Shown here: positions 1 to 64,000 of the stretch, piece after piece
How positions within the stretch are numbered: the first letter of the stretch is position 1
Layout of the letters: each line of letters opens with the position of its first letter
Made by a program: the position numbers and the translations under genes
NCBI RefSeq assembly: GCF_000215105.1
Contig: NC_015588.1
Location: 62,001 to 126,000 of the forward strand
Source: Isoptericola variabilis 225
Lineage (GTDB): Bacteria > Actinomycetota > Actinomycetes > Actinomycetales > Cellulomonadaceae
Direction: 5' to 3'
Length of the DNA: 64,000 nt
Notes under the pieces: generated by a model
What the model was told of the DNA's origin: nothing
What the model saw: the letters and a program-made list of their open reading frames with translations, nothing else
The model's database searches: none

Positions 1-2
1 TC

Positions 3-299
3 GACCCGGGGGAGGGGCCGGTCGAGGCGCTGCACCGCGAGCTCGTCGAGGAGCTCGGCGTCGAGGTGGAACTGGGGGCCGAGCTCGTCGGCCCCGACGA
101 CGGGGCCTGGGTCATCACGGACCGGCACGTCATGCGTCTCTGGTACGTGCGCGTCGTCGCGGGCGAGCCGCGCCCGCTCGTCGAGCACGACGAGCTGCGC
201 TGGCTGCCGGTCGGGGAGTCGCCCGACCTCGACTGGCTCGAGGGTGACGTGCGCATCGTCGACGCTCTCGTCGAGGACGTCGCGTCGCTCGCGCGCTGA
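3..299 (+). CDS. Nudix hydrolase, 5'-truncated by window edge
   Basis: The reading frame is open from the first bases of the window and ends at TGA 297-299; the start codon lies outside. The visible N-terminal residues form the second half of a Nudix box: GEGPVEALHRELVEELGVEV fits the G-x5-E-x7-REUxEExGU pattern, including the REL.EELG metal-binding core. The rest (H/R-rich strand, then WLPVGESPDLDWLEGDVRIVDAL) resembles the C-terminal part of MutT-like NUDIX proteins such as (d)CTP or 8-oxo-dGTP diphosphatases. The family hydrolyses a nucleoside diphosphate linked to another moiety. The substrate cannot be told from this fragment. Confidence 0.85.
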   Translation, partial: DPGEGPVEALHRELVEELGVEVELGAELVGPDDGAWVITDRHVMRLWYVRVVAGEPRPLVEHDELRWLPVGESPDLDWLEGDVRIVDALVEDVASLAR

Positions 300-314
300 A
301 GCGACGAATCGGCT

Positions 315-360
315 GCAACTTTTGATTGACAGTCGTCAGAAGTTGCGTAGGATCAGCAAC
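315..360 (+). promoter_or_regulatory. Promoter with overlapping inverted repeats upstream of the sugar dehydrogenase
   Basis: A consensus -35 TTGACA (326-331) and -10 TAGGAT (348-353) are separated by 16 bp. An inverted repeat GCAACTT (315-321)/AAGTTGC (340-346) straddles the -35 box. A second pairing GTTGC (342-346)/GCAAC (356-360) covers the -10. This is a likely repressor operator for the gene starting at 617; the regulator is not identified. The remaining leader to 616 (about 255 bp) shows no gene that I can support. Confidence 0.6.
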
Positions 361-616
361 GACGGCCCCCGGCACCGGCGCCGACGTCGGCACCGCTGCC
401 ACCGGGCCCGTCGCTCGAACGACTGCACCGTAGGCACCGCGTCCTCCGCCGCGCGAGCGGGGAGGCCGGCTCGACGACGAGCGAGGAGGTGGGTGGAGCG
501 CGCCGACGGCGCGCGAACGACGACCGGGCCACCGCGAGCCGTCGTTGCAGCGACGGTTGGTGACCCGGTCCGTGATGAAGCCTGACAGGCGGTCAACCGG
601 ACAGGAGCACCACAGG

Positions 617-3169
617 ATGAAGCGTACCCAGAGGCATGCCCGCACGGGCAGAGCGGTCGCCGGCGTCGTCGCCGCGATGACCGTCCTCGGGTCGGGGCTG
701 GCGACCGTCGCCGTCCCCGCCCAGGCCGCGGCCGACGAGCCCGCGCTCGACTGGTCGAACTACGAGCGCACCACGATCACCAGGGACGTCGGCGAGCCGA
801 TCGGCATGACGATCCTCCCCGACAACAAGATCATCCACACCGCCCGCAACGGCGAGGTCCGCCTCACGGACCCGGCCACGGGCATCACCAAGGTCGTCAA
901 CCGGCTCGACGTCTACGCGAACTCGGAGGACGGTCTCCAGGGCATCGCGATCGACCCCGACTTCGAGGAGAACGGCTGGGTCTACCTCGTCTACTCGCCG
1001 CGCGACGCCGACGGCGACGGGGTCGCGGACACGCCGGCCGGCAACGCGCCGAACACGCTGCCCGCGGGCCAGGACGAGAGCTACTGGGACCGCTGGCTCG
1101 GCGTCAACCGCCTCTCGCGCTTCCAGTGGACGGGCGAGGCGCTCGACCTGTCGAGCGAGCAGGCGATCCTCGACGTCGAGGTGCAGCGCGGCCAGTGCTG
1201 CCACGTCGGCGCGGACATCGACTTCGACGGCGAGGGCAACCTCTACCTGTCGACCGGTGACAACACGCCGGCCGGCACGCCCGGCGCCAACGGCTACGCG
1301 CCGAACAACGACGCCCCGGGCATGAACCCCGGCTTCGACGCGCGTCGCAGTTCGGGCAACACCAACGACCTGCGCGGCAAGATCCTGCGGATCCACGTCG
1401 AGGAGGACGGCAGCTACACGATCCCCGAGGGCAACCTCTTCCCGCCGGGGACGCCGAACACCCGTCCCGAGATCTTCGTCATGGGCGTGCGCAACCCGTT
1501 CCGGATCGACGTCGACGCCGAGACGAACACGCTCTCGTGGGGCGACTACGGCCCCGACGCCGCCCAGGCGAACCCGAACCGCGGCCCGATGGGCTACGTC
1601 GAGTGGAACATCACGAGCCTCGACGACCCGCACAACGCGGGCTGGCCGTTCTGCCACGGCCCGAACGCGGCCTACAACGAGTGGAACTTCGCGACGGCCA
1701 CGCCGGGCGAGTGGTTCGACTGCGACAACCTCGTCAACAACTCGCGCTGGAACACGGGCCTGCGTGAGCTGCCGCCGTCGCGCGCCGCGACCGTCCACTA
1801 CGGCGACCAGCCGGGCCAGCAGCCCTGGGACGAGCTGGTCACCTTCGGTGCCGGCTCGGGCCAGGGCCCCATGGGCGGCCCGGCGTACCACTACGACGCC
1901 ACGAACCCGTCGACGGCCAAGCTGCCGGAGTACTGGGACGGCAAGTGGTTCTTCGGCGAGTTCTCGCAGGACTACATCGCGGCGTTCACGGTGAACGACG
2001 CCCTCGAGGTCACGGCCATCGAGGACTTCGTGCCCAACGCGTCGATCGTCCCGGCGGGCATGCCGCAGATCGACAACCCGATCGACCTGGAGTTCGGCCC
2101 CGACGGCGCGCTCTACGTCCTCGAGTACGGCGACGGCTTCTTCCGCGCCAACCCCGACGCGGGTCTGCACCGCATCGCCTACGCGCAGGACAACCGCTCG
2201 CCGCAGGCCCGCCTCTCGGCGACGCCGCACTCGTCGTCGACCGCCCCGCTCACCGTCCAGTTCGACGCCTCGCGGTCGAGCGACCCCGAGGGTCAGGCCC
2301 TGACCTACCAGTGGGACTTCGACGGTGACGGCACGTTCGACGCGACCGGCGTCCAGGCCACCCACACCTACACCGAGCTCGGTGTGTACACGGCGCGCCT
2401 GCGCGTGACCGACACGGGCGGCAAGTTCAGCCTCGCCACGCGCACCATCAGCGTGGGCAACACCGCGCCCGAGGTGACGGTCGAGTTCCCGGCGAACGGC
2501 GGGTTCTTCCAGTGGGGCGACCAGGTGCCCTTCCAGGTGACCACGCACGACGCCGAGGACGGCGACCAGACCGTGTGCTCGCGCGTCCGCTGGACGTACG
2601 GCCTCGGCCACGACGAGCACGCGCACCCCGAGGTCTCGGGGACCGGCTGCACTGGCGTGTTCCGCACCGACCCGAACTCGCCGCAGCACGGTGACGGGGC
2701 CAACCTCTACGGTGCGGTCGTCGTGACCTACACCGACGCCGGCGCGAACGGCCTGCCGCCGGCGACGGGCGAGGCCACCGTGCGCCTCAACCCGTTCCTC
2801 CAGGAGGCGGAGTTCGCCACGAGCCTCGGCGGCGCCACCGTCGTCCAGGACGCCGAGGCGAGCGCGGGCGCGGTCGTCGCGGTGACCTCCGAGACCACGC
2901 TCCGTTGGGACCCGGTGAGCTTCGTCGGCATCGACGACGTGCTCGTCCGGGCGCAGGGCTCGGGTCGCCTCGAGCTGCGGTACGGTTCGCCGTCGGCCAA
3001 GCCGTTCGGTACGGCGATCCTCAAGCCGGGCGACGGCTGGAAGGACGTGGAGCTCGAGATCGCGGGCAAGGCCCCGACCGAGCCCGGCGCGCTCTACGTC
3101 ACCGTCCGCGGTGAGGCGAACATCGACTCCCTCACCTTCCGGGGTGTGGGCGTCGCCCAGGCGCCGTGA
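617..3169 (+). CDS. Secreted PQQ-dependent sugar dehydrogenase (GSDH) with PKD and CBM-like modules
   Basis: 850 residues. The ATG at 617 is preceded by AGGAG and starts a signal peptide (KR-rich start, hydrophobic core, AQA-A cleavage near residue 36). Residues about 45-520 form a glucose/sorbosone dehydrogenase beta-propeller. Visible markers are GLQGIAIDPDF, the CCHVGADIDFD segment with the likely catalytic His, STGDNTPA, DLRGKILRI and VMGVRNPFRID. A PKD domain follows at about 530-612 (DASRSSDPEGQALTYQWDFD), then an Ig-like segment, then a C-terminal region starting QEAEFATSLGG (about 728-850) that resembles CBM6-type modules. The family oxidises sugars using PQQ outside the cell, but the substrate here is unknown. 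It is a single gene with its own promoter and a terminator at 3195-3263. Confidence 0.85.
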   Translation: MKRTQRHARTGRAVAGVVAAMTVLGSGLATVAVPAQAAADEPALDWSNYERTTITRDVGEPIGMTILPDNKIIHTARNGEVRLTDPATGITKVVNRLDVYANSEDGLQGIAIDPDFEENGWVYLVYSPRDADGDGVADTPAGNAPNTLPAGQDESYWDRWLGVNRLSRFQWTGEALDLSSEQAILDVEVQRGQCCHVGADIDFDGEGNLYLSTGDNTPAGTPGANGYAPNNDAPGMNPGFDARRSSGNTNDLRGKILRIHVEEDGSYTIPEGNLFPPGTPNTRPEIFVMGVRNPFRIDVDAETNTLSWGDYGPDAAQANPNRGPMGYVEWNITSLDDPHNAGWPFCHGPNAAYNEWNFATATPGEWFDCDNLVNNSRWNTGLRELPPSRAATVHYGDQPGQQPWDELVTFGAGSGQGPMGGPAYHYDATNPSTAKLPEYWDGKWFFGEFSQDYIAAFTVNDALEVTAIEDFVPNASIVPAGMPQIDNPIDLEFGPDGALYVLEYGDGFFRANPDAGLHRIAYAQDNRSPQARLSATPHSSSTAPLTVQFDASRSSDPEGQALTYQWDFDGDGTFDATGVQATHTYTELGVYTARLRVTDTGGKFSLATRTISVGNTAPEVTVEFPANGGFFQWGDQVPFQVTTHDAEDGDQTVCSRVRWTYGLGHDEHAHPEVSGTGCTGVFRTDPNSPQHGDGANLYGAVVVTYTDAGANGLPPATGEATVRLNPFLQEAEFATSLGGATVVQDAEASAGAVVAVTSETTLRWDPVSFVGIDDVLVRAQGSGRLELRYGSPSAKPFGTAILKPGDGWKDVELEIAGKAPTEPGALYVTVRGEANIDSLTFRGVGVAQAP

Positions 3170-3194
3170 GCCCCACGGCCTGACCTGATCGCCG

Positions 3195-3263
3195 CACCGG
3201 TGGACGCCCACCGGTGACCCACGGCACGACGGCGGTACGCACCTCGGGTGCGTACCGCCGTCG
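3195..3263. terminator. Double-hairpin bidirectional terminator
   Basis: There are two adjacent hairpins. CACCGGTGG (3195-3203) pairs with CCACCGGTG (3208-3216), and a perfect 17-bp stem runs 3227-3243/3247-3263 with a 3-nt loop. They lie between convergent genes (sugar dehydrogenase and ggt) and probably serve both. Confidence 0.75.
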
Positions 3264-3295
3264 TCGTCCGTGCGGGGTGCCGGGATGCCGCTCGC

Positions 3296-5164
3296 TCAGG
3301 GCGAGACCGGCTCGAGCACCATCGCCGCGCCGCCGCCGCGCCGCCGCGGCTCGGAGACCGCGGTGAGCAGGCCGTCGGGGCCGATCTCGATCGCGGTCGC
3401 GGCACCGATCTCGGCCGCGCTCGTGAACTGGTCGCCCGACGCCACGAGCGCGTGCCCGTACGCGAACAGGGCGTCGCCGTAGAGCTCGATGAACTCCGGC
3501 TCCGCGACGACCGACGCGGTGTTGCGCTGCGTCGCCCGGGGCGCCGACAGCGCCTCGGCGACGTCCATGCCGCGGTCGAGCCGGTTCGTCAGCGTCTGCA
3601 GGACGGTCGTGATGATCGTCGACCCGCCGGGCGAGCCGAGCGCGAGCACGGGCTCGCCGTCGCGCAGCACGAGCGTCGGGGCCATCGAGGAGCGCGGGCG
3701 CTTGCCCGGCTCGATGCGGTTCGGGTCGGAGGCCGACCACCGGAGCGAGAAGTCCGTGAGCTCGTTGTTGAGCAGGAAGCCCCGGCCGGGCACGACCATG
3801 CCCGACCCGCCCGTCTGCTCGATCGTGAGCGTGTACTCGACGACGTTGCCCTCGCCGTCGACGACGGTGAGGTTGGTCGTCGAGATGTTCTCGGTGTCCA
3901 TCTCCTCGGGCGAGGCGGTCTCGCCGCACGCGCTCGACGTCGCGTCGACGTCGCCGGGCGCGACGGGCTTGGGCAGCGCCGTCGTCGGGTCGATGAGGCA
4001 GGCGCGCTCGGCCGCGAAGTCGTCCGACAGCAGCGTCTCGAGCGGGACGTCGACGAACGCCGCGTCGCCCAGGTACTTGCCGCGGTCCGCGAAGGACAGC
4101 GCGCTCGCCTCGAGGTAGTGGTGCAGGTAGTCGGCGTCGGACATGCCGGGCAGGTCGAACGTCTCGAGGATGTTGAGCGCCTCGCCGACCGTGGACCCGC
4201 CGCTCGACGGCGGACCCATGCCGTAGACGTCGAACTCGCGGTAGCGCACGTGCGTCGGGTCCTGGACGAGCGCCTCGTAGCCGGCCAGGTCCTCGAGCGC
4301 GAGGTAGCCGGGCGGCACGGGCAGGTCGGTGTCGGGGTCCGTGGCGGGGTTGGTGACCGCCTCGACGACGTCCTCCGCGATGTCGCCCGTGTAGAAGGCC
4401 TCCGTCCCGTGCTTGGCGAGCAGGTCGTACGTCGCCGCGAGGTCGCGGTTGCGGAAGAGCGTCCCGACGGCCGGGGCGTCGCCGCCCGGCAGGAACAGCT
4501 CGGCGGTGGCCGGGAAGGCGGAGAAGCGCGCGGCGTTGTCGAGCGTCTGGCTGCGGAACGTCTGGTCGACGACGAACCCGCGGCGCGCGAGCTGGGTCGC
4601 CGGCTTGAGCGCCTGCGCGAGCGAGAGCGTGCCCCAGCGCTCGAGCGCGACCTCCCAGGTCGCGGGCGTGCCCGGCGTGCCGACCGAGACGCCGCTCGTG
4701 ACGAGCTCGGGCGAGAAGCGGTACGGCGCCCCGGTGGACGGGTCGATGAACGCGTCGGTCGGCATCGCCGCGGGCGCCGTCTCGCGGCCGTCGATCGTCG
4801 TGACCTCGCCCGTCGCGGCGTCGTAGTGCAGGAAGAACCCGCCGCCGCCGATGCCCGCGCTGTACGGCTCGGTGACGCCGAGCGCGGCGGCCGCCGCGAC
4901 CGCGGCGTCGACGGCGTTGCCGCCCTTGCGGAGGACCTCGAGGCCGATCCGGCTCGCCTCGGGGTCGACGGTGCTGATCGCGCCGCCGTAGCCCACCGCC
5001 ATGGGGATCTTGTCCTCGTGGCGGGGCGCGGCGACGGCTTCGCCGCCGCCGGGTGCGAGGCCCGGTGCGACGGCCGTCGTGACGGCGAGTCCGGTCGTCA
5101 GGGCGGCGGCGAGCGCCGCCGTGAGCGGTCTGCGTGCGGAGCGGGTGGAGCTGCGGTGGTCCAT
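3296..5164 (-). CDS. ggt: Gamma-glutamyltransferase
   Basis: 622 residues. The ATG at 5164 has GAGGAGA just upstream. A signal peptide with Ala-rich hydrophobic stretch precedes the family start (VGYGGAISTVDPEASRIGLEVL). The enzyme autocleaves before a conserved Thr. The motif TTNLTVVD places this at Thr429, leaving a 194-residue small subunit of normal size. Other family marks are NNELTDF (usual LNNEMDDF) and the GSGM oxyanion region. GGT transfers or hydrolyses the gamma-glutamyl group of glutathione and related peptides outside the cell, releasing glutamate. The family motif is usually TTHxSVVD, so Asn replaces the usual His after the catalytic pair. The gene stands alone. Confidence 0.93.
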   Translation of the reverse strand: MDHRSSTRSARRPLTAALAAALTTGLAVTTAVAPGLAPGGGEAVAAPRHEDKIPMAVGYGGAISTVDPEASRIGLEVLRKGGNAVDAAVAAAAALGVTEPYSAGIGGGGFFLHYDAATGEVTTIDGRETAPAAMPTDAFIDPSTGAPYRFSPELVTSGVSVGTPGTPATWEVALERWGTLSLAQALKPATQLARRGFVVDQTFRSQTLDNAARFSAFPATAELFLPGGDAPAVGTLFRNRDLAATYDLLAKHGTEAFYTGDIAEDVVEAVTNPATDPDTDLPVPPGYLALEDLAGYEALVQDPTHVRYREFDVYGMGPPSSGGSTVGEALNILETFDLPGMSDADYLHHYLEASALSFADRGKYLGDAAFVDVPLETLLSDDFAAERACLIDPTTALPKPVAPGDVDATSSACGETASPEEMDTENISTTNLTVVDGEGNVVEYTLTIEQTGGSGMVVPGRGFLLNNELTDFSLRWSASDPNRIEPGKRPRSSMAPTLVLRDGEPVLALGSPGGSTIITTVLQTLTNRLDRGMDVAEALSAPRATQRNTASVVAEPEFIELYGDALFAYGHALVASGDQFTSAAEIGAATAIEIGPDGLLTAVSEPRRRGGGAAMVLEPVSP

Positions 5165-5254
5165 GGCCTTCTCCTCGTGCGGGACGTCGTGTACACCACG
5201 GTCACCCCGGGCGACGGATTTGACCAGGGGAAGACGTGAAAGGCCTGCTCGGGA

Positions 5255-5526
5255 CGGGCTCAGGCGGCGCGTGCGCCACGCCCACCGCACGATGTGGTCG
5301 CGGTCGCTGAAGATCGAGCCCAGGGGTGGCTCGACGTTGCCGTTCCACAGCTCGAGGCGGCCGAGCCGACGGCGCAGTGCAGCGCGTCGATCTCCGTGTG
5401 CGGCAGGTCCCAGAGCGCGCCGATCCGGCCGGCGAGCGTCGTCTTGCCCGAGCCCGATGTGCCCGCGACGAGCACGCGGCGCGGGCGGCGGCCGAGCACG
5501 GCCGTCACGTCGTCGTGGTGGGGCAC
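5255..5526 (-). pseudogene. Internally deleted P-loop kinase (topology-modulation/adenylate-kinase-like)
   Basis: From GTG 5526 the frame reads an N-terminal P-loop: RVLVAGTSGSGKTTLAGRIG, then LPHTEIDALHC. Immediately after DALHC the homology jumps to another frame, which gives RRLGRLELWNGNVEPPLGSI and HIVRWAWRTRR. These are the signature of the C-terminal part of small P-loop kinases annotated as topology modulation or AAA-family proteins. From general knowledge of such proteins, roughly 80 residues between these parts are missing. N- and C-terminal scraps are joined out of frame near position 5373, so no functional enzyme can be made. It lies just upstream of ggt on the same strand. Confidence 0.75.
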
Positions 5527-5725
5527 CCAGGCGACCGGGTACGTCCTCTACGAGGACGGCGTCGCGGTCGACCGGCAGGAGCTCGAGCCCGGCACCGGCG
5601 GCGAGGCGCAGGTGGCCACGACGTTCCTCACCGGTCGGGCGCCGGGGACGCACACGTACGTCGCCGTGCTGACCAACGCCGCGGGCGAGACGCGCGGCCG
5701 GGAGCTCACGGTGCGGGTGCGCTGA
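5527..5725 (+). pseudogene. 3' scrap of a secreted protein with an Ig/FnIII-like domain
   Basis: The plus-strand frame ending at TGA 5723-5725 reads TGYVLYEDGVAVDRQELEPG and, further on, PGTHTYVAVLTNAAGETRGR. This is a typical C-terminal beta-sandwich of extracellular glycoside hydrolases or chitin-binding proteins. No start codon or upstream domain is present. The coding signal begins at about 5527, exactly where the opposite-strand kinase remnant begins, so the two truncated genes meet back to back at one breakpoint. The parent protein cannot be identified. Confidence 0.65.
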
Positions 5726-5769
5726 GCCCTCGTGGTGAGCGGGCTCGGTTCCGGCGTACGGTGGGCCCC

Positions 5770-6006
5770 ATGAGCGACTTCCAGGTCAACCGGCGGAACC
5801 GGCAGGAGCCGTCCGGCACGCTGTTCGGGCGCGTCATCGTCGCCTTCGTGCTCTTCGCGGGCGGGCTCGTCCTCATCGGGGTCGGGTCCGCGGCGGAGGA
5901 GCCCCTGGGGCCCTTCCTGTTCGTCGGCGGCATCCTCGCCGTCGGGCTCGGGTTCGGGCTGCCGATGATCGGCGGCTACGAGAGGCTCGGCAGCAAGCAG
6001 CACTGA
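5770..6006 (+). CDS. Small two-helix membrane protein, function unknown
   Basis: 78 residues from ATG 5770. The charged N-terminus (MSDFQVNRRNRQEPSG) is followed by two hydrophobic segments: VIVAFVLFAGGLVLIGVG at about 20-38 and FLFVGGILAVGLGFGLPMIG at about 49-68. There is a short polar tail. It has no recognised domain. The codon use is normal for the genome and the gene ends just before a strong bidirectional hairpin at 6025-6059. An integral membrane location is inferred from the hydrophobic segments. Nothing in the neighbourhood indicates a role. Confidence 0.7.
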   Translation: MSDFQVNRRNRQEPSGTLFGRVIVAFVLFAGGLVLIGVGSAAEEPLGPFLFVGGILAVGLGFGLPMIGGYERLGSKQH

Positions 6007-6024
6007 GCACGGCAGGCACGAACA

Positions 6025-6059
6025 AGGCAGGGCCCCGGCCGTCGCCGGGAGCCCTGCCT
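6025..6059. terminator. Bidirectional hairpin terminator
   Basis: AGGCAGGGCCCCGGC (6025-6039) pairs with GCCGGG-A-GCCCTGCCT (6044-6059), giving a 15-bp stem with one bulged A and a 4-nt loop. It sits between the convergent small membrane protein gene and hsp20. Confidence 0.75.
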
Positions 6060-6070
6060 CGTCGTCCGTG

Positions 6071-6499
6071 TCAGCTTGCCGCCTCGATCGCGGTGGGCTG
6101 CTGCGCGCCGTGCTCGACCTCGATGCGGCGCGGCTTGGCCTCCTCGGACACGGGGATCGTCAGCGTGAGAACGCCGTCGGCATACGACGCCGAGATCTTG
6201 TCCAGGGCAAGGCCGCGTCCGAGGGTGAGCTGGCGGGCGAAGGTGCCCGTCGGGCGCTCGCGGACGAGCCACTGACCCTCGCCGGAGCGACCCGTCCGCT
6301 CGGCACGGATCGTCAGCGTGCGGTCCTCGCACGCGACGTCGATCGTGCCCGGGTCGACGCCGGGAAGGTCGACGGCAAGGACGTAGTGGTCACCCTCGCG
6401 GAACAGGTCCATCGGCATCGCCGGGGCGTTCCGCGTGTTGAGGGCGAGCGAGCCGAAGAGTCGGTCCATCTCCTGGAACGGGTCCCAGAGCGTAGCCAT
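6071..6499 (-). CDS. Small heat-shock protein, Hsp20/alpha-crystallin family
   Basis: 142 residues from ATG 6499, with an excellent ribosome site GAGGAGGT. The N-terminus MATLWDPFQEMDRLFGSLA is the family's usual WDPFxEMxRLF start. The alpha-crystallin domain spans about residues 30-132 (DHYVLAVDLPGVDPGTIDV, ADGVLTLTIPVSEEAKPRRI) and includes the GVLTLTIP (GxLxxxxP) motif near its end. Such proteins hold unfolding clients in a refoldable state without ATP. A CIRCE operator at 6593-6619 lies in its promoter region, so control by the HrcA repressor is expected, with induction on heat or protein damage. Confidence 0.93.
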   Translation of the reverse strand: MATLWDPFQEMDRLFGSLALNTRNAPAMPMDLFREGDHYVLAVDLPGVDPGTIDVACEDRTLTIRAERTGRSGEGQWLVRERPTGTFARQLTLGRGLALDKISASYADGVLTLTIPVSEEAKPRRIEVEHGAQQPTAIEAAS

Positions 6500-6592
6500 C
6501 GCGCATCACCTCCTCGATGCGAGACCGCGCCGCGCGGTCTCGTCGCGCCCGGCGTCGCACCCTTCCGACGCCGGGTGGCTACATCTCTGCAT

Positions 6593-6619
6593 TTAGCACT
6601 CTCAGGGCGAGAGTGCCAA
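6593..6619. promoter_or_regulatory. CIRCE element (HrcA operator)
   Basis: TTAGCACTC (6593-6601), 9 spacer bases, GAGTGCCAA (6611-6619). This matches the CIRCE consensus TTAGCACTC-N9-GAGTGCTAA with one change. On the minus strand a -35 TTGGCA and -10 CTAAAT 17 bp apart overlap it, pointing at hsp20. It lies between metE (ending 6632) and hsp20. Confidence 0.9.
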
Positions 6620-6631
6620 GCCTGATCGCTC

Positions 6632-9109
6632 TCAGCGAACAGGCGCGGCATCCTTCGCCGGGGCCAGGAGCGTCGCGCGGACCGTGCGGGCGGCCTCCAC
6701 GAGGTTGCGCAGCGCCGGCGTGACCTCTTCGTACCGGCGGGTCTTGAGCCCGCAGTCGGGGTTGACCCACACGAGGCCCGGGTCGATCTCGGCCACCGCG
6801 AGCCGCAGCAGCTCGGTGACCTCCTCGACCGACGGCACGCGCGGCGAGTGGATGTCGTACACGCCCGGGCCGATGCCGCGCGCGTACCCGGCGGCCCGCA
6901 GCTCGGGCACGATCTCCATGCGCGAGCGCGCCGCCTCGAGCGAGGTCACGTCGGCGTCGAGCCCGTCGATCGCGCCGATGACGTCGCCGAACTCGGAGTA
7001 GCACAGGTGCGTGTGCACCTGCGTCGCGGGGCGCGCCCCGGCCGTCGCGAGCCGGAACGACCCGACCGACCAGCGCAGGTACTCGCCCTGGTCCTCGCGA
7101 CGCAGGGGGAGCAGCTCGCGCAGCGCCGGCTCGTCGACCTGCACGACGGCGATGCCCGCGTCCTCGAGGTCGGTCACCTCGTCGCGCAGCGCGAGGGCGA
7201 CCTGGTTGGCCGTGTCGGCCACCGGCTGGTCGTCGCGCACGAACGACCACGCGAGGATCGTCACCGGCCCGGTGAGCATGCCCTTGACGGGCTTGCTCGT
7301 GAGCGACTGCGCGTACGTGGCCCACTCGACCGTCATCGGCGCCGAACGCGACACGTCGCCCCACAGGATCGGCGGCCGGACGCAGCGCGAGCCGTACGAC
7401 TGCACCCAGCCGAGCTGCGTCGTCGCGAAGCCGTCGAGCTGCTCGGCGAAGTACTGGACCATGTCGTTGCGCTCCGGCTCGCCGTGCACGAGCACGTCGA
7501 GGCCCAGCTCCTCCTGGAGCCGCACGACGCGCTCGACCTCGGCGCGCATCGCCGCGGCGTACGCGGCGTCGTCGAGCTCGCCCTTCGTCCACGCCGCCCG
7601 GGCGGTGCGGATCTCCGGGGTCTGCGGGAACGAGCCGATCGTCGTCGTCGGCAGCGGCGGGAGCTGGAGCCGCTCGCGCTGGGCGGCGACGCGCTCGGCG
7701 TGGCGGCCCCGCGTGAACGCGGCCTCGTCGAGCCCCGCGAGGCGCTCCCGCACGGACGGCACGACGACGCCCGGCGCGGCCGCGCGCGAGGCGAGCGCCT
7801 CGGAGGCAGCGGCGAGCTCGCGCGCCACGGCGTCGCGCCCGAGCACGAGCCCGCGTGCCAGCGTGGTCACCTCGCGGACCTTCTGGTCGGCGAACGCGAG
7901 CCAGGTGCGGAGCTCCGGGAAGCGGCCGGCGCGCTCGGCGTCGGGCCCCTCCCACGTCTCGTCCTCGACGTCGTGCGGCACGTGCAGCAGCGACGTCGAC
8001 GTGCCGACGACGACGTCGCGCGCACCGGTCCGCGCGCGCAGGCCCTCGAGGAGCTCGAGCCGGGCGGCGAGGTCGGCGCGCCACACGCCGTGGCCGTCGA
8101 CGACGCCGGCCACGAGCGTCGTGTGCTCGAGCCCGGGGACGGGGCCGGACGGCACCGAGCCGCGGACCAGGTCGATCGCGATCGCCTCGACGTCGGTCTC
8201 GGCGAGCGTCGCCAGCAGGCCCTGCGCCGGACCGTGAGCGGCCGCGCCGGGGCGGTCGAGGTCGCCGTACGGGGCGGCGACGAGCAGGCGCGGGCGCTGG
8301 ACGCCCGGCCCGAGGTCGACCGCGAGCTCGGTGTACGCGTGGTTGACGGCGTGGGCGACCTCGTCGCGCGTCGCGCCGGCCGCCTCGATGAGCGTGTCCG
8401 AGACGAGGCCCGGCTCGTCGAGCTGGACCCACGGCGCCCTGGCCTCGGCCAGCGAATGCAGCAGCTCGCGGTAGGCGACGAGCAGGTCGTCGAGCCGGTC
8501 CAGCGGACGGAAGCCCTCGGGCGCGTCGTCGGCGGGCTTGGACAGCAGCAGGAATGTCACCGGGCCGACGACGACGGGCCGCGTGACGACGCCCTCGCCG
8601 CGCGCCTCGACGTGCTCGCGCACGACGCGGTCGTCCGTGAGCCGGAACCGGGTGCCCGGCCCGATCTCGGGCACGAGGTAGTGGTAGTTCGTGTCGAACC
8701 ACTTGGTCATCTCGAGCGGCGGCTGCTCGGCGCTGCCGCGCGCGAGCGCGAAGTACGTCGACAGCGGGACGCCCGTGCCGCCGTCGTGCAGCGGCGCGAC
8801 GCCGGACGCGAGCGCGCCGAAGCGCGCGGGCAGCGCGCCGAGCGTGACCGCGGCGTCGAGCACCTGGTCGTAGTACGAGAACGAGCCGGGCACAGAGCCG
8901 TCGGCCGGGTCGAGGCCCAGCTCGACGAGGCGGCGCAGCGTGGCCAGCCGCAGGTCGCGCGCGGCGGCCTCCAGCTCGTCGGCGGACGTGCGCCCGGCCC
9001 AGTGGGCCTCGAGCGCGCGCTTGAGCTCACGACGGCGGCCGATCCGCGGGTAGCCGAGGATCGTGCCGCCCTCGAACGGGGTGGTGGTGGGGTGGGTCTG
9101 CGTGGACAA
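6632..9109 (-). CDS. metE: Cobalamin-independent methionine synthase
   Basis: 825 residues. The TTG at 9109 is preferred as start because AAGGAG lies 5 bases before it. An in-frame GTG at 9136 would add 9 residues but lacks a ribosome site. MetE transfers a methyl group from 5-methyltetrahydrofolate polyglutamate to homocysteine. The N-terminus has [19 protein letters not shown]. The zinc ligands are H701 and C703 ([10 protein letters not shown]), E725 ([12 protein letters not shown]) and C786 (NPDCGLKTR). All four sit exactly 60 residues later than in the E. coli enzyme, so extra length lies before the C-terminal barrel. It lies 31 bp downstream of metF, so the two form an operon under the SAM riboswitch. 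Confidence 0.95.
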
Positions 9110-9140
9110 GAGCACTCCTTCGATGGTGCTCCCCACGCGG

Positions 9141-10169
9141 TCAGGTCGTCGTGCCTGTCCGGGAGAGGGGAGCGTCCGACGGGATGCCCGGTACCCACGG
9201 CCTTCTGGCCAGGTCGACGCCGTCGTCCGACGACGTCGTGCCGCCGAGGTTCACTCCCTCGAGCAGGTCCAGAGCGGGACGGTACTTGTTGAACGTGTAC
9301 ACGTGCAGGCCGGGTGCGCCCGCGTCGAGCACGCGCTGGGCGAGCTCGGCGGAGTACGCGATCCCGTAGGCGTGCTGCGCCTCCGGGTCCGGCAGGGCGT
9401 CGAGCGCCTCGAGCAGGTGCCGGGGCGGCACGACGCCGGTGAGCTCCTCGACGCGACGGAGCCGCTGGGGCTCGGTCGTGGGCAGCAGCCCCGCGAGGAT
9501 GGGGATCGTCACCCCGGCCGCGCGGGCCTCGGCGACGAAGTCGGTGTACGAGTCGGCCTCGTAGAACAGCTGGGTGATGGCGAAGCTCGCGCCGGCCTCC
9601 TGCTTCTCGAGCAGGCGGTGCACCTCCTGGGTGCGCGTGGTGCCGGCGGCGGGGTTGCCGTTGGTGAAGGTTGCGACGGCGATCGTCAGCGGGCGGGCGG
9701 CCCCGCGCAGGGCGGCGCTCGGGTCCTGCGCGCACCGGCGGTTCTCGACCTCGCGCAGCAGGTGCACGAGCTCGATGCTCGAGTGGACGCCCTCGGCGGG
9801 CGGGCGCCAGTCCGGCTGGTCCTTGGGCGGGTCCCCGCGCAGCGCGAGGAAGGAGCGCACCCCCGCTTCGAGGAAGTCGTCGATGACTTCGGACACGTCC
9901 TCGCGCGAGGCGCCGACGCAGGTCAGGTGGGCGATGGGCAGCACGGGCGTGCCCTCGAGCAGGGTCGCGACGACGCGGCGCGCGGTCGCGCGGTCGCCGC
10001 CGCCCGCCCCGTACGTCACCGACACGAAGTCCGGGTGCGTCGCGACGAGCCGGCGCGCGGTCTCCCAGAACTTGGGGGCGGCGTCGGGCCGGCGCGGCGG
10101 CATGAGCTCGAACGAGACCGTCGGGCGGTGCCGGTGTGCCGGGTTCTGCGGGGATGCCTCTGCGACCAT
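9141..10169 (-). CDS. metF: Methylenetetrahydrofolate reductase
   Basis: 342 residues from ATG 10169 (GGAG 6 bases upstream). MetF reduces 5,10-methylene- to 5-methyl-tetrahydrofolate, supplying the methyl donor that MetE uses next. Family marks are the N-terminal [36 protein letters not shown], the [11 protein letters not shown] region and [14 protein letters not shown] [15 protein letters not shown]. The C-terminal tail beyond residue 320 is unconserved. It is the first gene of the metF-metE operon. Its ribosome site overlaps the closing helix of a SAM riboswitch, so translation should fall when SAM is plentiful. Confidence 0.94.
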
Positions 10170-10177
10170 GCGTCACT

Positions 10178-10278
10178 CCATCGAACCTGGCGTGAGCACC
10201 TTCGTCCTCGGGAGGCTTCCGTCGGAGAACGGGTTGCTGCGGCGTCGTCGAGCCAGGACTCTCGGCCGCTCTGGATGG
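10178..10278 (-). promoter_or_regulatory. SAM riboswitch (SAM-I/IV-variant type) controlling metF-metE
   Basis: Read on the minus strand, the leader has the SAM aptamer core: AGAGCGGCCGAGAG, then GACGCCGCAGCAACC, then AAGGTGCTCACGCCAGG. The GCGGC/GCCGC and CGAG/CTCG helices nest as expected. A closing helix CCATC (10278-10274) with GATGG (10182-10178) can form, and its 3' strand contains the metF Shine-Dalgarno GGAG (10179-10176). This suggests that SAM binding hides the ribosome site. A -10 TACGAT lies at 10294-10289. Class assignment is from conserved core bases only. Confidence 0.85.
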
Positions 10279-10349
10279 GTTGTGCTCGATCGTAGGCACG
10301 TCCGTCGCACGGACGCGATCCGGCTCACCAGGTGAGACGCGTGTCCACG

Positions 10350-11291
10350 TCAGGGGACGAGGACGATCTTGCCGCCCGCACGGCCCGCCTCGAGCAGCTC
10401 GTGCGCGCGCGCCGCCTCCTCGAGCGGGAGCACCCACCCGACCGTGACGGTGAGCTCGCGGCGGCCGAGCGCGTCGAGCACCTCGGCGAGCTCGCGGGCG
10501 TCGCGGCGCGCGGCGTAAGTGGACCGGACGCCGAGCTCGTCCGCCGCGGGGTCGGCGATCGTGACGATGCGATCGGTCCCGCCGCGCAGCGCGATCGAGT
10601 CGGGCAGCGCGCCGCGGCCGGCGGCGTCGAGCACCGCGTCGACGCCGCCCGGGGCGAGCTCGCGCACCCGGTCGACGAGCCCCGGGCCGTACGTCGTGGG
10701 GATCGCGCCCATCGCGGCCACCCGCGCCTGGCCCGCGGGCGACGCCGTGCCGACGACGCGCGCACCGCGACGCACGGCGAGCTGGACCGCGAACGCGCCG
10801 ACTGACCCCGTCGCGCCGTGGACGAGGAGCGTCTCGCCGGCCCGCACGTCGAGCAGGCGCAGGACGCGCAGCGCCGTCTCGGACGCGACCGGGACGCCGG
10901 CCGCCTGGGTCGCCGGGACGCCGTCGGGTACGCGCGCGAACACGGACGTGAGGGCGAGCTCGGCGTAGCCGCCCGTGTCGGCGAAGCCGACGACCCGGTC
11001 GCCGGGCCGGACGGGCCCGTCGCCCCCCGCGGCACCGGCGGTGTCCTCGAGGTCCGCACCCACGGCGTCGACCACGCCCGCCACCTCGAGCCCTGGCACG
11101 TGGGGGAGGTCGACGCGCACCACGGGCGCCGCGCGCAGCTTGGTGTCCCAGACGTTGACGCCCGCGGCCTCGACCCGGACGCGGACCTGGCCGGCCGCCG
11201 GCTCGGGCACCGGGACGGCGGTGGGCCGTAGCACGTCGGGCCCGCCGTGACGGTCGAAGGCGATCGCGCGCATGGTCCTCGTGGTCGTCAT
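10350..11291 (-). CDS. Medium-chain NADP-dependent oxidoreductase (quinone oxidoreductase-like)
   Basis: 313 residues. ATG 11291 follows GAGGAGGA, while the longer frame has no ribosome site. The N-terminal GroES-like half has AGVNVWDTKLR and PHVPGLEVAGVVDAVG. The Rossmann half has LLVHGATGSVGAFAVQLAVRRGARVVG-type NADPH binding (HGATGSVGAFAVQLA, about residue 155). Catalytic-zinc cysteines are absent, as in zeta-crystallin/quinone oxidoreductases. The protein ends with AHELLEAGRAGGKIVLVP, as usual for the family. It probably reduces quinones or enals; the substrate is unknown. It is divergent from the NYN-domain gene and shares a 40-bp promoter gap with it. Confidence 0.88.
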   Translation of the reverse strand: MTTTRTMRAIAFDRHGGPDVLRPTAVPVPEPAAGQVRVRVEAAGVNVWDTKLRAAPVVRVDLPHVPGLEVAGVVDAVGADLEDTAGAAGGDGPVRPGDRVVGFADTGGYAELALTSVFARVPDGVPATQAAGVPVASETALRVLRLLDVRAGETLLVHGATGSVGAFAVQLAVRRGARVVGTASPAGQARVAAMGAIPTTYGPGLVDRVRELAPGGVDAVLDAAGRGALPDSIALRGGTDRIVTIADPAADELGVRSTYAARRDARELAEVLDALGRRELTVTVGWVLPLEEAARAHELLEAGRAGGKIVLVP

Positions 11292-11331
11292 CGGTCCTCC
11301 TCGAGAGATGGTCACCCGTAGGGTGGCAGGC

Positions 11332-12615
11332 ATGGACACCGAAGAACGTCTCGCCGTCTTCCTCGACTACGAGAACCTGGCGCTCGGCGCACGCGAGCAC
11401 CTGGGCGGCATGCAGTTCGACTTCGGCCCGATCGCCGACGCGCTCGCGGTGCGCGGTCGCGTCGTGGTGCGGCGAGCGTACGCCGACTGGTCGTACTTCG
11501 ACGAGGACCGGCGCGCGCTGACGCGCCACCAGGTCGAGCTCATCGAGATGCCGCAGCGCATGGGGGCGTCGCGCAAGAACGCCGCCGACATCAAGATGGT
11601 CGTCGACGCGATCGAGATGGCGTTCGAGCGCGAGTACATCTCGACGTTCGTCATGTGTACAGGTGACTCCGACTTCTCCCCGCTCGTCCACAAGCTGCGC
11701 GAGCTCAACAAGCGCGTCATCGGCGTGGGCGTCGAGAACTCGACGTCGCGCCTGCTGCCCGCCGCGTGCGACGAGTTCCTCTTCTACGACCGCCTCGAGG
11801 GCGTCGACGTCCCCGACGAGGCCGACGTGCCCCGCGCGCGCCAGAAGTCGGGCACCTCCCGCGGCCGGTCGCGGGTGAAGGCCGCGCCCGCGGCGCCCGC
11901 GGAGGCGCCCGCCGCGGGACAGGCCGCCGCACCCGCCGAGGCGGCGGCCGGGGCCGCGTCCGAGGAAGCCCCCGCGGCGACCACGACCGAGCCGGAGGCC
12001 GCGACCGTGGCACCGGCGTCGGGCAGGGGGCGGCGCAGGAAGACCGCGATGCCGGTGCCCGAGCCGGTGGAGGCCGAGGTCGCCGACGACGCCGAGCTCG
12101 AGGTGCCGGTCGACGAGGACGCCGACGAGGCGCCGTCGGGCGAGGAGCCCACGATGGAGGTCCGGGTCGCGCAGACGCTCGCCGACCTCCAGGCCTCGAC
12201 GAGCGGCGCGGTGACCGCCTCGATGCTCAAGCGCACGCTCGTGCGCAAGGACCCGACGTTCAGCGAGTCCGACTACGGCTTCCGCACGTTCGGCGAGTTT
12301 CTGCGGTTCCTCGCCGACCGCGGCTTCGTCGAGCTCGCGCCCGGCCCCGCGACGGGCGACCCCGTGGTCGCGCTGCCCGAGCAGCCCGACACCGAGCACG
12401 CGTTCGGCCTGCTGCGCTCGGTGGTCGAGGAGTCGGGCGGCAGCGCCCAGCTCTCCGGCCTGAAGAACATGCTGCGCAAGCGGCGGCCCGACTTCTCCGA
12501 GAAGGCGCTCGGCTACCGCGGCTTCCTCCAGTTCTGCAAGGCCGCGGCCGCCTCGGGCGCGGTCGGCCTCGCGTGGGACGACGACGCCGACGACTACCTC
12601 GTCACCGTGGCCTAG
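11332..12615 (+). CDS. NYN-domain ribonuclease-like protein with two OST-HTH/LOTUS domains
   Basis: 427 residues from ATG 11332. Residues 1-160 are a NYN (PIN-like) domain with the acidic set FLDYENLAL, NAADIKMVVDAIEMA and CTGDSDFSPLVHKLRE. A low-complexity Ala/Pro/Glu linker (about 175-275) follows. Two winged-helix OST-HTH/LOTUS domains come next, at about 276-345 (TMEVRVAQTLADLQ, SDYGFRTFGEFLRFL) and 355-427 (EKALGYRGFLQFCKAA). The family is linked to RNA binding and cleavage; the bacterial role is not settled. The linker is unusually long and acidic. It stands upstream of plsC with 39 bp between. Confidence 0.88.
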   Translation: MDTEERLAVFLDYENLALGAREHLGGMQFDFGPIADALAVRGRVVVRRAYADWSYFDEDRRALTRHQVELIEMPQRMGASRKNAADIKMVVDAIEMAFEREYISTFVMCTGDSDFSPLVHKLRELNKRVIGVGVENSTSRLLPAACDEFLFYDRLEGVDVPDEADVPRARQKSGTSRGRSRVKAAPAAPAEAPAAGQAAAPAEAAAGAASEEAPAATTTEPEAATVAPASGRGRRRKTAMPVPEPVEAEVADDAELEVPVDEDADEAPSGEEPTMEVRVAQTLADLQASTSGAVTASMLKRTLVRKDPTFSESDYGFRTFGEFLRFLADRGFVELAPGPATGDPVVALPEQPDTEHAFGLLRSVVEESGGSAQLSGLKNMLRKRRPDFSEKALGYRGFLQFCKAAAASGAVGLAWDDDADDYLVTVA

Positions 12616-12654
12616 GTCACGCACGGGTGCCGTTCGCGCGGGCACCGGGGCACA

Positions 12655-13311
12655 ATGTCTGCCGTGACGTACCGGTTCCTGCGCCTCATCCTCTCGCTCG
12701 TGGCGTTCGTCGTGCTGCGGCCGAAGGTCACCGGGCTGCACAACATCCCGCGGCGGGGACCGGTGATCCTGGCGAGCAACCACCTGTCGTTCATCGACTC
12801 GATCATCATCCCGCTCGTCGTCCCGCGGCACGTCACGTTCATCGCCAAGGCCGAGTACTGGACCGGGCGCGGCCTCAAGGGCCGCATCTCGCGCTGGTTC
12901 TTCACCACGATGGGGAACATCCCCGTCGACCGCGACGACCCGCGCGCCGGCCAGCGTTCGCTCGAGGACGCCCTGCAGGTGCTCCGGCGCGGGGGCGCGT
13001 TCGGCATCTACCCGGAGGGCACGCGCTCGCGCGACGGCAAGCTCCACCCCGGCCACACGGGCGTCGCCTGGCTCGCGCTCGCCAGCCACGCGCCCGTCGT
13101 GCCGGTCGCGCTCGTCGGCACCGACAAGGTCCAGCCGGTCGGCAAGCGGCTCCCTCGCCCCGTGCGCGGCATCCACGTCCAGTTCGGCGCGCCCATCGAC
13201 CCGTCGCGTCAGATCACGGCCGGTGCCCGCCCCGCGCAGGTGCGGCGCGAGTTCACCGACCAGGTCATGGCGTCGATCCACCGGATGAGCGGCCAGGAGC
13301 TCGCCGCGTAG
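12655..13311 (+). CDS. plsC: 1-acyl-sn-glycerol-3-phosphate acyltransferase
   Basis: 218 residues. ATG 12655 is favoured; a GTG three codons later is also possible. The membrane-bound enzyme acylates lysophosphatidic acid to phosphatidic acid. Four acyltransferase blocks are visible: SNHLSFIDSIII (the NHxxxxD catalytic His/Asp), the Arg-containing GNIPVDRDD, IYPEGTRSRDGKL, and the late VPVALVGTDKVQP. An N-terminal hydrophobic helix (LRLILSLVAFVVL) anchors it. The stop TAG overlaps a GTG start (TAGTG at 13309-13313) of the damaged two-component remnant, so the original downstream gene was probably translationally coupled to plsC. Confidence 0.93.
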   Translation: MSAVTYRFLRLILSLVAFVVLRPKVTGLHNIPRRGPVILASNHLSFIDSIIIPLVVPRHVTFIAKAEYWTGRGLKGRISRWFFTTMGNIPVDRDDPRAGQRSLEDALQVLRRGGAFGIYPEGTRSRDGKLHPGHTGVAWLALASHAPVVPVALVGTDKVQPVGKRLPRPVRGIHVQFGAPIDPSRQITAGARPAQVRREFTDQVMASIHRMSGQELAA

Positions 13312-13622
13312 TGGCCTGGCTCCGCCGGGCCGCGGCCCCGCTGAGGAGCACGTCCACGCTGCTGGTGGGCATCTACCTCGTGCTCGGCGGCGTCGTCGCG
13401 GGCGCGTACGCGGTGCTCGTGGTGGGCTTCGGCCAGATGTTCGCCGACCGCGCGCTCGAGCGCCCCGCCGTCGTCGTGCTCGCGGCCGGCACGCTCTACC
13501 TCGGCGTCGAGACGGTGCGCACGCACGTCGGCAACGTGCTCGCCAAGCTCGGCGTGCGCGACCGGACGCAGGCCGTCGTGCGGGGTGATCCGCGAGCGCT
13601 CACGCGTCGCGAGGCTCGAGGC
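13311..13622 (+). pseudogene. Fused remnant: histidine-kinase N-terminus joined to LuxR-type HTH C-terminus
   Basis: GTG 13311 starts MAWLRRAAAPLRSTSTLLVG and two hydrophobic helices (VGIYLVLGGVVAGAYAVLVV; RPAVVVLAAGTLY) typical of the membrane input part of a NarL-family sensor kinase. Without a break the frame then reads VETVRTHVGNVLAKLGVRDR, the recognition helix and end of a NarL/LuxR response regulator. The kinase core, the receiver and the first HTH helices are missing. The likely origin is a deletion from mid-kinase to near the end of the adjacent regulator gene, joined around 13495-13505. The frame stays open into the next gene. Confidence 0.75.
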
Positions 13623-14648
13623 ATGACTACCGAGAAGAACCTTCCCTCGAGAACCGGCCCGCGGACGGGCGTCGCCGAGCGGCGCTCGCGAGCGATCGAG
13701 AACGTGACCCTCGCCTGGTGGGCCGCCGGTGCGGCGTTCGCCGTCGTCGACGCGCTCGCGTACCGCGCGTCGGTCGGTGCCGCCGTCATGCGGCCCGAGG
13801 CGATCAACCACGGGTTCCTCGCCGACGTGCCGCCCGGCACGATGAGTTTCGCGCTCGCGCTGTTCGCGCTCCTCGGCGCCGTGGTGGCAGCCGGCGTGCT
13901 GGTGCTCGTGGACGCGACCGTGCTCGCCGGGCTCGGGTACCTGCCGGCACTGCTCGTCATGGCGCCGTTCAGCGCCGAGGTGCGTGACGCGTTCGGGGTG
14001 TACGTCGAGCCGGGCTTCGCCGTGCAGGTCGTCGTGCTCGTGGGTGCGGTGCTGCTCGCCGTCGCCGTCGCCCGGTTCGCGCGGCGCACGTCCGGCGCGT
14101 GCGAGACCTGCGGTCGCCGTCACGACGGGCACGACCCCGCGTGGACGAGGCCGGCCGCGGCGGCGCGCTGGGGTCGTGTCGCCGCGCTCGTGGCGGCCGC
14201 GATCCCCGCGTTCTACGGCGTGACGCGCCTGGCATGGGCACTCGGGATCCCCCTGGGCATGGCACGGGTGGACGAGGAGGGATTCACCGGGATCGAGCTC
14301 ATCGGCCCGATCGGGCTCGGGACCTTCTCCCTCGTCGGCGCGGTGCTGACTCTGGGCCTGTTCCAGCGCTGGGGCGAGGTGTTCCCGCGGTGGATGGTCG
14401 GCCTCGCGGGCAGGCGGGTGCCGGTCGGGCTGGCCGTGGTGCCGGCGAGCATCGTCGCGGTCGCCGTCCTGCCGGCCGGGATCTCCGTCATCGCGATGGG
14501 GCTGCAGCGCGGGATGCTGACCGCCGACGAGTGGGGCGCCACCGGACCCGCGATCCTGTGGCCGGTGTGGTCCGTGGCGCTGGGTGCGGCGACGTACGCC
14601 TACTGGTTGCGCCGCCGCGGCACCTGCCGCGTGTGCGGCCGGGGCTGA
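13623..14648 (+). CDS. Multi-pass membrane protein with two CxxC pairs, function unknown
   Basis: 341 residues from ATG 13623 (weak GAGG upstream). A polar N-terminus is followed by about eight hydrophobic helices: VTLAWWAAGAAFAVVDAL, FALALFALLGAVVAAGVLVL, VQVVVLVGAVLLAVAVA, VAALVAAAIPAFYGVTRLAW, GLGTFSLVGAVLTLGLF and more. A cytosolic loop carries CETCGRRHDGH and the C-terminus CRVCGRG, two CxxC pairs that could bind zinc or be redox active. The frame is continuous with the two-component remnant upstream (no stop from 13311), so a 445-residue hybrid from GTG 13311 is possible. I do not recognise the family. Confidence 0.75.
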   Translation: MTTEKNLPSRTGPRTGVAERRSRAIENVTLAWWAAGAAFAVVDALAYRASVGAAVMRPEAINHGFLADVPPGTMSFALALFALLGAVVAAGVLVLVDATVLAGLGYLPALLVMAPFSAEVRDAFGVYVEPGFAVQVVVLVGAVLLAVAVARFARRTSGACETCGRRHDGHDPAWTRPAAAARWGRVAALVAAAIPAFYGVTRLAWALGIPLGMARVDEEGFTGIELIGPIGLGTFSLVGAVLTLGLFQRWGEVFPRWMVGLAGRRVPVGLAVVPASIVAVAVLPAGISVIAMGLQRGMLTADEWGATGPAILWPVWSVALGAATYAYWLRRRGTCRVCGRG

Positions 14649-14654
14649 GGTCGG

Positions 14655-15332
14655 TCAGCGCCCGCTCGCGGGCTCCTCGGCGGCCTCCTCGTCGGCGAGA
14701 CGGGCGAGGTCGTCGAGGCGCGCCTTCCAGAACGTCTTCAGCTTCTCGGCGAGCTCGGGCGTCGCGAGGCCGCCGTGCTGGACGGCGACCCGCACCTTGC
14801 CGCGCGGGTTCCCGACGACGTCGGTCGGCTGGTAGAGCCCGACGACGACGCGGCCGGGCTTGTCCTCCGGCGCGCCGAGCGCTCCGGCCGGCCAGGCGAG
14901 CCGCACCGACGACGTCGGTGTCGCGCCGAGGACCTCGGAGCTGTCGCCCGCGCCGACGGTGCGCAGTGCCCCGTCGAGCCACCGGTCGCGGCAGTCCGCC
15001 TCGGACACCAGCGCGAACGCCGTCTCGAGCGAGCACGCGAGCGTCTTGGACGGGCTCACCTCGAACGAGCCGTCGGAGCGCTGGCCCGGCTGCCGCATCC
15101 CGCGCTCCTGCTCGTACGCGACCGTGATCGACTGCGCCCACCATCCGTCGACGCCGTGCTCACCGGTGAGCCAGGCCGCGATGTCCTTGTGCGACCAGTG
15201 CGTGGCGCTCGCCTCGTCGAGCAGGCCGAACCACGCGTCGCGGCCGCGTCCGGTGGCGGTCTCGACGCGGTCGTCGCCCACCGCCTCGACGCTGCGGCGG
15301 GCAAGACCCTCGCTGCGCTGGTCCTCAGTCAT
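14655..15332 (-). CDS. DUF4287-domain protein with SRPBCC-like C-terminal part
   Basis: 225 residues from ATG 15332. The N-terminal part (about 12-80) has RDAWFGLLDEASATHWSHKD and WLTGEHGVDGWWAQSITVAY, the DUF4287 signature. It is followed by VSPSKTLACSLETAFALVSE and a lipid-transfer/AHSA1-like beta region (SSVRLAWPAGALGAPEDKPG, KVRVAVQHGGLATPELAEK, LKTFWKARLDDL). Such proteins are widespread in actinobacteria and of unknown function. A small hydrophobic ligand-binding role is inferred from the SRPBCC-like fold. It is convergent with the membrane protein gene (6-bp gap). Confidence 0.85.
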   Translation of the reverse strand: MTEDQRSEGLARRSVEAVGDDRVETATGRGRDAWFGLLDEASATHWSHKDIAAWLTGEHGVDGWWAQSITVAYEQERGMRQPGQRSDGSFEVSPSKTLACSLETAFALVSEADCRDRWLDGALRTVGAGDSSEVLGATPTSSVRLAWPAGALGAPEDKPGRVVVGLYQPTDVVGNPRGKVRVAVQHGGLATPELAEKLKTFWKARLDDLARLADEEAAEEPASGR

Positions 15333-15410
15333 GCTGCTCCTCCGTCATACGGCCAGCCTAGGGTGACCGCCGCGTCGCGCGCGGGCTCACGCCACCACCG
15401 CGGCGACGGC

Positions 15411-16874
15411 TCACGCCGCCTCCGCGGCGACGTCGTCCGCGGAGCCGCCGAGGGCCGTGCGAGCGCCGATCTCCCGGCCGCGACGGTCCGTGAAACGCCA
15501 CGTGCCGCCGTCGTACCGCATGGCGATGCCGAGCCCGTCGACGCGGGCATGGTGGTGCCAGCACAGCAGCGCGGCGTTGTGCACGGAGGTGCTCCCGCCG
15601 TCGGCCCAGTGGGTCACGGCGTGGTGGACCTCGCAGCGGTTCGGCGGTTCCTCGCAGCCCGGCCAGGTGCAATGACCGTCGCGCGCGACGACCGCCCGGC
15701 GCAGCTGGCCGGTGACGGTGCGTCGGGACCGCCCGACGTCGAGCACCTGCGAGTCGGGGCCGAAGACGATGCGCGTGACCTCCGCGTCGCACGCGAGGCG
15801 GCGCAGCAGCGACGGCGGGATCGGGCCGCGGCCGTCGGGGAAGCGGGGGAGGCCGTCGGCGACGATGCGGTCGACGTCGACGCCGCCGGACCCCGCCGGC
15901 GAGACCGCCCCGTCGGCCGCCGCCTCGCCGGACTCTTCCCCGATTCCCTCGATCAGCGTGGTCAGCTCGGTCCAGGAGACGGTCACGGTGAGGTGCGGAC
16001 GGACCGCGGCGCCGGTGCCGACGGCGGCGTTGTCGAGCGCGACGCGCACGAGGTCGACGAGCGCCTGCGCGCGCCGCTGCGCGGGCGTGCGGGTGTCGTC
16101 GGCCGCGGGACGGCCCATGACGGCCTCGACCGCGGTGCGCAGCGCCTGACCGTGCTCCTCGGTGAGGAAGCCGGCCAGGTGGTAGCCGCCCCACGTGGGG
16201 GAGATGTCGAAGAACTCGCGCTCCGTGGCCTGCCGGTAGCCGCGCTCGTCGGACTCCGGGTCGGCCACCTGCGCGAACCGCCGCACCATCTGCCGGAACG
16301 GACCCACCGGGTACCGCTGCGCGAGGTCGAGCAGCACCTCCTCGCCGGTCGGGCGCTCCGCCTCACCAGGCTCGGCCGCGTCGTCCGTCCGGCCGTCCTC
16401 CACGGGGGCCGCGAGCGCGGCCCTGCGCGCGGCGCTCGTCGGTGCGACGTCGACCAGCGCGCGCACGTGCTCGCCGCCGACCTCGCCGCGCAGGGCGGCC
16501 GACCGGGTGGAGCGCAGGGTCTCGTGCAGGGCCGCCGCCGTGCGGACGTCGCGGCGCGCGGTGGCCAGCGTGACGTCCTCGGCCCGCGCGAGCCAGTGCG
16601 CGAACGAGCGGGACCCGTCGAGCGCCCACCGGCCGTCGGTCTCGAGCGCGGGCAGCACCGCCCAGCGCGCGGCGTCGAGGCGCTGACCCGCCCGGCGCAG
16701 CACGGCCGAGGCCTCGGCGAGCACGCCCGGCTCGCCCTCGCCCGGCCCGCCGTCCTCGAGCTCCGCCGCGACGACGGCCGTGAGCTCCTCGACCACGGCC
16801 TGCAGCTCCTGCAGGACCTCCGAAAGCGCGCGGCCGCGCGAGGTCGCCGTGGCGGCGTCCGTCGTCGCGGTCAT
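15411..16874 (-). CDS. DUF222/HNH endonuclease-type protein
   Basis: 487 residues from ATG 16874 (GGGGAGA upstream). The long N-terminal DUF222 region (about 30-330) is helical with ARRDVRTAAALHE and HLAGFLTEEHGQALRTAVEA. The C-terminal HNH nuclease motif is at about 400-465: RRAVVARDGHCTWPGCEEPP, CEVHHAVTHWADGG, NAALLCWHHHARVD. The C..C/HH/H..H set for metal binding and catalysis is complete. These proteins occur in many copies in Micrococcales and mycobacterial genomes; their role (mobile element or repair nuclease) is unproven. It is a single gene, preceded by a 190-bp region carrying paired DnaA-box-like sites. Confidence 0.88.
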   Translation of the reverse strand: MTATTDAATATSRGRALSEVLQELQAVVEELTAVVAAELEDGGPGEGEPGVLAEASAVLRRAGQRLDAARWAVLPALETDGRWALDGSRSFAHWLARAEDVTLATARRDVRTAAALHETLRSTRSAALRGEVGGEHVRALVDVAPTSAARRAALAAPVEDGRTDDAAEPGEAERPTGEEVLLDLAQRYPVGPFRQMVRRFAQVADPESDERGYRQATEREFFDISPTWGGYHLAGFLTEEHGQALRTAVEAVMGRPAADDTRTPAQRRAQALVDLVRVALDNAAVGTGAAVRPHLTVTVSWTELTTLIEGIGEESGEAAADGAVSPAGSGGVDVDRIVADGLPRFPDGRGPIPPSLLRRLACDAEVTRIVFGPDSQVLDVGRSRRTVTGQLRRAVVARDGHCTWPGCEEPPNRCEVHHAVTHWADGGSTSVHNAALLCWHHHARVDGLGIAMRYDGGTWRFTDRRGREIGARTALGGSADDVAAEAA

Positions 16875-16983
16875 GGCGTCTCCCCGGTGTCGTCGAGCCC
16901 GCGGCGCAGCGCCACAGGCAGGTCGGCAGAACACCCACGAGTCTATCGAACACGCGTATGAAACTGCAGGTCAGGAGCCAAAT

Positions 16984-17007
16984 CTGTGGACAACTTTTTG
17001 TCCACAG
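16984..17007. promoter_or_regulatory. Inverted pair of DnaA-box-like 9-mers
   Basis: TGTGGACAA (16985-16993) and TTGTCCACA (16998-17006) are both perfect matches to the actinobacterial DnaA-box TTGTCCACA, head to head with a 4-bp gap. They extend to a 10-bp inverted repeat. A third copy occurs at 19086-19094. The pair could titrate DnaA, or be a terminator hairpin for the phosphatase gene ending at 17063, but it lacks a T tract on that strand. Confidence 0.5.
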
Positions 17008-17062
17008 GCGGCGAGCAGCCTCCGAACAAGGGACCGCCACGACGCGACACGAGGACGCGCGG

Positions 17063-18127
17063 TCAGGGCGACGCGGTCGCGAGCACTCCCGGCACCTCGG
17101 CGAGCCGCTGGGCGAGCTCACCGCCGTCCTCGCCGTGGACCGTGGGCACGTCGGGAGCGACCTGCCCGGACGCCAGCGCGCCGTCGGGCGCCGTCGTCGA
17201 CCCGTGCGCGAGCACCTGCTGCGTGGCCGTGAGCTGCCGGATCGCGACCGCGACCACCCGGTCGGGCCAGCGCTCGACCGCGCGGCGGTAGATGTCGGGG
17301 TCGTGCTGCCCGTCGTCGCCCACGAGCAGCCAGCGCACGTGCGGGAACGTCTCCATGATCCGGTCGAGGCTCGAGTCCTTGTGCTCCTGCCCGCTGCGGA
17401 ACCATCCGGTCTGCGTCGGCCCCCAGTCGGTGAGCAGCAGCGGGCCGGCCGGGTAGCCGTTGCGGGCGAGGAAGCCGCGCAGCACCCGCGCGGTGTTCCA
17501 GGCGCCCGTCGAGACGTAGACGAACGGCGCGTCGGGGTGGGCGGCCGCGATCTGCCGGTAGAGCTCGGGCATGCCCGGGACGGCCTTGCGGGTGCTCGTG
17601 TGGCGGATGAACGTGTTCCACGCCGCGAGGAGCAGGCGCGGCACGGCCGTGACCATCGTGGTGTCGTCGATGTCGCTGACGACGCCGAGCTCCGTGGACT
17701 CGTCGACGACGAGCAGCGGCGCGCCCACGCCGTCGAGCGTGGCCTGCTGCCACCCCGCGGGCAGCGGCGCGTCGGCGGGCAGCTCGACCTCGACGTCGAC
17801 GTAGCCGCCCCGGTCCGACTCGACCGTGACGGTCACCCCGCCGACGACGATCGGCACCCGGATGCCCGGCGCCGGGACGGTGAGGAACTGGCGGAAGCCG
17901 CGCCGATCCACGGCCCCCGACGGCCGCGTCGCCTGCGACGGCGCGAGCACGACGCGGCCCAGGACGCGGACCTTGTCCGGCGTGCCGTAGCCCGTGAACG
18001 GCTCGACGCGAGGCACCCACCGGCCGAACCGGCGCAGGCCGCTTCCGAGGGCGCGGTAGACGCCGTCCTCGAGCACGGCGGCGAGGTGCGGGCGCTGGGT
18101 GGGGTGCGGCGTCGTGGTGACCGGCAT
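17063..18127 (-). CDS. APP1/DUF2183-type phosphatase domain protein
   Basis: 354 residues from ATG 18127; a longer start at 18163 is less likely. The core holds the HAD-like DxDxT block GVVSDIDDTTMVTAVPRLL (about 165-183). PFVYVSTGAWNTARVLRGFL, GPTQTGWFRSGQEHKDSSLD with the conserved Lys, and WLLVGDDGQHDPDIY follow in order. These are the marks of the phosphatidate phosphatase APP1 catalytic domain. In yeast the relative dephosphorylates phosphatidic acid. In bacteria the substrate is unknown. The N-terminal 150 residues form a beta-rich accessory part. No signal peptide is seen, so it is probably cytoplasmic. Confidence 0.9.
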   Translation of the reverse strand: MPVTTTPHPTQRPHLAAVLEDGVYRALGSGLRRFGRWVPRVEPFTGYGTPDKVRVLGRVVLAPSQATRPSGAVDRRGFRQFLTVPAPGIRVPIVVGGVTVTVESDRGGYVDVEVELPADAPLPAGWQQATLDGVGAPLLVVDESTELGVVSDIDDTTMVTAVPRLLLAAWNTFIRHTSTRKAVPGMPELYRQIAAAHPDAPFVYVSTGAWNTARVLRGFLARNGYPAGPLLLTDWGPTQTGWFRSGQEHKDSSLDRIMETFPHVRWLLVGDDGQHDPDIYRRAVERWPDRVVAVAIRQLTATQQVLAHGSTTAPDGALASGQVAPDVPTVHGEDGGELAQRLAEVPGVLATASP

Positions 18128-18185
18128 GGCGTCGATCCTGCCGTGCGCGGTCCGGCTCCACATGTGGAAGCGCCGCCGGAGGGCC

Positions 18186-18229
18186 GTGTCAGAAAGCGGG
18201 TGGGCTCGAGCTCACCCGCTTTCTGACAC
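18186..18229. repeat. 44-bp palindrome with perfect 17-bp arms (TGTCAG ends)
   Basis: The arm at 18186-18202 is the exact reverse complement of 18213-18229. The 10-bp centre contains GCTCGAGC, so almost the whole 44 bp is self-complementary. It lies between the phosphatase gene and a 32-residue ORF, both on the minus strand. It could terminate the small ORF's transcript. Its TGTCAG...CTGACA ends and 44-bp length match the palindrome inside hrpA (56691-56734). Confidence 0.75.
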
Positions 18230-18260
18230 GTGCGGCCGTCAGGCGGCCGTCGTGCGGCCG

Positions 18261-18359
18261 TCAGACGGTCGGGGGGCCGCCGGCGCGGCGCGCGCGGCGG
18301 TTGCGGAACCAGCGGACCGCCATGGCGATGAACGGCAGGTAGCGAAGAAGTCGACCCAT
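18261..18359 (-). CDS. 32-residue basic small membrane-associated protein
   Basis: ATG 18359 to TGA 18261 encodes MGRLLRYLPFIAMAVRWFRN followed by RRARRAGGPPTV. One hydrophobic segment of about 14 residues is flanked by Arg clusters, so a membrane-surface peptide is likely. AGAGGC precedes the ATG. It is too short for routine gene calling, but the composition (hydrophobic core, Arg-rich tail, clean start and stop) resembles small unannotated proteins seen in related actinobacteria. The function is unknown and the ORF might be spurious. Confidence 0.5.
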   Translation of the reverse strand: MGRLLRYLPFIAMAVRWFRNRRARRAGGPPTV

Positions 18360-18437
18360 GCCTCTACTGTTCGGGCGTCCGGTGCGACTCGCGAGCCAGG
18401 GGCCTCGGACGCCGGTCAGCCGCCCGTCAGCTGCCCG

Positions 18438-19046
18438 TCAGTCGCCGGTCACCGTGAGGCACGTGGCGAGGTGGTCGTCCACGAGCCCGCACGCCTGCAT
18501 CGCGGCGTACGCGGTCGTGGGCCCGAAGAAGCGGAACCCCTCGGCCTTGAGCGCCTTCGCCAGGGCCTTCGACTCGTCCGTCCACGCGGGGACGTCCTGC
18601 CACGTGAGCGGGCGCTCGGCCCGGGGCGGGGGAGCGAAGGACCAGAACAGCTCGTCGAGCGTCCGCCCGGACTCGTGCAGCCCGACGACGGCGCGTGCGT
18701 TCGCGATCGTCGCCTCGATCTTGGCCCGGTTGCGGATGATGCGGGCGTCGCCCAGGAGGCGATCGACGTCGTCGGGCCCGAACGCGGCGACGCGCTCCGG
18801 GTCGAAGCCGTGGAAGAGCTCCCGGAACGCGGGGCGCTTGCGCAGCACCGTGAGCCACGACAGCCCCGACTGGAAGCCCTCGAGCGCGATGCGCTCGAGC
18901 AGCGCCGCCTCGCCGTGCACCGGCACGCCCCACTCGGTGTCGTGGTACTCGGCGTACAGCGCGTCCCCGTCGCCGAAGCACCGGGCCGCCGCGGGGGCGC
19001 TCGCGGCCGGGGGTGCGGCGGCCGCCGTCGTCGCGTCGTTCGTCAT
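18438..19046 (-). CDS. tag: DNA-3-methyladenine glycosylase I
   Basis: 202 residues from ATG 19046. Tag excises 3-methyladenine from alkylated DNA, the first step of base excision repair. The zinc-binding ends are present: RCFGDGDALYAEYHDTEWG carries the N-terminal Cys and His, and DDHLATC the C-terminal His and Cys. The central helix-hairpin region includes FQSGLSWLTVLRKRPAFREL and DARIIRNRAKIEATIANARA, with the conserved Glu of LEGFQ. An Ala-rich extension of about 20 residues precedes the domain. It is a single gene divergent from the LacI-family regulator. Confidence 0.93.
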   Translation of the reverse strand: MTNDATTAAAAPPAASAPAAARCFGDGDALYAEYHDTEWGVPVHGEAALLERIALEGFQSGLSWLTVLRKRPAFRELFHGFDPERVAAFGPDDVDRLLGDARIIRNRAKIEATIANARAVVGLHESGRTLDELFWSFAPPPRAERPLTWQDVPAWTDESKALAKALKAEGFRFFGPTTAYAAMQACGLVDDHLATCLTVTGD

Positions 19047-19114
19047 GGGCCCAGCCTGCCGCGTCCGTCCGACACCGACGGACGGTTGTCCACAGGCTTG
19101 CGCGCCCAGATGAG

Positions 19115-19212
19115 CGAATCGGTTCGACGATCGCCGCGACGGCGCGGGGTAACAAGCCGATCACGGACGCTTGCGTGACTCGCGACACTCCCGCTACTGT
19201 CGAACCGGTTCG
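19115..19212 (+). promoter_or_regulatory. Two LacI-type operator palindromes before the regulator gene
   Basis: CGAATCGGTTCG (19115-19126) and CGAACCGGTTCG (19201-19212) are 12-bp palindromes with the central CG typical of LacI-family operators. The second lies 15 bp before the regulator's GTG start, overlapping its leader. The same CGAACCGGTTCG is found at 27688-27699. This suggests autoregulation. A DnaA-box-like TTGTCCACA is at 19086-19094. Confidence 0.65.
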
Positions 19213-19227
19213 CACGGAGGAGGCACA

Positions 19228-20256
19228 GTGGCCACGATCGGAGACGTCGCCCGCGTCGCGGGAGTGTCCCGGAGCACGGCGTCGTACGCGCTCTCGGGCA
19301 AGCGGGCGATCTCGCTCGACGTGCGCCGCCGTGTCGAGGCCGCGGTCCGCGAGCTGGGCTACACGCCCAACGCGGGCGCCCGCGCCCTCGCCACCTCGCA
19401 GACGATGGTCATCGGCCTGCTCGCGCAGTTCCTCGAAGACGAGTTCGCCCCGGCGATGCTCCAGTACATGCTCGGCGTCTCGACCACCGCGCGGGAGCTG
19501 GGCTACGACATCCTGCTGTCGACCGAGGAGGACGGCACGCGCGCCCTGCGCCGCATGACCGACTCCCGGATGATCGACGGAGTCGTGCTGCTCAACGTCG
19601 CGGAGAACGACGAGCGCCTCCCCATCCTGCGCGCGGCCCCGCAGCCGGGCGCGCTGGTCGGCCTGCCGGCCGACTGCCGGGGTGTGGACGTCTTCGACCT
19701 CGACTTCGAGGAGGCCGGCCGGCTCATGGTCGACCACCTCCACCGGCTCGGGCACCGCGAGCTGATCCTCGTGTCCCAGCCGGAGCACGTCGTCGAACGC
19801 GGCGGCGCCTACGTGTGGCGCCTGCAGAACGCCGCGAAGGAGGCCGCGCGCGTGCGGGGCATCACGCTGCACGCCGTCTTCGGCTCGTCGCACCAGCCCG
19901 AGATCGGCCGCGACCTCAACGCGGTCCTCGACGCCCACCCGGGCGCCACGGGCCTGCTGCTCAACAACGAGGCCGCCGCCGCGGCCCTGCCGACCGTCCT
20001 GCACCAGCGCGGCCTCGCCGCCCCGCAGGACCTGTCCGTCGTCGGGCGGTACTCGGACGAGTTCGCCCGCACGTTCTCCCTGCCGTACTCCTCGATCGAG
20101 AGCGCGCCCGACCGCCTGGGCGGCATGGCCGTCCGGCAGCTCGTGCGCCGGATCGTGGGCGAGGCAGGACCTGACGAGCCGCACGTCGTGCGGTTCGTCT
20201 CGCCCGAGCTCGTCGACCGAGGGAGCACCGGCGCCCCGCCGGCCGGGCGCGCCTGA
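19228..20256 (+). CDS. LacI-family transcriptional regulator of the adjacent glycan locus
   Basis: 342 residues. GTG 19228 follows GGAGGAGG and directly starts the HTH (ATIGDVARVAGVSRSTASYA, then LSGKRAISLDVRRRV and the hinge helix GARALATSQT). The periplasmic-binding-protein-like sensor domain covers about 60-330 (VIGLLAQFLEDEFAPAML, DGVVLLNVAENDERLPIL, DLSVVGRYSDEFARTFSLP, SSIESAPDRLGG). The protein should bind CGAACCGGTTCG sites at its own promoter and at 27688, releasing them on binding a sugar, possibly an arabinose- or xylose-containing oligosaccharide. The ligand is inferred only from the neighbouring enzymes. The importer genes follow 128 bp downstream. Confidence 0.92.
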   Translation: MATIGDVARVAGVSRSTASYALSGKRAISLDVRRRVEAAVRELGYTPNAGARALATSQTMVIGLLAQFLEDEFAPAMLQYMLGVSTTARELGYDILLSTEEDGTRALRRMTDSRMIDGVVLLNVAENDERLPILRAAPQPGALVGLPADCRGVDVFDLDFEEAGRLMVDHLHRLGHRELILVSQPEHVVERGGAYVWRLQNAAKEAARVRGITLHAVFGSSHQPEIGRDLNAVLDAHPGATGLLLNNEAAAAALPTVLHQRGLAAPQDLSVVGRYSDEFARTFSLPYSSIESAPDRLGGMAVRQLVRRIVGEAGPDEPHVVRFVSPELVDRGSTGAPPAGRA

Positions 20257-20297
20257 CCCGACAAACGCATGCCCGGCCCCCCGGGCTGCCATCCAGT

Positions 20298-20311
20298 TGT
20301 GAGCGCTCACA
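20298..20311 (+). promoter_or_regulatory. 14-bp palindromic operator before the ABC importer
   Basis: TGTGAGCGCTCACA at 20298-20311 is a perfect palindrome with a central CG, of the form bound by LacI-family repressors. It lies 73 bp before the solute-binding protein gene. It differs from the CGAACCGGTTCG type, so a second regulator may act here. Confidence 0.6.
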
Positions 20312-20384
20312 TCCGCGCGCCCACGCCACACCACCGCATCACGAAGGACCGGCCCGCCCGGCCCACGTTCAAGGAGGAACAGCC

Positions 20385-21653
20385 ATGCATCACGCGAAGC
20401 GCCGGAGCGTCCGTCTGCCGCTCACCGCCGGGGTCGCGACGATCGCGGTCGGCCTGCTCGGCGCCTGCTCGTCGGGCTCCGACACCGGGACCGGTGGCGG
20501 CGACGCCGCCGGCGGCACCTACACCTGGTGGGACCCGTACCCCCAGCACGACACGTCGTCGGACTGGGCCGCGCGCGTCCAGGCCTGCGGCGAGGAGGCC
20601 GGCGTCACCATCGAGCGCACCGCCTACGACACGACGGCCCTGACCAACCAGGCGCTGCTGTCGGCGCAGGAGGGCACGTCGCCCGACATCATCCTCATCG
20701 ACAACCCGGCCGTCTCGACGCTCGCCGACACCGGCATGCTGACGACGGTCGACGAGTTCGGGCTTGACACCTCGGCGATCGACGAGAACCTCCTCGCGGC
20801 GGGCGTCGTCGACGGCGAGGCGTACGGCATCCCGATCGGCGCCAACACGCTGTCGCTGTACTACAACGCCGAGATCCTCGAGGCCGCGGGCGTCGACCCG
20901 GCGTCGATCACCGACTGGGACTCGCTCACCGCCGCGCTCAAGGCCGTGACCGACGCGGGCCACAAGGGCATCACGTTCGCCGGCATCGGCACCGAGGAGG
21001 GCTCGTTCCAGTTCCTGCCCTGGTTCTGGGGCGCGGGCGCCGACCTGAGCCAGCTCGACTCGCCCGAGGCGGTCGCCGCGCTGGAGCTGTGGAAGGGCTG
21101 GCTCGACGCCGGCTACGCGCCGCAGTCGGTCATCAACAACTCCCAGAACACGGTGTGGGAGGAGTTCCTCACCGGTGACTTCGCGTTCGCCGAGAACGGC
21201 ACGTGGCAGGTCAACAGCGCGGCCGAGGCCGAGTTCGAGACCGGCATCGTCCAGCTCCCGGGCCGTGACGGCGGCGTCGCGCCGGCCCCCACGGGCGGCG
21301 AGTTCATCGTGGCCCCCGTCCAGCAGGACACGGCCCGCTACGAGGTCACGCGCCAGATCGTCGAGTGCATGACGACGCCCGAGGGCTTCGTCGAGACGGC
21401 CACGACGTTCGCGTACTACATCCCGCCGACGGCCGACGGCCAGGAGGCGCTGCTCGAGGGCAACCCCGAGCTCGAGCCGTGGGTCGAGGCGGTGCGCAAC
21501 GCCAAGGGCCGCACGAGCGACGGTCTCGGCACGGACTACCCGATGATCTCCGAGGCCCTGTGGACCGCGGTCCAGAACGCGCTGTCCGGCGCGCAGACAC
21601 CTGCCGAGGCGCTGGAGACCGCCCAGGCCGACGCCGAGGCCGCGACCAGCTGA
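20385..21653 (+). CDS. ABC-importer sugar-binding lipoprotein (family 1)
   Basis: 422 residues from ATG 20385 with AAGGAGGAA upstream. The signal peptide ends in the lipobox LLGAC, so Cys28 is lipidated and the protein is anchored outside the membrane. A Gly/Thr-rich linker precedes the type-1 solute-binding fold (TYTWWDPYPQHDTSSDWAAR, SAQEGTSPDIILIDNPAV, YGIPIGANTLSLYYNAEIL, FAFAENGTWQV). It delivers an oligosaccharide to the two permeases that follow. The sugar is unknown, but the linked GH127 and GH31 enzymes suggest arabinofuranosyl- or xylosyl-containing fragments. It is the first gene of the importer operon. Confidence 0.92.
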   Translation: MHHAKRRSVRLPLTAGVATIAVGLLGACSSGSDTGTGGGDAAGGTYTWWDPYPQHDTSSDWAARVQACGEEAGVTIERTAYDTTALTNQALLSAQEGTSPDIILIDNPAVSTLADTGMLTTVDEFGLDTSAIDENLLAAGVVDGEAYGIPIGANTLSLYYNAEILEAAGVDPASITDWDSLTAALKAVTDAGHKGITFAGIGTEEGSFQFLPWFWGAGADLSQLDSPEAVAALELWKGWLDAGYAPQSVINNSQNTVWEEFLTGDFAFAENGTWQVNSAAEAEFETGIVQLPGRDGGVAPAPTGGEFIVAPVQQDTARYEVTRQIVECMTTPEGFVETATTFAYYIPPTADGQEALLEGNPELEPWVEAVRNAKGRTSDGLGTDYPMISEALWTAVQNALSGAQTPAEALETAQADAEAATS

Positions 21654-21696
21654 CCGCCGTCGGGCACCCGTGCCCGATCTGACGAAGGACGACACC

Positions 21697-22686
21697 ATGA
21701 CCACCCTCCCGACCGCCGTCGGGACGTCGCCAGACCGGCGCGGCGTGGCGGGACCCGGCACCCCGGGGACCGCCACGCCCGCCGGGCGGCGGCACCGGCG
21801 GGCACCCGGACCCAGCCGCTGGGCCGCCGTCGGCTTCGCGGCACCGCTCCTGGTCTACCTCGTGCTGTTCTACGCGTACCCGTTGTGGCGCAACATCGAC
21901 CTGTCGATCCACGACTACACGATCCGGGCGTTCGTGCAGGGCGACGCGGAGTTCGTGGGCTTCGAGAAGTACGCCGAGGTGTTCGGCTCGTCGACGTTCC
22001 CGACCGCGCTGTGGAACACGGCGGTGTTCACGCTGCTGTCGATCGCGTTCCAGTACTCGATCGGGCTGGCGCTCGCGGTGTTCTTCCGGTCGAGCTTCCG
22101 GCTGTCGGCGGTGCTGCGCGGCATGTTCCTCGTGCCGTGGCTGCTGCCGCTCATCGTCTCGGCGTCGACGTGGGCCTGGATGCTCAACAGCGACAACGGG
22201 ATCGTCAACTCGGTGCTCGCGGCGTTCGGCATCGGGCAGATCAACTGGCTCACGTCGCCCGACACGGCGCTGATCGCCGTGACGATCGCCAACATCTGGC
22301 TCGGCATCCCGTTCAACCTCGTGATCCTCTACTCGGGCCTGCAGAACATCCCGGGCGAGGTGTACGAGGCGGCGTCGCTCGACGGCGCCGGTGCGTGGCG
22401 GCAGTTCTGGAGCGTCACGTTCCCGCTGCTGCGCCCGGTCTCCGCGATCACGCTCCTGCTCGGGCTGATCTACACGCTCAAGGTCGTCGACGTCATCTGG
22501 GTCATGACGACGGGCGGCCCGGGCACCTCGTCGACGACGCTCGCGATCTGGTCGTACCGCGAGGCGTTCGGCACGGGCCAGCCGGACTTCTCGCCGGCGG
22601 CCGCGGTGGGCAACGTCCTCATCGTCATCGCGCTCGTCTTCGGCTTCGTGTACCTGCAGCTCCAGCGTCGACAGGAGGAGTCATGA
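21697..22686 (+). CDS. Sugar ABC transporter permease, MalF/UgpA type
   Basis: 329 residues from ATG 21697 (GAAGGAC upstream); the longer frame from 21670 has no support. A Pro/Gly/Arg-rich cytoplasmic start of about 45 residues precedes six transmembrane helices. The first is VGFAAPLLVYLVLFYAYPLW. The EAA loop that contacts the ATPase reads YEAASLDGAGAWRQFWSVTFP. The protein ends with IVIALVFGFVYLQLQRRQEES. Its stop codon overlaps the next permease start (ATGA at 22683-22686), so translation is coupled. No ATPase gene is in the operon. A shared MsiK-type ATPase elsewhere in the genome is the usual solution in actinobacteria. Confidence 0.94.
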   Translation: MTTLPTAVGTSPDRRGVAGPGTPGTATPAGRRHRRAPGPSRWAAVGFAAPLLVYLVLFYAYPLWRNIDLSIHDYTIRAFVQGDAEFVGFEKYAEVFGSSTFPTALWNTAVFTLLSIAFQYSIGLALAVFFRSSFRLSAVLRGMFLVPWLLPLIVSASTWAWMLNSDNGIVNSVLAAFGIGQINWLTSPDTALIAVTIANIWLGIPFNLVILYSGLQNIPGEVYEAASLDGAGAWRQFWSVTFPLLRPVSAITLLLGLIYTLKVVDVIWVMTTGGPGTSSTTLAIWSYREAFGTGQPDFSPAAAVGNVLIVIALVFGFVYLQLQRRQEES

Positions 22687-23522
22687 CCGTCATGACCAGG
22701 CGCCGACTGGTGCACAGGACGTGGTGGAAGACCGCGCTCGGCGTGCTCTTCACGGCCCTCATGCTCTTCCCCGTCTACTGGATGTTCAACGTCTCGCTCA
22801 CGCAGACGCGGGACCTGCGCGCCGACCCGCCGCACTGGTTCCCCTGGGAGCCGACGTTCGAGGGGTACGAGGCGGTCTTCGCCCAGCAGCTGCCCGCGCT
22901 GGGCACGAGCCTGCTCATCGGCGCCGGCTGCGTGGCCCTCACCGTGCTCATCGCGGCACCGGCGGGCTACGCCCTGGCGCTGCTCAACCTGCGCGGGCGC
23001 CGGACGCTGAACTTCGTGCTGCTCGTCGCCCAGATGATCCCCGCGGTCGTCATGGCCATGGGCTTCTACGCGGTGTACGTGCGGCTCGGGCTGCTGAACA
23101 CGGTCGGCGGTCTCATCGTGGCCGACTCGACGATCGCGGTGCCGTTCGCCGTCCTGCTCTACACGGCGTTCATGGCCGGGATCCCGCGCGAGATGCTCCA
23201 TGCCGCGCGGATCGACGGCGCGGGCGCGTGGCGGACGTTCGTGTCGGTCGTGCTGCCGCTGAGCCGCAACTCGACCCTGACCGTCTCGCTGTTCGCGTTC
23301 CTGTGGGCGTGGTCGGACTTCATCTTCGCCTCGACGCTCAACCGCAACGGCAGCCTCATCCCGATCACGCTCGGGATCTACAACTACATCGGCAACAACA
23401 CCACGCAGTGGAACGCGATCATGGCGACCGCCGTCGTCGCGTCGGTGCCGGCGGCGGTCCTGCTCGTCGTCGCCCAGCGCTACGTGGCCGCGGGCGTCAC
23501 CGCGGGTGCCGTCAAGGACTGA
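22683..23522 (+). CDS. Sugar ABC transporter permease, MalG/UgpE type
   Basis: 279 residues. ATG 22683 overlaps the previous stop by 4 bp. Six helices are predicted (LGVLFTALMLFPVYWMFNVS, LLIGAGCVALTVLIAAPAGY, FVLLVAQMIPAVVMAMGFYA and others). The EAA-type loop is LHAARIDGAGAWRTFVSVVLP and the family's helix 5 reads LFAFLWAWSDFIFASTLN. It pairs with the preceding permease to form the membrane channel of a carbohydrate importer. It lies 9 bp before the GH127 gene, so the imported sugar is probably the GH127 substrate. Confidence 0.94.
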   Translation: MTVMTRRRLVHRTWWKTALGVLFTALMLFPVYWMFNVSLTQTRDLRADPPHWFPWEPTFEGYEAVFAQQLPALGTSLLIGAGCVALTVLIAAPAGYALALLNLRGRRTLNFVLLVAQMIPAVVMAMGFYAVYVRLGLLNTVGGLIVADSTIAVPFAVLLYTAFMAGIPREMLHAARIDGAGAWRTFVSVVLPLSRNSTLTVSLFAFLWAWSDFIFASTLNRNGSLIPITLGIYNYIGNNTTQWNAIMATAVVASVPAAVLLVVAQRYVAAGVTAGAVKD

Positions 23523-23531
23523 AGGACGACT

Positions 23532-25538
23532 GTGACCGACACCAGCACGGCCCCGGCCGCCTCCGCCCCCACCCACCGGAGCGAGCACGCCCCCGTGCGC
23601 GACGACGTCGCGCGCGCCCGTCCCGTCGCGCCCCACGGGGCGCACCGCGGCGTCGGGATCGAAGAGGTGCGCCTCACCGGCGGGTTCTGGCGGGACCTCC
23701 AGGAGACCAACGCCCGCGCCACGCTCGAGCACTGCCTCGAGTGGATGGAACGGCTCGGGTGGGTCGCCAACTTCGACCGCGTCGCGGCCGGCACGACCGG
23801 CCCCGACCGGCCGGGCTGGCAGTTCTCCGACTCGGAGGTCTACAAGCTGCTCGAGGCGCTGGCCTGGGAGTACGGCCGCAGCGGGGACGAGGCGGTGAAC
23901 GCCACGTTCGAGGCGCTCGTCGACCGGGTCGCCGCGGCCCAGGACGACGACGGCTACCTCAACACGTGCTTCGGCCACCCTGGCCGGCCCGAGCGGTACG
24001 GCGACCTGTCGAGCGGGCACGAGCTCTACTGCACGGGCCACCTGCTGCAGGCGGCCGTGGCGCGCCTGCGCACCGTGGGCCACGACCGGTTCGTCGAGGT
24101 CGCGCGCCGCGCGGCCGACCACGTGTGCCGCGAGTTCGGCGTCGACGGCCGCGACGGCATCTGCGGCCACCCCGAGATCGAGGTCGGCCTCGCGGAGCTG
24201 GGCCGGGCGCTCGGCGAGCCGCGCTACACCGAGCAGGCTCGCCTGTTCGTCGAGCGCCGCGGTCGCGGCACGCTCGCGCCGATCGCGCTGCTCGGCCCGT
24301 CGTACTTCCAGGACGACGTGCCGGTGCGCGAGGCCGACGTGTGGCGCGGCCACGCCGTGCGCGCGCTCTACCTGGCCGCGGGGGCGGTCGACGTCGCGAT
24401 CGACACGGCGGACGACGAGCTCCTCGCCGCGGTCGAGCGGCAGTGGACGCGCTCGGTCGAGCGCCGGACCTACCTCACGGGGGGCATGGGCTCGCGCCAC
24501 CAGGACGAGGGCTTCGGCGACGACTGGGAGCTGCCGGCGGACCGGGCCTACTGCGAGACGTGCGCGGGGGTCGCGTCGGTCATGGTGTCCTGGCGGCTGC
24601 TGCTCGCCACGGGCGACGTGCGGTACGCCGACCTCATGGAGCGCACGTTCTACAACGTCGTCGCCACCTCGCCGCGCTCGGACGGCCGGGCGTTCTTCTA
24701 CGCCAACCCGCTCCAGCAGCGCGAGCCGGGCGCCGACGTGCGGCCCGACGCCGTCAACCCGCGCGCCGAGGGCGGCGTCCGAGCGCCGTGGTTCGACGTC
24801 TCGTGCTGCCCCACCAACGTGGCGCGCACGCTCGCGTCCTGGCAGGCGTACGCCGCGACGGTCTCGAGCGGCGGCTCCGGTGAGCACGCCGGCGACGTGG
24901 TCTCGCTCGTCCAGCACGCCTCGGCCGACCTCCGCGTCGCGCTCGACGGCGGTGAGGAGCTGGGGCTGAGCGTGCGGACCGCCTACCCGGCCGACGGGCT
25001 CGTGCGCGTCGAGGTCACCGACGCGCCCGACCGCCCCGTGACGCTGCGGCTGCGCGTGCCGCACTGGGCCGACGGCGCGACGCTGACCGTCCCCGGGGGC
25101 TCCGGCCCAGAGGGCGCGGCCCCGGGCTGGGCCGAGGTCCGGCGCACGTTCGCGCCGGGCGACGTCGTGGTGCTCGAGCTGCCGACCGGGCCCCGTTTCA
25201 CGTGGCCCGACCCGCGCGTGGACGCGCTGCGGGGCACGGTCGCGGTCGAGCGCGGACCGCTCGTGCTGTGCCTCGAGTCGGTCGACCTGCCCGACGGCGT
25301 CGCTCTCGAGGACGTGCGCGTCGACCCGTCCGCGGCACCCCGGCCGCACGACGACGGCGCGCTGGTGCGCGCCCGGGTCGTCACCCCGCCGGCACCCGAG
25401 CCCGGGCGGCCGCCGTTCTCGGGCGCGCCGCCCGTGACGCCGGCGGCACCGTCCACGATCGAGCTCCCCCTCGTGCCCTACCACCGGTGGGCCGAGCGCG
25501 GACCGTCGACCATGCGGGTCTTCGTCCCGACGACCTGA
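23532..25538 (+). CDS. Glycoside hydrolase family 127 (beta-L-arabinofuranosidase-like)
   Basis: 668 residues from GTG 23532. It has no signal peptide, so it acts in the cytoplasm on imported sugar. The (alpha/alpha)6 catalytic region (about 35-450) shows TGGFWRDLQETNARATLEH, DSEVYKLLEALAWE, DDDGYLNTCF and GHELYCTGHLLQAAVA. YLTGGMGSRHQDEGFGDDWE and CETCAGVASVMVSWRLL follow. The zinc/cysteine signature SCCPTN is at Cys425-Cys426, close to the nucleophile position (Cys417) of the Bifidobacterium enzyme. The family releases beta-L-arabinofuranose from plant extensin-type or arabinan side chains. Specificity within the family varies, so the exact bond is inference. Confidence 0.92.
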   Translation: MTDTSTAPAASAPTHRSEHAPVRDDVARARPVAPHGAHRGVGIEEVRLTGGFWRDLQETNARATLEHCLEWMERLGWVANFDRVAAGTTGPDRPGWQFSDSEVYKLLEALAWEYGRSGDEAVNATFEALVDRVAAAQDDDGYLNTCFGHPGRPERYGDLSSGHELYCTGHLLQAAVARLRTVGHDRFVEVARRAADHVCREFGVDGRDGICGHPEIEVGLAELGRALGEPRYTEQARLFVERRGRGTLAPIALLGPSYFQDDVPVREADVWRGHAVRALYLAAGAVDVAIDTADDELLAAVERQWTRSVERRTYLTGGMGSRHQDEGFGDDWELPADRAYCETCAGVASVMVSWRLLLATGDVRYADLMERTFYNVVATSPRSDGRAFFYANPLQQREPGADVRPDAVNPRAEGGVRAPWFDVSCCPTNVARTLASWQAYAATVSSGGSGEHAGDVVSLVQHASADLRVALDGGEELGLSVRTAYPADGLVRVEVTDAPDRPVTLRLRVPHWADGATLTVPGGSGPEGAAPGWAEVRRTFAPGDVVVLELPTGPRFTWPDPRVDALRGTVAVERGPLVLCLESVDLPDGVALEDVRVDPSAAPRPHDDGALVRARVVTPPAPEPGRPPFSGAPPVTPAAPSTIELPLVPYHRWAERGPSTMRVFVPTT

Positions 25539-25579
25539 CCCGCTCACGAATCCCCGAGGACCACGTCGAAGGAGATGCG

Positions 25580-27652
25580 GTGAACGACCGACCGTCGCAG
25601 GACCTGCCCGTCCGGGCCGAGGGCTCGCGGCTCGTGTGGCGCGGAGGCGGAGAGACGCTCGTCGTCGAGCCGTGGGGCCGCGACGGCGTGCGCGTGCGCG
25701 CCCGGCTCGCGGGCGACGTCGAGGACGCCGACTGGGCGCTCCTGCCGCCCGCCGACGCCGCGGCCGACGCCGCGCAGGTCGAGCTCCGCCCCGACGGCGC
25801 GACGCTGACCCACGGCGCGATCCACGTCGAGCTCACGTGCTCGACGTGGTTCCACGAGCCGGTGGGTTACGAGGTGTCGCGGTGCGACGTCGCGTTCTAC
25901 GACGCCGCGGGCCGGCTGCTGCTGCGCGAGCTCGGCCGCGGCGGGTCGCTCGACCTGCGGGCACGGCACTTCCGGCCGCGCCTCGGCTCGGACGACCACA
26001 CGCTCACCGCGTCGTTCGAGTCCGACCCGGACGAGAAGCTCTACGGTATGGGCCAGTACCAGCAGCGCGTGCTGGACCTCAAGGGCTGCACGCTCGAGCT
26101 CGCGCACCGAAACTCGCAGGCCAGCGTGCCGTTCGTCGTCTCGAGCGCCGGGTACGGCTTCCTGTGGCACAACCCGGCGATCGGCCGCGCGACGTTCGGG
26201 CGCAACCGCACCGAGTGGTTCGCGGAGTCGACGCGGCAGCTCGACTACTGGGTCACCGCGGGCCGCACGCCCGCGGACATCACCCGGGCGTACGCGGACG
26301 CCACCGGCCACGCGCCGATGATGCCGGAGCGGGGTCTCGGCTTCTGGCAGTGCAAGCTGCGGTACTGGAACCAGGCCCAGCTCCTCGAGGTCGCGCGCGA
26401 GCACCGCCGTCGCGGTCTGCCGCTCGACGTGATCGTCGCGGACTTCTTCCACTGGCCGCGCATGGGCGACTACCGGTTCGAGGACGAGTTCTGGCCCGAC
26501 CCGGCCGCGATGGTCGCGGAGCTGCGCGAGCTGGGCGTCGAGCTCATGGTGTCGGTCTGGCCGCAGGTGTCGCTCGAGTCGGAGAACTACGCGCACCTGC
26601 GCCGGAACAACCTGCTCGTCCGCGCCGAGCGCGGGCTCGACGTCCAGATGTCGTTCCAGGGGCCGAGCGCGTTCCTCGACGTGACCAACCCCGAGGCCCG
26701 CGCGTGGCTGTGGGAGACCTGCCGGCGGAGCTACGGCGAGCACGGCATCCGCACGTTCTGGCTGGACGAGGCCGAGCCCGAGTACGGCGTCTACGACTTC
26801 GACGCCTACCGGTACCACGCGGGCCCGAACCTCCAGGTCGGCAACGTCTACCCGCAGCACTTCGCACGCGCCTTCTTCGAGGGGCAGCAGTCCGACGGCG
26901 AGACCGAGGTGGTCAACCTCGTGCGGTGCGCGTGGGCGGGCAGCCAGCGGTACGGGGCGCTCGTGTGGTCGGGCGACATCCACTCGACGTTCGAGGACAT
27001 GGCCCGCCAGGTCACCGCCGGCATCCACATGGGGCTCGCGGGCATCCCGTGGTTCACCACGGACATCGGCGGCTTCCACCACGGCGACGCGCGCGACCCC
27101 GCGTTCCACGAGCTGCTCGTCCGCTGGTTCCAGCTCGGCGCGTTCAGCCCGGTCATGCGGCTGCACGGCGACCGCCTCCCGTACGAGGACGTGGTCGCCG
27201 CGGACGGCTCGCCGCGCCTGCGCTCGGGCGGCCCCAACGAGCTGTGGAGCTTCGGCGAGGAGGTGTACGGCGTCCTCGCGCGGTACGTGCACCTGCGCGA
27301 GTGGCTGCGCCCCTACCTGCGCGACGTCATGGCCGCGGCGCACACCGACGGCCAGCCCGTGATGCGCGGGCTCTTCCACGAGTTCGCCGACGACGCCCGC
27401 GCGTGGGACGTCGACGACCAGTTCCTGCTCGGGCCCGACGTCCTCGTCGCACCCGTGCTCGAGGCGGGCGCGCGCGAGCGCGACGTCTACCTGCCGGCCG
27501 GGTCCCGCTGGACGGACGCGGCCACGGGCGAGGTGCACGACGGCGGCACGTCCGTGCGCGCGGACGCCCCGCTCGACGTCGTGCCCGTGTTCCTGCGCGA
27601 CGGCGCGCTGCCCGGGCTCGTGGGCCGCACCACGCGCACACCGACCACCTGA
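25580..27652 (+). CDS. Glycoside hydrolase family 31 (alpha-xylosidase/alpha-glucosidase, YicI-like)
   Basis: 690 residues. GTG 25580 has AAGGAG 5 bases before it. It has no signal peptide. The layout is an N-terminal beta-sandwich, a (beta/alpha)8 barrel and C-terminal beta domains. The likely nucleophile is Asp396 in FWLDEAEPEYG and the acid/base is Asp466 in WSGDIHSTFEDM. PRMGDYRFEDEFWPDP and MRLHGDR are typical of the YicI-type alpha-xylosidase branch. The residues WQCKLRYWNQ near the barrel start also fit. Together with GH127 it suggests cytoplasmic breakdown of an imported oligosaccharide with both xylose and arabinose. A hairpin follows at 27657-27688. Confidence 0.92.
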   Translation: MNDRPSQDLPVRAEGSRLVWRGGGETLVVEPWGRDGVRVRARLAGDVEDADWALLPPADAAADAAQVELRPDGATLTHGAIHVELTCSTWFHEPVGYEVSRCDVAFYDAAGRLLLRELGRGGSLDLRARHFRPRLGSDDHTLTASFESDPDEKLYGMGQYQQRVLDLKGCTLELAHRNSQASVPFVVSSAGYGFLWHNPAIGRATFGRNRTEWFAESTRQLDYWVTAGRTPADITRAYADATGHAPMMPERGLGFWQCKLRYWNQAQLLEVAREHRRRGLPLDVIVADFFHWPRMGDYRFEDEFWPDPAAMVAELRELGVELMVSVWPQVSLESENYAHLRRNNLLVRAERGLDVQMSFQGPSAFLDVTNPEARAWLWETCRRSYGEHGIRTFWLDEAEPEYGVYDFDAYRYHAGPNLQVGNVYPQHFARAFFEGQQSDGETEVVNLVRCAWAGSQRYGALVWSGDIHSTFEDMARQVTAGIHMGLAGIPWFTTDIGGFHHGDARDPAFHELLVRWFQLGAFSPVMRLHGDRLPYEDVVAADGSPRLRSGGPNELWSFGEEVYGVLARYVHLREWLRPYLRDVMAAAHTDGQPVMRGLFHEFADDARAWDVDDQFLLGPDVLVAPVLEAGARERDVYLPAGSRWTDAATGEVHDGGTSVRADAPLDVVPVFLRDGALPGLVGRTTRTPTT

Positions 27653-27656
27653 CCAC

Positions 27657-27688
27657 GACGGCGGACCGCCGCCGCGCCGTCCGCCGTC
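27657..27688 (+). terminator. Hairpin after GH31 gene
   Basis: GACGGCGGAC (27657-27666) pairs perfectly with GTCCGCCGTC (27679-27688) across a 12-nt loop. It lies 5 bp after the GH31 stop and directly before the LacI-type operator. It separates the importer operon from the secreted enzyme gene. Confidence 0.65.
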
Positions 27689-27700
27689 GAACCGGTTCGA
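27687..27700 (+). promoter_or_regulatory. LacI-type operator before the secreted glycosidase
   Basis: TCGAACCGGTTCGA is a perfect 14-bp palindrome containing the same CGAACCGGTTCG 12-mer as the site before the local LacI regulator (19201-19212). It lies 117 bp before the ATG, so the secreted enzyme is probably in the same regulon. Confidence 0.7.
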
Positions 27701-27816
27701 CGAGCACCGGGCGAGAGAGGAGGAAGAGGAAGGACCGCCCCACGGGAGGGGCGAGCTCGTACGACGACGTTCGAGCGCGCGCCGCACGGCGCGCGACGAC
27801 AGAGAGGTACTCGACG

Positions 27817-30800
27817 ATGAGAAGCACACGATCGCGGCGCACGCCGCGGTTGACGGCGGGGCTGACGACCCTCGCCCTCACGCTCGGCACGGTCGGCGCG
27901 GTCACCGCGGCACCGGCGACCGCCGCAGAGGCGCCCGAGCCCTACCTGCACTACACGATGGAGGGCATCTCGGGCACGACGCTGCCCGACGTCTCCGGCA
28001 ACAACCTCCACGGAACGCTCGCCGGCAACCGGTCCGTCATCGAGGCGGAGGGCGGCGGCGCGGCGCTCGACCTGCACGGCGGCACGAACGGCGGCCACGT
28101 GTCGGTCCCGCGGGGCGCGCTCGAGGGCGCCACCGACCTCACGGTCTCCGCGCACGTCCGGTGGGACGGCAGCGGCGGGGCCTGGCAGCGGATCTTCGAC
28201 CTCGGCACCAACACCACGCGCTACCTGTTCGCGACGCCGTCGAACGGCGACGGCCGGCTCCGCACGGCCGTCACGACCAGCGGCGGCGGCGGCGAGACGC
28301 AGGCGAACGGCTACGGCCCCCTCAAGGCGGGCGACTGGGTCACGCTCACCACGACCCTCGACACGTCCGCCCAGCGCGTGACCATGTACCTCGACGGCGT
28401 CGCCGTGGCGTCGGCGCCCACGTCCGTCACGGCGGGGCAGCTGCTCACCGCGAGCGCCGCGCGCGCCGGCTGGATCGGGCGCTCCATGTACCCGGACCCG
28501 CTGTTCGACGGGGCCGTGGCGGACTTCCGCATCTACCGTGCGGCATTGAGCGCCGAGCAGGTCGCCGAGCTCGTGGGTGAGACTCCTGACGTGGTGGCCC
28601 TGGCGAACGAGACGTTCCAGCTGCGCACGCTCGTCGGCGCGGCCCCGAACCTCCCCGCGGCGGTCCGCGCGTCGTTCACCGACGGCTACGACCGCGACGT
28701 GCCGGTGACGTGGGACGCCGTCGACCCCGCGCAGTACGCGCAGCCCGGCACGTACACGGTGCAGGGCCGGGCCGCGGGCGTCACGGTGACGGCGAACGTC
28801 ACGGTGCACCGGGGTGAGCTCAAGGTGGACCTCGCCACGAACACGGGCGAGTTCCAGGGCGGCGCGTCGGGCCTGCTGTACGGCCTGTACGCGGACGGCA
28901 TGCCGACCGACAACCTCGTCGAGGGCATGAACGTGCGCACGGTGGCGACCAAGGCGCAGGACGGCGCCCAGCACCCGGGCTCGGACGCGCTCGAGGTGGT
29001 CCGCCAGCTCGCGGACACCACCGACGGCGACGTCTACCTGCGCGTCACGGACTACTACCGGGGCTTCCCGTACCAGTGGCCGGGCAGCACGCCGGCGGAG
29101 AAGCTCGCCGACTACGCGCGCGTCCTCGACGAGCAGCTCGCGATGATCGGCACGCTCGAGCCGGAGTACCGGGACAACCTCGTGATCGAGCCGTTCAACG
29201 AGCCCGAGGGCAACATGTTCGGCACCGGGCAGTGGAGCCTCAACCGCATCTCGTGGCTCAACGACCCGACGGACTACTTCGCCGCGTGGGACCGGACCTA
29301 CCGGACGATCAAGGAGGCGTACCCGGACATGCGGATCGCCGGTCCGGGCACCTCGATCCTGTACCCGCAGGTCAAGGGCTTCCTGGAGCACGCCGTCGAG
29401 GCGGGCACCGTGCCGGACATCATCACGTGGCACGAGCTGTCGCACCCGCAGAACATCCGTGACTCCGTGGAGCGGTACCGCGGCTGGGAGGCCGAGGTCT
29501 TCGCGGGAACCGAGCTCGAGGGCACCGAGCTGCCGATCAACGTCAACGAGTACGCCTTCAACTACCACACGTCCGTCCCGGGCCAGATGATCCAGTGGAT
29601 GTCCGCGATCGAGGACTCCAAGGTCGAGGCGATGATCGCGTTCTGGAACATCAACGGGAACCTGTCCGACTCGGCCGTGCAGGCCAACCGCGGCAACGGG
29701 CAGTGGTGGCTCTACAACGCGTACGCGCACATGACGGGCCACACGGTCGAGGTCACGCCGCCGTTCCCGGGGCAGAACTACTCGCTCCAGGGCGTCGCGA
29801 CGCTCGACGAGGAGCGGGCCGTCGCGCGCACGATCCTGGGCGGGGCCGACGGCGCCGCCCCGGTCGAGCTCGTCAACGTCCCGGCGGACGTGTTCGGCGG
29901 CGACGAGGTGCGCGTGTTCGTCCGCGAGATCCCGTGGACGGGCCAGCTCGGCGACTCGGCGCAGCCGCGCCACCTCGCCGAGCTCACGCTGCCCGTGACG
30001 GACGGCACGGTCGCGGTCGAGTTCGACGGCGAGACGCTGCCGCTGCTCGAGGAGTCCTCGGCGTACGAGGTCGTGGTGACGCCGGCGGGCGCCGGGCAGT
30101 CGACGACGTCGACCCCGACGCTCTGGCAGGGCAGCTACGAGGCCGAGGACGCCGCGCACACCGGCTCGGGCTACAGCCGCAACGGTCCGGAGGGGCGGCC
30201 GCAGGACGTGGGCAAGTTCTACACGTCGGGCATGTACAACGTGGGCGGCCTGCGCACCGGTTCGAACGTGGTGCTCGACTTCGAGGTGACCGTTCCCCAG
30301 GACGGCACCTACGACCTGTCGGTGTTCGCGAACAGCCTCAACACCTACAACCTCGTGGCCGAGCAGGGTCCGACGAACGTGTTCCTGCGCGTCGACGGCG
30401 AGGCCGAGCAGGAGCTGTTCCTGCCGCTCGGCTACAAGTGGGTGGTCTGGGACCACACCGACACGACGGTCGAGCTCACCGCGGGCACGCACACGATCTC
30501 GCTCGCGGCGCGCAGCCTCGACGGGTCGAAGGCGACGAAGGGTGACGCGCTGATCGACCGGATCACGCTGTCGCTGGCCAACCCGGACGCCGACACGTCG
30601 GTCTACGAGGCAGAGCTCGCCCAGCTCGACGGCGGCAGCACGGTCTACTCCGCGCCCGACGGCGTGGACGCGGCCACGATCTCCGGCTCGGGCGCGGTCC
30701 AGCTCGCCGAGGGCGAGTCGGCCACGTTCTGGGTCTACGGCGCGCGCGACGCCGAGGCGACGCTCGGCGCCGACCTGCTCGGCGCCGGCGCGGGCACGCT

Positions 30801-31710
30801 GGCGGTCAACGGCCGTGACGTGCTCGACCTCGCCAGGGCGTCCGAGGTCGCCGTGCACCTCGAGGGCGGCGTCAACAAGGTCACCGTGACCGGTGGCGCG
30901 GGCGGGCTCGTGCTCGACCGCCTCACCGTCGCGGCCGGCAACGACTCGCTACCGACGACCGAGTACCAGGCCGAGGACGCCGAGCTGGCCGGCTCGGCCG
31001 CCGTCGTCGACCTGCCTCTCGCCGAGGGCGGCAAGGCCGTCGCCGGCGTCGGCGGTGAGCCGGGCAACGACAGCGCGCTGACGTTCCGGGTCGCCGCCGA
31101 GGAGGCCGGCCCGCACGCGGTCGTCGTCCGCTTCTCCAACCCGGAGCAGGTCGACGGCACGCACTACAACCCGAACCCGGTCGCACGGCACGCCGACATC
31201 TCGGTCAACGGCGGCGAGCCGCAGCGGTGGATGTTCGTCCCCACGTTCCACAAGAACAACTTCTGGGAGCGGACCATCGTGCTCGACCTCGAGGCGGGCG
31301 AGAACACCATCTCGCTGCGCTCCGAGGAGGCGACCAACTGGGACGGCGAGACGTACGCGTCCGAGACGTGGCCCGCGGACTACAACCTGCGGGCCGACGA
31401 GGCGCCCATCGTCGACCGGATCACGGTCTCGCCGCTCAGCGCGGTGAGCCCCGTCGCGGTCCGGGCGGTCACGGAGTGCCGCGGCAAGAGGGCGTTCGTC
31501 GTCGTCGACGTGACCAACACGTCGGGCGCGGCGACCGACGTCGCCGTGACGGCGCTCGGCGAGACCCGCGAGCGCGACACGCTCGCGGCCGGCAAGTCGT
31601 GGCGGCTGCCGTTCGCCGCGGACGCCGCGTCGCTCGAGGCCGGGGAGGTGACGGTCACCGCCTCCGGCGTGAACACGCTGCACGCCTACCCGGAGGTCAC
31701 CTGCGGCTGA
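27817..31710 (+). CDS. Large secreted multidomain clan GH-A glycosidase with LamG and CBM-like modules
   Basis: 1297 residues from ATG 27817 (GAGAGG upstream). The signal peptide ends ATA-A near residue 36. Next come a LamG/concanavalin-like domain at about 42-255 (HYTMEGISGTTLPDVSGNNL, GAVADFRIYRAALSAEQVAE) and a bacterial Ig-like (Big_4) segment at about 262-340. The catalytic barrel spans about 345-650, with Glu462 in EPFNEPEGN as likely acid/base and Glu578 in INVNEYAFNY as likely nucleophile. A C-terminal beta domain and two or three CBM35/CBM6-like modules follow (YEAEDAAHTGSGYSRNG near 776; EYQAEDAELAGS near 1049). The GH family is uncertain (GH39-like clan A). It probably degrades plant cell-wall glycans outside the cell to feed the importer. 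Confidence 0.85.
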   Translation: MRSTRSRRTPRLTAGLTTLALTLGTVGAVTAAPATAAEAPEPYLHYTMEGISGTTLPDVSGNNLHGTLAGNRSVIEAEGGGAALDLHGGTNGGHVSVPRGALEGATDLTVSAHVRWDGSGGAWQRIFDLGTNTTRYLFATPSNGDGRLRTAVTTSGGGGETQANGYGPLKAGDWVTLTTTLDTSAQRVTMYLDGVAVASAPTSVTAGQLLTASAARAGWIGRSMYPDPLFDGAVADFRIYRAALSAEQVAELVGETPDVVALANETFQLRTLVGAAPNLPAAVRASFTDGYDRDVPVTWDAVDPAQYAQPGTYTVQGRAAGVTVTANVTVHRGELKVDLATNTGEFQGGASGLLYGLYADGMPTDNLVEGMNVRTVATKAQDGAQHPGSDALEVVRQLADTTDGDVYLRVTDYYRGFPYQWPGSTPAEKLADYARVLDEQLAMIGTLEPEYRDNLVIEPFNEPEGNMFGTGQWSLNRISWLNDPTDYFAAWDRTYRTIKEAYPDMRIAGPGTSILYPQVKGFLEHAVEAGTVPDIITWHELSHPQNIRDSVERYRGWEAEVFAGTELEGTELPINVNEYAFNYHTSVPGQMIQWMSAIEDSKVEAMIAFWNINGNLSDSAVQANRGNGQWWLYNAYAHMTGHTVEVTPPFPGQNYSLQGVATLDEERAVARTILGGADGAAPVELVNVPADVFGGDEVRVFVREIPWTGQLGDSAQPRHLAELTLPVTDGTVAVEFDGETLPLLEESSAYEVVVTPAGAGQSTTSTPTLWQGSYEAEDAAHTGSGYSRNGPEGRPQDVGKFYTSGMYNVGGLRTGSNVVLDFEVTVPQDGTYDLSVFANSLNTYNLVAEQGPTNVFLRVDGEAEQELFLPLGYKWVVWDHTDTTVELTAGTHTISLAARSLDGSKATKGDALIDRITLSLANPDADTSVYEAELAQLDGGSTVYSAPDGVDAATISGSGAVQLAEGESATFWVYGARDAEATLGADLLGAGAGTLAVNGRDVLDLARASEVAVHLEGGVNKVTVTGGAGGLVLDRLTVAAGNDSLPTTEYQAEDAELAGSAAVVDLPLAEGGKAVAGVGGEPGNDSALTFRVAAEEAGPHAVVVRFSNPEQVDGTHYNPNPVARHADISVNGGEPQRWMFVPTFHKNNFWERTIVLDLEAGENTISLRSEEATNWDGETYASETWPADYNLRADEAPIVDRITVSPLSAVSPVAVRAVTECRGKRAFVVVDVTNTSGAATDVAVTALGETRERDTLAAGKSWRLPFAADAASLEAGEVTVTASGVNTLHAYPEVTCG

Positions 31711-31728
31711 CCTGCCGCGCCTGACCCA

Positions 31729-31772
31729 GGCCCGGGTCGGCGGCGAGCGCACGCTCGTCGCCGGCCCGGGCC
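31729..31772 (+). terminator. Strong hairpin terminator
   Basis: GGCCCGGG-T-CGGCGGCGAGCG pairs with CGCTCGTCGCCG-GCCCGGGCC. The stem is about 20 bp with minor mismatches and almost no loop, 19 bp after the glycosidase stop. It ends the carbohydrate locus. Confidence 0.75.
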
Positions 31773-31803
31773 TCGTCGCGTTCGGGCGGGGGTGACGAGA
31801 GGG

Positions 31804-32132
31804 TCAGGCCTGCCCCGTGCGCCGCCGCACGTACGCGTCGATGCCGTCGAGCACGATGCCGAGCCCGAAAGTGATCTCGTCGTCCTGCGACGCGTCGCGG
31901 TCCACGGACGCGGGGTCCCACGTCGCGAGCGAGGCGAAGACGTGCGGGAACTGCTCGGGCGTGGCGAGCCGCGAGAGCACGGTCTCGAAGTCGTAGAAGG
32001 GGTTCGCGCGGTCGATGGCGCGCGGGTCGAGCTCGTCGTCGGGCGTCTCGGGCCCGACGCCGGTCTCGCGGCGCACCTGCGCGACGGCGGCCCGCCGCGT
32101 CTCGATCTGCACGCGCGCCTCGCCGAGCACCA
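31804..32132 (-). pseudogene. C-terminal remnant of a TetR-family repressor
   Basis: The minus-strand frame ending at 31804 reads LGEARVQIETRRAAVAQVRR, then PDDELDPRAIDRANPFYDFE, FPHVFASLATWDPASV and ITFGLGIVLDGIDAYVRRRT. This is the usual ligand-domain end of TetR/AcrR proteins (TetR_C-like). The helix-turn-helix is missing. Residues further upstream in the frame are shadow sequence. The break is at about 32132, where an ABC-2 permease tail begins on the other strand. Confidence 0.8.
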
Positions 32133-32304
32133 GCCGGTGACGCCGGTGATCGAGACGGTGCGCGGGCTGCTGGTCGGCGGGACGCCCGGCGCGCCGCAGG
32201 GCGACGCGCTCGCCGACGCCGGGCTGCTCGCGGTGGTGTGGTGCGTGGGCCTTGCGGTCGCGTTCGCGGGTGCCGCGACCTGGGCGTTCGCCCGGCGCCG
32301 CTGA
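32133..32304 (+). pseudogene. C-terminal remnant of an ABC-2 type permease
   Basis: The plus frame from 32133 reads QPVTPVIETVRGLLVGG, then LLAVVWCVGLAVAFAGAATW and AFARRR before the stop. This is the standard last part of DrrB-like ABC-2 permeases (NPFTPVIETLRGLL...). Start, first helices and ATPase partner are absent. The simplest origin is a divergent tetR / ABC ATPase / permease locus that lost its middle, joining two C-terminal pieces back to back. Confidence 0.78.
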
Positions 32305-32347
32305 ACCGCGCGCCGCCGCCGGACGCCGCCGACGCACGCCCGTCGCG

Positions 32348-33553
32348 TCAGCTGCGCGACAGCACCAGCGCGGCGCTGTGCCCGCCGAACCCGAACGCGT
32401 TGACGAGCGCGTGCTCGGCCGCCGTCGGGCGCGCGCTCGTCACGACGTCGAGGTCGATCGCCGGGTCGGGCGTCTCGAGGTTGAGCGTGGGCGGCACGAC
32501 GCCGTGGTGCAGCGACAGGAGCGCGGCGAGCGCCCCGAGCGCCCCGGAGGCCCCGAGGAGGTGCCCGGTCGACGCCTTGGTCGCCGTCACGGGCGGCGGG
32601 TCGCCGAAGACGGAGCGCAGCGCGTCGGCCTCGTTGACGTCCCCGAGCGGCGTCGACGTGGCGTGCGCGTGCACGAGGCCGACGTGGGCGGGCGCCAGCT
32701 CGGCCGAGCGCAGCGCGAGCCCGATGGTGCGGGCCTGGTTCTGCGGCTCGCCGCCCACGATGTCGTGCGCGTCGGACGTGAGGGCCGCGCCGTCGACGGC
32801 GCCGAGCACGTCGGCGCCGCGCGCGGCCGCGTGCTCCTCGGCCTCGAGCACGAGCAGCGCGGCGCCCTCGCCCATGACGAACCCGTCGCGCTCGGCGTCG
32901 AACGGCCGCGAGGCACGCTCGGGCTCGTCGTTGCGGGTCGACATCGCGCGGGAGCGCGCGAACGCGGAGATGCACAGGTCGACGATGCTGGCCTCGACGC
33001 CCCCGCACACGACGACGTCGGCCTGGTCGGAGCGGATCAGCTCGCGGCCCGTGAGGATCGCCTCGACGCCGGCGGCGCAGGCGCTCACGGGCGCCCGCGC
33101 GCCGGCCTTGGCCCCGAGGTCCATCGACAGCCAGGCCGCGGGCCCGTTGGCCATGACCATGGTGACGGCGTGCGGGCTCACGCGGCGGTGACCCTGGGTG
33201 GTGAGCACCTCGTGCTGCACGAGCGTCGTGCCGATCCCGCCGTTGGCCGTGCCGACCGCGACGGCCAGGCGCGTGGGGTCGACGTCGGGCGCCCCGGCCG
33301 ACGCCCAGGCCTCGCGGCCCGCGACGAGCGTGAGCTGCTCGGCCCGGTCGAGCCGGCGCAGCTCGCGGACCTCGAGCGTCTCGGCGAACGCGTCGTCGAC
33401 CCGTGCGGCGATCCGCACGGGCAGCTCGCGCGCCCAGTCCTCCTCGAGCGCGGTCACCGCGCCGATGCCCTCGGCGAGGCCCTTCCACGTCTCGTCCGCC
33501 GTGCGGCCCAGGGGCGTGACCGCCCCCAGTCCCGTCACCACCGCTCGTCGCAT
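32348..33553 (-). CDS. 3-oxoacyl-ACP synthase II (FabF-like, KAS II)
   Basis: 401 residues from ATG 33553 with GGAGGTGGGA upstream. It condenses malonyl-ACP with acyl-ACP in fatty acid elongation. The thiolase-fold catalytic triad is complete: Cys159 in VSACAAG, His in HAHATSTPLGD and His in TKASTGHLLGAS. MRRAVVTGLGAVTPLG at the start and NAFGFGGHSAALVLS at the end are full-length marks. It is not next to fabD/fabH/acpP, so it is a stand-alone paralogue, possibly for branched or specialised fatty acids. It is divergent from an APC permease. Confidence 0.93.
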   Translation of the reverse strand: MRRAVVTGLGAVTPLGRTADETWKGLAEGIGAVTALEEDWARELPVRIAARVDDAFAETLEVRELRRLDRAEQLTLVAGREAWASAGAPDVDPTRLAVAVGTANGGIGTTLVQHEVLTTQGHRRVSPHAVTMVMANGPAAWLSMDLGAKAGARAPVSACAAGVEAILTGRELIRSDQADVVVCGGVEASIVDLCISAFARSRAMSTRNDEPERASRPFDAERDGFVMGEGAALLVLEAEEHAAARGADVLGAVDGAALTSDAHDIVGGEPQNQARTIGLALRSAELAPAHVGLVHAHATSTPLGDVNEADALRSVFGDPPPVTATKASTGHLLGASGALGALAALLSLHHGVVPPTLNLETPDPAIDLDVVTSARPTAAEHALVNAFGFGGHSAALVLSRS

Positions 33554-33747
33554 TCCCACCTCCGCTCGTGCACGACACCCGCCGGCCGCGCGCGTCGTCG
33601 TGGGCAACAATGCCCGACTCATGGGTCGAACAGGTATCGAAGCATGCCTGCGCGGTGCGGTGGGCGCGCGGTTTCCCCGGGCGAGAGGTTCCATGGATGA
33701 AGCACGCCCCGGCGCAGGCCGGGGTGCTCGAGCCGAGGGAGGCACCG

Positions 33748-35229
33748 ATGAGCCAGCCGGTCGTTCGTGACGACCCGGAGGCCCCCGAGCACGGCCTGCG
33801 GCGCGTCATGGGGCCCAAGCTCCTGCTGCTGTTCATCGTCGGCGACATCCTGGGGACGGGCGTGTACGCGCTCACGGGCCAGGTCGCCGGGGAGGTCGGA
33901 GGGGCGGCGTGGGCGCCGTTCCTCGTGGCGTTCGCGGTCGCGACGCTCACGGCGTTCTCCTACCTGGAGCTCGTCACCAAGTACCCGCACGCCGCCGGCG
34001 CCGCGCTGTACACGCACAAGGCGTTCGGCATCCACTTCCTCACGTTCGTCGTGGCGTTCATGGTCATGAGCTCGGGCATCACGTCGGCGTCGACGGCGTC
34101 CAACGCGTTCGCCGGGTTCCTGTCGGACGGCTTCGGGCTGGGGCTCGACGCCGGCAGCGGCGGCCGCCTGGCCCTCGCGCTCGCGTTCATGGCCCTGGTC
34201 GCGGTGGTGAACTTCCGCGGCGTCGGCGAGAGCGTCAAGGCCAACGTGGTGCTGACGCTCGTCGAGCTGTCGGGCCTGCTGCTCGTGATCTTCGTGGGGC
34301 TGTGGGGCATGTCCCAGGGGCGCGCCGACTTCTCGCGCGTCGTCGTCTTCGAGAGTCCCGACGAGAAGAGCGCGTTCCTCGCCGTGACGGCCGCGACGAC
34401 GCTCGCGTTCTTCGCGATGGTCGGCTTCGAGGACTCGGTCAACATGGCCGAGGAGTGCCAGCACCCCGTGCGCGACTTCCCGCGCATGATGATCGCCGGC
34501 CTGTCGGTCACGGGGCTCATCTACGTGCTCGTCGCGATCACGGCCGTGGCGCTGGTGCCGGTCGGCAACCTCGTCGACGAGTCGCGCGGGTCGGCGCTCA
34601 CGCAGGTCGTCGCGGCCGGCGCGCCGGGGGTGCCGTTCGACACGCTGTTCCCGTTCATCGGCATGTTCGCGGTCGCGAACTCGGCGCTCATCAACATGCT
34701 CATGGCCTCGCGCCTCCTGTACGGGATGGCGAACCAGGGCGTGCTGCCGCGCGCGTTCGGCCGCGTGCACCCCACGCGCCGCACGCCGTGGGTGTCGATC
34801 CTCGTCACGACGGCGATCTCGTTCGGGCTCATCGTCTACGTGGTCCAGGCGCAGGCGACCGAGCAGGGCGCCAGCGCCGTCGCGCTGCTCGGCGGCACGA
34901 CGTCGCTGCTCCTGCTGGTCGTGTTCGCGATCGTCAACGTCGCCCTGCTCGTGCTGCGCCGCCAGCACGTCGAGCACGCGCACTTCCGCACGTGGACGCC
35001 GCTCGCCGTCCTGGGCGCCGTGACGTGCGCGTACCTCGCGGGGCCGTGGGCGCGCAGCGAGGCGCAGCAGGGCCAGTACCGCATCGCGGGCGCGCTGCTG
35101 CTCGTCGGCATCGTGCTCTCGGGCGTCACGTACCTGTACAACCGGGCGGTGCGGCACCGCACGATCGGCTTCGAGGACGTCGAGGCGCTCGACGAGCACC
35201 GGCCCGAGGGCCCGGTGCCCAAGCGCTGA
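33748..35229 (+). CDS. APC-superfamily amino acid permease
   Basis: 493 residues from ATG 33748 (GGGAGG upstream). It has twelve or more transmembrane helices. The first contains the unwound GDILGTGVYAL segment of APC transporters; FSYLELVTKYPHAAGAALYT follows, then FAMVGFEDSVNMAEECQHPV with the conserved charged loop, and LLYGMANQGVLPRAFGRVHP. It is a secondary transporter, probably importing an amino acid or a basic or branched amine with protons. Substrate is unknown. The leader contains a short GC hairpin. It ends 5 bp before the convergent TrmB/LuxR-like regulator gene. Confidence 0.92.
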   Translation: MSQPVVRDDPEAPEHGLRRVMGPKLLLLFIVGDILGTGVYALTGQVAGEVGGAAWAPFLVAFAVATLTAFSYLELVTKYPHAAGAALYTHKAFGIHFLTFVVAFMVMSSGITSASTASNAFAGFLSDGFGLGLDAGSGGRLALALAFMALVAVVNFRGVGESVKANVVLTLVELSGLLLVIFVGLWGMSQGRADFSRVVVFESPDEKSAFLAVTAATTLAFFAMVGFEDSVNMAEECQHPVRDFPRMMIAGLSVTGLIYVLVAITAVALVPVGNLVDESRGSALTQVVAAGAPGVPFDTLFPFIGMFAVANSALINMLMASRLLYGMANQGVLPRAFGRVHPTRRTPWVSILVTTAISFGLIVYVVQAQATEQGASAVALLGGTTSLLLLVVFAIVNVALLVLRRQHVEHAHFRTWTPLAVLGAVTCAYLAGPWARSEAQQGQYRIAGALLLVGIVLSGVTYLYNRAVRHRTIGFEDVEALDEHRPEGPVPKR

Positions 35230-35234
35230 GCGGG

Positions 35235-36272
35235 CTACCGGACGTCGGCGGTCGCGTCGTCGAGCCATCCCCGCGCGCCGGCGAGGACGCCGAGCGAGAA
35301 CCGGTCCTTGAGGCCGAGCCGCTCGGTGAGCGAGGAGACGATGCGGCGCACGGTCTTGGTCGAGACGCCGAGCTCGCGGGCGATCGCCTCGTCCTTGAGC
35401 CCGGCGTGCATGAGCGTGAGGATCTCGCGCTCGTGCGGCGTCGGCCCGTCGTCGGGCGCGACGACGACGGGCGCGGGCAGCGGGAGCGCGGCCTCCCACA
35501 GGGTGTCGAAGAGCATGCCGAGGCACGCGATGACCTCGCGCGTGCTGAGCACGACGGCGGCCGGCCCGGCGAGCTCGCGGTCGTGGAAGGCGACGAGGCC
35601 CACGGTCCGGTCGAACAGCACGTACTGCGTCGGCAGCGGCCGGGCCGTGGTGCGGATCTGGCCACCGTGCTCGGCCAGCCAGGTGCCGTGGTTCGCGAGC
35701 GCGTCCGACCGGCGGGCCGGCGCCCGGTACAGGGAGCGGAGCACGACGCCGCGGCGCACCAGCCGCTCCTCGGACTCGCGCGCCTGCTCGATCATGCGTG
35801 CCTTGGGGACGGCGGTCATGACGCCCTCGAGCGAGGTCGTCGTGCGCGCGCTCAGCTCGGCGATGCGGGTCGAGATCTCGTCGGCGCCGACGAGCCGCTC
35901 GAACTCGAGCGCGTTCCGGCTCTGCGTGACCGCGTGGTACAGCGTCCGCACGCGCGCCGCCAGGTCGCGGGCCTCGCGCAGCGCCGTCGCCGACGCGTCG
36001 AGCGCGTCGAGGCGGGAGGAGACCAGGTCGTCGAGCACGCCGTCGGGCACCTCGGCGCGGAAGCGTCCCGACCCGTCGTCGTGCACGCGAGCGAGGCCCG
36101 CCGCCACGAGGCGGGCCAGCGCATCGGTCGCCGCCTGCTCGTCGATGCCGACGTGCTCCGCGAGCGCCGCCGCGCCGGTGGGCTGGAGCCGCACCAGGCC
36201 GTCGTAGACGGCGAGCGTCGCGTCGTCGACACCGAGCGATCGGTCGGGCCGCACTCCGTCGACCACGGCCAC
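35235..36272 (-). CDS. TrmB-like/LuxR-type transcriptional regulator
   Basis: 345 residues from GTG 36272 (GGGA 4 bases upstream; GTG 36266 is an alternative). The N-terminal winged helix (about 10-75: TLAVYDGLVRLQPTGAAALA, DEQAATDALARLVAAGLARV) resembles TrmB. A central region of about 200 residues has TAVPKARMIEQARESEERLV, VVLRSLYRAPARRSDALANH and PTQYVLFDRTVGLVAFHDRE. The C-terminal LuxR HTH is at about 280-345 (PTPHEREILTLMHAGLKDEA, ARELGVSTKTVRRIVSSL). The central part likely senses a signal. A divergent gene 113 bp away encodes a 41-residue secreted peptide; such pairing suggests that the regulator controls or senses it (inference). Confidence 0.85.
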   Translation of the reverse strand: MAVVDGVRPDRSLGVDDATLAVYDGLVRLQPTGAAALAEHVGIDEQAATDALARLVAAGLARVHDDGSGRFRAEVPDGVLDDLVSSRLDALDASATALREARDLAARVRTLYHAVTQSRNALEFERLVGADEISTRIAELSARTTTSLEGVMTAVPKARMIEQARESEERLVRRGVVLRSLYRAPARRSDALANHGTWLAEHGGQIRTTARPLPTQYVLFDRTVGLVAFHDRELAGPAAVVLSTREVIACLGMLFDTLWEAALPLPAPVVVAPDDGPTPHEREILTLMHAGLKDEAIARELGVSTKTVRRIVSSLTERLGLKDRFSLGVLAGARGWLDDATADVR

Positions 36273-36281
36273 ATGTTCCCA

Positions 36282-36297
36282 TGTCCACTTGTGGACA
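36282..36297. promoter_or_regulatory. Inverted repeat in the divergent regulator/peptide promoter
   Basis: TGTCCAC-TT-GTGGACA is a perfect 7-bp inverted repeat with a 2-bp centre. It lies 10 bp upstream of the regulator's GTG and about 90 bp before the peptide ATG. It is a candidate operator for the regulator. Confidence 0.5.
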
Positions 36298-36385
36298 GCA
36301 TGTGGGCGGCGCATCGGGGCGTGTGCCGGGTCACACTGGACGGGCAGGGGGCACCAGCACGACGAGACCGAAGAAGGTGAGAACC

Positions 36386-36511
36386 ATGAGGAAGGTTCGG
36401 ATGGTCGCCGCGGTCGCCATGGCACTCGCCCTCGCGGTTCCCGCGGTGAGCGGTGCCGCTGCCGCGGAAGCGACGACGCAGTGCGTCGCGTGCTGGCCGA
36501 CCGCTGACTGA
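36386..36511 (+). CDS. 41-residue secreted peptide precursor
   Basis: ATG 36386 follows AAGGTGAG. The translation is MRKVRMVAAVAMALALAVPA, then VSGAAAAEATTQCVACWPTA and D. It has a textbook signal peptide (MRKVRM, then a 14-residue hydrophobic core, AAA-A cleavage near residue 26). The predicted mature peptide is about 15 residues with two Cys spaced CVAC and one Trp. It is transcribed divergently from a TrmB/LuxR-type regulator and is followed by a strong terminator. An extracellular signal or small bioactive peptide is inferred. The two cysteines could form a disulfide or bind a metal. No known family is recognised. Confidence 0.7.
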   Translation: MRKVRMVAAVAMALALAVPAVSGAAAAEATTQCVACWPTAD

Positions 36512-36625
36512 GCCGCCCCTGAGTCACCGGTGTCATGGGGAGCACCGGCAGACAGGGCGGCGGAGAGCGACCCGAACGGGTCGCACCAGGGTCACGGGGG
36601 CACCCTGGAGCGGTCGGACTGCGAT

Positions 36626-36661
36626 GACGGCCCGCCGGCGTCTCAACGCCGGCGGGCCGTC
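36626..36661. terminator. Bidirectional terminator overlapping the macrodomain stop codon
   Basis: A 16-bp perfect stem runs 36626-36641/36646-36661 with loop CTCA. The macrodomain gene's TGA is in the loop, so the right arm of the stem is coding sequence of its last residues. It lies between convergent genes (peptide and macrodomain). Confidence 0.8.
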
Positions 36662-37176
36662 GCCATGGCCCGCTCGAACGCCGCGAGCACGGGCGCGCTG
36701 AAGAGCACGAACCGCACCTCGTCGAGCTCGCCCGGGTGCGCCTCGTCCCACGCCGCGACGGCCTTGACCGCGACGGACGCGACGTCGTCGGGCGCCCAGC
36801 CGTAGACGCCGGCGCTCACCGCGGGCACCGCCACCGTGCGCGCGCCGACCTCGGCCGCGACGTCGAGCGCGCGCGTGAAGCACGACGAGAGCAGCGCCGG
36901 GTCCGTCTCGCCCGCGTGGCGGTTGGGCCCCACGGTGTGGACGACCCAGCGCGCGGGCAGGTCGAAGCCCGGCGTCGCGACGGCGTCGCCCACGGGCAGG
37001 CCGTCGGGCAGCTCGGTACGGCGCAGCTCGCGGCACGCCTCGAGCAGGCGCGGGCCCGCGGCGGCGTGGATCGCGCCGTCGACCCCTCCGCCGCCGAGCA
37101 GCGACGAGTTCGCGGCGTTGACGATCGCGTCGACGCGGGCGGTCGTGATGTCGCCCTGCTCGGCCGTGATCCGCAT
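36643..37176 (-). CDS. Macrodomain protein (O-acetyl-ADP-ribose deacetylase-like)
   Basis: 177 residues from ATG 37176, the size of a stand-alone macrodomain. Ligand-binding signatures are DAIVNAANSSLLGGGGVDGA (residues 16-35), VVHTVGPNR and the phosphate loop VSAGVYGWAPDDVA. The Asn in NAAN and the following GGGGVDGA match MacroD-type enzymes that hydrolyse O-acetyl-ADP-ribose or mono-ADP-ribosyl groups. It is cytoplasmic. It ends inside a terminator hairpin and lies 38 bp downstream of the HTTM gene on the same strand. Confidence 0.93.
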   Translation of the reverse strand: MRITAEQGDITTARVDAIVNAANSSLLGGGGVDGAIHAAAGPRLLEACRELRRTELPDGLPVGDAVATPGFDLPARWVVHTVGPNRHAGETDPALLSSCFTRALDVAAEVGARTVAVPAVSAGVYGWAPDDVASVAVKAVAAWDEAHPGELDEVRFVLFSAPVLAAFERAMATARRR

Positions 37177-37214
37177 GGTGCGATCGTCGGCCCGCCCGAC
37201 GGCGCGCGCAAGCG

Positions 37215-38027
37215 TCAGGCGGGAAGGCGTGCGGGGACGCGCTCGGGTGCGCGCCGGGGGAGCGGGACGTCGGGCCGCGTGAGGAACAGCCCGTATGTCG
37301 AGGTCGTCGTGAGCGCGAACGCGAAGAGCACGACGTTGAGGTGGTCGAGCCCGCCGACGATCCCGGCGTGCAGCGCGACGCCCGCGAGGACGGCGAGCAC
37401 CCGGAGCCGGGGCACCCACAGCGCGACGGCGAGGAAGAGCTCGACCGCGACGGTCGCGAGCGCCATCGCCTGGAAGACCCAGGGCGGCCCGGGCAGCCAC
37501 GTCCAGCCGTCGAGCGGCTCGCCCGAGAGGAACACGGGGTTGATCTTCGCCACCGCGGTGAAGAGGTAGACGACGCTGACCTGCGTGAGCATGAGCAGCT
37601 GCGGCCACCACGGGACGGTCGGGTCCTCGCGGGGCCGCAGGCGCGCGGACAGCGACCATCGCGTGCCCGAGCGCGCGAACGCCAGGTACAGCAGGAGCAG
37701 CGTGCACAGCACGAGGTGGCTCGAGTACGTCTGCTGGTCCCACAGGAGCGCCCACGCCCCGAGCGCCGACCCCAGCCCGGCGGCCCACCCGGCGAGCACG
37801 CCGGCGAGGAGCAGGAGCGCGGCGACGAGCCCGAGCGCGAGGTAGACGAGGACGGCGTCGGTGGTCGGCGCGGGAAGCCAGTCGAGCACCGGGTACCGCA
37901 TCCGCCCGTCGGCGATGCGCGACAGGTAGGCGCTCGACTCGACGACGGTGACGGCGAGCGCCACCGCGAGCATCATGCGGGCGCCGGCGACGGGGCGGCC
38001 GTCGACGCGCCACTGCGTCAGGGGCAC
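37215..38027 (-). CDS. HTTM-domain membrane protein
   Basis: 270 residues from GTG 38027, overlapping the stop of the upstream damaged gene (GTGCCCCTGA). It has several hydrophobic helices (MLAVALAVTVVESSAYLSRI, LVYLALGLVAALLLLAGVLA, LVLCTLLLLYLAFAR, AMALATVAVELFLAVALWV). Conserved HTTM features are SSHLVLCTLLLLYLAF, PQLLMLTQVSVVYLFTAVAK and INPVFLSGEPLDG. HTTM proteins share a fold with the membrane part of vitamin-K-dependent gamma-carboxylase; bacterial roles are mostly unknown. It is translationally coupled to the preceding, frameshifted partner gene. Confidence 0.88.
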   Translation of the reverse strand: MPLTQWRVDGRPVAGARMMLAVALAVTVVESSAYLSRIADGRMRYPVLDWLPAPTTDAVLVYLALGLVAALLLLAGVLAGWAAGLGSALGAWALLWDQQTYSSHLVLCTLLLLYLAFARSGTRWSLSARLRPREDPTVPWWPQLLMLTQVSVVYLFTAVAKINPVFLSGEPLDGWTWLPGPPWVFQAMALATVAVELFLAVALWVPRLRVLAVLAGVALHAGIVGGLDHLNVVLFAFALTTTSTYGLFLTRPDVPLPRRAPERVPARLPA

Positions 38028-38355
38028 GGGATCACCTGCTCCGCTCGGCGGCCCTGGACGATCGCCACGGCGGCGGCACCGTCGACCTCGGCGCACAGGT
38101 GGTCGACGACGTGCGTGGTCCAGTCGAGCTCCGCGCGGGGGTACTGGGCGAACAGCTCGCCCTGGTCGAACTCGACCTCCTGCCGGCGGCGTCGAGCACG
38201 GTCAGCGTGCCGGAGTAGCCGGAGTACATCTGGAACCCGAAGCGCGCGGGCGGCTCCTGCAGCGCCGCGACGGCCGGGACCGCGACCTGGACGGCGATCA
38301 CCGCGGCGACGGCCCTTGTGCCCCATCGCCGGCCATGGTGCTCCGCCGTCTCCAC
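38018..38355 (-). pseudogene. Frameshifted partner of the HTTM protein
   Basis: From GTG 38355 the frame reads VETAEHHGRRWGTRAVAAVI, then PARFGFQMYSGYSGTLTVLD and AAGR. Near 38180 the sensible reading moves to another frame: QEVEFDQGELFAQYPRAELD, WTTHVVDHLCAEVDGAA, then VIPCP and stop at 38018. A single missing base in the GCCGGCAGG tract explains it. The protein would be about 110 residues with one N-terminal membrane helix. The upstream frame stays open, so the true start may be elsewhere. It could be a real lesion or a sequencing error. Confidence 0.65.
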
Positions 38356-38450
38356 ACGATCGATGATCGAGGCGAGGGTGCGGTGTGGCCAGACCCGGAG
38401 CGGGTGAGATCTCTCGGCGAGGCGTAGGCGAGGAGAGGGGGCCGCCGGCC

Positions 38451-39086
38451 TCAGGCCAGCGCGACCCACGCGACGCCGGCTGCGGCGCCGACGATCATGG
38501 CGGGTCCGAACGGCAGGTCGGCCCGCAGCGACGTGCGGCGCAGCGCGAGCAGCACGAGCGCCGCGAGCGCGAACACGAGGAACGCGGCAAGCGTGCCGTA
38601 GACGACCGCCTGCCAGCCGAACCAGCCGAGCACGAGCCCGAGCACCCCCGAGAGCTTGACGTCGCCGAGCCCCATGCTGGTGGGGGATATGAGCGCGAGC
38701 ACGAAGTAGAGCGCGAGCAGCGCGACGCCGGCGAGCACCGCGCGCAGCAGCCGTCCCCACTCGGCGTCGACCGCCGCGGCGAGGACGAAAGCGACGAGCA
38801 CCGCCGCGGTCGCCGGGAGGACGATCCGGTCCGGCAGGCGGTACGTCGCCAGGTCGACGGGCACGAGCAGCCCGGACGCGACGGCGAGCGCGGCGAACGC
38901 GAGGAGCTCGGCCCACGACTGCGCGACCGCCGCTGCGCCTGCGCCGAGGAGGGCCGCGACGGCCGCGGGCACCCACGGCCGGAGCCAGCGCGACTCGCTG
39001 TGGACGAGCCGGCGGGCCCAGGGGGTCAGGAGCCACGCCACGACGGCGCAGGCGGCGGCCACGCCCACGACCACGCCCGGCGGCAC
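38451..39086 (-). CDS. Prepilin peptidase (A24 family, TadV/CpaA-like)
   Basis: 211 residues from GTG 39086, 7 bp after the TetR stop. It has about seven hydrophobic helices. The two catalytic aspartates of this membrane aspartic protease family are in LLVPVDLATYRLPDR and in the GxGD motif MGLGDVKLSG. It should cut the leader of Flp and TadE-type pseudopilins before the conserved Glu. It lies about 2.4 kb from the flp gene on the opposite strand, separated by tetR and the insertion sequence, so it is likely the processing enzyme of this tad locus. Confidence 0.9.
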   Translation of the reverse strand: MPPGVVVGVAAACAVVAWLLTPWARRLVHSESRWLRPWVPAAVAALLGAGAAAVAQSWAELLAFAALAVASGLLVPVDLATYRLPDRIVLPATAAVLVAFVLAAAVDAEWGRLLRAVLAGVALLALYFVLALISPTSMGLGDVKLSGVLGLVLGWFGWQAVVYGTLAAFLVFALAALVLLALRRTSLRADLPFGPAMIVGAAAGVAWVALA

Positions 39087-39093
39087 GGCCGGC

Positions 39094-39801
39094 TCAGCGC
39101 TCCTCGGCCGGCGCCGGCTCGTCGTGCGTAGTGCCGTCCGCGCTCTCGGCCTCGTCCTCGTCCTCGCGGGCGGAGTCCGGCGGGAGCCCGGCCTTGAGCT
39201 CGACGAAGCACTCCTCGACGAGGGCGGCGAGATCGTCCGCGTCCCCGCCCTGGCGCACCCACTGCCGCACGGCGGTGCGGATCGCGGTGACCGCCGCTCC
39301 GGCGACGAGGCGCGGGTACGCGGCGTCGTCGTCGACCCCGAGGCGGTGCGCGACGGCGCGGCGCACCGCCCCCTCGACGGCGTCGAACTGCGCCATGCGG
39401 TACGGGAGCAGCGTCGGGAACTCGCCCACGAGGCGTTCCTTCGCGCGCAGGGCGTCGAGCTGCTCGGGCGTGAGCGCGCCGATGGTCTCGCGCGTGATGG
39501 CGTGGAGCGCCTCGAGCGGAGCCTCGTCGGCCGGGCGGTCGCCGAGGCTGGCGACGAGCTGCTCGGGCTCGACGTAGCCCGAGTGCAGCACCGCCTCCTC
39601 CTTGCAGGTGAAGTAGTTCGAGAAGGTCCGCGGGGACACGAGCGCGCGGGCGGCGATCTCGTCGATGGTGACGTCGTCGAGCCCGCGCTCGCGCACGAGC
39701 TCGAAGGCGGCGTCCGCGATCGCAGCACGCGTGGCGGCCTTCTTGAGCTCGCGCAGCCCCGGACGGGCGATCTCCGGCTCACCTCGTCGGGAATCCGTCA
39801 T
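39094..39801 (-). CDS. TetR-family transcriptional regulator
   Basis: 235 residues from ATG 39801. The N-terminal HTH is AIADAAFELVRERGLDDVTI followed by DEIAARALVSPRTFSNYFTC (about residues 25-65). The variable ligand domain (about 75-200) has ERLVGEFPTLLPYRMAQFDA and an acidic C-terminal tail. FSNYF..KE in the recognition helix is typical of the MftR/SCO-type branch. The target is unknown. It is divergent from the tad operon, and an IS now sits between them. It probably forms an operon with the downstream prepilin peptidase. Confidence 0.9.
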   Translation of the reverse strand: MTDSRRGEPEIARPGLRELKKAATRAAIADAAFELVRERGLDDVTIDEIAARALVSPRTFSNYFTCKEEAVLHSGYVEPEQLVASLGDRPADEAPLEALHAITRETIGALTPEQLDALRAKERLVGEFPTLLPYRMAQFDAVEGAVRRAVAHRLGVDDDAAYPRLVAGAAVTAIRTAVRQWVRQGGDADDLAALVEECFVELKAGLPPDSAREDEDEAESADGTTHDEPAPAEER

Positions 39802-39862
39802 ACGAGAACTATCCCACTCGCGCCTGGCAACCGGCTGGACCCGATGTTTGATGCCTAAATCA

Positions 39863-41351
39863 GGCTCTTCGCAGATGAAGGGGGTGCCGCGATGACACGC
39901 CGAGCGGCGCGGTGACGCCCGGGTAGGGGTCGAGGCCCTCCAGGATCGGTTGCGACCAAGCAAACCTGTCCGGAAGGCCTCGACTGTGTCCGAGCCTACG
40001 GCCTGCGTGCCGTGCTGCCCGTGTTCGACATCCGCCACTCCCGCGACGTCGTACTGTGATCGCTGCGACCTGCTGGTGGGCCTGGCACCGTTGCGCGCGA
40101 TCGACGTCGAGCGCCGCGACGACGGGGCGCTGGTGGTGACGGTCGAGTCGCCGCCGGGGCTGATGGGCTGCCCGGCCTGCGGGGTGGTGGCGGTGAGCAA
40201 GGGCCGGCGCATGGTCGAGCTGATCGACGCTCCGGCGTTCGGGGCCCCGGTCCGGTTGCGGTGGCGCAAGCGGCGCTGGCGGTGCCCGGATCCGGGGTGT
40301 GAGACCGGGTCGTTCACCGAGCAGCACGAGCAGGTCGCCGCCGCGCGCGCGGTCCTGACCACCCGGGCGATCGGGTGGGCCATCGCCCAGCTGCGCGCCG
40401 AGCACGCCTCGGTCGCCGGTCTGGCGCGTCAGCTCGACGTGTCGTGGTGGACCGTGTGGGACGCGATCGCCCCGCTGCTGACGGCCGCCGCGGCGGACGA
40501 GTCCCGGTTCGCCGGTGTCACCACCCTGGGCGTGGACGAGCACGTGTGGCACCACGTCGACGTGCGCCGGCGGGGGCCGAAGGAGCTGACCGGGATGGTC
40601 GACCTGTCCCGCGACGATGCCGGCCGGACCCGGGCCCGGCTGCTGGACCTCGTGCCCGGTAGGTCGACCAAGGCGTACGCCGACTGGCTGCACCAGCGCG
40701 GCGAGACGTTCCGGGCGACGGTGAAGGTCGCGACACTGGACCCGTTCGCCGGCTACAAGAAGGCGATCGACGACCAGCTGGCCGACGCGGTCGCGGTGCT
40801 CGACGCCTTCCACATCGTCAAGCTCGCCACCACCGCCGTGGACGAGGTGCGCCGCCGGGTGCAGCAGCAGACCACCGGTCACCGCGGCCGCAAGGGCGAC
40901 CCGCTCTACGGCATCCGCAACATCCTGCGCGCCGGCGCCGAACGCCTCACCGCCAAGCAACAGGCTCGCCTCACCCGGGCGATCGAGGCCGACGAACGAC
41001 ACCTCGAGGTGTTCGTCGCCTGGCAGGCCGCCCAACAGGTCCGCGCCGTGTTCCACCAGCCCAGCCCCGAGGCCGGCCGCCGGCTCGCCCGCCGGGTCCT
41101 GGACACCCTGCACCGGTGCCCGATCCGCGAGATCGCCCGCCTCGGCAAGACCCTGCGCCGCTGGTCCGCCGCGTTCCTGGCCTACTTCGACACCGCCCGC
41201 TCCTCCAACGGCGGCACCGAGGCGATCAACGGACTCATCGAGCTACACCGGCGCGTCGCCCGCGGCTTTCGCAACTACGACAACTACCGGCTCCGCATGC
41301 TCCTGATCGGTGGAGGACTCACCCCGTGACCCCCCTCATCTGCGAAGAGCC
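39863..41351 (+). mobile_element. ISL3-family insertion sequence, complete, 1489 bp
   Basis: The ends are near-perfect inverted repeats: GGCTCTTCGCAGATGAAGGG at 39863 and GGCTCTTCGCAGATGAGGGG read inward from 41351. An 8-bp target duplication CTAAATCA flanks it (39855-39862 and 41352-41359), the size normal for ISL3. One transposase ORF fills it. It inserted between tetR and flp. The exact target duplication points to a recent, intact insertion. Confidence 0.95.
39986..41329 (+). CDS. ISL3-family transposase
   Basis: 447 residues from GTG 39986 (GGAAGG upstream); longer starts are possible. The N-terminal zinc-finger/HTH part has YCDRCDLLVGL, MGCPACGVVAVSKGRR and the second Cys pair CPDPGCETGSF. 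The DDE catalytic domain shows GVTTLGVDEHVWHH (first Asp), AVLDAFHIVKLATTAVDEVR (second Asp) and SSNGGTEAINGLIELHRRVA (Glu), then ARGFRNYDNYRLRMLL. It moves the element by cut-and-paste. It is complete and apparently active in sequence. Confidence 0.95.
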   Translation: MSEPTACVPCCPCSTSATPATSYCDRCDLLVGLAPLRAIDVERRDDGALVVTVESPPGLMGCPACGVVAVSKGRRMVELIDAPAFGAPVRLRWRKRRWRCPDPGCETGSFTEQHEQVAAARAVLTTRAIGWAIAQLRAEHASVAGLARQLDVSWWTVWDAIAPLLTAAAADESRFAGVTTLGVDEHVWHHVDVRRRGPKELTGMVDLSRDDAGRTRARLLDLVPGRSTKAYADWLHQRGETFRATVKVATLDPFAGYKKAIDDQLADAVAVLDAFHIVKLATTAVDEVRRRVQQQTTGHRGRKGDPLYGIRNILRAGAERLTAKQQARLTRAIEADERHLEVFVAWQAAQQVRAVFHQPSPEAGRRLARRVLDTLHRCPIREIARLGKTLRRWSAAFLAYFDTARSSNGGTEAINGLIELHRRVARGFRNYDNYRLRMLLIGGGLTP

Positions 41352-41503
41352 CTAAATCACCCGTTGCCGAACCGGCAAAGTTTCAGATGTCGCAAATGTC
41401 CACGTCTTTCATCCTTGCGCCCACGATTCGTGCACACGAGCATCGAGGCGTGCCTCGCCGAACGGCCGTCCGGCGGGGGGACAACCGGACGAAAGGGAAA
41501 CTC

Positions 41504-41692
41504 ATGAAGCTCATCTCGCTCATCAAGGGGCGCTTCGAGACGAAGGACCGCGGTGCGACCGCCGTCGAGTACGGCCTCATGGTCGCTCTCATCGCTGTCG
41601 CGATCATCGCCGCCGTTCTCGCCCTGGGCGGCCAGCTCACCGCGATCTTCGAATACGTGACCGAGAAGATCGGCGAGGTCATGCCGGCGTGA
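41504..41692 (+). CDS. Flp/Fap-type pilin
   Basis: 62 residues from ATG 41504 with AAAGGGAA upstream. It is the main subunit of the tight-adherence pilus. The class IVb prepilin cleavage site is after Gly17: DRG-ATAVEYGLM has Glu at +5 and Tyr at +6, as in Flp pilins. A single hydrophobic helix follows (LMVALIAVAIIAAVLALGG). It is the first gene of the tad operon. The 150-bp leader after the IS holds its promoter, so the IS may affect expression. Confidence 0.93.
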   Translation: MKLISLIKGRFETKDRGATAVEYGLMVALIAVAIIAAVLALGGQLTAIFEYVTEKIGEVMPA

Positions 41693-41779
41693 TCGGTGCC
41701 TGACCGCTGTTCCCGTGGCGCCCGGACCCGTCCGGGCGCCACGGCGTCCCCGACCTGTACCGGACACCAGGAAGATCGA

Positions 41780-42190
41780 ATGGCACGTCGTTCGGAACGA
41801 GACCCCGACCGGGGTGCAGCCGCCGTCGAGTTCGCACTCGTTCTTCCGGTGCTCGTCCTCATCATCGTGGGGATCATCGGGTTCGGTCATGCGTACCACG
41901 TGCAGACCGTGCTCGGGAATGCGGCACGTGACGGCGTCCGCATCCTCGCGCTGTCCGACGATGCCGACGCCGCCAGACAAGCCATGGATGCGGCTATCGC
42001 GTCAGCCGCTCCGGCGGTCACCCTGACGGACGACCAGATCACCGTCACACCCACACCTCAGTGTGCGAGCGGCGCTGGCGTGACACCGGGGAACGCGCGC
42101 GTGACCATCACCCTCGAGGACTTTCAGCCGCTCGGGGGCTTCTTCACTCTCGACCTCACGGGAACGGCGGCAATGCGATGCACCGGGTGA
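41780..42190 (+). CDS. TadE-like pseudopilin
   Basis: 136 residues from ATG 41780 (AGGAAGA upstream). The N-terminus DRGAAAVEFALVLPVLVLII has the TadE prepilin-like site (Gly, then Glu at +5) and a transmembrane helix. The extracellular part is about 100 residues, with a lone Cys pair (QCASG, AMRCTG) likely forming a disulfide. TadE minor pseudopilins help assemble or anchor Flp pili. The gene overlaps the next one by 13 bp, so translation is coupled. Confidence 0.9.
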   Translation: MARRSERDPDRGAAAVEFALVLPVLVLIIVGIIGFGHAYHVQTVLGNAARDGVRILALSDDADAARQAMDAAIASAAPAVTLTDDQITVTPTPQCASGAGVTPGNARVTITLEDFQPLGGFFTLDLTGTAAMRCTG

Positions 42191-43254
42191 TCCACCGAGG
42201 TGCCCTCCGGCACCGCACGCAGAAGGACCGTGGCGCGTCCGCTGTCCTCGTCGGCCTTCTCCTCGTTCCGCTGCTGGGCTTCGCTGCGCTCGCGATCGAC
42301 ATCGCCGCGATGCACGCCGACAAGCAGCTCCTGCAGACCGGCGCTGACGCGGCGGCGCTCGCGGTAGCCCAGGACTGTGCGAAGGGTGAGTGTGGCGACC
42401 CCGACGCAACTGCGTCCGAGATGGCCACCCAGAACAACCCGTTCGGAGGGTCGGCTTCGGCGACGATCACGCGACTCGACACGGACGAAGGTGTCGTCAC
42501 CGTGCGAACCGAGTCGTCGCGCAACCACTTCCTCGCGCCGATCATCGGGATCGACGACGCCGACATCGCGGCGGCAGCGACCGCCCGCTGGGGTTACCCG
42601 TCCAGTGGGGCGGCGGTCCTCCCTTTCACGCTCGGTGCGTGCGAGATCCTGTCGCAGGTTCCCGGCCTCACGGCCCAGTACGACGACGCGGGAAACATCA
42701 TCCGCATCGACTTCCCCGAGGATGCTCCTCCGGTGACCGTCGAGTTCACCAAGACGAACGATGTGGGCGACTGCACCGGTCCGTCCGGCTTGGCCGTTCC
42801 CGGCGGCTTCGGATGGCTCGACCCGGGCGCCGGGTGCACCGGACCCGTGGCGACGATCGACAGTTGGGTGCAGACGTCCGTCGGAAACACGCTCCCGCAG
42901 GGATGCAGCAACGCGGACTTTCTCGCGCTGATCGGTGAGACGGTCCTCATCCCGATCTTCGACCAGGCCGTCGACAACGGTACGAATGCCCAGTACCACA
43001 TCATCGGATTCGCCGCGTTCACGCTGACCGAGTACTACTTCGGCGGACAGAACAGGAGCCCGGGGGGCCAGGGGCTGTGCGCCGGCATGGGCGGCGGTGG
43101 TGGCGGTGGCGGCGGTGGCGGCAACGACAACGCCAACAATGCTCGCTGCCTCCAGGGCACGTTCGAGCGCTTCGTCGATGCATCCGGTGAGTACGAGCTG
43201 GATCCTGACGCGCCGCAGCTCGGCGCGGCGATCGTCCGGTTGACCCTGAACTGA
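42178..43254 (+). CDS. TadG-like pilus assembly protein
   Basis: 358 residues from ATG 42178, overlapping tadE. The N-terminus DRGASAVLVGLLLVPLLGFA is TadG/Flp-assembly-like but lacks the Glu at +5. It is followed by AIDIAAMHADKQLLQTGADA, the classic TadE/TadG helix end. The long extracellular region has several Cys and a run of Gly (about 302-312: a glycine stretch before NDNANNARC). It is anchored by one helix. The Gly run and short length suggest a divergent TadG without a full VWA domain. Confidence 0.85.
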   Translation: MHRVIHRGALRHRTQKDRGASAVLVGLLLVPLLGFAALAIDIAAMHADKQLLQTGADAAALAVAQDCAKGECGDPDATASEMATQNNPFGGSASATITRLDTDEGVVTVRTESSRNHFLAPIIGIDDADIAAAATARWGYPSSGAAVLPFTLGACEILSQVPGLTAQYDDAGNIIRIDFPEDAPPVTVEFTKTNDVGDCTGPSGLAVPGGFGWLDPGAGCTGPVATIDSWVQTSVGNTLPQGCSNADFLALIGETVLIPIFDQAVDNGTNAQYHIIGFAAFTLTEYYFGGQNRSPGGQGLCAGMGGGGGGGGGGGNDNANNARCLQGTFERFVDASGEYELDPDAPQLGAAIVRLTLN

Positions 43255-43267
43255 GAACTGAGGAACC

Positions 43268-43975
43268 GTGTCCCGTCGCATCATTGCCACCGTTCTGGCC
43301 GCGCTGCTCGCCATCGTCGGCGGTGCGCTGACGTACGTGTACGCGTCCGGCGCCGACCGCCGCGCGATGGCGGATCTCGAGCCCACCACCGTCCTGACCG
43401 TCACCGAGGTTGTGCCGGCGGGAACGCCGGCGGAGGAGATCGGCGACCGTGTCGAGGAACGTGAGCTCCCGGCCGGCGCCGTCGTGGACGGGGCGTTGAC
43501 CGACCTCGCGGTCGTGGAAGGCCGCGTCGCCACGACCGATCTCCTGCCGGGGGAGCAGCTCCTGGCCGAACGGTTCGTCGCCCCCGAAGAGCAGTCAGCG
43601 ATCGAGATCCCGCCCGGCTTCCACCAGGTCAGCGTTCAGCTGCCGACGCAGCAGGTGGTCGGCGGCCGTGTGCAGCGAGGTGACACCGTCGGCGTCTTCG
43701 TCTCGTTGAGCGGTGAGGAGAAGACGACTCATCTCGTCTTCCACAAGGTGCTCGTGACGGACGTGCGTGGCGGCGTTCAGCCCGTCGAGCAGGACGGCGA
43801 CGAGGCCGAGTCAGAGCCCGCAGAGGCGGTCATGGTCACGCTGGCCCTCTCGCCGGCCGACACGGAGAAGTTCGTCTACGCCGCCCAGTACGAGAGCGTC
43901 TGGCTCTCGCTCGAGCCGGACGACGCTCCCGAGGACGGGCTGCGGCGCGTCACGCCGGAGGTGATCTTCGAGTGA
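43268..43975 (+). CDS. cpaB: CpaB/RcpC-like pilus assembly protein
   Basis: 235 residues from GTG 43268. The N-terminal membrane helix (IIATVLAALLAIVGGALTYV) is followed by the SAF domain (about 40-120: VVPAGTPAEEIGDRVEERE, DLLPGEQLLAERFVAPEE). The RcpC/CpaB C-terminal part has AIEIPPGFHQVSVQLPTQQV, GDTVGVFVSL and VMVTLALSPADTEKFVYAAQ. In Gram-negatives this partner works at the secretin; actinobacteria lack an outer-membrane secretin, so it may act at the wall. It overlaps cpaE by 4 bp. Confidence 0.9.
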   Translation: MSRRIIATVLAALLAIVGGALTYVYASGADRRAMADLEPTTVLTVTEVVPAGTPAEEIGDRVEERELPAGAVVDGALTDLAVVEGRVATTDLLPGEQLLAERFVAPEEQSAIEIPPGFHQVSVQLPTQQVVGGRVQRGDTVGVFVSLSGEEKTTHLVFHKVLVTDVRGGVQPVEQDGDEAESEPAEAVMVTLALSPADTEKFVYAAQYESVWLSLEPDDAPEDGLRRVTPEVIFE

Positions 43976-45183
43976 ACAACGTGCTCCTCGCGACAGACTC
44001 GCACGCACTTCAAGAACGGGTCCACGCAGCGGCGGACGGAGCGTGCATCACCGTCCCGGCAACCCCACTGTCGGTCGAGCCGGCAGCGTTTCTCGGCCAG
44101 CTCCGTGGAGCGCCTCTGCCGGACATCGTCGTGCTCGACACGACCACGTCACGGTTCGAGGCCCTGGAGCTTGCGGCCGGCATGGATCGTCTGTTCCCCG
44201 GGACAGGCCTGATCCTCGTCGGGATCGCCGACGGCACGCTTGCGATGGAGGCCCTGCGTGCCGGGGTCCGCGACGTCGTCCCGCCCGACATCCCAGTTGA
44301 TCACCTGCGTACAGTGCTCGCGCGTGTCGGCGAGGCCGCCCGCGCACGTCGGGTGCCAACCCCGGTCCCGGTCGGTACCGCCACCCCGGAGTGGGTTCCG
44401 ACCATCGCCACGCAGGGGCCGAGCCGCGTCATCTCGGTGCTCTCACCCAAGGGGGGAGCAGGGAAGACGACCGTCGCGACCAACCTCGCGGTGGGTCTTT
44501 CCCAGGCGCAGCCTGGCTCGACCGTGCTCATCGACCTCGACCTCCAGTTCGGCGACGTCGCCACCGCACTCGGACTCGAGCCGGAGGCCACGCTCGCCGA
44601 CATCGTGATCCACGGCAATCACGTCGATCCCATCGCTCTGAAGACCCAGCTCACCCAGCACGCATCCGGACTTCTGGTCGCCTGTGCGCCCGACAGCCCT
44701 GCGGCTGGCGGCGCCGTCACGCCGGAACACGTGGGCGCGCTGATCGAGCAGCTCGCGACCCAGTTCCGGTACGTGGTCATCGACACCGCGGCAGGTCTGG
44801 GAGCGCACACGCTCGCCGCGCTCGACCACACCACGGATCCGGTGCTGCTCACGAGCATGGACGTGCCGGGCGTCCGCGGGCTCCGCAAGGAACTCGATGC
44901 ATTGCACGACCTCGACCTGCTCCCGGATTCGCGCAAGGTGCTTCTCAACTTCGCCGATCCCAAGGCCGGCCTGAGTCTCGGAGACGTCCAGGCAACCATC
45001 CGGACGCGGGTCGACATGTCCCTCCCGCACACCAAGGCGGCGGTCGTCGCGATGAACATGGGTGTGCCACTGGTCAACCACCAGCCGCGGGACGCCGTCG
45101 CCAAGCAGTTGCGCAAGCTCCAGGCCAGCTACCTCGGTGCCGTGGCACCTGGACGCCCGTCGCGTCGCAAGGTGGTGTCCTGA
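43972..45183 (+). CDS. CpaE/TadZ-like pilus-localising ATPase
   Basis: 403 residues from GTG 43972 (GTGA overlap). An atypical receiver-like N-terminal domain (about 1-125: VVLDTTTSRFEALELAAGMD, GIADGTLAMEALRAGVRDVV) precedes a MinD/ParA ATPase. The Walker A is deviant: SPKGGAGKTTVATNLAVGLS near residue 158. VLIDLDLQFGDVATALGLEP and VVIDTAAGLGAHTLAALDHT complete the fold. It positions the pilus machine in the cell. Its stop overlaps the cpaF start by one base (TGATG). Confidence 0.93.
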   Translation: MNNVLLATDSHALQERVHAAADGACITVPATPLSVEPAAFLGQLRGAPLPDIVVLDTTTSRFEALELAAGMDRLFPGTGLILVGIADGTLAMEALRAGVRDVVPPDIPVDHLRTVLARVGEAARARRVPTPVPVGTATPEWVPTIATQGPSRVISVLSPKGGAGKTTVATNLAVGLSQAQPGSTVLIDLDLQFGDVATALGLEPEATLADIVIHGNHVDPIALKTQLTQHASGLLVACAPDSPAAGGAVTPEHVGALIEQLATQFRYVVIDTAAGLGAHTLAALDHTTDPVLLTSMDVPGVRGLRKELDALHDLDLLPDSRKVLLNFADPKAGLSLGDVQATIRTRVDMSLPHTKAAVVAMNMGVPLVNHQPRDAVAKQLRKLQASYLGAVAPGRPSRRKVVS

Positions 45184-46646
45184 TGGACCTGGCCTCCCGT
45201 CTCGCCGCCGCCAAGCGGCACGCCGAGCCCGTGACCGGTGACGGAGGAAACGGCCGTCACCTCTCCGAGCTCTCTCTTCCTGCACCAGAGCCGGCGACCG
45301 TACCGGTGCCGCCTCCCGCCGCCGAGGTGGTGCGTCCGGTGTCAGCCGTGGCCAACGACCGCGATCCCCTCGCCCGCCTCAAGGAGCGTGCCGCCACCGC
45401 GCTGTTCGAGCGCATCGGCAACCGGCTCAACGACCCGCGGCTCAGCGAGGAACAGCTGCACCAGCTCGTGCGATCCGAGCTCAACGCCGTCGTCGAGGCG
45501 GAGCAGACGCCGCTCACCTCCGACGAGAAGAAGCGACTCATCGAGGCAGTCCGCGACGACGTGCTAGGGCTCGGTCCGCTGCAGTCTCTGCTCGACGACC
45601 CGACCATCACGGAGGTGATGGTCAACGGGCCGGACGCTGTCTACATCGAGCAGGACGGCAAGCTCAGCCGCACGACCGTGCGCTTCACCTCGGAACAGCA
45701 TCTGCGGCAGATCATCGAGCGCATCGTCTCGCGCGTCGGCCGGCGCGTCGACGAGGCGTCGCCGCTCGTCGACGCCCGCCTCGACGACGGGTCCCGCGTC
45801 AACGCCATCATCCCGCCCCTGGCTTTCCACGGTTCGGCCCTGACGATCCGCAAGTTCGCCCGGAACCCGTACCGGGTAGACGATCTCGTACGGTTCGGGA
45901 CGCTCACGCCCGAGATCGCCGACGTTCTCCATGCGTGCGTCGAGGCACGGCTCAACGTCATCGTCTCGGGAGGTACCGGCACCGGTAAGACGACGCTGCT
46001 CAACGTGCTGTCGGCCTTCATCCCCGGCGACGAGCGCATCATCACGATCGAGGATGCGCTTGAGCTCCAGCTGCAGCAGGAGCACGTGGTGCGGCTCGAG
46101 AGTCGGCCGCCGAACATCGAAGGTCGTGGAGAGATCACGATCCGTGACCTCGTCCGCAACTCGCTGCGCATGCGCCCCGACCGCATCGTCGTCGGCGAGG
46201 TCCGCGGCGGCGAGACGCTTGACATGCTCCAGGCCATGAACACCGGCCACGACGGGTCGCTCTCGACCGTGCACGCGAACTCACCGCGCGATGCGATCTC
46301 ACGCCTGGAGACCCTCGTGCTCATGGCCGGCATGGACCTGCCCCTGCGGGCTGTGCGCGAGCAGATCGCCTCGGCGGTCGACGTCATCGTGCAGCTTTCC
46401 CGGCTCCGCGACGGAACACGCAGAGTCACGGCGGTGACTGAGGTCCAGGGCATGGAGGGCCAGACCGTCACCCTGCAGGACGTCTTCCTCTTCGACTACG
46501 GTGCCGGAACCGACCAGAACGGTCGCTTCCTCGGTCGTCAGCGTCCCACCGGCGTCCGGCCCAAGTTCAGCGAGCGACTCACCGAGATGGGCATCCACCT
46601 GCCATCCGTCATCTACGGCGCGGACCCGCGCGTGGTGGTGCCGTGA
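45183..46646 (+). CDS. TadA/CpaF secretion ATPase
   Basis: 487 residues from ATG 45183. This is the type II/IV-like hexameric motor. N-terminal all-helical part: DPLARLKERAATALFERIGN. ATPase core: GLGPLQSLLDDPTITEVMVN, Walker A VSGGTGTGKTTLLNVLSAF (about 260-275), ITIEDALELQL (Asp box), MRPDRIVVGEVRGGETLDML (Walker B) and the His box NTGHDGSLSTVHANSPRDAI. It powers pilin assembly and perhaps retraction. It overlaps tadB by 4 bp. Confidence 0.96.
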   Translation: MDLASRLAAAKRHAEPVTGDGGNGRHLSELSLPAPEPATVPVPPPAAEVVRPVSAVANDRDPLARLKERAATALFERIGNRLNDPRLSEEQLHQLVRSELNAVVEAEQTPLTSDEKKRLIEAVRDDVLGLGPLQSLLDDPTITEVMVNGPDAVYIEQDGKLSRTTVRFTSEQHLRQIIERIVSRVGRRVDEASPLVDARLDDGSRVNAIIPPLAFHGSALTIRKFARNPYRVDDLVRFGTLTPEIADVLHACVEARLNVIVSGGTGTGKTTLLNVLSAFIPGDERIITIEDALELQLQQEHVVRLESRPPNIEGRGEITIRDLVRNSLRMRPDRIVVGEVRGGETLDMLQAMNTGHDGSLSTVHANSPRDAISRLETLVLMAGMDLPLRAVREQIASAVDVIVQLSRLRDGTRRVTAVTEVQGMEGQTVTLQDVFLFDYGAGTDQNGRFLGRQRPTGVRPKFSERLTEMGIHLPSVIYGADPRVVVP

Positions 46647-47572
46647 GCCCCGGACTCTGGGGGCCCATCGCCGTCGCGGCCGGACTTGCGCTGGTGGCGG
46701 TGCTGATCCTCGCCCCGGACCGTGCGCATCTGCCCCGGTCGCGTCGCCGTCCAAGCACGGCGGCCGAGGACACGGTGCTTGCTGGAGCCGCCGCGACGGC
46801 CACGAGCCTCGTGGCCCGGGCGATGCGGCGGCGGGAGGGCAGGCTGAGCGTGGCGCTCGACCTCGCCGGCGTTCGCATGCGGCCGCAGGACTTCGTGTTC
46901 CTGGTCCTCGTCGCTGCACTCGTGCTCGCCGCGATGGGCCTGCTCGTCGGTGGCTTCTGGCTCATGCTCCTCTTCGCCGCGCTCACGCCGCTCTTCGCTT
47001 CGTTGTGGCTTCGGATTCGCACAAGCTCGCGACGCAAGAAGTTTGGCGATCAGCTCGACGACACGCTCCAGCTTCTCGCGGGCAACCTGCGTGCAGGGCA
47101 CAGCCTCATGCAGGCGCTCGCGGGTGTCGCACGGGAGGCCGACGACCCCACCGCATCGGAGCTTGGTCGCATCGTCAACGAGACGCGTGTCGGGCGCCCG
47201 CTCGGACTGGCGCTCGAGGAGGCGTCGGTGCGGATGGAGAACCAGGACTTCCACTGGGTGTCGCAGGCCATCGCCATCAACCGCCAGGTGGGCGGCAATC
47301 TCGCCGACGTGCTCGAAGGCGTAGGGAAGACGATCCGTGAGCGCAACGAGATCCGGCGGCACGTGCGCGCCCTGAGCGCCGACGGGCGGTTGTCCGGGAT
47401 CATCCTCGTCTCCCTGCCGATCGTGGTCGCCGGGTTTCTCGGGCTCACCAACCCGGGCTACATAGGCCTCCTCTTCCGGCACCCGATCGGGATCGTCGCG
47501 GTCGTGATCGCCGTGATCTTGCTCCTCATCGGTTCGTTCTGGATGTCTCGGGTCGTGAGGATCAAGTTCTGA
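46643..47572 (+). CDS. tadB: TadB-like type II secretion system F protein
   Basis: 309 residues from GTG 46643 (GTGA overlap with cpaF). It has N-terminal helices (GPIAVAAGLALVAVLILAPD, FLVLVAALVLAAMGLLVGGF) then the T2SSF domain (about 165-290: QLDDTLQLLAGNLRAGHSLM, QALAGVAREADDP, AINRQVGGNLADVLEGVGKT). Two C-terminal helices follow. It forms the inner-membrane platform with TadC. It is separated from tadC by 2 bp. Confidence 0.94.
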   Translation: MSPGLWGPIAVAAGLALVAVLILAPDRAHLPRSRRRPSTAAEDTVLAGAAATATSLVARAMRRREGRLSVALDLAGVRMRPQDFVFLVLVAALVLAAMGLLVGGFWLMLLFAALTPLFASLWLRIRTSSRRKKFGDQLDDTLQLLAGNLRAGHSLMQALAGVAREADDPTASELGRIVNETRVGRPLGLALEEASVRMENQDFHWVSQAIAINRQVGGNLADVLEGVGKTIRERNEIRRHVRALSADGRLSGIILVSLPIVVAGFLGLTNPGYIGLLFRHPIGIVAVVIAVILLLIGSFWMSRVVRIKF

Positions 47573-47574
47573 CC

Positions 47575-48474
47575 ATGCCCACAACAATCGTCGTCGCCGT
47601 CGTCGCCGTAGCCATCGCCACTGGGCTCGTCGTCTGGCTCGTTCTCGACCCGGGCGCGACCGCGCGTCGCAGCACCGCTGCAAACCTTCGCCGTGGCCTC
47701 GAGGGGCGTGTCGCGGCGTCCGCCGACGCACCGACGAGCCTGGTCCGAGTCCGACCGGACTCGTTCGGTCGACGCCTCACGCCGCGGCCGCTCGTGAGCC
47801 TGCTGGAGCGCCAGCACGTGCGCGGCGGTCGGCCCGCCGGGTGGCCCGTGGATCGCCTGCTCGCGTTCAAGGTGTGGTTCGGGGCCATCGGCGCCGTGCT
47901 TGTCGTGTGGGCTGTGGCCGCCGACGCCCGGCCGCTGCTCACCGCGCTCCTGCTCGTCGTGACGATCGGTGGCTACTTCCTGCCTGACCTGCTGCTCATG
48001 AGTCGCGGTCAGGAGCGTGAGCAGAAGATCGAACGCGAGCTGGCCGACACGGTGGATCAGATGATGATCGCGGTCGAGGCCGGCATGGGCTTCGACGGCG
48101 CCATGGCGCGAGTGGCGGAGCACGGACGGGGAGTGCTCGCTGAGGAACTGACGCGAACGCTGCAGGACATGCGCATGGGCCGGTCCCGGCGACAGGCGCT
48201 CCAAGACCTCGCGGAGCGTGCCCCGGTGCCGGACCTCCGCCGCTTCGTCCGTGCGATTCTCCAGGCAGACGCCTACGGCATCTCGATCGGCGGGGTCCTC
48301 CGGACGCAGGCAGCCGAGATGCGGTTGCGTCGCCGCCAACGCGCCGAGGAGAAGGCGCAGAAGGTGCCGATCAAGGTGCTCTTCCCGCTGATGGTGTGCA
48401 TCCTTCCGGTGCTCTTCATCGTGATCCTCACACCGGCCGCGATCGATCTCTACCTGACCCTGTCGAACATCTGA
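47575..48474 (+). CDS. tadC: TadC-like type II secretion system F protein
   Basis: 299 residues from ATG 47575. It has the same fold as TadB: N-terminal helix, basic loop, helix pair (AFKVWFGAIGAVLVVWAVAA, LTALLLVVTIGGYFLPDLLL), then the T2SSF domain (ELADTVDQMMIAVEAGMGFD, GAMARVAEHGRGVLAEEL, ILQADAYGISIGGVLRTQAA) and a final hydrophobic region (PLMVCILPVLFIVILTPAAI). It is the last gene of the tad operon. The following 153 bp show only a 12-bp palindrome (48497-48508) and no clear terminator. Confidence 0.94.
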   Translation: MPTTIVVAVVAVAIATGLVVWLVLDPGATARRSTAANLRRGLEGRVAASADAPTSLVRVRPDSFGRRLTPRPLVSLLERQHVRGGRPAGWPVDRLLAFKVWFGAIGAVLVVWAVAADARPLLTALLLVVTIGGYFLPDLLLMSRGQEREQKIERELADTVDQMMIAVEAGMGFDGAMARVAEHGRGVLAEELTRTLQDMRMGRSRRQALQDLAERAPVPDLRRFVRAILQADAYGISIGGVLRTQAAEMRLRRRQRAEEKAQKVPIKVLFPLMVCILPVLFIVILTPAAIDLYLTLSNI

Positions 48475-48627
48475 GCACGCTGAGGTCCTCGCCGGCCCTG
48501 GGCCCAGGATCACTCCGGTAGAACCATGGCGAGTCCCTCCGCGTCGACGACACCACCAAGCCCTCGGCGGCCAACCCCCGATCAGCCGGCTGTAACCAAC
48601 CTCGTGGCCGGGTACAGGTAGCGCGGC

Positions 48628-48837
48628 TCAGGCCCGGGGCGCGGCCTTGCTCTCGTCGGGCATGAGGATCCACGCGACGATGTACGCCAGGACCTGGGGC
48701 CCGGGGATGATGATCGAGGCGACGGTCAGGATCCGCACGAGCGTGCGGTTCCAGCCGAAGTAGTCGGCGATGCCCGCGCACACGCCGCCGAGAAGGCGGC
48801 CGGAGCGGGGTCGGTACAGGGTGCGTCCGTTCGTCAT
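48628..48837 (-). CDS. PspC-domain small membrane protein
   Basis: 69 residues from ATG 48837. LYRPRSGRLLGGVCAGIADY, then FGWNRTLVRILTVASIIIPG and PQVLAYIVAWILMP, is the full PspC domain of about 60 residues with one or two membrane helices. PspC-type proteins are linked to envelope-stress sensing. In actinobacteria they often occur as stand-alone small proteins of unclear role. No good ribosome site is seen; an in-frame extension to 48903 is less likely. Confidence 0.9.
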   Translation of the reverse strand: MTNGRTLYRPRSGRLLGGVCAGIADYFGWNRTLVRILTVASIIIPGPQVLAYIVAWILMPDESKAAPRA

Positions 48838-48912
48838 GATTCGACGGTACGGGCGCACCTGTCCGCTCGGTATCGGGAAGGCCCCTGAACCGTCCCTGAC
48901 CACCCTGAGGTG

Positions 48913-49833
48913 TCAGGCGGCGTCGTCGAGCGCCGCCGCCACCCGCCGCTGCGACGCGCGCCCGAACGCGGGCCACCGGTCCCAGTAGTACGGGAGCGCG
49001 ACGACCGCCTGGACGAGCACCCAACCCTTCCCGCGCTCCCACGCGGCCTCGTCGAGCGTGTGTCCGACGCCGGACGCCTCGCGGAACGCTGCCCGCGAGC
49101 GCCCCGAGAACAGCTGCCACGCCGGGGTGAGGTCGGCCGCCGGGTCGCCGAGCCCGAGCGCGCCCCAGTCGATGACCGCGGTGAGGCGCCCGCGCTCGAC
49201 CAGGAGGTTGCCCGGGATGAGGTCGCCGTGGAGCCAGCGCGGCGGCCCGTCGTACGGGTCGGCCTCGAGCGCGCGCTCCCACGCGCGCGTCGCCGCGCGC
49301 CCGTCGATCCGGGTGCCCGACGCCGCGATCGCCTCGCGTACGGAGCGGTCGAGCCGGGCGAGGGGCACGCCCCTGCCGGTGCCGTCCTTGACCGGCCCGC
49401 CGGCCGGCTCGACCTCGCGCAGCGCCGCGACGAACGCGCCGAGCTGCTCGGCCGCGGCGTCGAGGTCGAGGTTGTGCGACGCCGCCGGGTCGAGCGGGTC
49501 GGCCGCCGCCTCGCCGGGGAGCCACGGCACGACGGACCACGCGAACGGGTAGCCGTCGTCGGGCTCCCCGAGCGCGACGGGCGCGGGCACGGTGAGCGGC
49601 AGGTGCGGTGCGAGCCGGGGCAACCACTGCGCGTCGCTCGCCGCCTGCTCGGCGGCCCACCCGATCTTGGGCATGCGCGCCACGAGCTCGTCGCCGAGCC
49701 CGAACAGCCGGTGGTCGGTGCCCGCCTCGGCGACCGGCCGGACGGGCAGGTCGGCCCAGCGCGGCAGCTGGGCGCGCACGAGGCGGCGGACGTCGTCGGC
49801 GGTGACGCGGATCTCGTCGTCGTGCAGGCTCAC
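48913..49833 (-). CDS. Aminoglycoside phosphotransferase-family kinase
   Basis: 306 residues from GTG 49833. This is an APH/choline-kinase-like fold. The Brenner-type catalytic loop WLHGDLIPGNLL (Asp) and the DFG-like VIDWGALGLGDPAADLTPAW are intact. N-terminal nucleotide-binding strands read ADLPVRPVAEAGTDHRLFGL. The family phosphorylates small alcohols or aminoglycosides. Here there is no link to a resistance locus, so the substrate could be a sugar, amino alcohol or antibiotic. It is divergent from the WXG100-like cluster. Confidence 0.9.
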   Translation of the reverse strand: MSLHDDEIRVTADDVRRLVRAQLPRWADLPVRPVAEAGTDHRLFGLGDELVARMPKIGWAAEQAASDAQWLPRLAPHLPLTVPAPVALGEPDDGYPFAWSVVPWLPGEAAADPLDPAASHNLDLDAAAEQLGAFVAALREVEPAGGPVKDGTGRGVPLARLDRSVREAIAASGTRIDGRAATRAWERALEADPYDGPPRWLHGDLIPGNLLVERGRLTAVIDWGALGLGDPAADLTPAWQLFSGRSRAAFREASGVGHTLDEAAWERGKGWVLVQAVVALPYYWDRWPAFGRASQRRVAAALDDAA

Positions 49834-49904
49834 GCCGCCACGGTAGGCGCCGCGCGAGGCACCTGGCGACGGAATTGCGCGGACCGGCCCCGCCGCAGGT
49901 CACG

Positions 49905-49950
49905 TGGGGAGTTCTCCCCATTGAGGGGGTCTGCGGGCCGCTGCCATACT
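49905..49950 (+). promoter_or_regulatory. Promoter of the WXG100-like cluster with upstream palindrome
   Basis: A -35 TTGAGG (49921-49926) and -10 CATACT (49945-49950) are 18 bp apart. Directly upstream is TGGGGAG-TT-CTCCCCA (49905-49920), a 7-bp inverted repeat that may be an operator. AAGGGGGG precedes the GTG at 49986. Confidence 0.6.
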
Positions 49951-49985
49951 CGGCGGCGGTCACACAGAAGGACAAGGGGGGCTCC

Positions 49986-50273
49986 GTGGGCGACCTCGTC
50001 GTGAACGACGCGTTCCTCGCGCAGGTCGAGGGTGATCTCGGGCAGATGAAGCACCGGCTGTACGAGCCGCTCGACGCGATCCGGTCGGCGGACCCCGGCG
50101 CGGTCGGCGAGCCGCAGCTCGTCGAGAAGGTGTCGCACTTCCGCGACCGGTGGGACCACAGCATCGATCAGATGTGCGAGGCCACGGGCAACGCCAGGGA
50201 TCAGCTCCAGAAGATCCGCGAGGCGTTCGCCCAGATCGACGCCGACCTCGCCGCGGCACTGGGGGACCGCTGA
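49986..50273 (+). CDS. WXG100-superfamily-like small helical protein
   Basis: 95 residues from GTG 49986, the usual WXG100 length. It is all-helical with a central RWDHSIDQMCEATGNARDQL in place of a strict WxG turn. VVNDAFLAQVEGDLGQMKHR and QKIREAFAQIDADLAAALGD flank it. EsxA/B-type proteins are secreted by type VII systems as helical-hairpin dimers and often partner with a larger effector. The next gene, overlapping at TGATG, encodes such a larger protein with a true WxG motif. No type VII ATPase gene is in the window. Confidence 0.75.
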   Translation: MGDLVVNDAFLAQVEGDLGQMKHRLYEPLDAIRSADPGAVGEPQLVEKVSHFRDRWDHSIDQMCEATGNARDQLQKIREAFAQIDADLAAALGDR

Positions 50274-51523
50274 TGGCGCACTACGAGCACATCGGCTACG
50301 ACCCCGTGCCGGGCGACCACACGGTCACGTCGTCGCTGTCCGCGGGGCTCACGGGCGGGCACGAGACCCTCGAGCGCGTCAAGTTCCTCCTCGGCAGCGT
50401 CGACGAGGGCGAGTGGGTCGGCGAGGCCGCGATCGCGTTCCGCTCGATGCTGCACGACGACTTCGAGCCCAAGGTGACCGAGGCGGAGGAGGCGTTCCGG
50501 GTCGCGGCCGGCGCGCTCGACACCTGGGCCGGCGACCTGCACACCTTCCGCGACGAGGCCGACCGCCTCGACCGCGAGCTCGGCACCGCCAGGGCGGTCC
50601 TCGCGGACGCGGAGCGGTCCTGGTACGGGATGCCCGACGTCGCGCGCCCCGACGACGACGCGCCGCAGCAGCAGTGGGACGCCTACGAGGACCACGAGCG
50701 TGCCCGCGCCCGGGCGCAGGAGAACCTGGCCGACGCGCAGGCCGCGGTCGACGCCGTCTGGGTCTCCATCCGTGAGCTCGCCTCGCGGTACGACGGCGCC
50801 GCGCGCCGCCTGCTCGACCGCTTCGACACCGCGGCGGCGATGGCCCCGGACGACCCCTCGTGGTGGGACCGCGCCGTCGACTGGATGGGCGACCGGTGGG
50901 AGGACGTCACCGACCTCGTCGCGGACATCGGCGACTACATCCTCGAGTGGGCCGCCGAGCACGCCGGGTTCCTCAACACGCTGTCGAACTGGCTCTCGAT
51001 CGGCAGCATGATCCTCGGCTTCGCCTCGCTCATCCCGGGGCCGTGGTCGCCGGCGCTCGCGGCGCTCAGCGTCGCGCTCGGCGCGGCGAGCACGCTCGCG
51101 GGCTACCTGTCGGCCGCGGGTCAGGCGGGCTCGTGGTCGGAGGGCTTCACCCCGGGTGTCGTCGCGGGGATGGTGGGCACCGCGCTCGGCATCGGCGCGC
51201 TGGGGGCCACGTTCCGGGCCACGGCCGCCGCGGCGACGACGGCCGGGCGCACCGCGCCGACGTTCGCCCAGTTCATGAACCCGCTGTCGCCGACCGGTCG
51301 GGCGGCGGCCGAGGTGCTGCCGGGCTTCTTCACGCTCGCGGCGCGCGGCGGCTCGATCGACTCGGTGGCCGAGTTCGGGTGGCGCTCGGTCGACGTCATG
51401 TTCGACCAGGGCACGTGGTTCGGGACGAACCCGATCGGCGTCCTCAACATGGGCTGGGACGTCGAGCGCGACGGCGAGAGCGCGCTCCTGCGCACGCAGG
51501 CCGAGAAGCAGGGGGCGCTGTGA
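50273..51523 (+). CDS. WXG100-like putative type VII effector
   Basis: 416 residues from ATG 50273 (1-bp overlap). The N-terminal helical domain (about 20-210) contains DEGEWVGEAAIAFR, a WxG motif near residue 46, and long coiled helices (RAQENLADAQAAVDAVWVSI). A hydrophobic, Gly/Ala-rich middle follows at about 222-345 (NWLSIGSMILGFASLIPGPW, LAALSVALGAASTLAGYLSA, AGMVGTALGIGALGATFRAT), typical of pre-toxin or channel-like segments in polymorphic effectors. The C-terminal 70 residues (EFGWRSVDVMFDQGTWFGTN) carry no known toxin motif. It is coupled to the flanking genes. Confidence 0.75.
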   Translation: MAHYEHIGYDPVPGDHTVTSSLSAGLTGGHETLERVKFLLGSVDEGEWVGEAAIAFRSMLHDDFEPKVTEAEEAFRVAAGALDTWAGDLHTFRDEADRLDRELGTARAVLADAERSWYGMPDVARPDDDAPQQQWDAYEDHERARARAQENLADAQAAVDAVWVSIRELASRYDGAARRLLDRFDTAAAMAPDDPSWWDRAVDWMGDRWEDVTDLVADIGDYILEWAAEHAGFLNTLSNWLSIGSMILGFASLIPGPWSPALAALSVALGAASTLAGYLSAAGQAGSWSEGFTPGVVAGMVGTALGIGALGATFRATAAAATTAGRTAPTFAQFMNPLSPTGRAAAEVLPGFFTLAARGGSIDSVAEFGWRSVDVMFDQGTWFGTNPIGVLNMGWDVERDGESALLRTQAEKQGAL

Positions 51524-52233
51524 GCGCGCCGGCCGCCGTCGAGCGTGACAACCCCACGCGCTGGCGGCTGCGCACCCGGGTCCCCGACGACTGGGTCGAC
51601 CTGGCCGGCACGAGCACGGTCGAGCAGACGCTCGGCGTCATCCGCGGCTCCTTCGCGTCCACGGGCGTCGAGCTGACCGCGCACGACGCCGGCCTCCTGC
51701 GGACGGGCCTGGAGGCCTGGCGCGACCTCGCGGCGAAGCACGGCCTGCTCATCCACGGCCTGGTCCACCAGGGCGCCGCGTACGAGGGCCCCACCGCGAT
51801 CGACCGCGAGATCTTCTGGGACGTGGTGGGAACCGTCACGGAGTTCTCCGCGGTCGACGGTCCGCTCTCCCTCATGGAGGTCGTGCGCCGCGTCATGGCC
51901 GCCAGGCTCGGGTTCGACGTCGACGGGGCGTACACCGAGGTCTTCCCGACCGCCGTCGGCCCGGCGCTCGGCCTGACGACCGAGCTCGACCTGCGCTACC
52001 GCGTCCCCGGGGAGCCCGACGACGCCGAGCCGCGCACGCGCCGGGTCGGCCTGGCGGCGGTCGTGGCGGCACCGAAGGAGGGCGGGCCGGGCCTCGTGCT
52101 CGGAGGGTGGTCGCTCGACCCCGCGCAGCGCAACGGCCTCGGGATGCTCCTGGCCGCGATGGCCGGACCGGCTACCATCACGCCCGTGGATGCCGAGGGC
52201 AACGCGACGGTCGCGACGACGGAGGACGGCTGA
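51520..52233 (+). CDS. Unknown cytoplasmic protein of the WXG100-like cluster
   Basis: 237 residues from GTG 51520, overlapping the effector by 4 bp (GTGA). It has no signal peptide or membrane helix. Segments such as RVPDDWVDLAGTSTVEQTLG, VIRGSFASTGVELTAH and a mixed alpha/beta remainder suggest a chaperone-like or EspG-like partner or an immunity-type protein. Position directly after the effector fits immunity or chaperone. The family is not recognised. Confidence 0.7.
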   Translation: MSAPAAVERDNPTRWRLRTRVPDDWVDLAGTSTVEQTLGVIRGSFASTGVELTAHDAGLLRTGLEAWRDLAAKHGLLIHGLVHQGAAYEGPTAIDREIFWDVVGTVTEFSAVDGPLSLMEVVRRVMAARLGFDVDGAYTEVFPTAVGPALGLTTELDLRYRVPGEPDDAEPRTRRVGLAAVVAAPKEGGPGLVLGGWSLDPAQRNGLGMLLAAMAGPATITPVDAEGNATVATTEDG

Positions 52234-53466
52234 GTGGCGCGCCCGAGCCTTCCTCCCTCCCCGCGTGAGGTACCCCTGCCCGAGACGTTCGGCGACTGGT
52301 ATGACACGGCGGCCGTCAACCTGGGCGTCGCGGAGAAGCGGGACAGCCGCGGCCTGCGGCTCCTCGCCGGGCTCGTCCTCGTCGTCCTGACGACGATCGG
52401 TCTCGGCGCGTTCGCCGGCCCCCAGCTCGCCGCGCTCCTCGGGTACACCGACGAGGCCGTCGACGCCGCGACGCTCGTGCTGGGCCTCGTGCTCGTCGCC
52501 GGCACCCTCGCGTGGTGGTTCTGGCTCCGCCGGGACTGGGTGCGCGCACGCCGGCTGCGGCGGGCGTGGGCGTACGCCCTGCGCGACCGGCGCGTCCTCG
52601 CGCTGCCGGCCCGCGAGCACCGCGGACCCGGCGAGGATCCCGAGGACCGGCACCACTACCGGGCGCGCGAGCACGTCGAGCTCGCCCCGTACACGGGAGT
52701 GCGCTCGGTCGGCGGCGTGAGCGGGTTCCTCGACTTCCTCCGCGCGGTGCTCTACCCGGTCGTGCTCGGGGCGGGTGTCCTCCTCGTGGTCGTCGGGCTG
52801 TCGCGGGACGACGCCGGCTCTCGCTTCACGACGGCGCTCGCGGCGCTCCCGCTCACCCTCGCCGCGCTGGGCGGCACCGTGCGCGCGTGGTGGCGGCTCG
52901 GGGAGTCGTGGCGCCTCGTGGGGCTCGAGAACGACGACCGGTTCCGCTGGACCGGGTGGCGCGTCCTGCGCGGCATCGACCGTCCGCTCGACGTCCGCGG
53001 CCCGGCGGCACGGCGCGCTCTCCTGCTGCTCCCCGTGGCGCTCGGTGCGCTCGTCGTCGTCATCGGGCGCGCGAGCACCGGCACCCTCGGCCCGGACGAC
53101 GTGCTGGTCGGTGTCGCGATCGTCGCCGTCCCGGCGCTCGCCGTGGTGGCGTTCTTCCGCGTGCGCGCGCTCCGGGCGCGTGCCGGCGGAGAAGGGTTCG
53201 CGGTGCGCGTCCTGCCCGACGACGTGCCGCCCCAGGGTCCGACGTCGGTCCCGGTCGGCCCCGCGCGCCTCGTGCTATCCGACGGGCGCGCGTCGCTCGG
53301 CGGGGTCGAGTCCGAGGCGGCGGCGCTGATCAGCGGGGCGCCCCAGATGCTCGCCGCGCGGCGGCACGTCCTCGTGCTGGCGGACGGGTCGCAGGTGCGC
53401 TTCTCGTGCGCCGACGTCGCCGGCGTGCGGCGCGCGGCGCAGGACGCCGGGCTGCGCGTGCTCTGA
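52234..53466 (+). CDS. Four-helix membrane protein of the WXG100-like cluster
   Basis: 410 residues from GTG 52234, adjacent to the previous stop. There are paired hydrophobic helices at about 44-64 (LLAGLVLVVLTTIGLGAFAG), 77-97 (TLVLGLVLVAGTLAWWFWL), about 170-220 and 260-310 (ALLLLPVALGALVVVIGRAS, LVGVAIVAVPALAVVAFFRV). Basic cytosolic loops separate them. A C-terminal soluble part contains VLPDDVPPQGPTSVPVGPAR. It probably sits in the membrane near the secretion or immunity function of the cluster. No named domain is recognised. Confidence 0.75.
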   Translation: MARPSLPPSPREVPLPETFGDWYDTAAVNLGVAEKRDSRGLRLLAGLVLVVLTTIGLGAFAGPQLAALLGYTDEAVDAATLVLGLVLVAGTLAWWFWLRRDWVRARRLRRAWAYALRDRRVLALPAREHRGPGEDPEDRHHYRAREHVELAPYTGVRSVGGVSGFLDFLRAVLYPVVLGAGVLLVVVGLSRDDAGSRFTTALAALPLTLAALGGTVRAWWRLGESWRLVGLENDDRFRWTGWRVLRGIDRPLDVRGPAARRALLLLPVALGALVVVIGRASTGTLGPDDVLVGVAIVAVPALAVVAFFRVRALRARAGGEGFAVRVLPDDVPPQGPTSVPVGPARLVLSDGRASLGGVESEAAALISGAPQMLAARRHVLVLADGSQVRFSCADVAGVRRAAQDAGLRVL

Positions 53467-53528
53467 CCCCAGAGCTTCCGACCCGGCGCGCCCCGCAAGA
53501 TCGGCGCCGGTCACGACACAGTCGGGTC

Positions 53529-54272
53529 ATGGAGAGCGCGCGGCGTGGCAGGTCCTTCGGGGTTCTCACGGCCATGGCCTCGGCCGTCGTCGCGTCGGTC
53601 GTGGCCGGCTGCGCGAGTACCGGCGTCGCCTCGGCGGACACCGTGTACCGGTGCTGGGGCGAGCCCGTGCCGCTCTCCGTGCTCGAGTCCGGCCCGACGG
53701 CGGACACCCTCGACGCGGCCGAGGCGCTCGACGGCGTCGAGGTGCCGCAGATCGACCCGGCCGAGTGGACGGTGCTCAGCGAGTCGGACACGAGGGTCGC
53801 GCTCCTCCGAGAGCTCGACAAGGCGGAGGACCTCGGGGCCGGCGACGTCCGCACCCACGAGCTGCTGGCCATCGAGTGGGTCGACGCGGCCAATCTCGAC
53901 CCATCCCCTGCATGGATGCTCGGCCAGCACTCGACGTGTGCGCTCGCGACGGAGTCGGGCGAGTCCGCGAGCGTGACCCTCGACCCGGCGAACCCGCCGG
54001 ATCCCGCCTCGTCGCGGCTCCACCTGCTCGTCACCGAGATGGCATGCAACAGCGGCCAGGACGCCGAGGGCCGGGTGCGGCTCGTCCGTCTTTCGGAAGG
54101 CGAGGAGTCCGTCGGGGTCGAGATCGCGGTCGACCCCCGCGAGGGCGACGCCGCCTGCCCGTCGAACCCGACGCCGTTCGTCGTCGAGCTCGACGCGCCG
54201 CTCGGCGACCGGGGTGTCTACGACGCGGCCCGTGCAGCCACCGCGCGAGCTCGCGATGCCGACCGAGGGTGA
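53529..54272 (+). CDS. Predicted lipoprotein at the end of the WXG100-like cluster
   Basis: 247 residues from ATG 53529. The signal peptide ends VVASVVAGC, a lipobox-like sequence with Cys28 lipidated and anchored outside the membrane. The mature part is acidic with several Cys (YRCWGEPVPL, HSTCAL, MACNSG, AACPSN). No domain is recognised. It follows the membrane protein by 62 bp and ends 5 bp before the convergent hrpA. It may be an unrelated gene or an extracellular partner of the cluster. Confidence 0.75.
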   Translation: MESARRGRSFGVLTAMASAVVASVVAGCASTGVASADTVYRCWGEPVPLSVLESGPTADTLDAAEALDGVEVPQIDPAEWTVLSESDTRVALLRELDKAEDLGAGDVRTHELLAIEWVDAANLDPSPAWMLGQHSTCALATESGESASVTLDPANPPDPASSRLHLLVTEMACNSGQDAEGRVRLVRLSEGEESVGVEIAVDPREGDAACPSNPTPFVVELDAPLGDRGVYDAARAATARARDADRG

Positions 54273-54277
54273 ACTGC

Positions 54278-57200
54278 TCACCACCCGGACGGGGTGAGTA
54301 TCTTCCGGATCCTCTTCTCGCTGACGGGCCCGTCGGTGCCGAGCTGTTGCGCGAACAGAGACACCCGCAGCTCCTCGATGAGCCACCGCACCTCGGCGAG
54401 CTCGGCCGCCCGCGCGGGGTCGGCCGGCCCGGCCGCGTACGCGGCCCTCGCCTTGTCGTACGCCTCGGTCACGTCGTGCACGCGCCACGCGAGCTCGGCG
54501 TCCCGGTGGGGGCTCGCCTGCGCCTTCTCGAGCCGGTACGACGCCGCGCGCAGGTAGCGCACGAGGTGCGGCAGCCGGCGGGGCGGGGTCGCGGAGACGA
54601 ACCCGTCGTGGACGAGCGTCGCGACGTGGTCGCGGATGTCCTGCAGCGTGTTGAGCAGGGCAAGGGAGGACGACGAGCGCACCTCGCCCTCGATCGTCCG
54701 CCACGCCGACAGGGCGGCCACGACGTGCCCGACGACCCGGTAGATCTCGTCCTCCAGGTGCTGGCGGACGAACGCCTTCGCGTCGTCGTACGAGTCGGCG
54801 TCCCGGATCTGTACGGCGACGGGTCCGCCGGTCGGCGTGCCCGGCGCCTTCTCGGCGTCCGGGCTGGTCAGCGCGGTGACCGCGGCCAGCTGCAGGTCCG
54901 CGACGAGCGCGTCGGTGTTCCGGTACGGCGCCGCCGCGAGCGTGAGCGACTGCTTCGCCGTCCACCGCGACGTGATGCGCCCGCTCTGCAGGCCGGTCTG
55001 CGCGAGCAGCAGCCGCCGCACACCCGCCGCATGCCTCGCGTCCCGCTCCGCGGCGTCGGCCAGCACCCGCAGCGCCACCGTGGGCTGCCCCTTCGCGTCC
55101 TCCTCCTCGACGACAGCCGGGTAGCCGCGCACGACGACCCCGCCCCCGAGGTCGGTCGACACGGCGTCCGGCAGCCGCCCGTCCGGAAGGTCCGCGGGCC
55201 AGGAGGAGAGGTTCGAACGCTCCGCGACCACGGCGGAAGGCGACCCGGACGACGAGGCCGACGAGGCGGCGTCGGACGGACGTCCAGGCTGGCCGGGCCT
55301 GGCGGGAGCCGGGCTCGCCGCACGCGACCGAGCCTCCTCGAGAGCAACCCCCACAGCACCCTTGACCGCAGCCCGAACGGCCGCCTCGGCCTTGGCAGCC
55401 AGCCGCTTCTGCAGCGCCACGAGGTCCTTCGACTCGTCGACGACGACGGTCTTGGCACCCCGCCGCTCCTCGACGCGGAACGTCATGCGCAGGTGCGCGG
55501 GCAGCCGCTCGACGCGCTCGGCGTCCCACACGTCGTCGGGGATGACGACGTCGCGCAGGGCCCGCACGGCGCGCGAGAACTCGACGTGGAAGGGCGAGGC
55601 CATGTCGCCCGCGCGCGTCATGTCCTCCCACGAGGGCGTGTTCTCCCGCAGCCAGCGCGCGACGGCGGCACCGACGTCGGGCGCGGGCACGAGCTCGCGA
55701 CGCACGGCCTTGGGCAGCGAGCGGATGGTCGCGACGCAGAGCTCCTCGAGCAGGCCGGGGACCATCCAGTCGAACCCGTCGGGCACGACGCGGTTGAGGA
55801 TCGACAGGGGGATGTGGACGGTGACGCCGTCGGCGTCGGTCCCGGGCTGGAACTGGTAGGTGAGGGGGAGCGTGACCTCGCCCTGCGTCCACGCCTCGGG
55901 GAACTCGGACGTGTCGACGGCGGAGGTGTCGACGAGCTGGTCGAGCGTGAAGGTGAGCAGGTCGGGATTCTCGCGCTGCGCCGTCTTCCACCACCGGTCG
56001 AAGTGCCGCGCGCTGACGACCGATGCCGGCACGCGCTCGTCGTAGAACGCGAAGAGGTCGTCCTCGGACGCGACGAGCCCGCGCCGGCGCGAGCGCGCCT
56101 CGAGCTCCTCCGCCTCGGCGAGCAGACGGCGGTTCTCCGCGAAGAAGCGGTGGTGCGTCGTCCACTGGCCCTCGACGAGCGCGTGCCGGACGAACATCTC
56201 GCGCGCGGCCTCGGGGTCGACCTTCGCGTAGAGGACCTTGCGGTCGCTCACGATGGGGATGCCGTAGAGCAGCACCTTCTCCGTGGCCATGGCCGCGCCC
56301 TGCTTGGACGACCAGTGCGGGTCGGAGTACGTGCGCTTGACGAGGTGCGCGGCGAGCTCCTCGGCCCACTCGGGCTCGATGCGCGCGACGTCGCGCGCCC
56401 ACAGTCGCGACGTCTCGACGAGCTCGCCCGCCATGATCCAGGCCGGCGGCTTCTTGCTCAGCGGCGAGCCGGGGAAGATCGCGAACCGCGCCCCGCGGGC
56501 GCCGAGGTACTCGTTGCGCGCCCGCTTGGCGGCCTGACGCAGCGCGCGGGCGCGCGCCTCGCCGCGCAGGTGCGCGACCGACGACGCCTTGATCTCGCCC
56601 GTGTCCTGCATGCCGATCTGGCTGAGCAGCCCCGCGAGCAGCGCGCGGTGGATCGTGTCGCCGTCCCACTCGAGCGTGTACTTCTCCGAGCTGTCAGGCT
56701 CAGGCTGGTCCATACCCCGGCCTGGGCCTGACAGGTCGCCAGAGCGGGCCGAGGGCCGGAACGACATGTCGATGCCCAGCGGCTTGGCCATCTCGCGCAG
56801 CTGCGCGACGACGTCCTGCCACTCGCGGATGCGCAGGAAGTTGAGGTGCTCCGCCTTGCACATGCGCCGGAACGCGGACGAGCCCATCGCGTGCTGCTGC
56901 GCGCGGACGTACTCCCACAGGTTGAGGTACGTGAGGAAGTCGGACCGCGGGTCGGTGAACCGGGCGTGCTGCTGGTCGGCCTGCGCGCGCTCCTCGGCGG
57001 GCCGCTCGCGCGGGTCCTGGATCGACAGCGCGGCGGCGATGATCGCGACCTCTCGCGCGACGCCGAGCCGCGAGCCCTCGATGATCATGCGCGCCAGGCG
57101 CGGGTCCATGGGCAGCTGCGCGAGCGTGCGCCCGACGTCGGTCAGCCGCGTCCGGCCGTCCTCCGTCTCCAGCGCGCCGAGCTCGGTGAGCAGCTGCACG

Positions 57201-58756
57201 CCGTCGCGCACGGCCCGCGTGTCGGGCTTCTCGACGAACGGGAAGCGCGCGACGTCGTCGGGCGACTCGACCACGCCGACGGAGATCATCTGCAGCAGCA
57301 CCGACGCGAGCGAGGTGCGCAGGATCTCCGGCTCGGTGTACTCGGGGCGGCGCTCGAAGTCCTCCTGCGAGTACAGCCGGATCGCGATGCCGTCGGCCAC
57401 GCGCCCGGACCGCCCGGAGCGCTGGTTGGCCGAGGCCTGCGAGATCGGCTCGATCGGCAGCCGCTGGACCTTGGTCTGCTTGGAGTAGCGCGAGATGCGC
57501 GCGGTGCCGGGGTCGACGACGTAGTGGATGCCGGGCACGGTCAGCGACGTCTCGGCGACGTTGGTCGACAGCACGATGCGCCGGCCGGGGTGCGACTGGA
57601 AGACCCGGTGCTGCTCCGCCGCGGACAGCCGCGAGTACAGCGGCAGGATCTCGACGTGGTCGGGACGCTTGGGGTCGCGCACGCGCTCGCCGAGGTGGCC
57701 CTCGAGCGCGTCGGCGGCGTCGTGGATCTCGCGCTCGCCCGAGAGGAACACGAGGATGTCGCCCGGCCCCTCGGCCATGAGCTCGTCGCACGCCTCGACG
57801 ATGCCGGTGACGAGGTCCTTCTCCTCGCCCTTCTTCTTCGCGGGCGCGTCCGGGTCGGTGTCCGGGGACAGCGGGCGGTACCGGATCTCGACGGGGTACG
57901 TCCGGCCCGAGACCTCCACCACCGGTGCGTGGTCGGGCAGCACGTCGACGACCGCCTCGGGCGCCCCGCCGATCTCGGCGAGGTGAGCGGGGGAGAAGTG
58001 CGCCGCGAACCGCTCGGAGTCGATCGTCGCCGACGTGATGATGAGCTTGAGGTCCGGCCGGCGCGGCAGCAGGCGGGACAGGTAGCCCAGCAGGAAGTCG
58101 ATGTTGAGCGACCGCTCGTGCGCCTCGTCGATGATGAGCGTGTCGTACGCGCGCAGCTCCGGGTCGCGCTGGATCTGCGCGAGCAGGATGCCGTCGGTCA
58201 TGACCTTGACGAGCGTGTCCTCGCTCGACTCGTCGGTGAACCGCACCTGGTACCCGATGACGCCGCCCAGCTCCGTCCCGAGTTCTTCGGCGATGCGCTC
58301 GGCCACGGAGCGGGCCGCGATGCGCCGTGGCTGGGTGTGCCCGATCTGCCCCGCGCGCCCGCGGCCCAGCTCGAGCGCGATCTTCGGCAGCTGCGTCGTC
58401 TTCCCCGAGCCCGTCTCGCCCGCGACGACGACCACCTGGTTCTCGCGGATCGCGCGCGCGATGTCCGCGCGCCGCGCCGAGACCGGCAGCTGCTCGGGGT
58501 ACGTGATGGGCGGCACGACGACGGCGGCACGTGCCTGCGCGGCGCGCTCGAGCTGGGCGGCGCTCACCCGGGGGGTGCGGACGCTCGTCGAACGGTTCGG
58601 GCGGTTCCGTCGCTCGGGGCCGCCGCGCTGCTGCGGGTCCTGGGCGTTGGGGCCGCTCTGGCCCCCGGCCGAGCCACGACCCCGGCCGCCGCGACGGCGA
58701 CGGCGCGCACCGCCGTCGCCGGCGGGCTGCTGGGGGGAGGAGGGCTCGGTACTCAC
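54278..58756 (-). CDS. hrpA: ATP-dependent RNA helicase HrpA
   Basis: 1492 residues from GTG 58756. DEAH-box helicase: Walker A VVAGETGSGKTTQLPKI, DEAH in TLIIDEAHERSLNIDFLLGY, motif III SATI, and motif VI QRSGRSGR. Winged-helix, ratchet and OB-fold parts follow. The long C-terminal HrpA-specific region ends LRVSLFAQQLGTDGPVSEKR. The N-terminus is a Gly/Arg-rich disordered stretch. In the middle, between AKPLGIDM and EKYTLEWDGDTIHRALLAGL, an insert SGDLSGPGRGMDQPEPDSS is encoded by a 44-bp palindrome (56691-56734). HrpA resolves stalled or structured RNA and collided ribosomes. Confidence 0.95.
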   Translation of the reverse strand: MSTEPSSPQQPAGDGGARRRRRGGRGRGSAGGQSGPNAQDPQQRGGPERRNRPNRSTSVRTPRVSAAQLERAAQARAAVVVPPITYPEQLPVSARRADIARAIRENQVVVVAGETGSGKTTQLPKIALELGRGRAGQIGHTQPRRIAARSVAERIAEELGTELGGVIGYQVRFTDESSEDTLVKVMTDGILLAQIQRDPELRAYDTLIIDEAHERSLNIDFLLGYLSRLLPRRPDLKLIITSATIDSERFAAHFSPAHLAEIGGAPEAVVDVLPDHAPVVEVSGRTYPVEIRYRPLSPDTDPDAPAKKKGEEKDLVTGIVEACDELMAEGPGDILVFLSGEREIHDAADALEGHLGERVRDPKRPDHVEILPLYSRLSAAEQHRVFQSHPGRRIVLSTNVAETSLTVPGIHYVVDPGTARISRYSKQTKVQRLPIEPISQASANQRSGRSGRVADGIAIRLYSQEDFERRPEYTEPEILRTSLASVLLQMISVGVVESPDDVARFPFVEKPDTRAVRDGVQLLTELGALETEDGRTRLTDVGRTLAQLPMDPRLARMIIEGSRLGVAREVAIIAAALSIQDPRERPAEERAQADQQHARFTDPRSDFLTYLNLWEYVRAQQHAMGSSAFRRMCKAEHLNFLRIREWQDVVAQLREMAKPLGIDMSFRPSARSGDLSGPGRGMDQPEPDSSEKYTLEWDGDTIHRALLAGLLSQIGMQDTGEIKASSVAHLRGEARARALRQAAKRARNEYLGARGARFAIFPGSPLSKKPPAWIMAGELVETSRLWARDVARIEPEWAEELAAHLVKRTYSDPHWSSKQGAAMATEKVLLYGIPIVSDRKVLYAKVDPEAAREMFVRHALVEGQWTTHHRFFAENRRLLAEAEELEARSRRRGLVASEDDLFAFYDERVPASVVSARHFDRWWKTAQRENPDLLTFTLDQLVDTSAVDTSEFPEAWTQGEVTLPLTYQFQPGTDADGVTVHIPLSILNRVVPDGFDWMVPGLLEELCVATIRSLPKAVRRELVPAPDVGAAVARWLRENTPSWEDMTRAGDMASPFHVEFSRAVRALRDVVIPDDVWDAERVERLPAHLRMTFRVEERRGAKTVVVDESKDLVALQKRLAAKAEAAVRAAVKGAVGVALEEARSRAASPAPARPGQPGRPSDAASSASSSGSPSAVVAERSNLSSWPADLPDGRLPDAVSTDLGGGVVVRGYPAVVEEEDAKGQPTVALRVLADAAERDARHAAGVRRLLLAQTGLQSGRITSRWTAKQSLTLAAAPYRNTDALVADLQLAAVTALTSPDAEKAPGTPTGGPVAVQIRDADSYDDAKAFVRQHLEDEIYRVVGHVVAALSAWRTIEGEVRSSSSLALLNTLQDIRDHVATLVHDGFVSATPPRRLPHLVRYLRAASYRLEKAQASPHRDAELAWRVHDVTEAYDKARAAYAAGPADPARAAELAEVRWLIEELRVSLFAQQLGTDGPVSEKRIRKILTPSGW
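56691..56734. repeat. 44-bp palindrome inside hrpA
   Basis: CTGTCAGGCTCAGGC (56691-56705) and GCCTGGGCCTGACAG (56720-56734) are 15-bp arms with one wobble, around a 14-bp centre. It encodes an insert between two conserved HrpA blocks. Ends TGTCAG...CTGACA and total length equal those of the intergenic palindrome at 18186-18229. Confidence 0.75.
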
Positions 58757-58779
58757 GACGTCCCATTCTCTCAAGCGGG

Positions 58780-58815
58780 TGCAAGCCGATTGGCGCTGCT
58801 AGCATTCTGCTTGCA
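58780..58815 (+). promoter_or_regulatory. Inverted repeat in the fitAB promoter
   Basis: TGCAAGC (58780-58786) and GCTTGCA (58809-58815) form a 7-bp inverted repeat 22 bp apart, with GCTAGC between them. Its position just before the antitoxin suits binding by the FitA-FitB complex. Confidence 0.5.
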
Positions 58816-58829
58816 AAGGAGGTGCTGGC

Positions 58830-59135
58830 ATGGGGACGACGATCACGGTTCGCGGGCTCGACGACGAGCTGCACCGCCAGCTCAAGGAGCAGGCGAGGTC
58901 GCACCACCGGTCCATGGAGGCCGAGGCGCGAGCGATCCTCGCCGAGGGCATCGGCCGGCCCCGGGTCGAGGTCAGCTGGACGGCCGCCGCACCCGCAGAG
59001 GGCGCCGGCGGCGACTGGATCGACCGTGCCCGGGAGCTGCTCGCCGATGCGTGGGACGACCCCGGGTGGCACGACGATTGGTTGCCCGAGCGCAGCCACG
59101 ACCCGTCCCGTGCCCCGGCGGAGCTCGACGGGTGA
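58830..59135 (+). CDS. FitA-like ribbon-helix-helix antitoxin
   Basis: 101 residues from ATG 58830 with AAGGAGG upstream. The N-terminal RHH fold reads TITVRGLDDELHRQLKEQAR, then SHHRSMEAEARAILAEGI. The C-terminal part is acidic and would wrap the toxin. It overlaps the PIN-domain toxin by 4 bp (GTGA). FitA-type antitoxins bind their own promoter and neutralise the partner RNase. The small operator-like repeat upstream supports autoregulation. Confidence 0.92.
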   Translation: MGTTITVRGLDDELHRQLKEQARSHHRSMEAEARAILAEGIGRPRVEVSWTAAAPAEGAGGDWIDRARELLADAWDDPGWHDDWLPERSHDPSRAPAELDG

Positions 59136-59584
59136 ACCGCTACATCCTGGACACCAACGTGTTCGCCGAGCTCGTCAGGCCGGCGCCCGAGGCGCACGTG
59201 ATCCGCTGGGTCAGGGCGCGCGACGAAGAGCTGTGGACGACGTCCGTCGTCGTCGGCGAGCTCCTCTTCGGGATCGCCCGACTGCCACCCGGCCGGTGCA
59301 GGGAGGGCCTGCGGGCGTCGATCCTGTCGATCCTTGAGGACCGCTTCGCGGACCGCGTCCTCCCGTTCGACGAGAAGGCGGCGGTCGAGTACGCGGCCGT
59401 GCGCGTGCATCAGGAGCGCGTGGGCCGTCCTGCGGGTGACCTCGATGCGATGGTGGCCGCCGTGGCGCGCGCCCACGGCGCTGCCGTCGTCACCCGGAAC
59501 GTCCGGCACTTCGCCGACGCGGGCGTCGACGTCGTGGACCCGTGGTCGCCCGCCTCCCTGTCCGGGGGCGAAGGCCACGGGTAG
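59132..59584 (+). CDS. FitB/VapC-like PIN-domain toxin
   Basis: 150 residues from GTG 59132, overlapping the antitoxin stop. PIN-domain acids are in place: RYILDTNVFAELVRP (first Asp), TSVVVGELLFGI (Glu), AGDLDAMVAAVARAHGA (Asp) and AVVTRNVRHFADAGV. It is an Mg2+-dependent endoribonuclease that blocks growth when free. The operon sits between hrpA and gene remnants. Confidence 0.93.
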   Translation: MNRYILDTNVFAELVRPAPEAHVIRWVRARDEELWTTSVVVGELLFGIARLPPGRCREGLRASILSILEDRFADRVLPFDEKAAVEYAAVRVHQERVGRPAGDLDAMVAAVARAHGAAVVTRNVRHFADAGVDVVDPWSPASLSGGEGHG

Positions 59585-59641
59585 CCTGGGAGAGGACGGC
59601 GCGCGTACGCGTCGTCGTCCCTCCGAGAGCGGTGACGCACC

Positions 59642-59888
59642 GTGAGCGACGTGACGAGCGACATCACGGCGGCGGCTCTCGCACGCGGCGTCCGCGGTGA
59701 CGAAGGGGCCGACGGCGGTGCTCGGCTCGCGCGCGAAGGCGCTGAAGAAGGCCGGGTCGCGGGTCCAGGACGTGCTCGGGGCGCACCGCGACGCGCTGCT
59801 GCTGGCCGAACACGCCCGCGCCGCCGGGGACGCCGCGCAGGCCGAGGGCGTCTCGCGCGAGCCGCTCGACGACGGTGCGTGCGAGGCT
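59642..59888 (+). pseudogene. CHAD-domain protein remnant
   Basis: GTG 59642 starts MSDVTSDITAAALARGV. The frame that makes sense then changes at about 59690. The new frame gives VLGSRAKALKKAGSRVQDVL, then GAHRDALLLAEHARAAGDAA, the His-rich C-terminal helical part of CHAD domains. Most of the domain (N-terminal helices, catalytic His positions) is missing. The 3' end runs into the opposite-strand lipoprotein gene. It is read as N- and C-terminal pieces joined after an internal deletion. Confidence 0.6.
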
Positions 59889-60373
59889 CAGGCGCCTGCG
59901 CGGCTCGTCTCTCCGCGCAGGACGTCGATCTGCTCGGCGAGGTGGCTCAAGCCCTCGCCGACCTCGTCGTCCGCGACCCCCGACGATGCCAGCTCGCCGA
60001 TCACGTGCCGCAGCTCGGCCGACGCGGCGTCGAGCGCGACCTGCGCGTCCGCGAGCGCCACGACCGCGGCGTCGTCCTGGGCGGCGGCGCGGGCGAGGGC
60101 GGTGCGCGCCTCCTGCGTGGCGGCCTCGGCCGAGGCGACGGCGTCGGTCACGGCGGTCCTCAGGGTGGAAGGGACGGTGGCGACTTGGTCCTCGAGCCGG
60201 TGGAGGTCGTCGTCGACGGCTTGGACCTTGACCTGGGCGTCCGCGATCACCTGGCGGACGTAGGCCGGCGGGGCGGCGGCGCACGCGCCCAGCATCATCG
60301 CCAGCGCGAGCAGGCTCGACGCGGCCAGGCGGGCGGGGAGCCCCCTGCTCGTCGAGGTCGTCGCTGACGTCAT
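59888..60373 (-). CDS. Predicted small lipoprotein, helical
   Basis: 161 residues from ATG 60373; an alternative start 9 bp earlier is possible. Signal peptide with lipobox-like LGAC (Cys33). The mature part is largely helical and Ala-rich (VIADAQVKVQAVDDDLHRLE, SAEAATQEARTALARAAAQD), with heptad-like spacing that suggests a coiled coil. No family is recognised. It probably associates with the outer face of the membrane. The gene lies between the CHAD remnant and a nested palindrome. Confidence 0.7.
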   Translation of the reverse strand: MTSATTSTSRGLPARLAASSLLALAMMLGACAAAPPAYVRQVIADAQVKVQAVDDDLHRLEDQVATVPSTLRTAVTDAVASAEAATQEARTALARAAAQDDAAVVALADAQVALDAASAELRHVIGELASSGVADDEVGEGLSHLAEQIDVLRGETSRAGA

Positions 60374-60464
60374 GGCGCACATCCTGCCTGCCGAACCTGG
60401 GACGACCCTGAGGATTCCGCCCGAGGTTGTGGAGATCGTCGTCACATTCGGCGGCCTTCTTCGC

Positions 60465-60533
60465 CGAGGTCGTACCTCCGGTCGCGAGGTCGTACCCCAG
60501 GGGTACGACGTCGCGACCTGCGGTACGACCTCG
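60465..60533. repeat. 69-bp triple-nested palindrome
   Basis: Three nested stems: CGAGGTCGTACC (60465-60476)/GGTACGACCTCG (60522-60533); GTCGCGA (60481-60487)/TCGCGAC (60511-60517); GTCGTACCCC (60489-60498)/GGGGTACGAC (60500-60509) with a 1-nt loop. The unit GGTCGTACC occurs twice directly and twice inverted. It lies in the gap between a lipoprotein gene and the ureohydrolase remnant. The rest of 60374-60600 shows nothing I can support. Confidence 0.75.
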
Positions 60534-60599
60534 CGCGCGGGTCGGGGGTTGGGCCGGTCAGGCCGTTCCCTCGCCCCGTCGCCTCGGCCCGACCCACCG

Positions 60600-60781
60600 C
60601 CGCGGCGAGCTCGCCGCGCAGGTCGTGGTGCGCGTCGAGCGTCACGAGCCCCGCGGTCCCCAGCGCGTCGCCCCACGCGCCGAGCGCCGCCGGCACGGTC
60701 AGCGCGTTGTCGCCTCCCAGCGCGACGAGCACCCGCGCCCGCGCGCGGCCAGAGGGGGTCGTGGGACAGCGTCGTGCTCAC
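60600..60781 (-). pseudogene. Ureohydrolase (arginase/formimidoylglutamase family) remnant
   Basis: GTG 60781 (4-bp overlap with the pxpC stop) starts MSTTLSHDPLWPRA. In another frame the sequence then jumps to LVALGGDNALTVPAALGAWG and LVTLDAHHDLRG, the metal-binding core of ureohydrolases (GGDN and DAHHD). The section before this core and everything after DAHHDLRG are missing. A gene translationally coupled to pxpC thus decayed by at least two deletions. In related gene orders it would probably act in nitrogen metabolism. Confidence 0.65.
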
Positions 60782-61494
60782 AGCGCGACCGTTCGCGGTT
60801 CGGGCCGGAACCGAAGCCGCACGCCGGGCGGGAGCTGGCCGGCGAGCCCGACGTCGGACGCACGCAGCGCGCCGACCACGGGATAGCCGCCGGTCAAGGG
60901 GTGGTCGGCGAGGAAGAGCACGGGCTGGCCGTCGGGCGGCACCTGCAGCGCCCCGGTCACGCAGCCCTCGCTCGGCAGCTCGGCGCCCTCGAACGCCGCG
61001 GCCCTCCGCAGCGGCGAGGGTCCGGCGAGCCGCAGCCCCACGCGGTTGGAGCGGTCCGTGACCTCCCACTCCTGCTCGGCGAGCAGGCGGAGCGCCGCGT
61101 CGTCGAACCAGTCGTCGCGCGGCCCGAGCACGAGCCGCAGCTCGACGACGTCGCCCGGCGCGGGCAGCGAGGCGGGGTCGCGCGCGCCGACGTCGGCGAC
61201 GTCGACCACCCCAGCCGCCACTCCATCCCCGGTGTGAGCGGACCTTTGGCCCGGTTCCGCGCCCGAAACCGGGCCGATTCTCCGCTCACAGCGCAGGAGG
61301 GATCCCGCCGCCAGCGGGGGAGGGCCGAGGCCGGAGAGGACGTCGGTCGAGCGCGAGCCGAGCACCGCCGGCACGTCGAGCCCGCCGCGCACGGCCACGT
61401 ACGCGCGCAGGCCGCGCGCGGGCGGGCCGAGCTCGAGCTCGTCGCCGTCGCCGAGCGCGACCGGCCGCGCGAGCGGCGCGGCCCACGGCTCGCC
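60778..61494 (-). pseudogene. C-terminal part of PxpC, cut off by an amber codon
   Basis: After TAG 61497-61495 the same frame continues GEPWAAPLARPVALGDGDEL, ELGPPARGLRAYVAVRGGL, DVPAVLGSRSTDVLSGLGP and later LADHPLTGGYPVVG, then ends at TGA 60778. This is the normal C-terminal two-thirds of PxpC (biotin-dependent carboxyltransferase/KipA-like) subunits. The best internal restart is GTG 61398. It also contains a 58-bp palindrome (61233-61290) encoding RIGPVSGAEPGQRSAHTGDG, an insert not expected in the family. Confidence 0.7.
61233..61290. repeat. 58-bp nested palindrome inside pxpC
   Basis: Outer arms TGTGAGCGGA (61233-61242)/TCCGCTCACA (61281-61290); inner arms GGCCCGGTT (61248-61256)/AACCGGGCC (61267-61275), placed symmetrically. 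It is inside the pxpC reading frame. Confidence 0.75.
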
Positions 61495-62496
61495 CTAGTC
61501 CGGCCGGACGGTGAGCGGTATGAGCGCCCCGGACCCGGCGACGACGACGTGCCCGTGCGCGCGCAGCCGCAGCCCGCCGCCGGTCGCCTCGATCGCCGCC
61601 GTGCCGACCGGGTTCCCGACGGCGCGGTTCGCCGCGCGCAGGCTCCGCGCGTCGACCGCGCCCGACGTCGAGACGCCCATCGCCGCGTGACCCGGCCGGC
61701 CGAGGTCCTCGACCAGGGTCTGCAGCCCGGGCGAGACGACCTCGAGGGCGGGCACCGCCGTCGTCTCCTCGGCAGTCCGGGACCCGTTCGGCAGTCCGGA
61801 CTGCCGATCCGACCCGGAGCTGCCGACCTGATCGCCGCCGCGGCCCGACGACGCCGCGCCGCGGCCCGACGCCGTCGCGCGCACCGCGACGAAGCGCACC
61901 CGGTCGCCCGGCCGCCAGAGCGCGGGCGGCTCCCGGTCCACGTCCCACACCACGACGTCGGTCCGCCCCACGAGCTGCCAGCCTCCCGGGCTCTCGCGCG
62001 GGTAGACGCCGCTGTACGGGCCGGCCATGGCCACCGACCCGGCCGGGACGCGCGTGCGCGGCGAGGCCCGGCGGGGGACCACCAGCCCGGGGTCGTCGCT
62101 CACGAGGTACGCGAACCCGGGCGCGAAGCCGACGAACCCCACGGTGAAGGTCGCGCTCGTGTGCCGCCGCACCAGCTCGTCGGCGCTCCGTCCGAGCAGC
62201 TCGGCCACCGCGGCGAGGTCCTCGCCGTCGTACACGGTCGGGATCTGGAGCTCGCGTGCGTCGCGCGCACCGTCGGCGCCGCCGATCGGCAGCGACCGCA
62301 GCGCCTCCGCGAGGGCGGGTGCCGTCGTCGTCCACGGGTCGAACGGCACCAGGAGGGTGCGCGCACCGGGGACGACCTCGCCGACCCCCGCGACGGGTGC
62401 GGCGTTCAGCGCCGCGCCGAGCGCCACGGCCTCGGCCGCGGAGTCGAGCTCGACGAGCAGCGCGTCGTCGCGCGCGGCCCGCACGCGCACGCTCAC
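61495..62496 (-). CDS. pxpB: PxpB fused to the N-terminal part of PxpC (ends at amber codon)
   Basis: 333 residues from GTG 62496, which overlaps the pxpA stop (GTGA). Residues about 1-205 are PxpB (KipI-like): [60 protein letters not shown] and [16 protein letters not shown] linker of about 40 residues follows, part of it ([20 protein letters not shown]) encoded by a 58-bp palindrome. Then PxpC begins: [39 protein letters not shown]. The frame stops at TAG 61497-61495 in mid-PxpC. PxpB and PxpC normally form the ATP-dependent 5-oxoprolinase with PxpA. Confidence 0.85.
61769..61826. repeat. 58-bp nested palindrome in the pxpB-pxpC linker
   Basis: Centre CGGCAGTCCGGACTGCCG (61789-61806) is a perfect 18-bp palindrome. 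Outer arms TCGGCAGTCCGGG (61769-61781) and CCCGGA-G-CTGCCGA (61813-61826) pair with one bulge. The CGGCAGTCCGG unit is repeated directly at 61770 and 61789. It encodes part of the PxpB-PxpC linker. Confidence 0.75.
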
Positions 62497-63269
62497 GCCC
62501 GCACGTCGGCCGGGGCGAACGCCTGCACGCGCACGCCGGCGTCGAGCAGGACCGCGCGCACGCGCCCGGCCATCGCGACGGCGCCCGGCGAGTCGCCGTG
62601 CACGCAGATCGAGTCGGCCCGCACGGGCACGAGCGTCCCGTCGACGGCCTCGACCACGCCCTCGGTCGCGAGCCGCAGCATGCGCCGTGCGACGTCGTCG
62701 GGGTCGTGCAGCACCGCTCCGGGCTCCGACCGCGGCACGAGCGTCCCGTCGGCCCGGTACGCGCGGTCGGCGAACGCCTCGGCCGCGGTGGCCAGCCCGG
62801 CGGACGACGCCGCCGCGAGCGCCGGGCTGCCCGGCAGCCCGAGCATCACGAGCGACGGGTCGACGGCGGCCACCGCCTCGGCGACGTCGCGCGCCACGCG
62901 CTCGTCCACGGCCGCCGTGTTGTACAGGGCGCCGTGGGGCTTGACGTACGTGACGCGACCGCCCTCCGCGGCCGCGAGCCCGGCGAGGGCGCCGACCTGG
63001 TAGGCGACGTCGGCCTGCAGCTCCTCGCTCGGCACGTCCATGCGCCGGCGCCCGAACCCCGCCAGGTCCCGGTAGCCGACGTGCGCGCCGATCGCGACGC
63101 CGCGCCCGACGGCGAGCCGCACGGTCCGGCGGATGGTCGCCGGGTCGCCGGCGTGGAAGCCGCAGGCGACGTTGGCGCTCGAGACGAGCGCGAGCATGGC
63201 GGCGTCGTCGCCCAGGTTCCAGCGGCCGAAACCCTCGCCGAGGTCGCTGTTGAGGTCGACGGAGCTCAT
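62493..63269 (-). CDS. pxpA: 5-oxoprolinase subunit PxpA (LamB/YcsF family)
   Basis: 258 residues from ATG 63269; GAGGAGGA lies 10 bases upstream. Family signatures: [78 protein letters not shown] and [20 protein letters not shown]. With PxpB and PxpC it hydrolyses 5-oxoproline (pyroglutamate) to glutamate with ATP, removing a by-product of glutamine and gamma-glutamyl metabolism. It is first in the pxpABC order, with pxpB overlapping by 4 bp. The downstream pxpC lesion may make the complex inactive. Confidence 0.94.
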
Positions 63270-63501
63270 GCGACCAGTGTCCTCCTCGTGCCGCTGCCGC
63301 GTCGCGCACGCCCACGCCCAGGTGACGAGCGGGTGAGGGGCGGGCGAAGTTCGCGCTACGGGGTGGCGCGAGCGGGATCGCGCGGCGCACAGTGGGTCCC
63401 TAGGCCGTCGTCCACAGACTGTCGCCCGCGTCACACAGATGCGCGCAGCTGTGCAAGGATGCGGTCAGCAGCATGCCGGATCCCGTGGGAGGACACCGCC
63501 C

Positions 63502-64000
63502 GTGAGCCAGCGTGAGGACGCTGACCAGGCAGCCCGGGCAGACGTCGAGGGCGACGTCGCCGTCGGGCGGCGCCGCGGTGCCGTGCGCGTGCTGGGCTCG
63601 GCGGTCGGGTCGGTGGTGCTGGCGGTCGGCTTCCTCGCCTCGTCGGTCGCGAGCGTCCCGTGGAACTCGTTCCCGTCGCACCAGTACGTCGCGGCCCCGG
63701 AGCCCGAGCCCGTCTCGGTCGGCCGCATCGGCGGCGTCGGCACGACGGCGGCGGGCCCGCAGACGATCGCCCAGGTCATGGAGGTCCTCGAGCGTGCCGA
63801 GCGCGCCGCGCTCTCCGCCGGGCACCCGCGCACCACCGAGATCGACCAGGCTGCCGCCGAGCTGGGCATGCTCCTCGCCGTCTACACCGCGCAGCAGAGC
63901 GCGCTCGCCGACCCGCGCCCCGGCGTCGTTCCGCCCGAGCAGCGCGCGGGCGCCGGCGCGGCCGGCACGGACGACACCGCGGTCCCGGTCTCCGACGCCG
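63502..64000 (+). CDS. Exported or membrane-anchored protein, cut by window end
   Basis: GTG 63502 has GGGAGGA about 11 bases upstream, and the frame stays open to position 64000 (166 codons). A polar N-terminus (MSQREDADQAARADVEGDVA) is followed by a hydrophobic segment (VLGSAVGSVVLAVGFLASSV) at about 32-52, then ASVPWNSFPSHQYVAAPEPE. The early W and Ser/Thr-Pro composition suggest a signal anchor or signal peptide and an extracellular, partly helical domain (QTIAQVMEVLERAERAALSA). No domain is recognised. The 232-bp gap before it holds its promoter, not clearly identified. Confidence 0.7.
   Translation, partial: MSQREDADQAARADVEGDVAVGRRRGAVRVLGSAVGSVVLAVGFLASSVASVPWNSFPSHQYVAAPEPEPVSVGRIGGVGTTAAGPQTIAQVMEVLERAERAALSAGHPRTTEIDQAAAELGMLLAVYTAQQSALADPRPGVVPPEQRAGAGAAGTDDTAVPVSDA

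Follow-up and report, generated by a model that had tools for sequence, protein, structure and literature searches.

The palindrome within the hrpA gene of Isoptericola variabilis 225 belongs to a family of dispersed DNA units of fixed length (44 nucleotides (nt)), each consisting of two inverted half-sites with common outer ends and a variable interior. A search of the genome (G000) with the pattern TGTCAG-N30-CTGACA retrieves 98 exact copies, and 104 if one mismatch is permitted, while the control retrieves none. The explanation that we favour, and to which we would give about an even chance, is a REP-like family whose units are paired sites for a putative protein; acting in trans, this protein would spread or rewrite the copies, and genes would tolerate them where they remain in frame.

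The hrpA palindrome and its host gene

The window, that is, the whole stretch of 64,000 nt analysed here, covers positions 62001-126000 of a single contig of 3,307,740 bases. Within it, hrpA occupies 54278-58774 on the minus strand and encodes, according to its open reading frame (ORF) and Pfam matches, a helicase with a DUF3418 C-terminal part. The palindrome, defined by the pattern and by copy searches, lies in frame at 56691-56734 (no strand assigned), as an initial sequence-only reading of this DNA had proposed. It is a unit of type A (T/C-TGTCAG-N30-CTGACA-A/G), which half-site counts divide into a first half-site of 22 nt on the plus strand (56691-56712) and a second, inverted, of 22 nt on the minus strand (56713-56734). 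Three additional nucleotides on each side, recognised from flank counts over 46 type A copies, extend the unit to 50 nt (56688-56737, no strand assigned). On the plus strand these read GAG...GTC here and GAG...CTC in most type A copies.

The element corresponds to residues 689-703 of an open frame of 1506 residues and is flanked by a match to HA2_C (565-624) and another to an OB-fold (716-818). The encoded peptide would read ...SGDLSGPGRGMDQPEPDSSE... The hairpin had been described as perfect, which proves too strong: its arms, of 22 nt each around 8 nt, are only 86% complementary. Folding of the 131 nt around the palindrome gives -73 kcal/mol compared with -53.3 ± 3.8 kcal/mol for shuffled sequences (z -5.16; 0 of 200 shuffles). 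Identity with an Rfam family was rejected since no match exceeded the gathering score at six loci; with E values up to 1, window positions 56500-56950 give a single weak match, to snaR-A (18.6 of 98 bits).

With a 500-residue query, the HrpA of the window is nearest to Isoptericola proteins (90% to I. halalbus in the best segment). The suggestion that the blocks on either side of the element are normally close together holds only in part: the linker is short in several Isoptericola relatives, but it measures 20 to 87 residues in 53 of the 55 relatives in which it is readable (55 of 80 loci examined). In I. halalbus and Krasilnikoviella flava the hrpA linker contains a 44-nt palindrome with the same ends (one end base is changed in I. 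halalbus) and other interiors. Some relatives thus have another palindrome at this linker and others a short linker, so that the case which the sequence-only reading had named as speaking against an inserted element, with the same residues in all relatives and no palindromic DNA, does not apply. Relatives had also been suggested as a source of the empty site and of any target duplication. The comparison of relatives provides short linkers, but no clean empty site, the linkers differing in length and sequence, and no target duplication is apparent at 75-90% identity. In Isoptericola luteus NEAU-Y5, hrpA is present on two contigs (L045, L046), as is another copy-bearing stretch (L146, L151); this is duplicated or redundant sequence.

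A family of paired half-sites

Clearly, the ends are strongly conserved: 98 of the 104 copies show no mismatch across the 12 end bases. We have located 91 of the 98 exact copies, in position order up to 3,034,914, and five of the six with one mismatch. Three subfamilies (A, B and a rare C) have these ends and the 44-nt length in common and differ in their interiors. Type A carries a GTATAC-like centre, and the pattern CTGTCAGGC-N26-GCCTGACAG with up to three mismatches finds 44 matches in the genome (0 for the reversed control). Type B is as large as type A and has the interior GTGTCAGAA....GGTGGGC. A second copy in the window, identified by pattern search at 18186-18229 (G000:C1:80187-80228; no strand assigned), is of this type and lies outside genes according to the codon model. 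Type C, with the interior GTGACCC..GGGTCAC, is rare in this genome (L024:2285 and L204:1712). Types are assigned by a simple rule and a few copies are misplaced (L226:1268, L027:3405).

Spacing between close copies is also regular. In G000, 15 of the 16 spacings below 100 nt are 60-63 nt (the remaining one is 54 nt), and all 11 are so in a second genome, G148, which is taken as Isoptericola sp. BMS4. At L027:3360-3448 a half copy adjoins a full copy and perhaps represents a broken pair, and a region of G167 (L166, G167:C1:59000-71000) includes six copies in 9 kb, intergenic by the codon model.

Half-site and spacing counts are based on 100 positions. Searching the whole genome for type B half-sites with up to two mismatches yields 57 in forward and 58 in reverse orientation (2 and 0 for the control). 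Half-sites standing alone are not in excess, and type B thus gives no sign of a larger parent element. Those at G000:C1:2926250 and 3083116 have no partner among those listed and are perhaps copies with one decayed arm.

The two arms of a copy vary almost independently. For type B, 553 cells are paired compared with 551.5 ± 8.1 after dealing the arms anew among copies, and 448 of 1000 such reshufflings reach the observed value; the corresponding figures for G148 are 244, 236.4 ± 7.1 and 180 of 1000. Type A, for which 46 of 48 rows were used in the arm and flank analyses, displays a small excess, mainly at positions 9 and 14 (533 of 690 cells versus 507.1 ± 7.6; 1/1000). This value, above 999 of the 1000 reshufflings, fits some pairing constraint or a common descent of the copies. 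With independent arms in type B and almost independent ones in type A, a copy resembles a pair of half-sites, inverted relative to each other and bound by a putative protein, more than a stem whose strands covary.

The near-invariant positions are TGTCAG, then G, CA and GC (type A) or AA and GGTGGGC (type B), and the set is identical in copies within and outside genes. Other inner positions are divided between two bases (for example, A13, which is C or G, and B10-B12), and at the free positions the shares within and outside genes differ somewhat at A10, A13, B13 and B14. Judged from these base counts, the constraint pattern is that of a predicted dimeric protein site. Selection on the peptide does not explain the motif because copies outside genes carry it too.

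All five copies that were folded form stable hairpins (z -4.6 to -6.3). No T run follows the hairpin: from +3 onwards, T occurs at any one position in at most 8 of 46 type A and 12 of 50 type B copies. In 46 type A copies the three flanking bases are G (40), A (41) and G (44) on the left side and C (43), T (42) and C (41) on the right side, which makes them inverted (GAG..CTC) and not direct repeats. The tags GTAG and CGTC are absent from the counts for 96 type A and 100 type B half-sites, in which the outer motif is TGTCAG.

Searches for a mobilising partner were negative. The REP transposase domain Y1_Tnp (PF01797) was found in none of 19 carrier genomes (control: 5 of 14), nor in a separate search of the I. 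variabilis genome itself, and movement of the family by such an enzyme was rejected on this basis. Similarly, one type A copy used as query matched nothing in plasmids or phages, and its derivation from either was rejected. The strict type A pattern gave no match across a set of genome contigs, from which I. variabilis itself is perhaps absent. A search of copy surroundings for a common neighbouring gene that might act as mobiliser returned only orthologous neighbourhoods, and it was through these that the shared places described below were recognised.

Copies within genes

Assignment of copies to genes relies on a codon model trained on the window and not on annotation. Under a strict rule (both flanks coding, with a single frame running through without a break), 22 of the 101 copies read in G000 lie within genes (12 A, 8 B and 2 C), in 19 open frames. 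A wider rule increases this to 33 of 101 by adding, by hand, 11 copies with another copy or a linker as one flank. For these 11 the best frame is 0 on both sides; ten are below threshold on one side only and L219:1346 is near threshold on both. Eight of the 101 copies have coding sequence on both sides but in different frames and are counted as gene ends (another such case occurs in G020).

All in-gene copies use frame 0 (22 of 22 strict, 33 of 33 wider). In other genomes, 14 of the 96 copies read are in genes under the strict rule, in six genomes, and all 14 are in frame 0. Of 202 strand-copies, 190 are open in frame 0, 195 in frame 1 and 1 in frame 2. Since frame 1 is as open as frame 0, stop codons alone cannot account for the choice of frame. 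In frame 0 the peptides are (E)LSG..PDNS for type A and VSE..W..AH..SDT for type B. The proposal that the hrpA palindrome resembles the in-frame palindromic elements of Rickettsia is supported: the further copies for which a search had been advised do exist, 104 in the genome, and 22 to 33 of the 101 read lie in genes, all in one frame.

Pfam matches were obtained for 17 of the 19 host frames, the others being described by sequence reading where possible. Besides HrpA, the hosts are a LUD domain protein, a biotin carboxylase (MCC type), an AMP-binding protein (MenE-like), a TPP enzyme (MenD-like), an Fpg/Nei-type glycosylase (one B and one A copy), MoeA (A and C), a molybdopterin oxidoreductase, a PrmC-like protein (no Pfam match), a helicase C-terminal protein, a GDSL lipase, HemD, a heavy-metal P-ATPase (B and A), GH67, an HRQ1-type helicase, a PIG-L protein, a dynamin-like protein, an SMC hinge and a frame without match (L233). 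Neighbouring copies within one gene have spacings divisible by three (54, 63, 141 and 186), as required if both are read through. The insertions may occupy harmless loops, although the host linkers seen to be variable are only those of HrpA, of the PrmC-like gene and of the two Nei-type sites.

Copies outside genes and position on the chromosome

According to the gene-call table, 36 of the 101 copies in G000 lie between tandem, 16 between convergent and 9 between divergent genes, with 3 at an edge; a further 15, in addition to the strict 22, are within called genes. More than half of the non-gene copies (34 of 64, counted from the same table) are no more than 20 nt from the 3' end of a gene.

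The copies are not distributed over the whole chromosome. Motif matches place dnaA and rpmH at opposite ends of the contig, dnaA at the first base side and rpmH at the last. A copy-free gap extends from 1,325,971 to 1,985,328 (659 kb, 0.199 of the genome; one of the 104 copies, with one mismatch, is not located). Because the exact copies were located in order up to 3,034,914, the remaining exact copies are outside it. The centre of the gap (1,655,650) and the antipode of the contig start (1,653,870) are 1.8 kb apart, and a gap this large arises in 2 of 20000 random placements of 69 clusters, using a position set in which one entry nearly duplicates another and one copy has two mismatches in its ends. 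Samples totalling 144 kb from within the gap have no palindromic copy with up to two end mismatches. Next in size is a gap of 171 kb, within which the origin lies. The largest gap of G148 measures 797 kb; mapping of a few orthologous copies places it on the far side, and it is not significant alone (1306/20000).

The terminus is taken to be the antipode of dnaA. GC skew was uninformative in the stretches sampled for it, and 18 stretches sampled within the gap have no dif-like motif. A ParB gene beside the origin scores 215 bits and is thus below the Noc cut-off of 315.

Distribution and shared places in relatives

A search with GTTGTCAG-N16..46-CTGACAAC finds matches in 25 of 221 genomes of the family, in 11 of 25 genera (the control occurs once in each of two genomes). 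Nearly all the matches listed are 46 nt long, with an interior typical of one or a few close genomes. Among those listed, interiors are alike in G135 and G137, in G020 and G021, and in G166, G167 and G169. Type A proper (up to three mismatches) is restricted, among the 221 genomes, to G000 (42 copies) and G138 (two diverged copies). A wider pattern is found in 32 of 396 genomes drawn from the order, a draw that lacks some carriers of the 221-genome survey: G000 has 98 matches, G179 87, G167 60, G148 48, G169 12, and G141, G289 and G315 7 each. The other 24 genomes have one or two each, near the control level of 0-1. In the places listed, G179 (87) and G289 and G315 (7 each, from another family of the order) have interiors of their own.

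As in hrpA, alignment of 11 further loci reveals other interiors in the same place. The clearest case is the PrmC-like gene: at one and the same base a type A copy is present in G000 and a type C copy in G138, and the linker is short in the other 10 of the 12 genomes read (18 found). The Nei-type gene has, in its first linker, a type B copy in G000, a copy of its own type in G148 and a third type in G144, and 15 of 18 genomes have none. In the second linker (17 genomes read), G000 has type A and G138 type C. This linker starts GAGTCGTCGGACC in G148 (L252) and GAGCCGTCGGACC in G139 (L251), resembling a decayed copy end, which suggests that copies may be lost by decay.

When compared with 102 copies read elsewhere, 24 of the 101 copies in G000 have a partner. 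The copies with a partner are distributed as follows: G148 12 of 24, G138 5 of 6, G135 3 of 4, G137 2 of 4, G141 4 of 7, G143 2 of 14 and G167 2 of 10. None were found in G168 (9 read), G159 (7), G020 (4), G179 (4), G021 (2), or G166, G169 and G144 (1 each). These counts come from a non-random sample, the loci having been chosen for carrying a copy or, in four cases, for the gene (L041, L247, L252, L256), and from a loose rule of nearness: L018:1562 is wrongly paired with L247 (it has further partners in G148 and G144), and L008, which matches the same loci as its relative L211, may be a paralogue. A gene tree covering 17 of 18 genomes has 2 of 14 inner branches well supported and does not separate inheritance from hot spots. 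Both inheritance with rewriting and repeated insertion at a limited number of permitted places fit the shared places.

Possible origin and function

The favoured explanation may be set out as follows. Each copy would present two inverted half-sites at a fixed distance, with TGTCAG outside and a variable 15-nt part inside, and a putative trans-acting protein would recognise the pair as a dimer; close pairs of copies would lie about six helical turns apart. The outer hexamer, common to all carriers, would be accompanied by an inner part acting as a changeable specificity. A transposase- or recombinase-like protein would then spread the unit and replace older interiors, leaving one or a few interiors per genome, even at places shared with other species. 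The places where copies persist would be the vicinity of gene ends and, inside genes, the single frame encoding (E)LSG..PDNS or VSE..SDT. Against this, no candidate protein was found among the families and neighbourhoods searched, no transposition event was seen, and a selfish mobile repeat is not expected to avoid 659 kb opposite the origin. The small covariation of the arms in type A, the lack of a clean empty site and the missing sign of a type B parent element also count against it.

That gap is the main attraction of the strongest rival, which is possible but clearly less probable: the copies would be chromosome-addressing sites of a nucleoid-organising or division-timing protein (Noc/SlmA-like), selected on both arms, kept from the terminus and located in genes where tolerated. 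The near-invariant ends beside free inner positions and the nearly independent arms are as expected for such sites, the gap centred on the antipode of dnaA is rare in random placements (2/20000), G148 has a largest gap of 797 kb, and Noc and SlmA sites are themselves palindromic and underrepresented in Ter (PMC4726725). However, Noc sites are of 14 bp (PMC4726725) rather than 44 nt, copies are missing from many relatives and few in some carriers, the G148 gap is not significant by itself, the terminus is placed by its position opposite dnaA with GC skew uninformative, the ParB gene is below the Noc cut-off, and the turnover of interiors is left without explanation. The rewriting dimer and the addressing sites are mutually compatible. 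They would be combined in a rewritable address system of about 100 paired half-sites of 44 nt, kept from the terminus, with a putative reader whose inner specificity changes between species, sites rewritten in place to match, and in-gene sites (smc, hemD, hrpA) carried along as translated inserts; we regard this combination, too, as conceivable rather than probable.

The other candidates appear unlikely to various degrees. Fixed inverted ends, dispersed copies and a patchy presence would suit MITEs, in which the terminal inverted repeats of an insertion sequence (itself lost since, or located elsewhere in the genome) have become fused, an unlikely origin given that all type B half-sites listed are paired except the two mentioned, that flanks are inverted and not direct repeats, that interiors differ at the same places across species and that one type A copy matches no plasmid or phage. 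Selection as RNA hairpins, either terminators or mRNA stabilisers which sometimes land in genes, is less probable again: the folded copies are stable and many lie just 3' of genes, but there is no following T run, one third of the copies are in genes, the length is fixed and the arms are nearly independent. These same arms, together with the absence of Y1_Tnp and of a GTAG/CGTC tag, and 22-nt half-sites at a fixed distance instead of stems of 5-13 bp with tails (PMC3733652), make it still more doubtful that these are REP elements of the usual kind, mobilised by a RAYT (Y1) transposase. This is in spite of high-copy palindromes, close pairs and the preference for 3' ends, and of families that differ between genomes with some copies in genes, as in PMC3733652. 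Finally, HrpA linkers do vary in length among relatives, but the idea of a chance hairpin in an ordinary variable linker was rejected on copy number (104 versus 0 in the control); with the single frame of the 22 strict in-gene copies, it retains a negligible probability.

Comparison with known systems

No such family is described for Isoptericola or its relatives in the titles and abstract openings that the literature searches listed. The family adds an actinobacterial group to those with in-frame palindromes (19 open frames in one genome under the strict rule). As orthologous places carry different interiors, replacement in place versus repeated insertion can be asked about directly. Two further questions become testable: by what means such repeats spread when the transposase of REPs is lacking, and whether palindromes of this dispersed kind are selfish or serve to organise the chromosome. 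A caution also follows for protein annotation: proteins of these bacteria would, if the copies are translated, carry inserts of about 16 residues with a sequence set at the DNA level.

The GTAG/CGTC REPs (PMC3733652) are alike in being many dispersed palindromes in genome-specific families, with paired units, mostly 3' of genes and some within. Unlike these, the present family has no tag, no Y1_Tnp in the 19 carriers, a unit fixed at 44 nt and made up of two 22-nt half-sites, interiors that differ at orthologous places, and a region opposite dnaA that is avoided. The words Actinobacteria, Isoptericola and Cellulomonas are absent from the main text of that paper. Noc and SlmA sites (PMC4726725) are similar in that they, too, are palindromic, bind a protein (putative in our case), number in the tens and are kept from the terminus, but here the sites are 44 nt long, occur in frame in genes and differ in interior between species. 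In the mitochondria of Nematomorpha (PMC6649704), palindromes are also found within translated genes; there both arms encode conserved protein parts, whereas here one dispersed family occupies linkers and places outside genes.

In-frame palindromes are known from Rickettsia and some REP-rich bacteria (PMC3733652). Compared by description only, the Rickettsia elements differ in that our host is an actinobacterium of high G+C (68-79% in sampled stretches) and in that they lose repeat identity over time (PMC6649704), while the motif here is sharp. They are alike in the following: palindromic DNA in frame in many unrelated genes, and also outside genes (PMC3733652, PMC6649704), with all in-gene copies of the present family, in unrelated genes, read in one frame.
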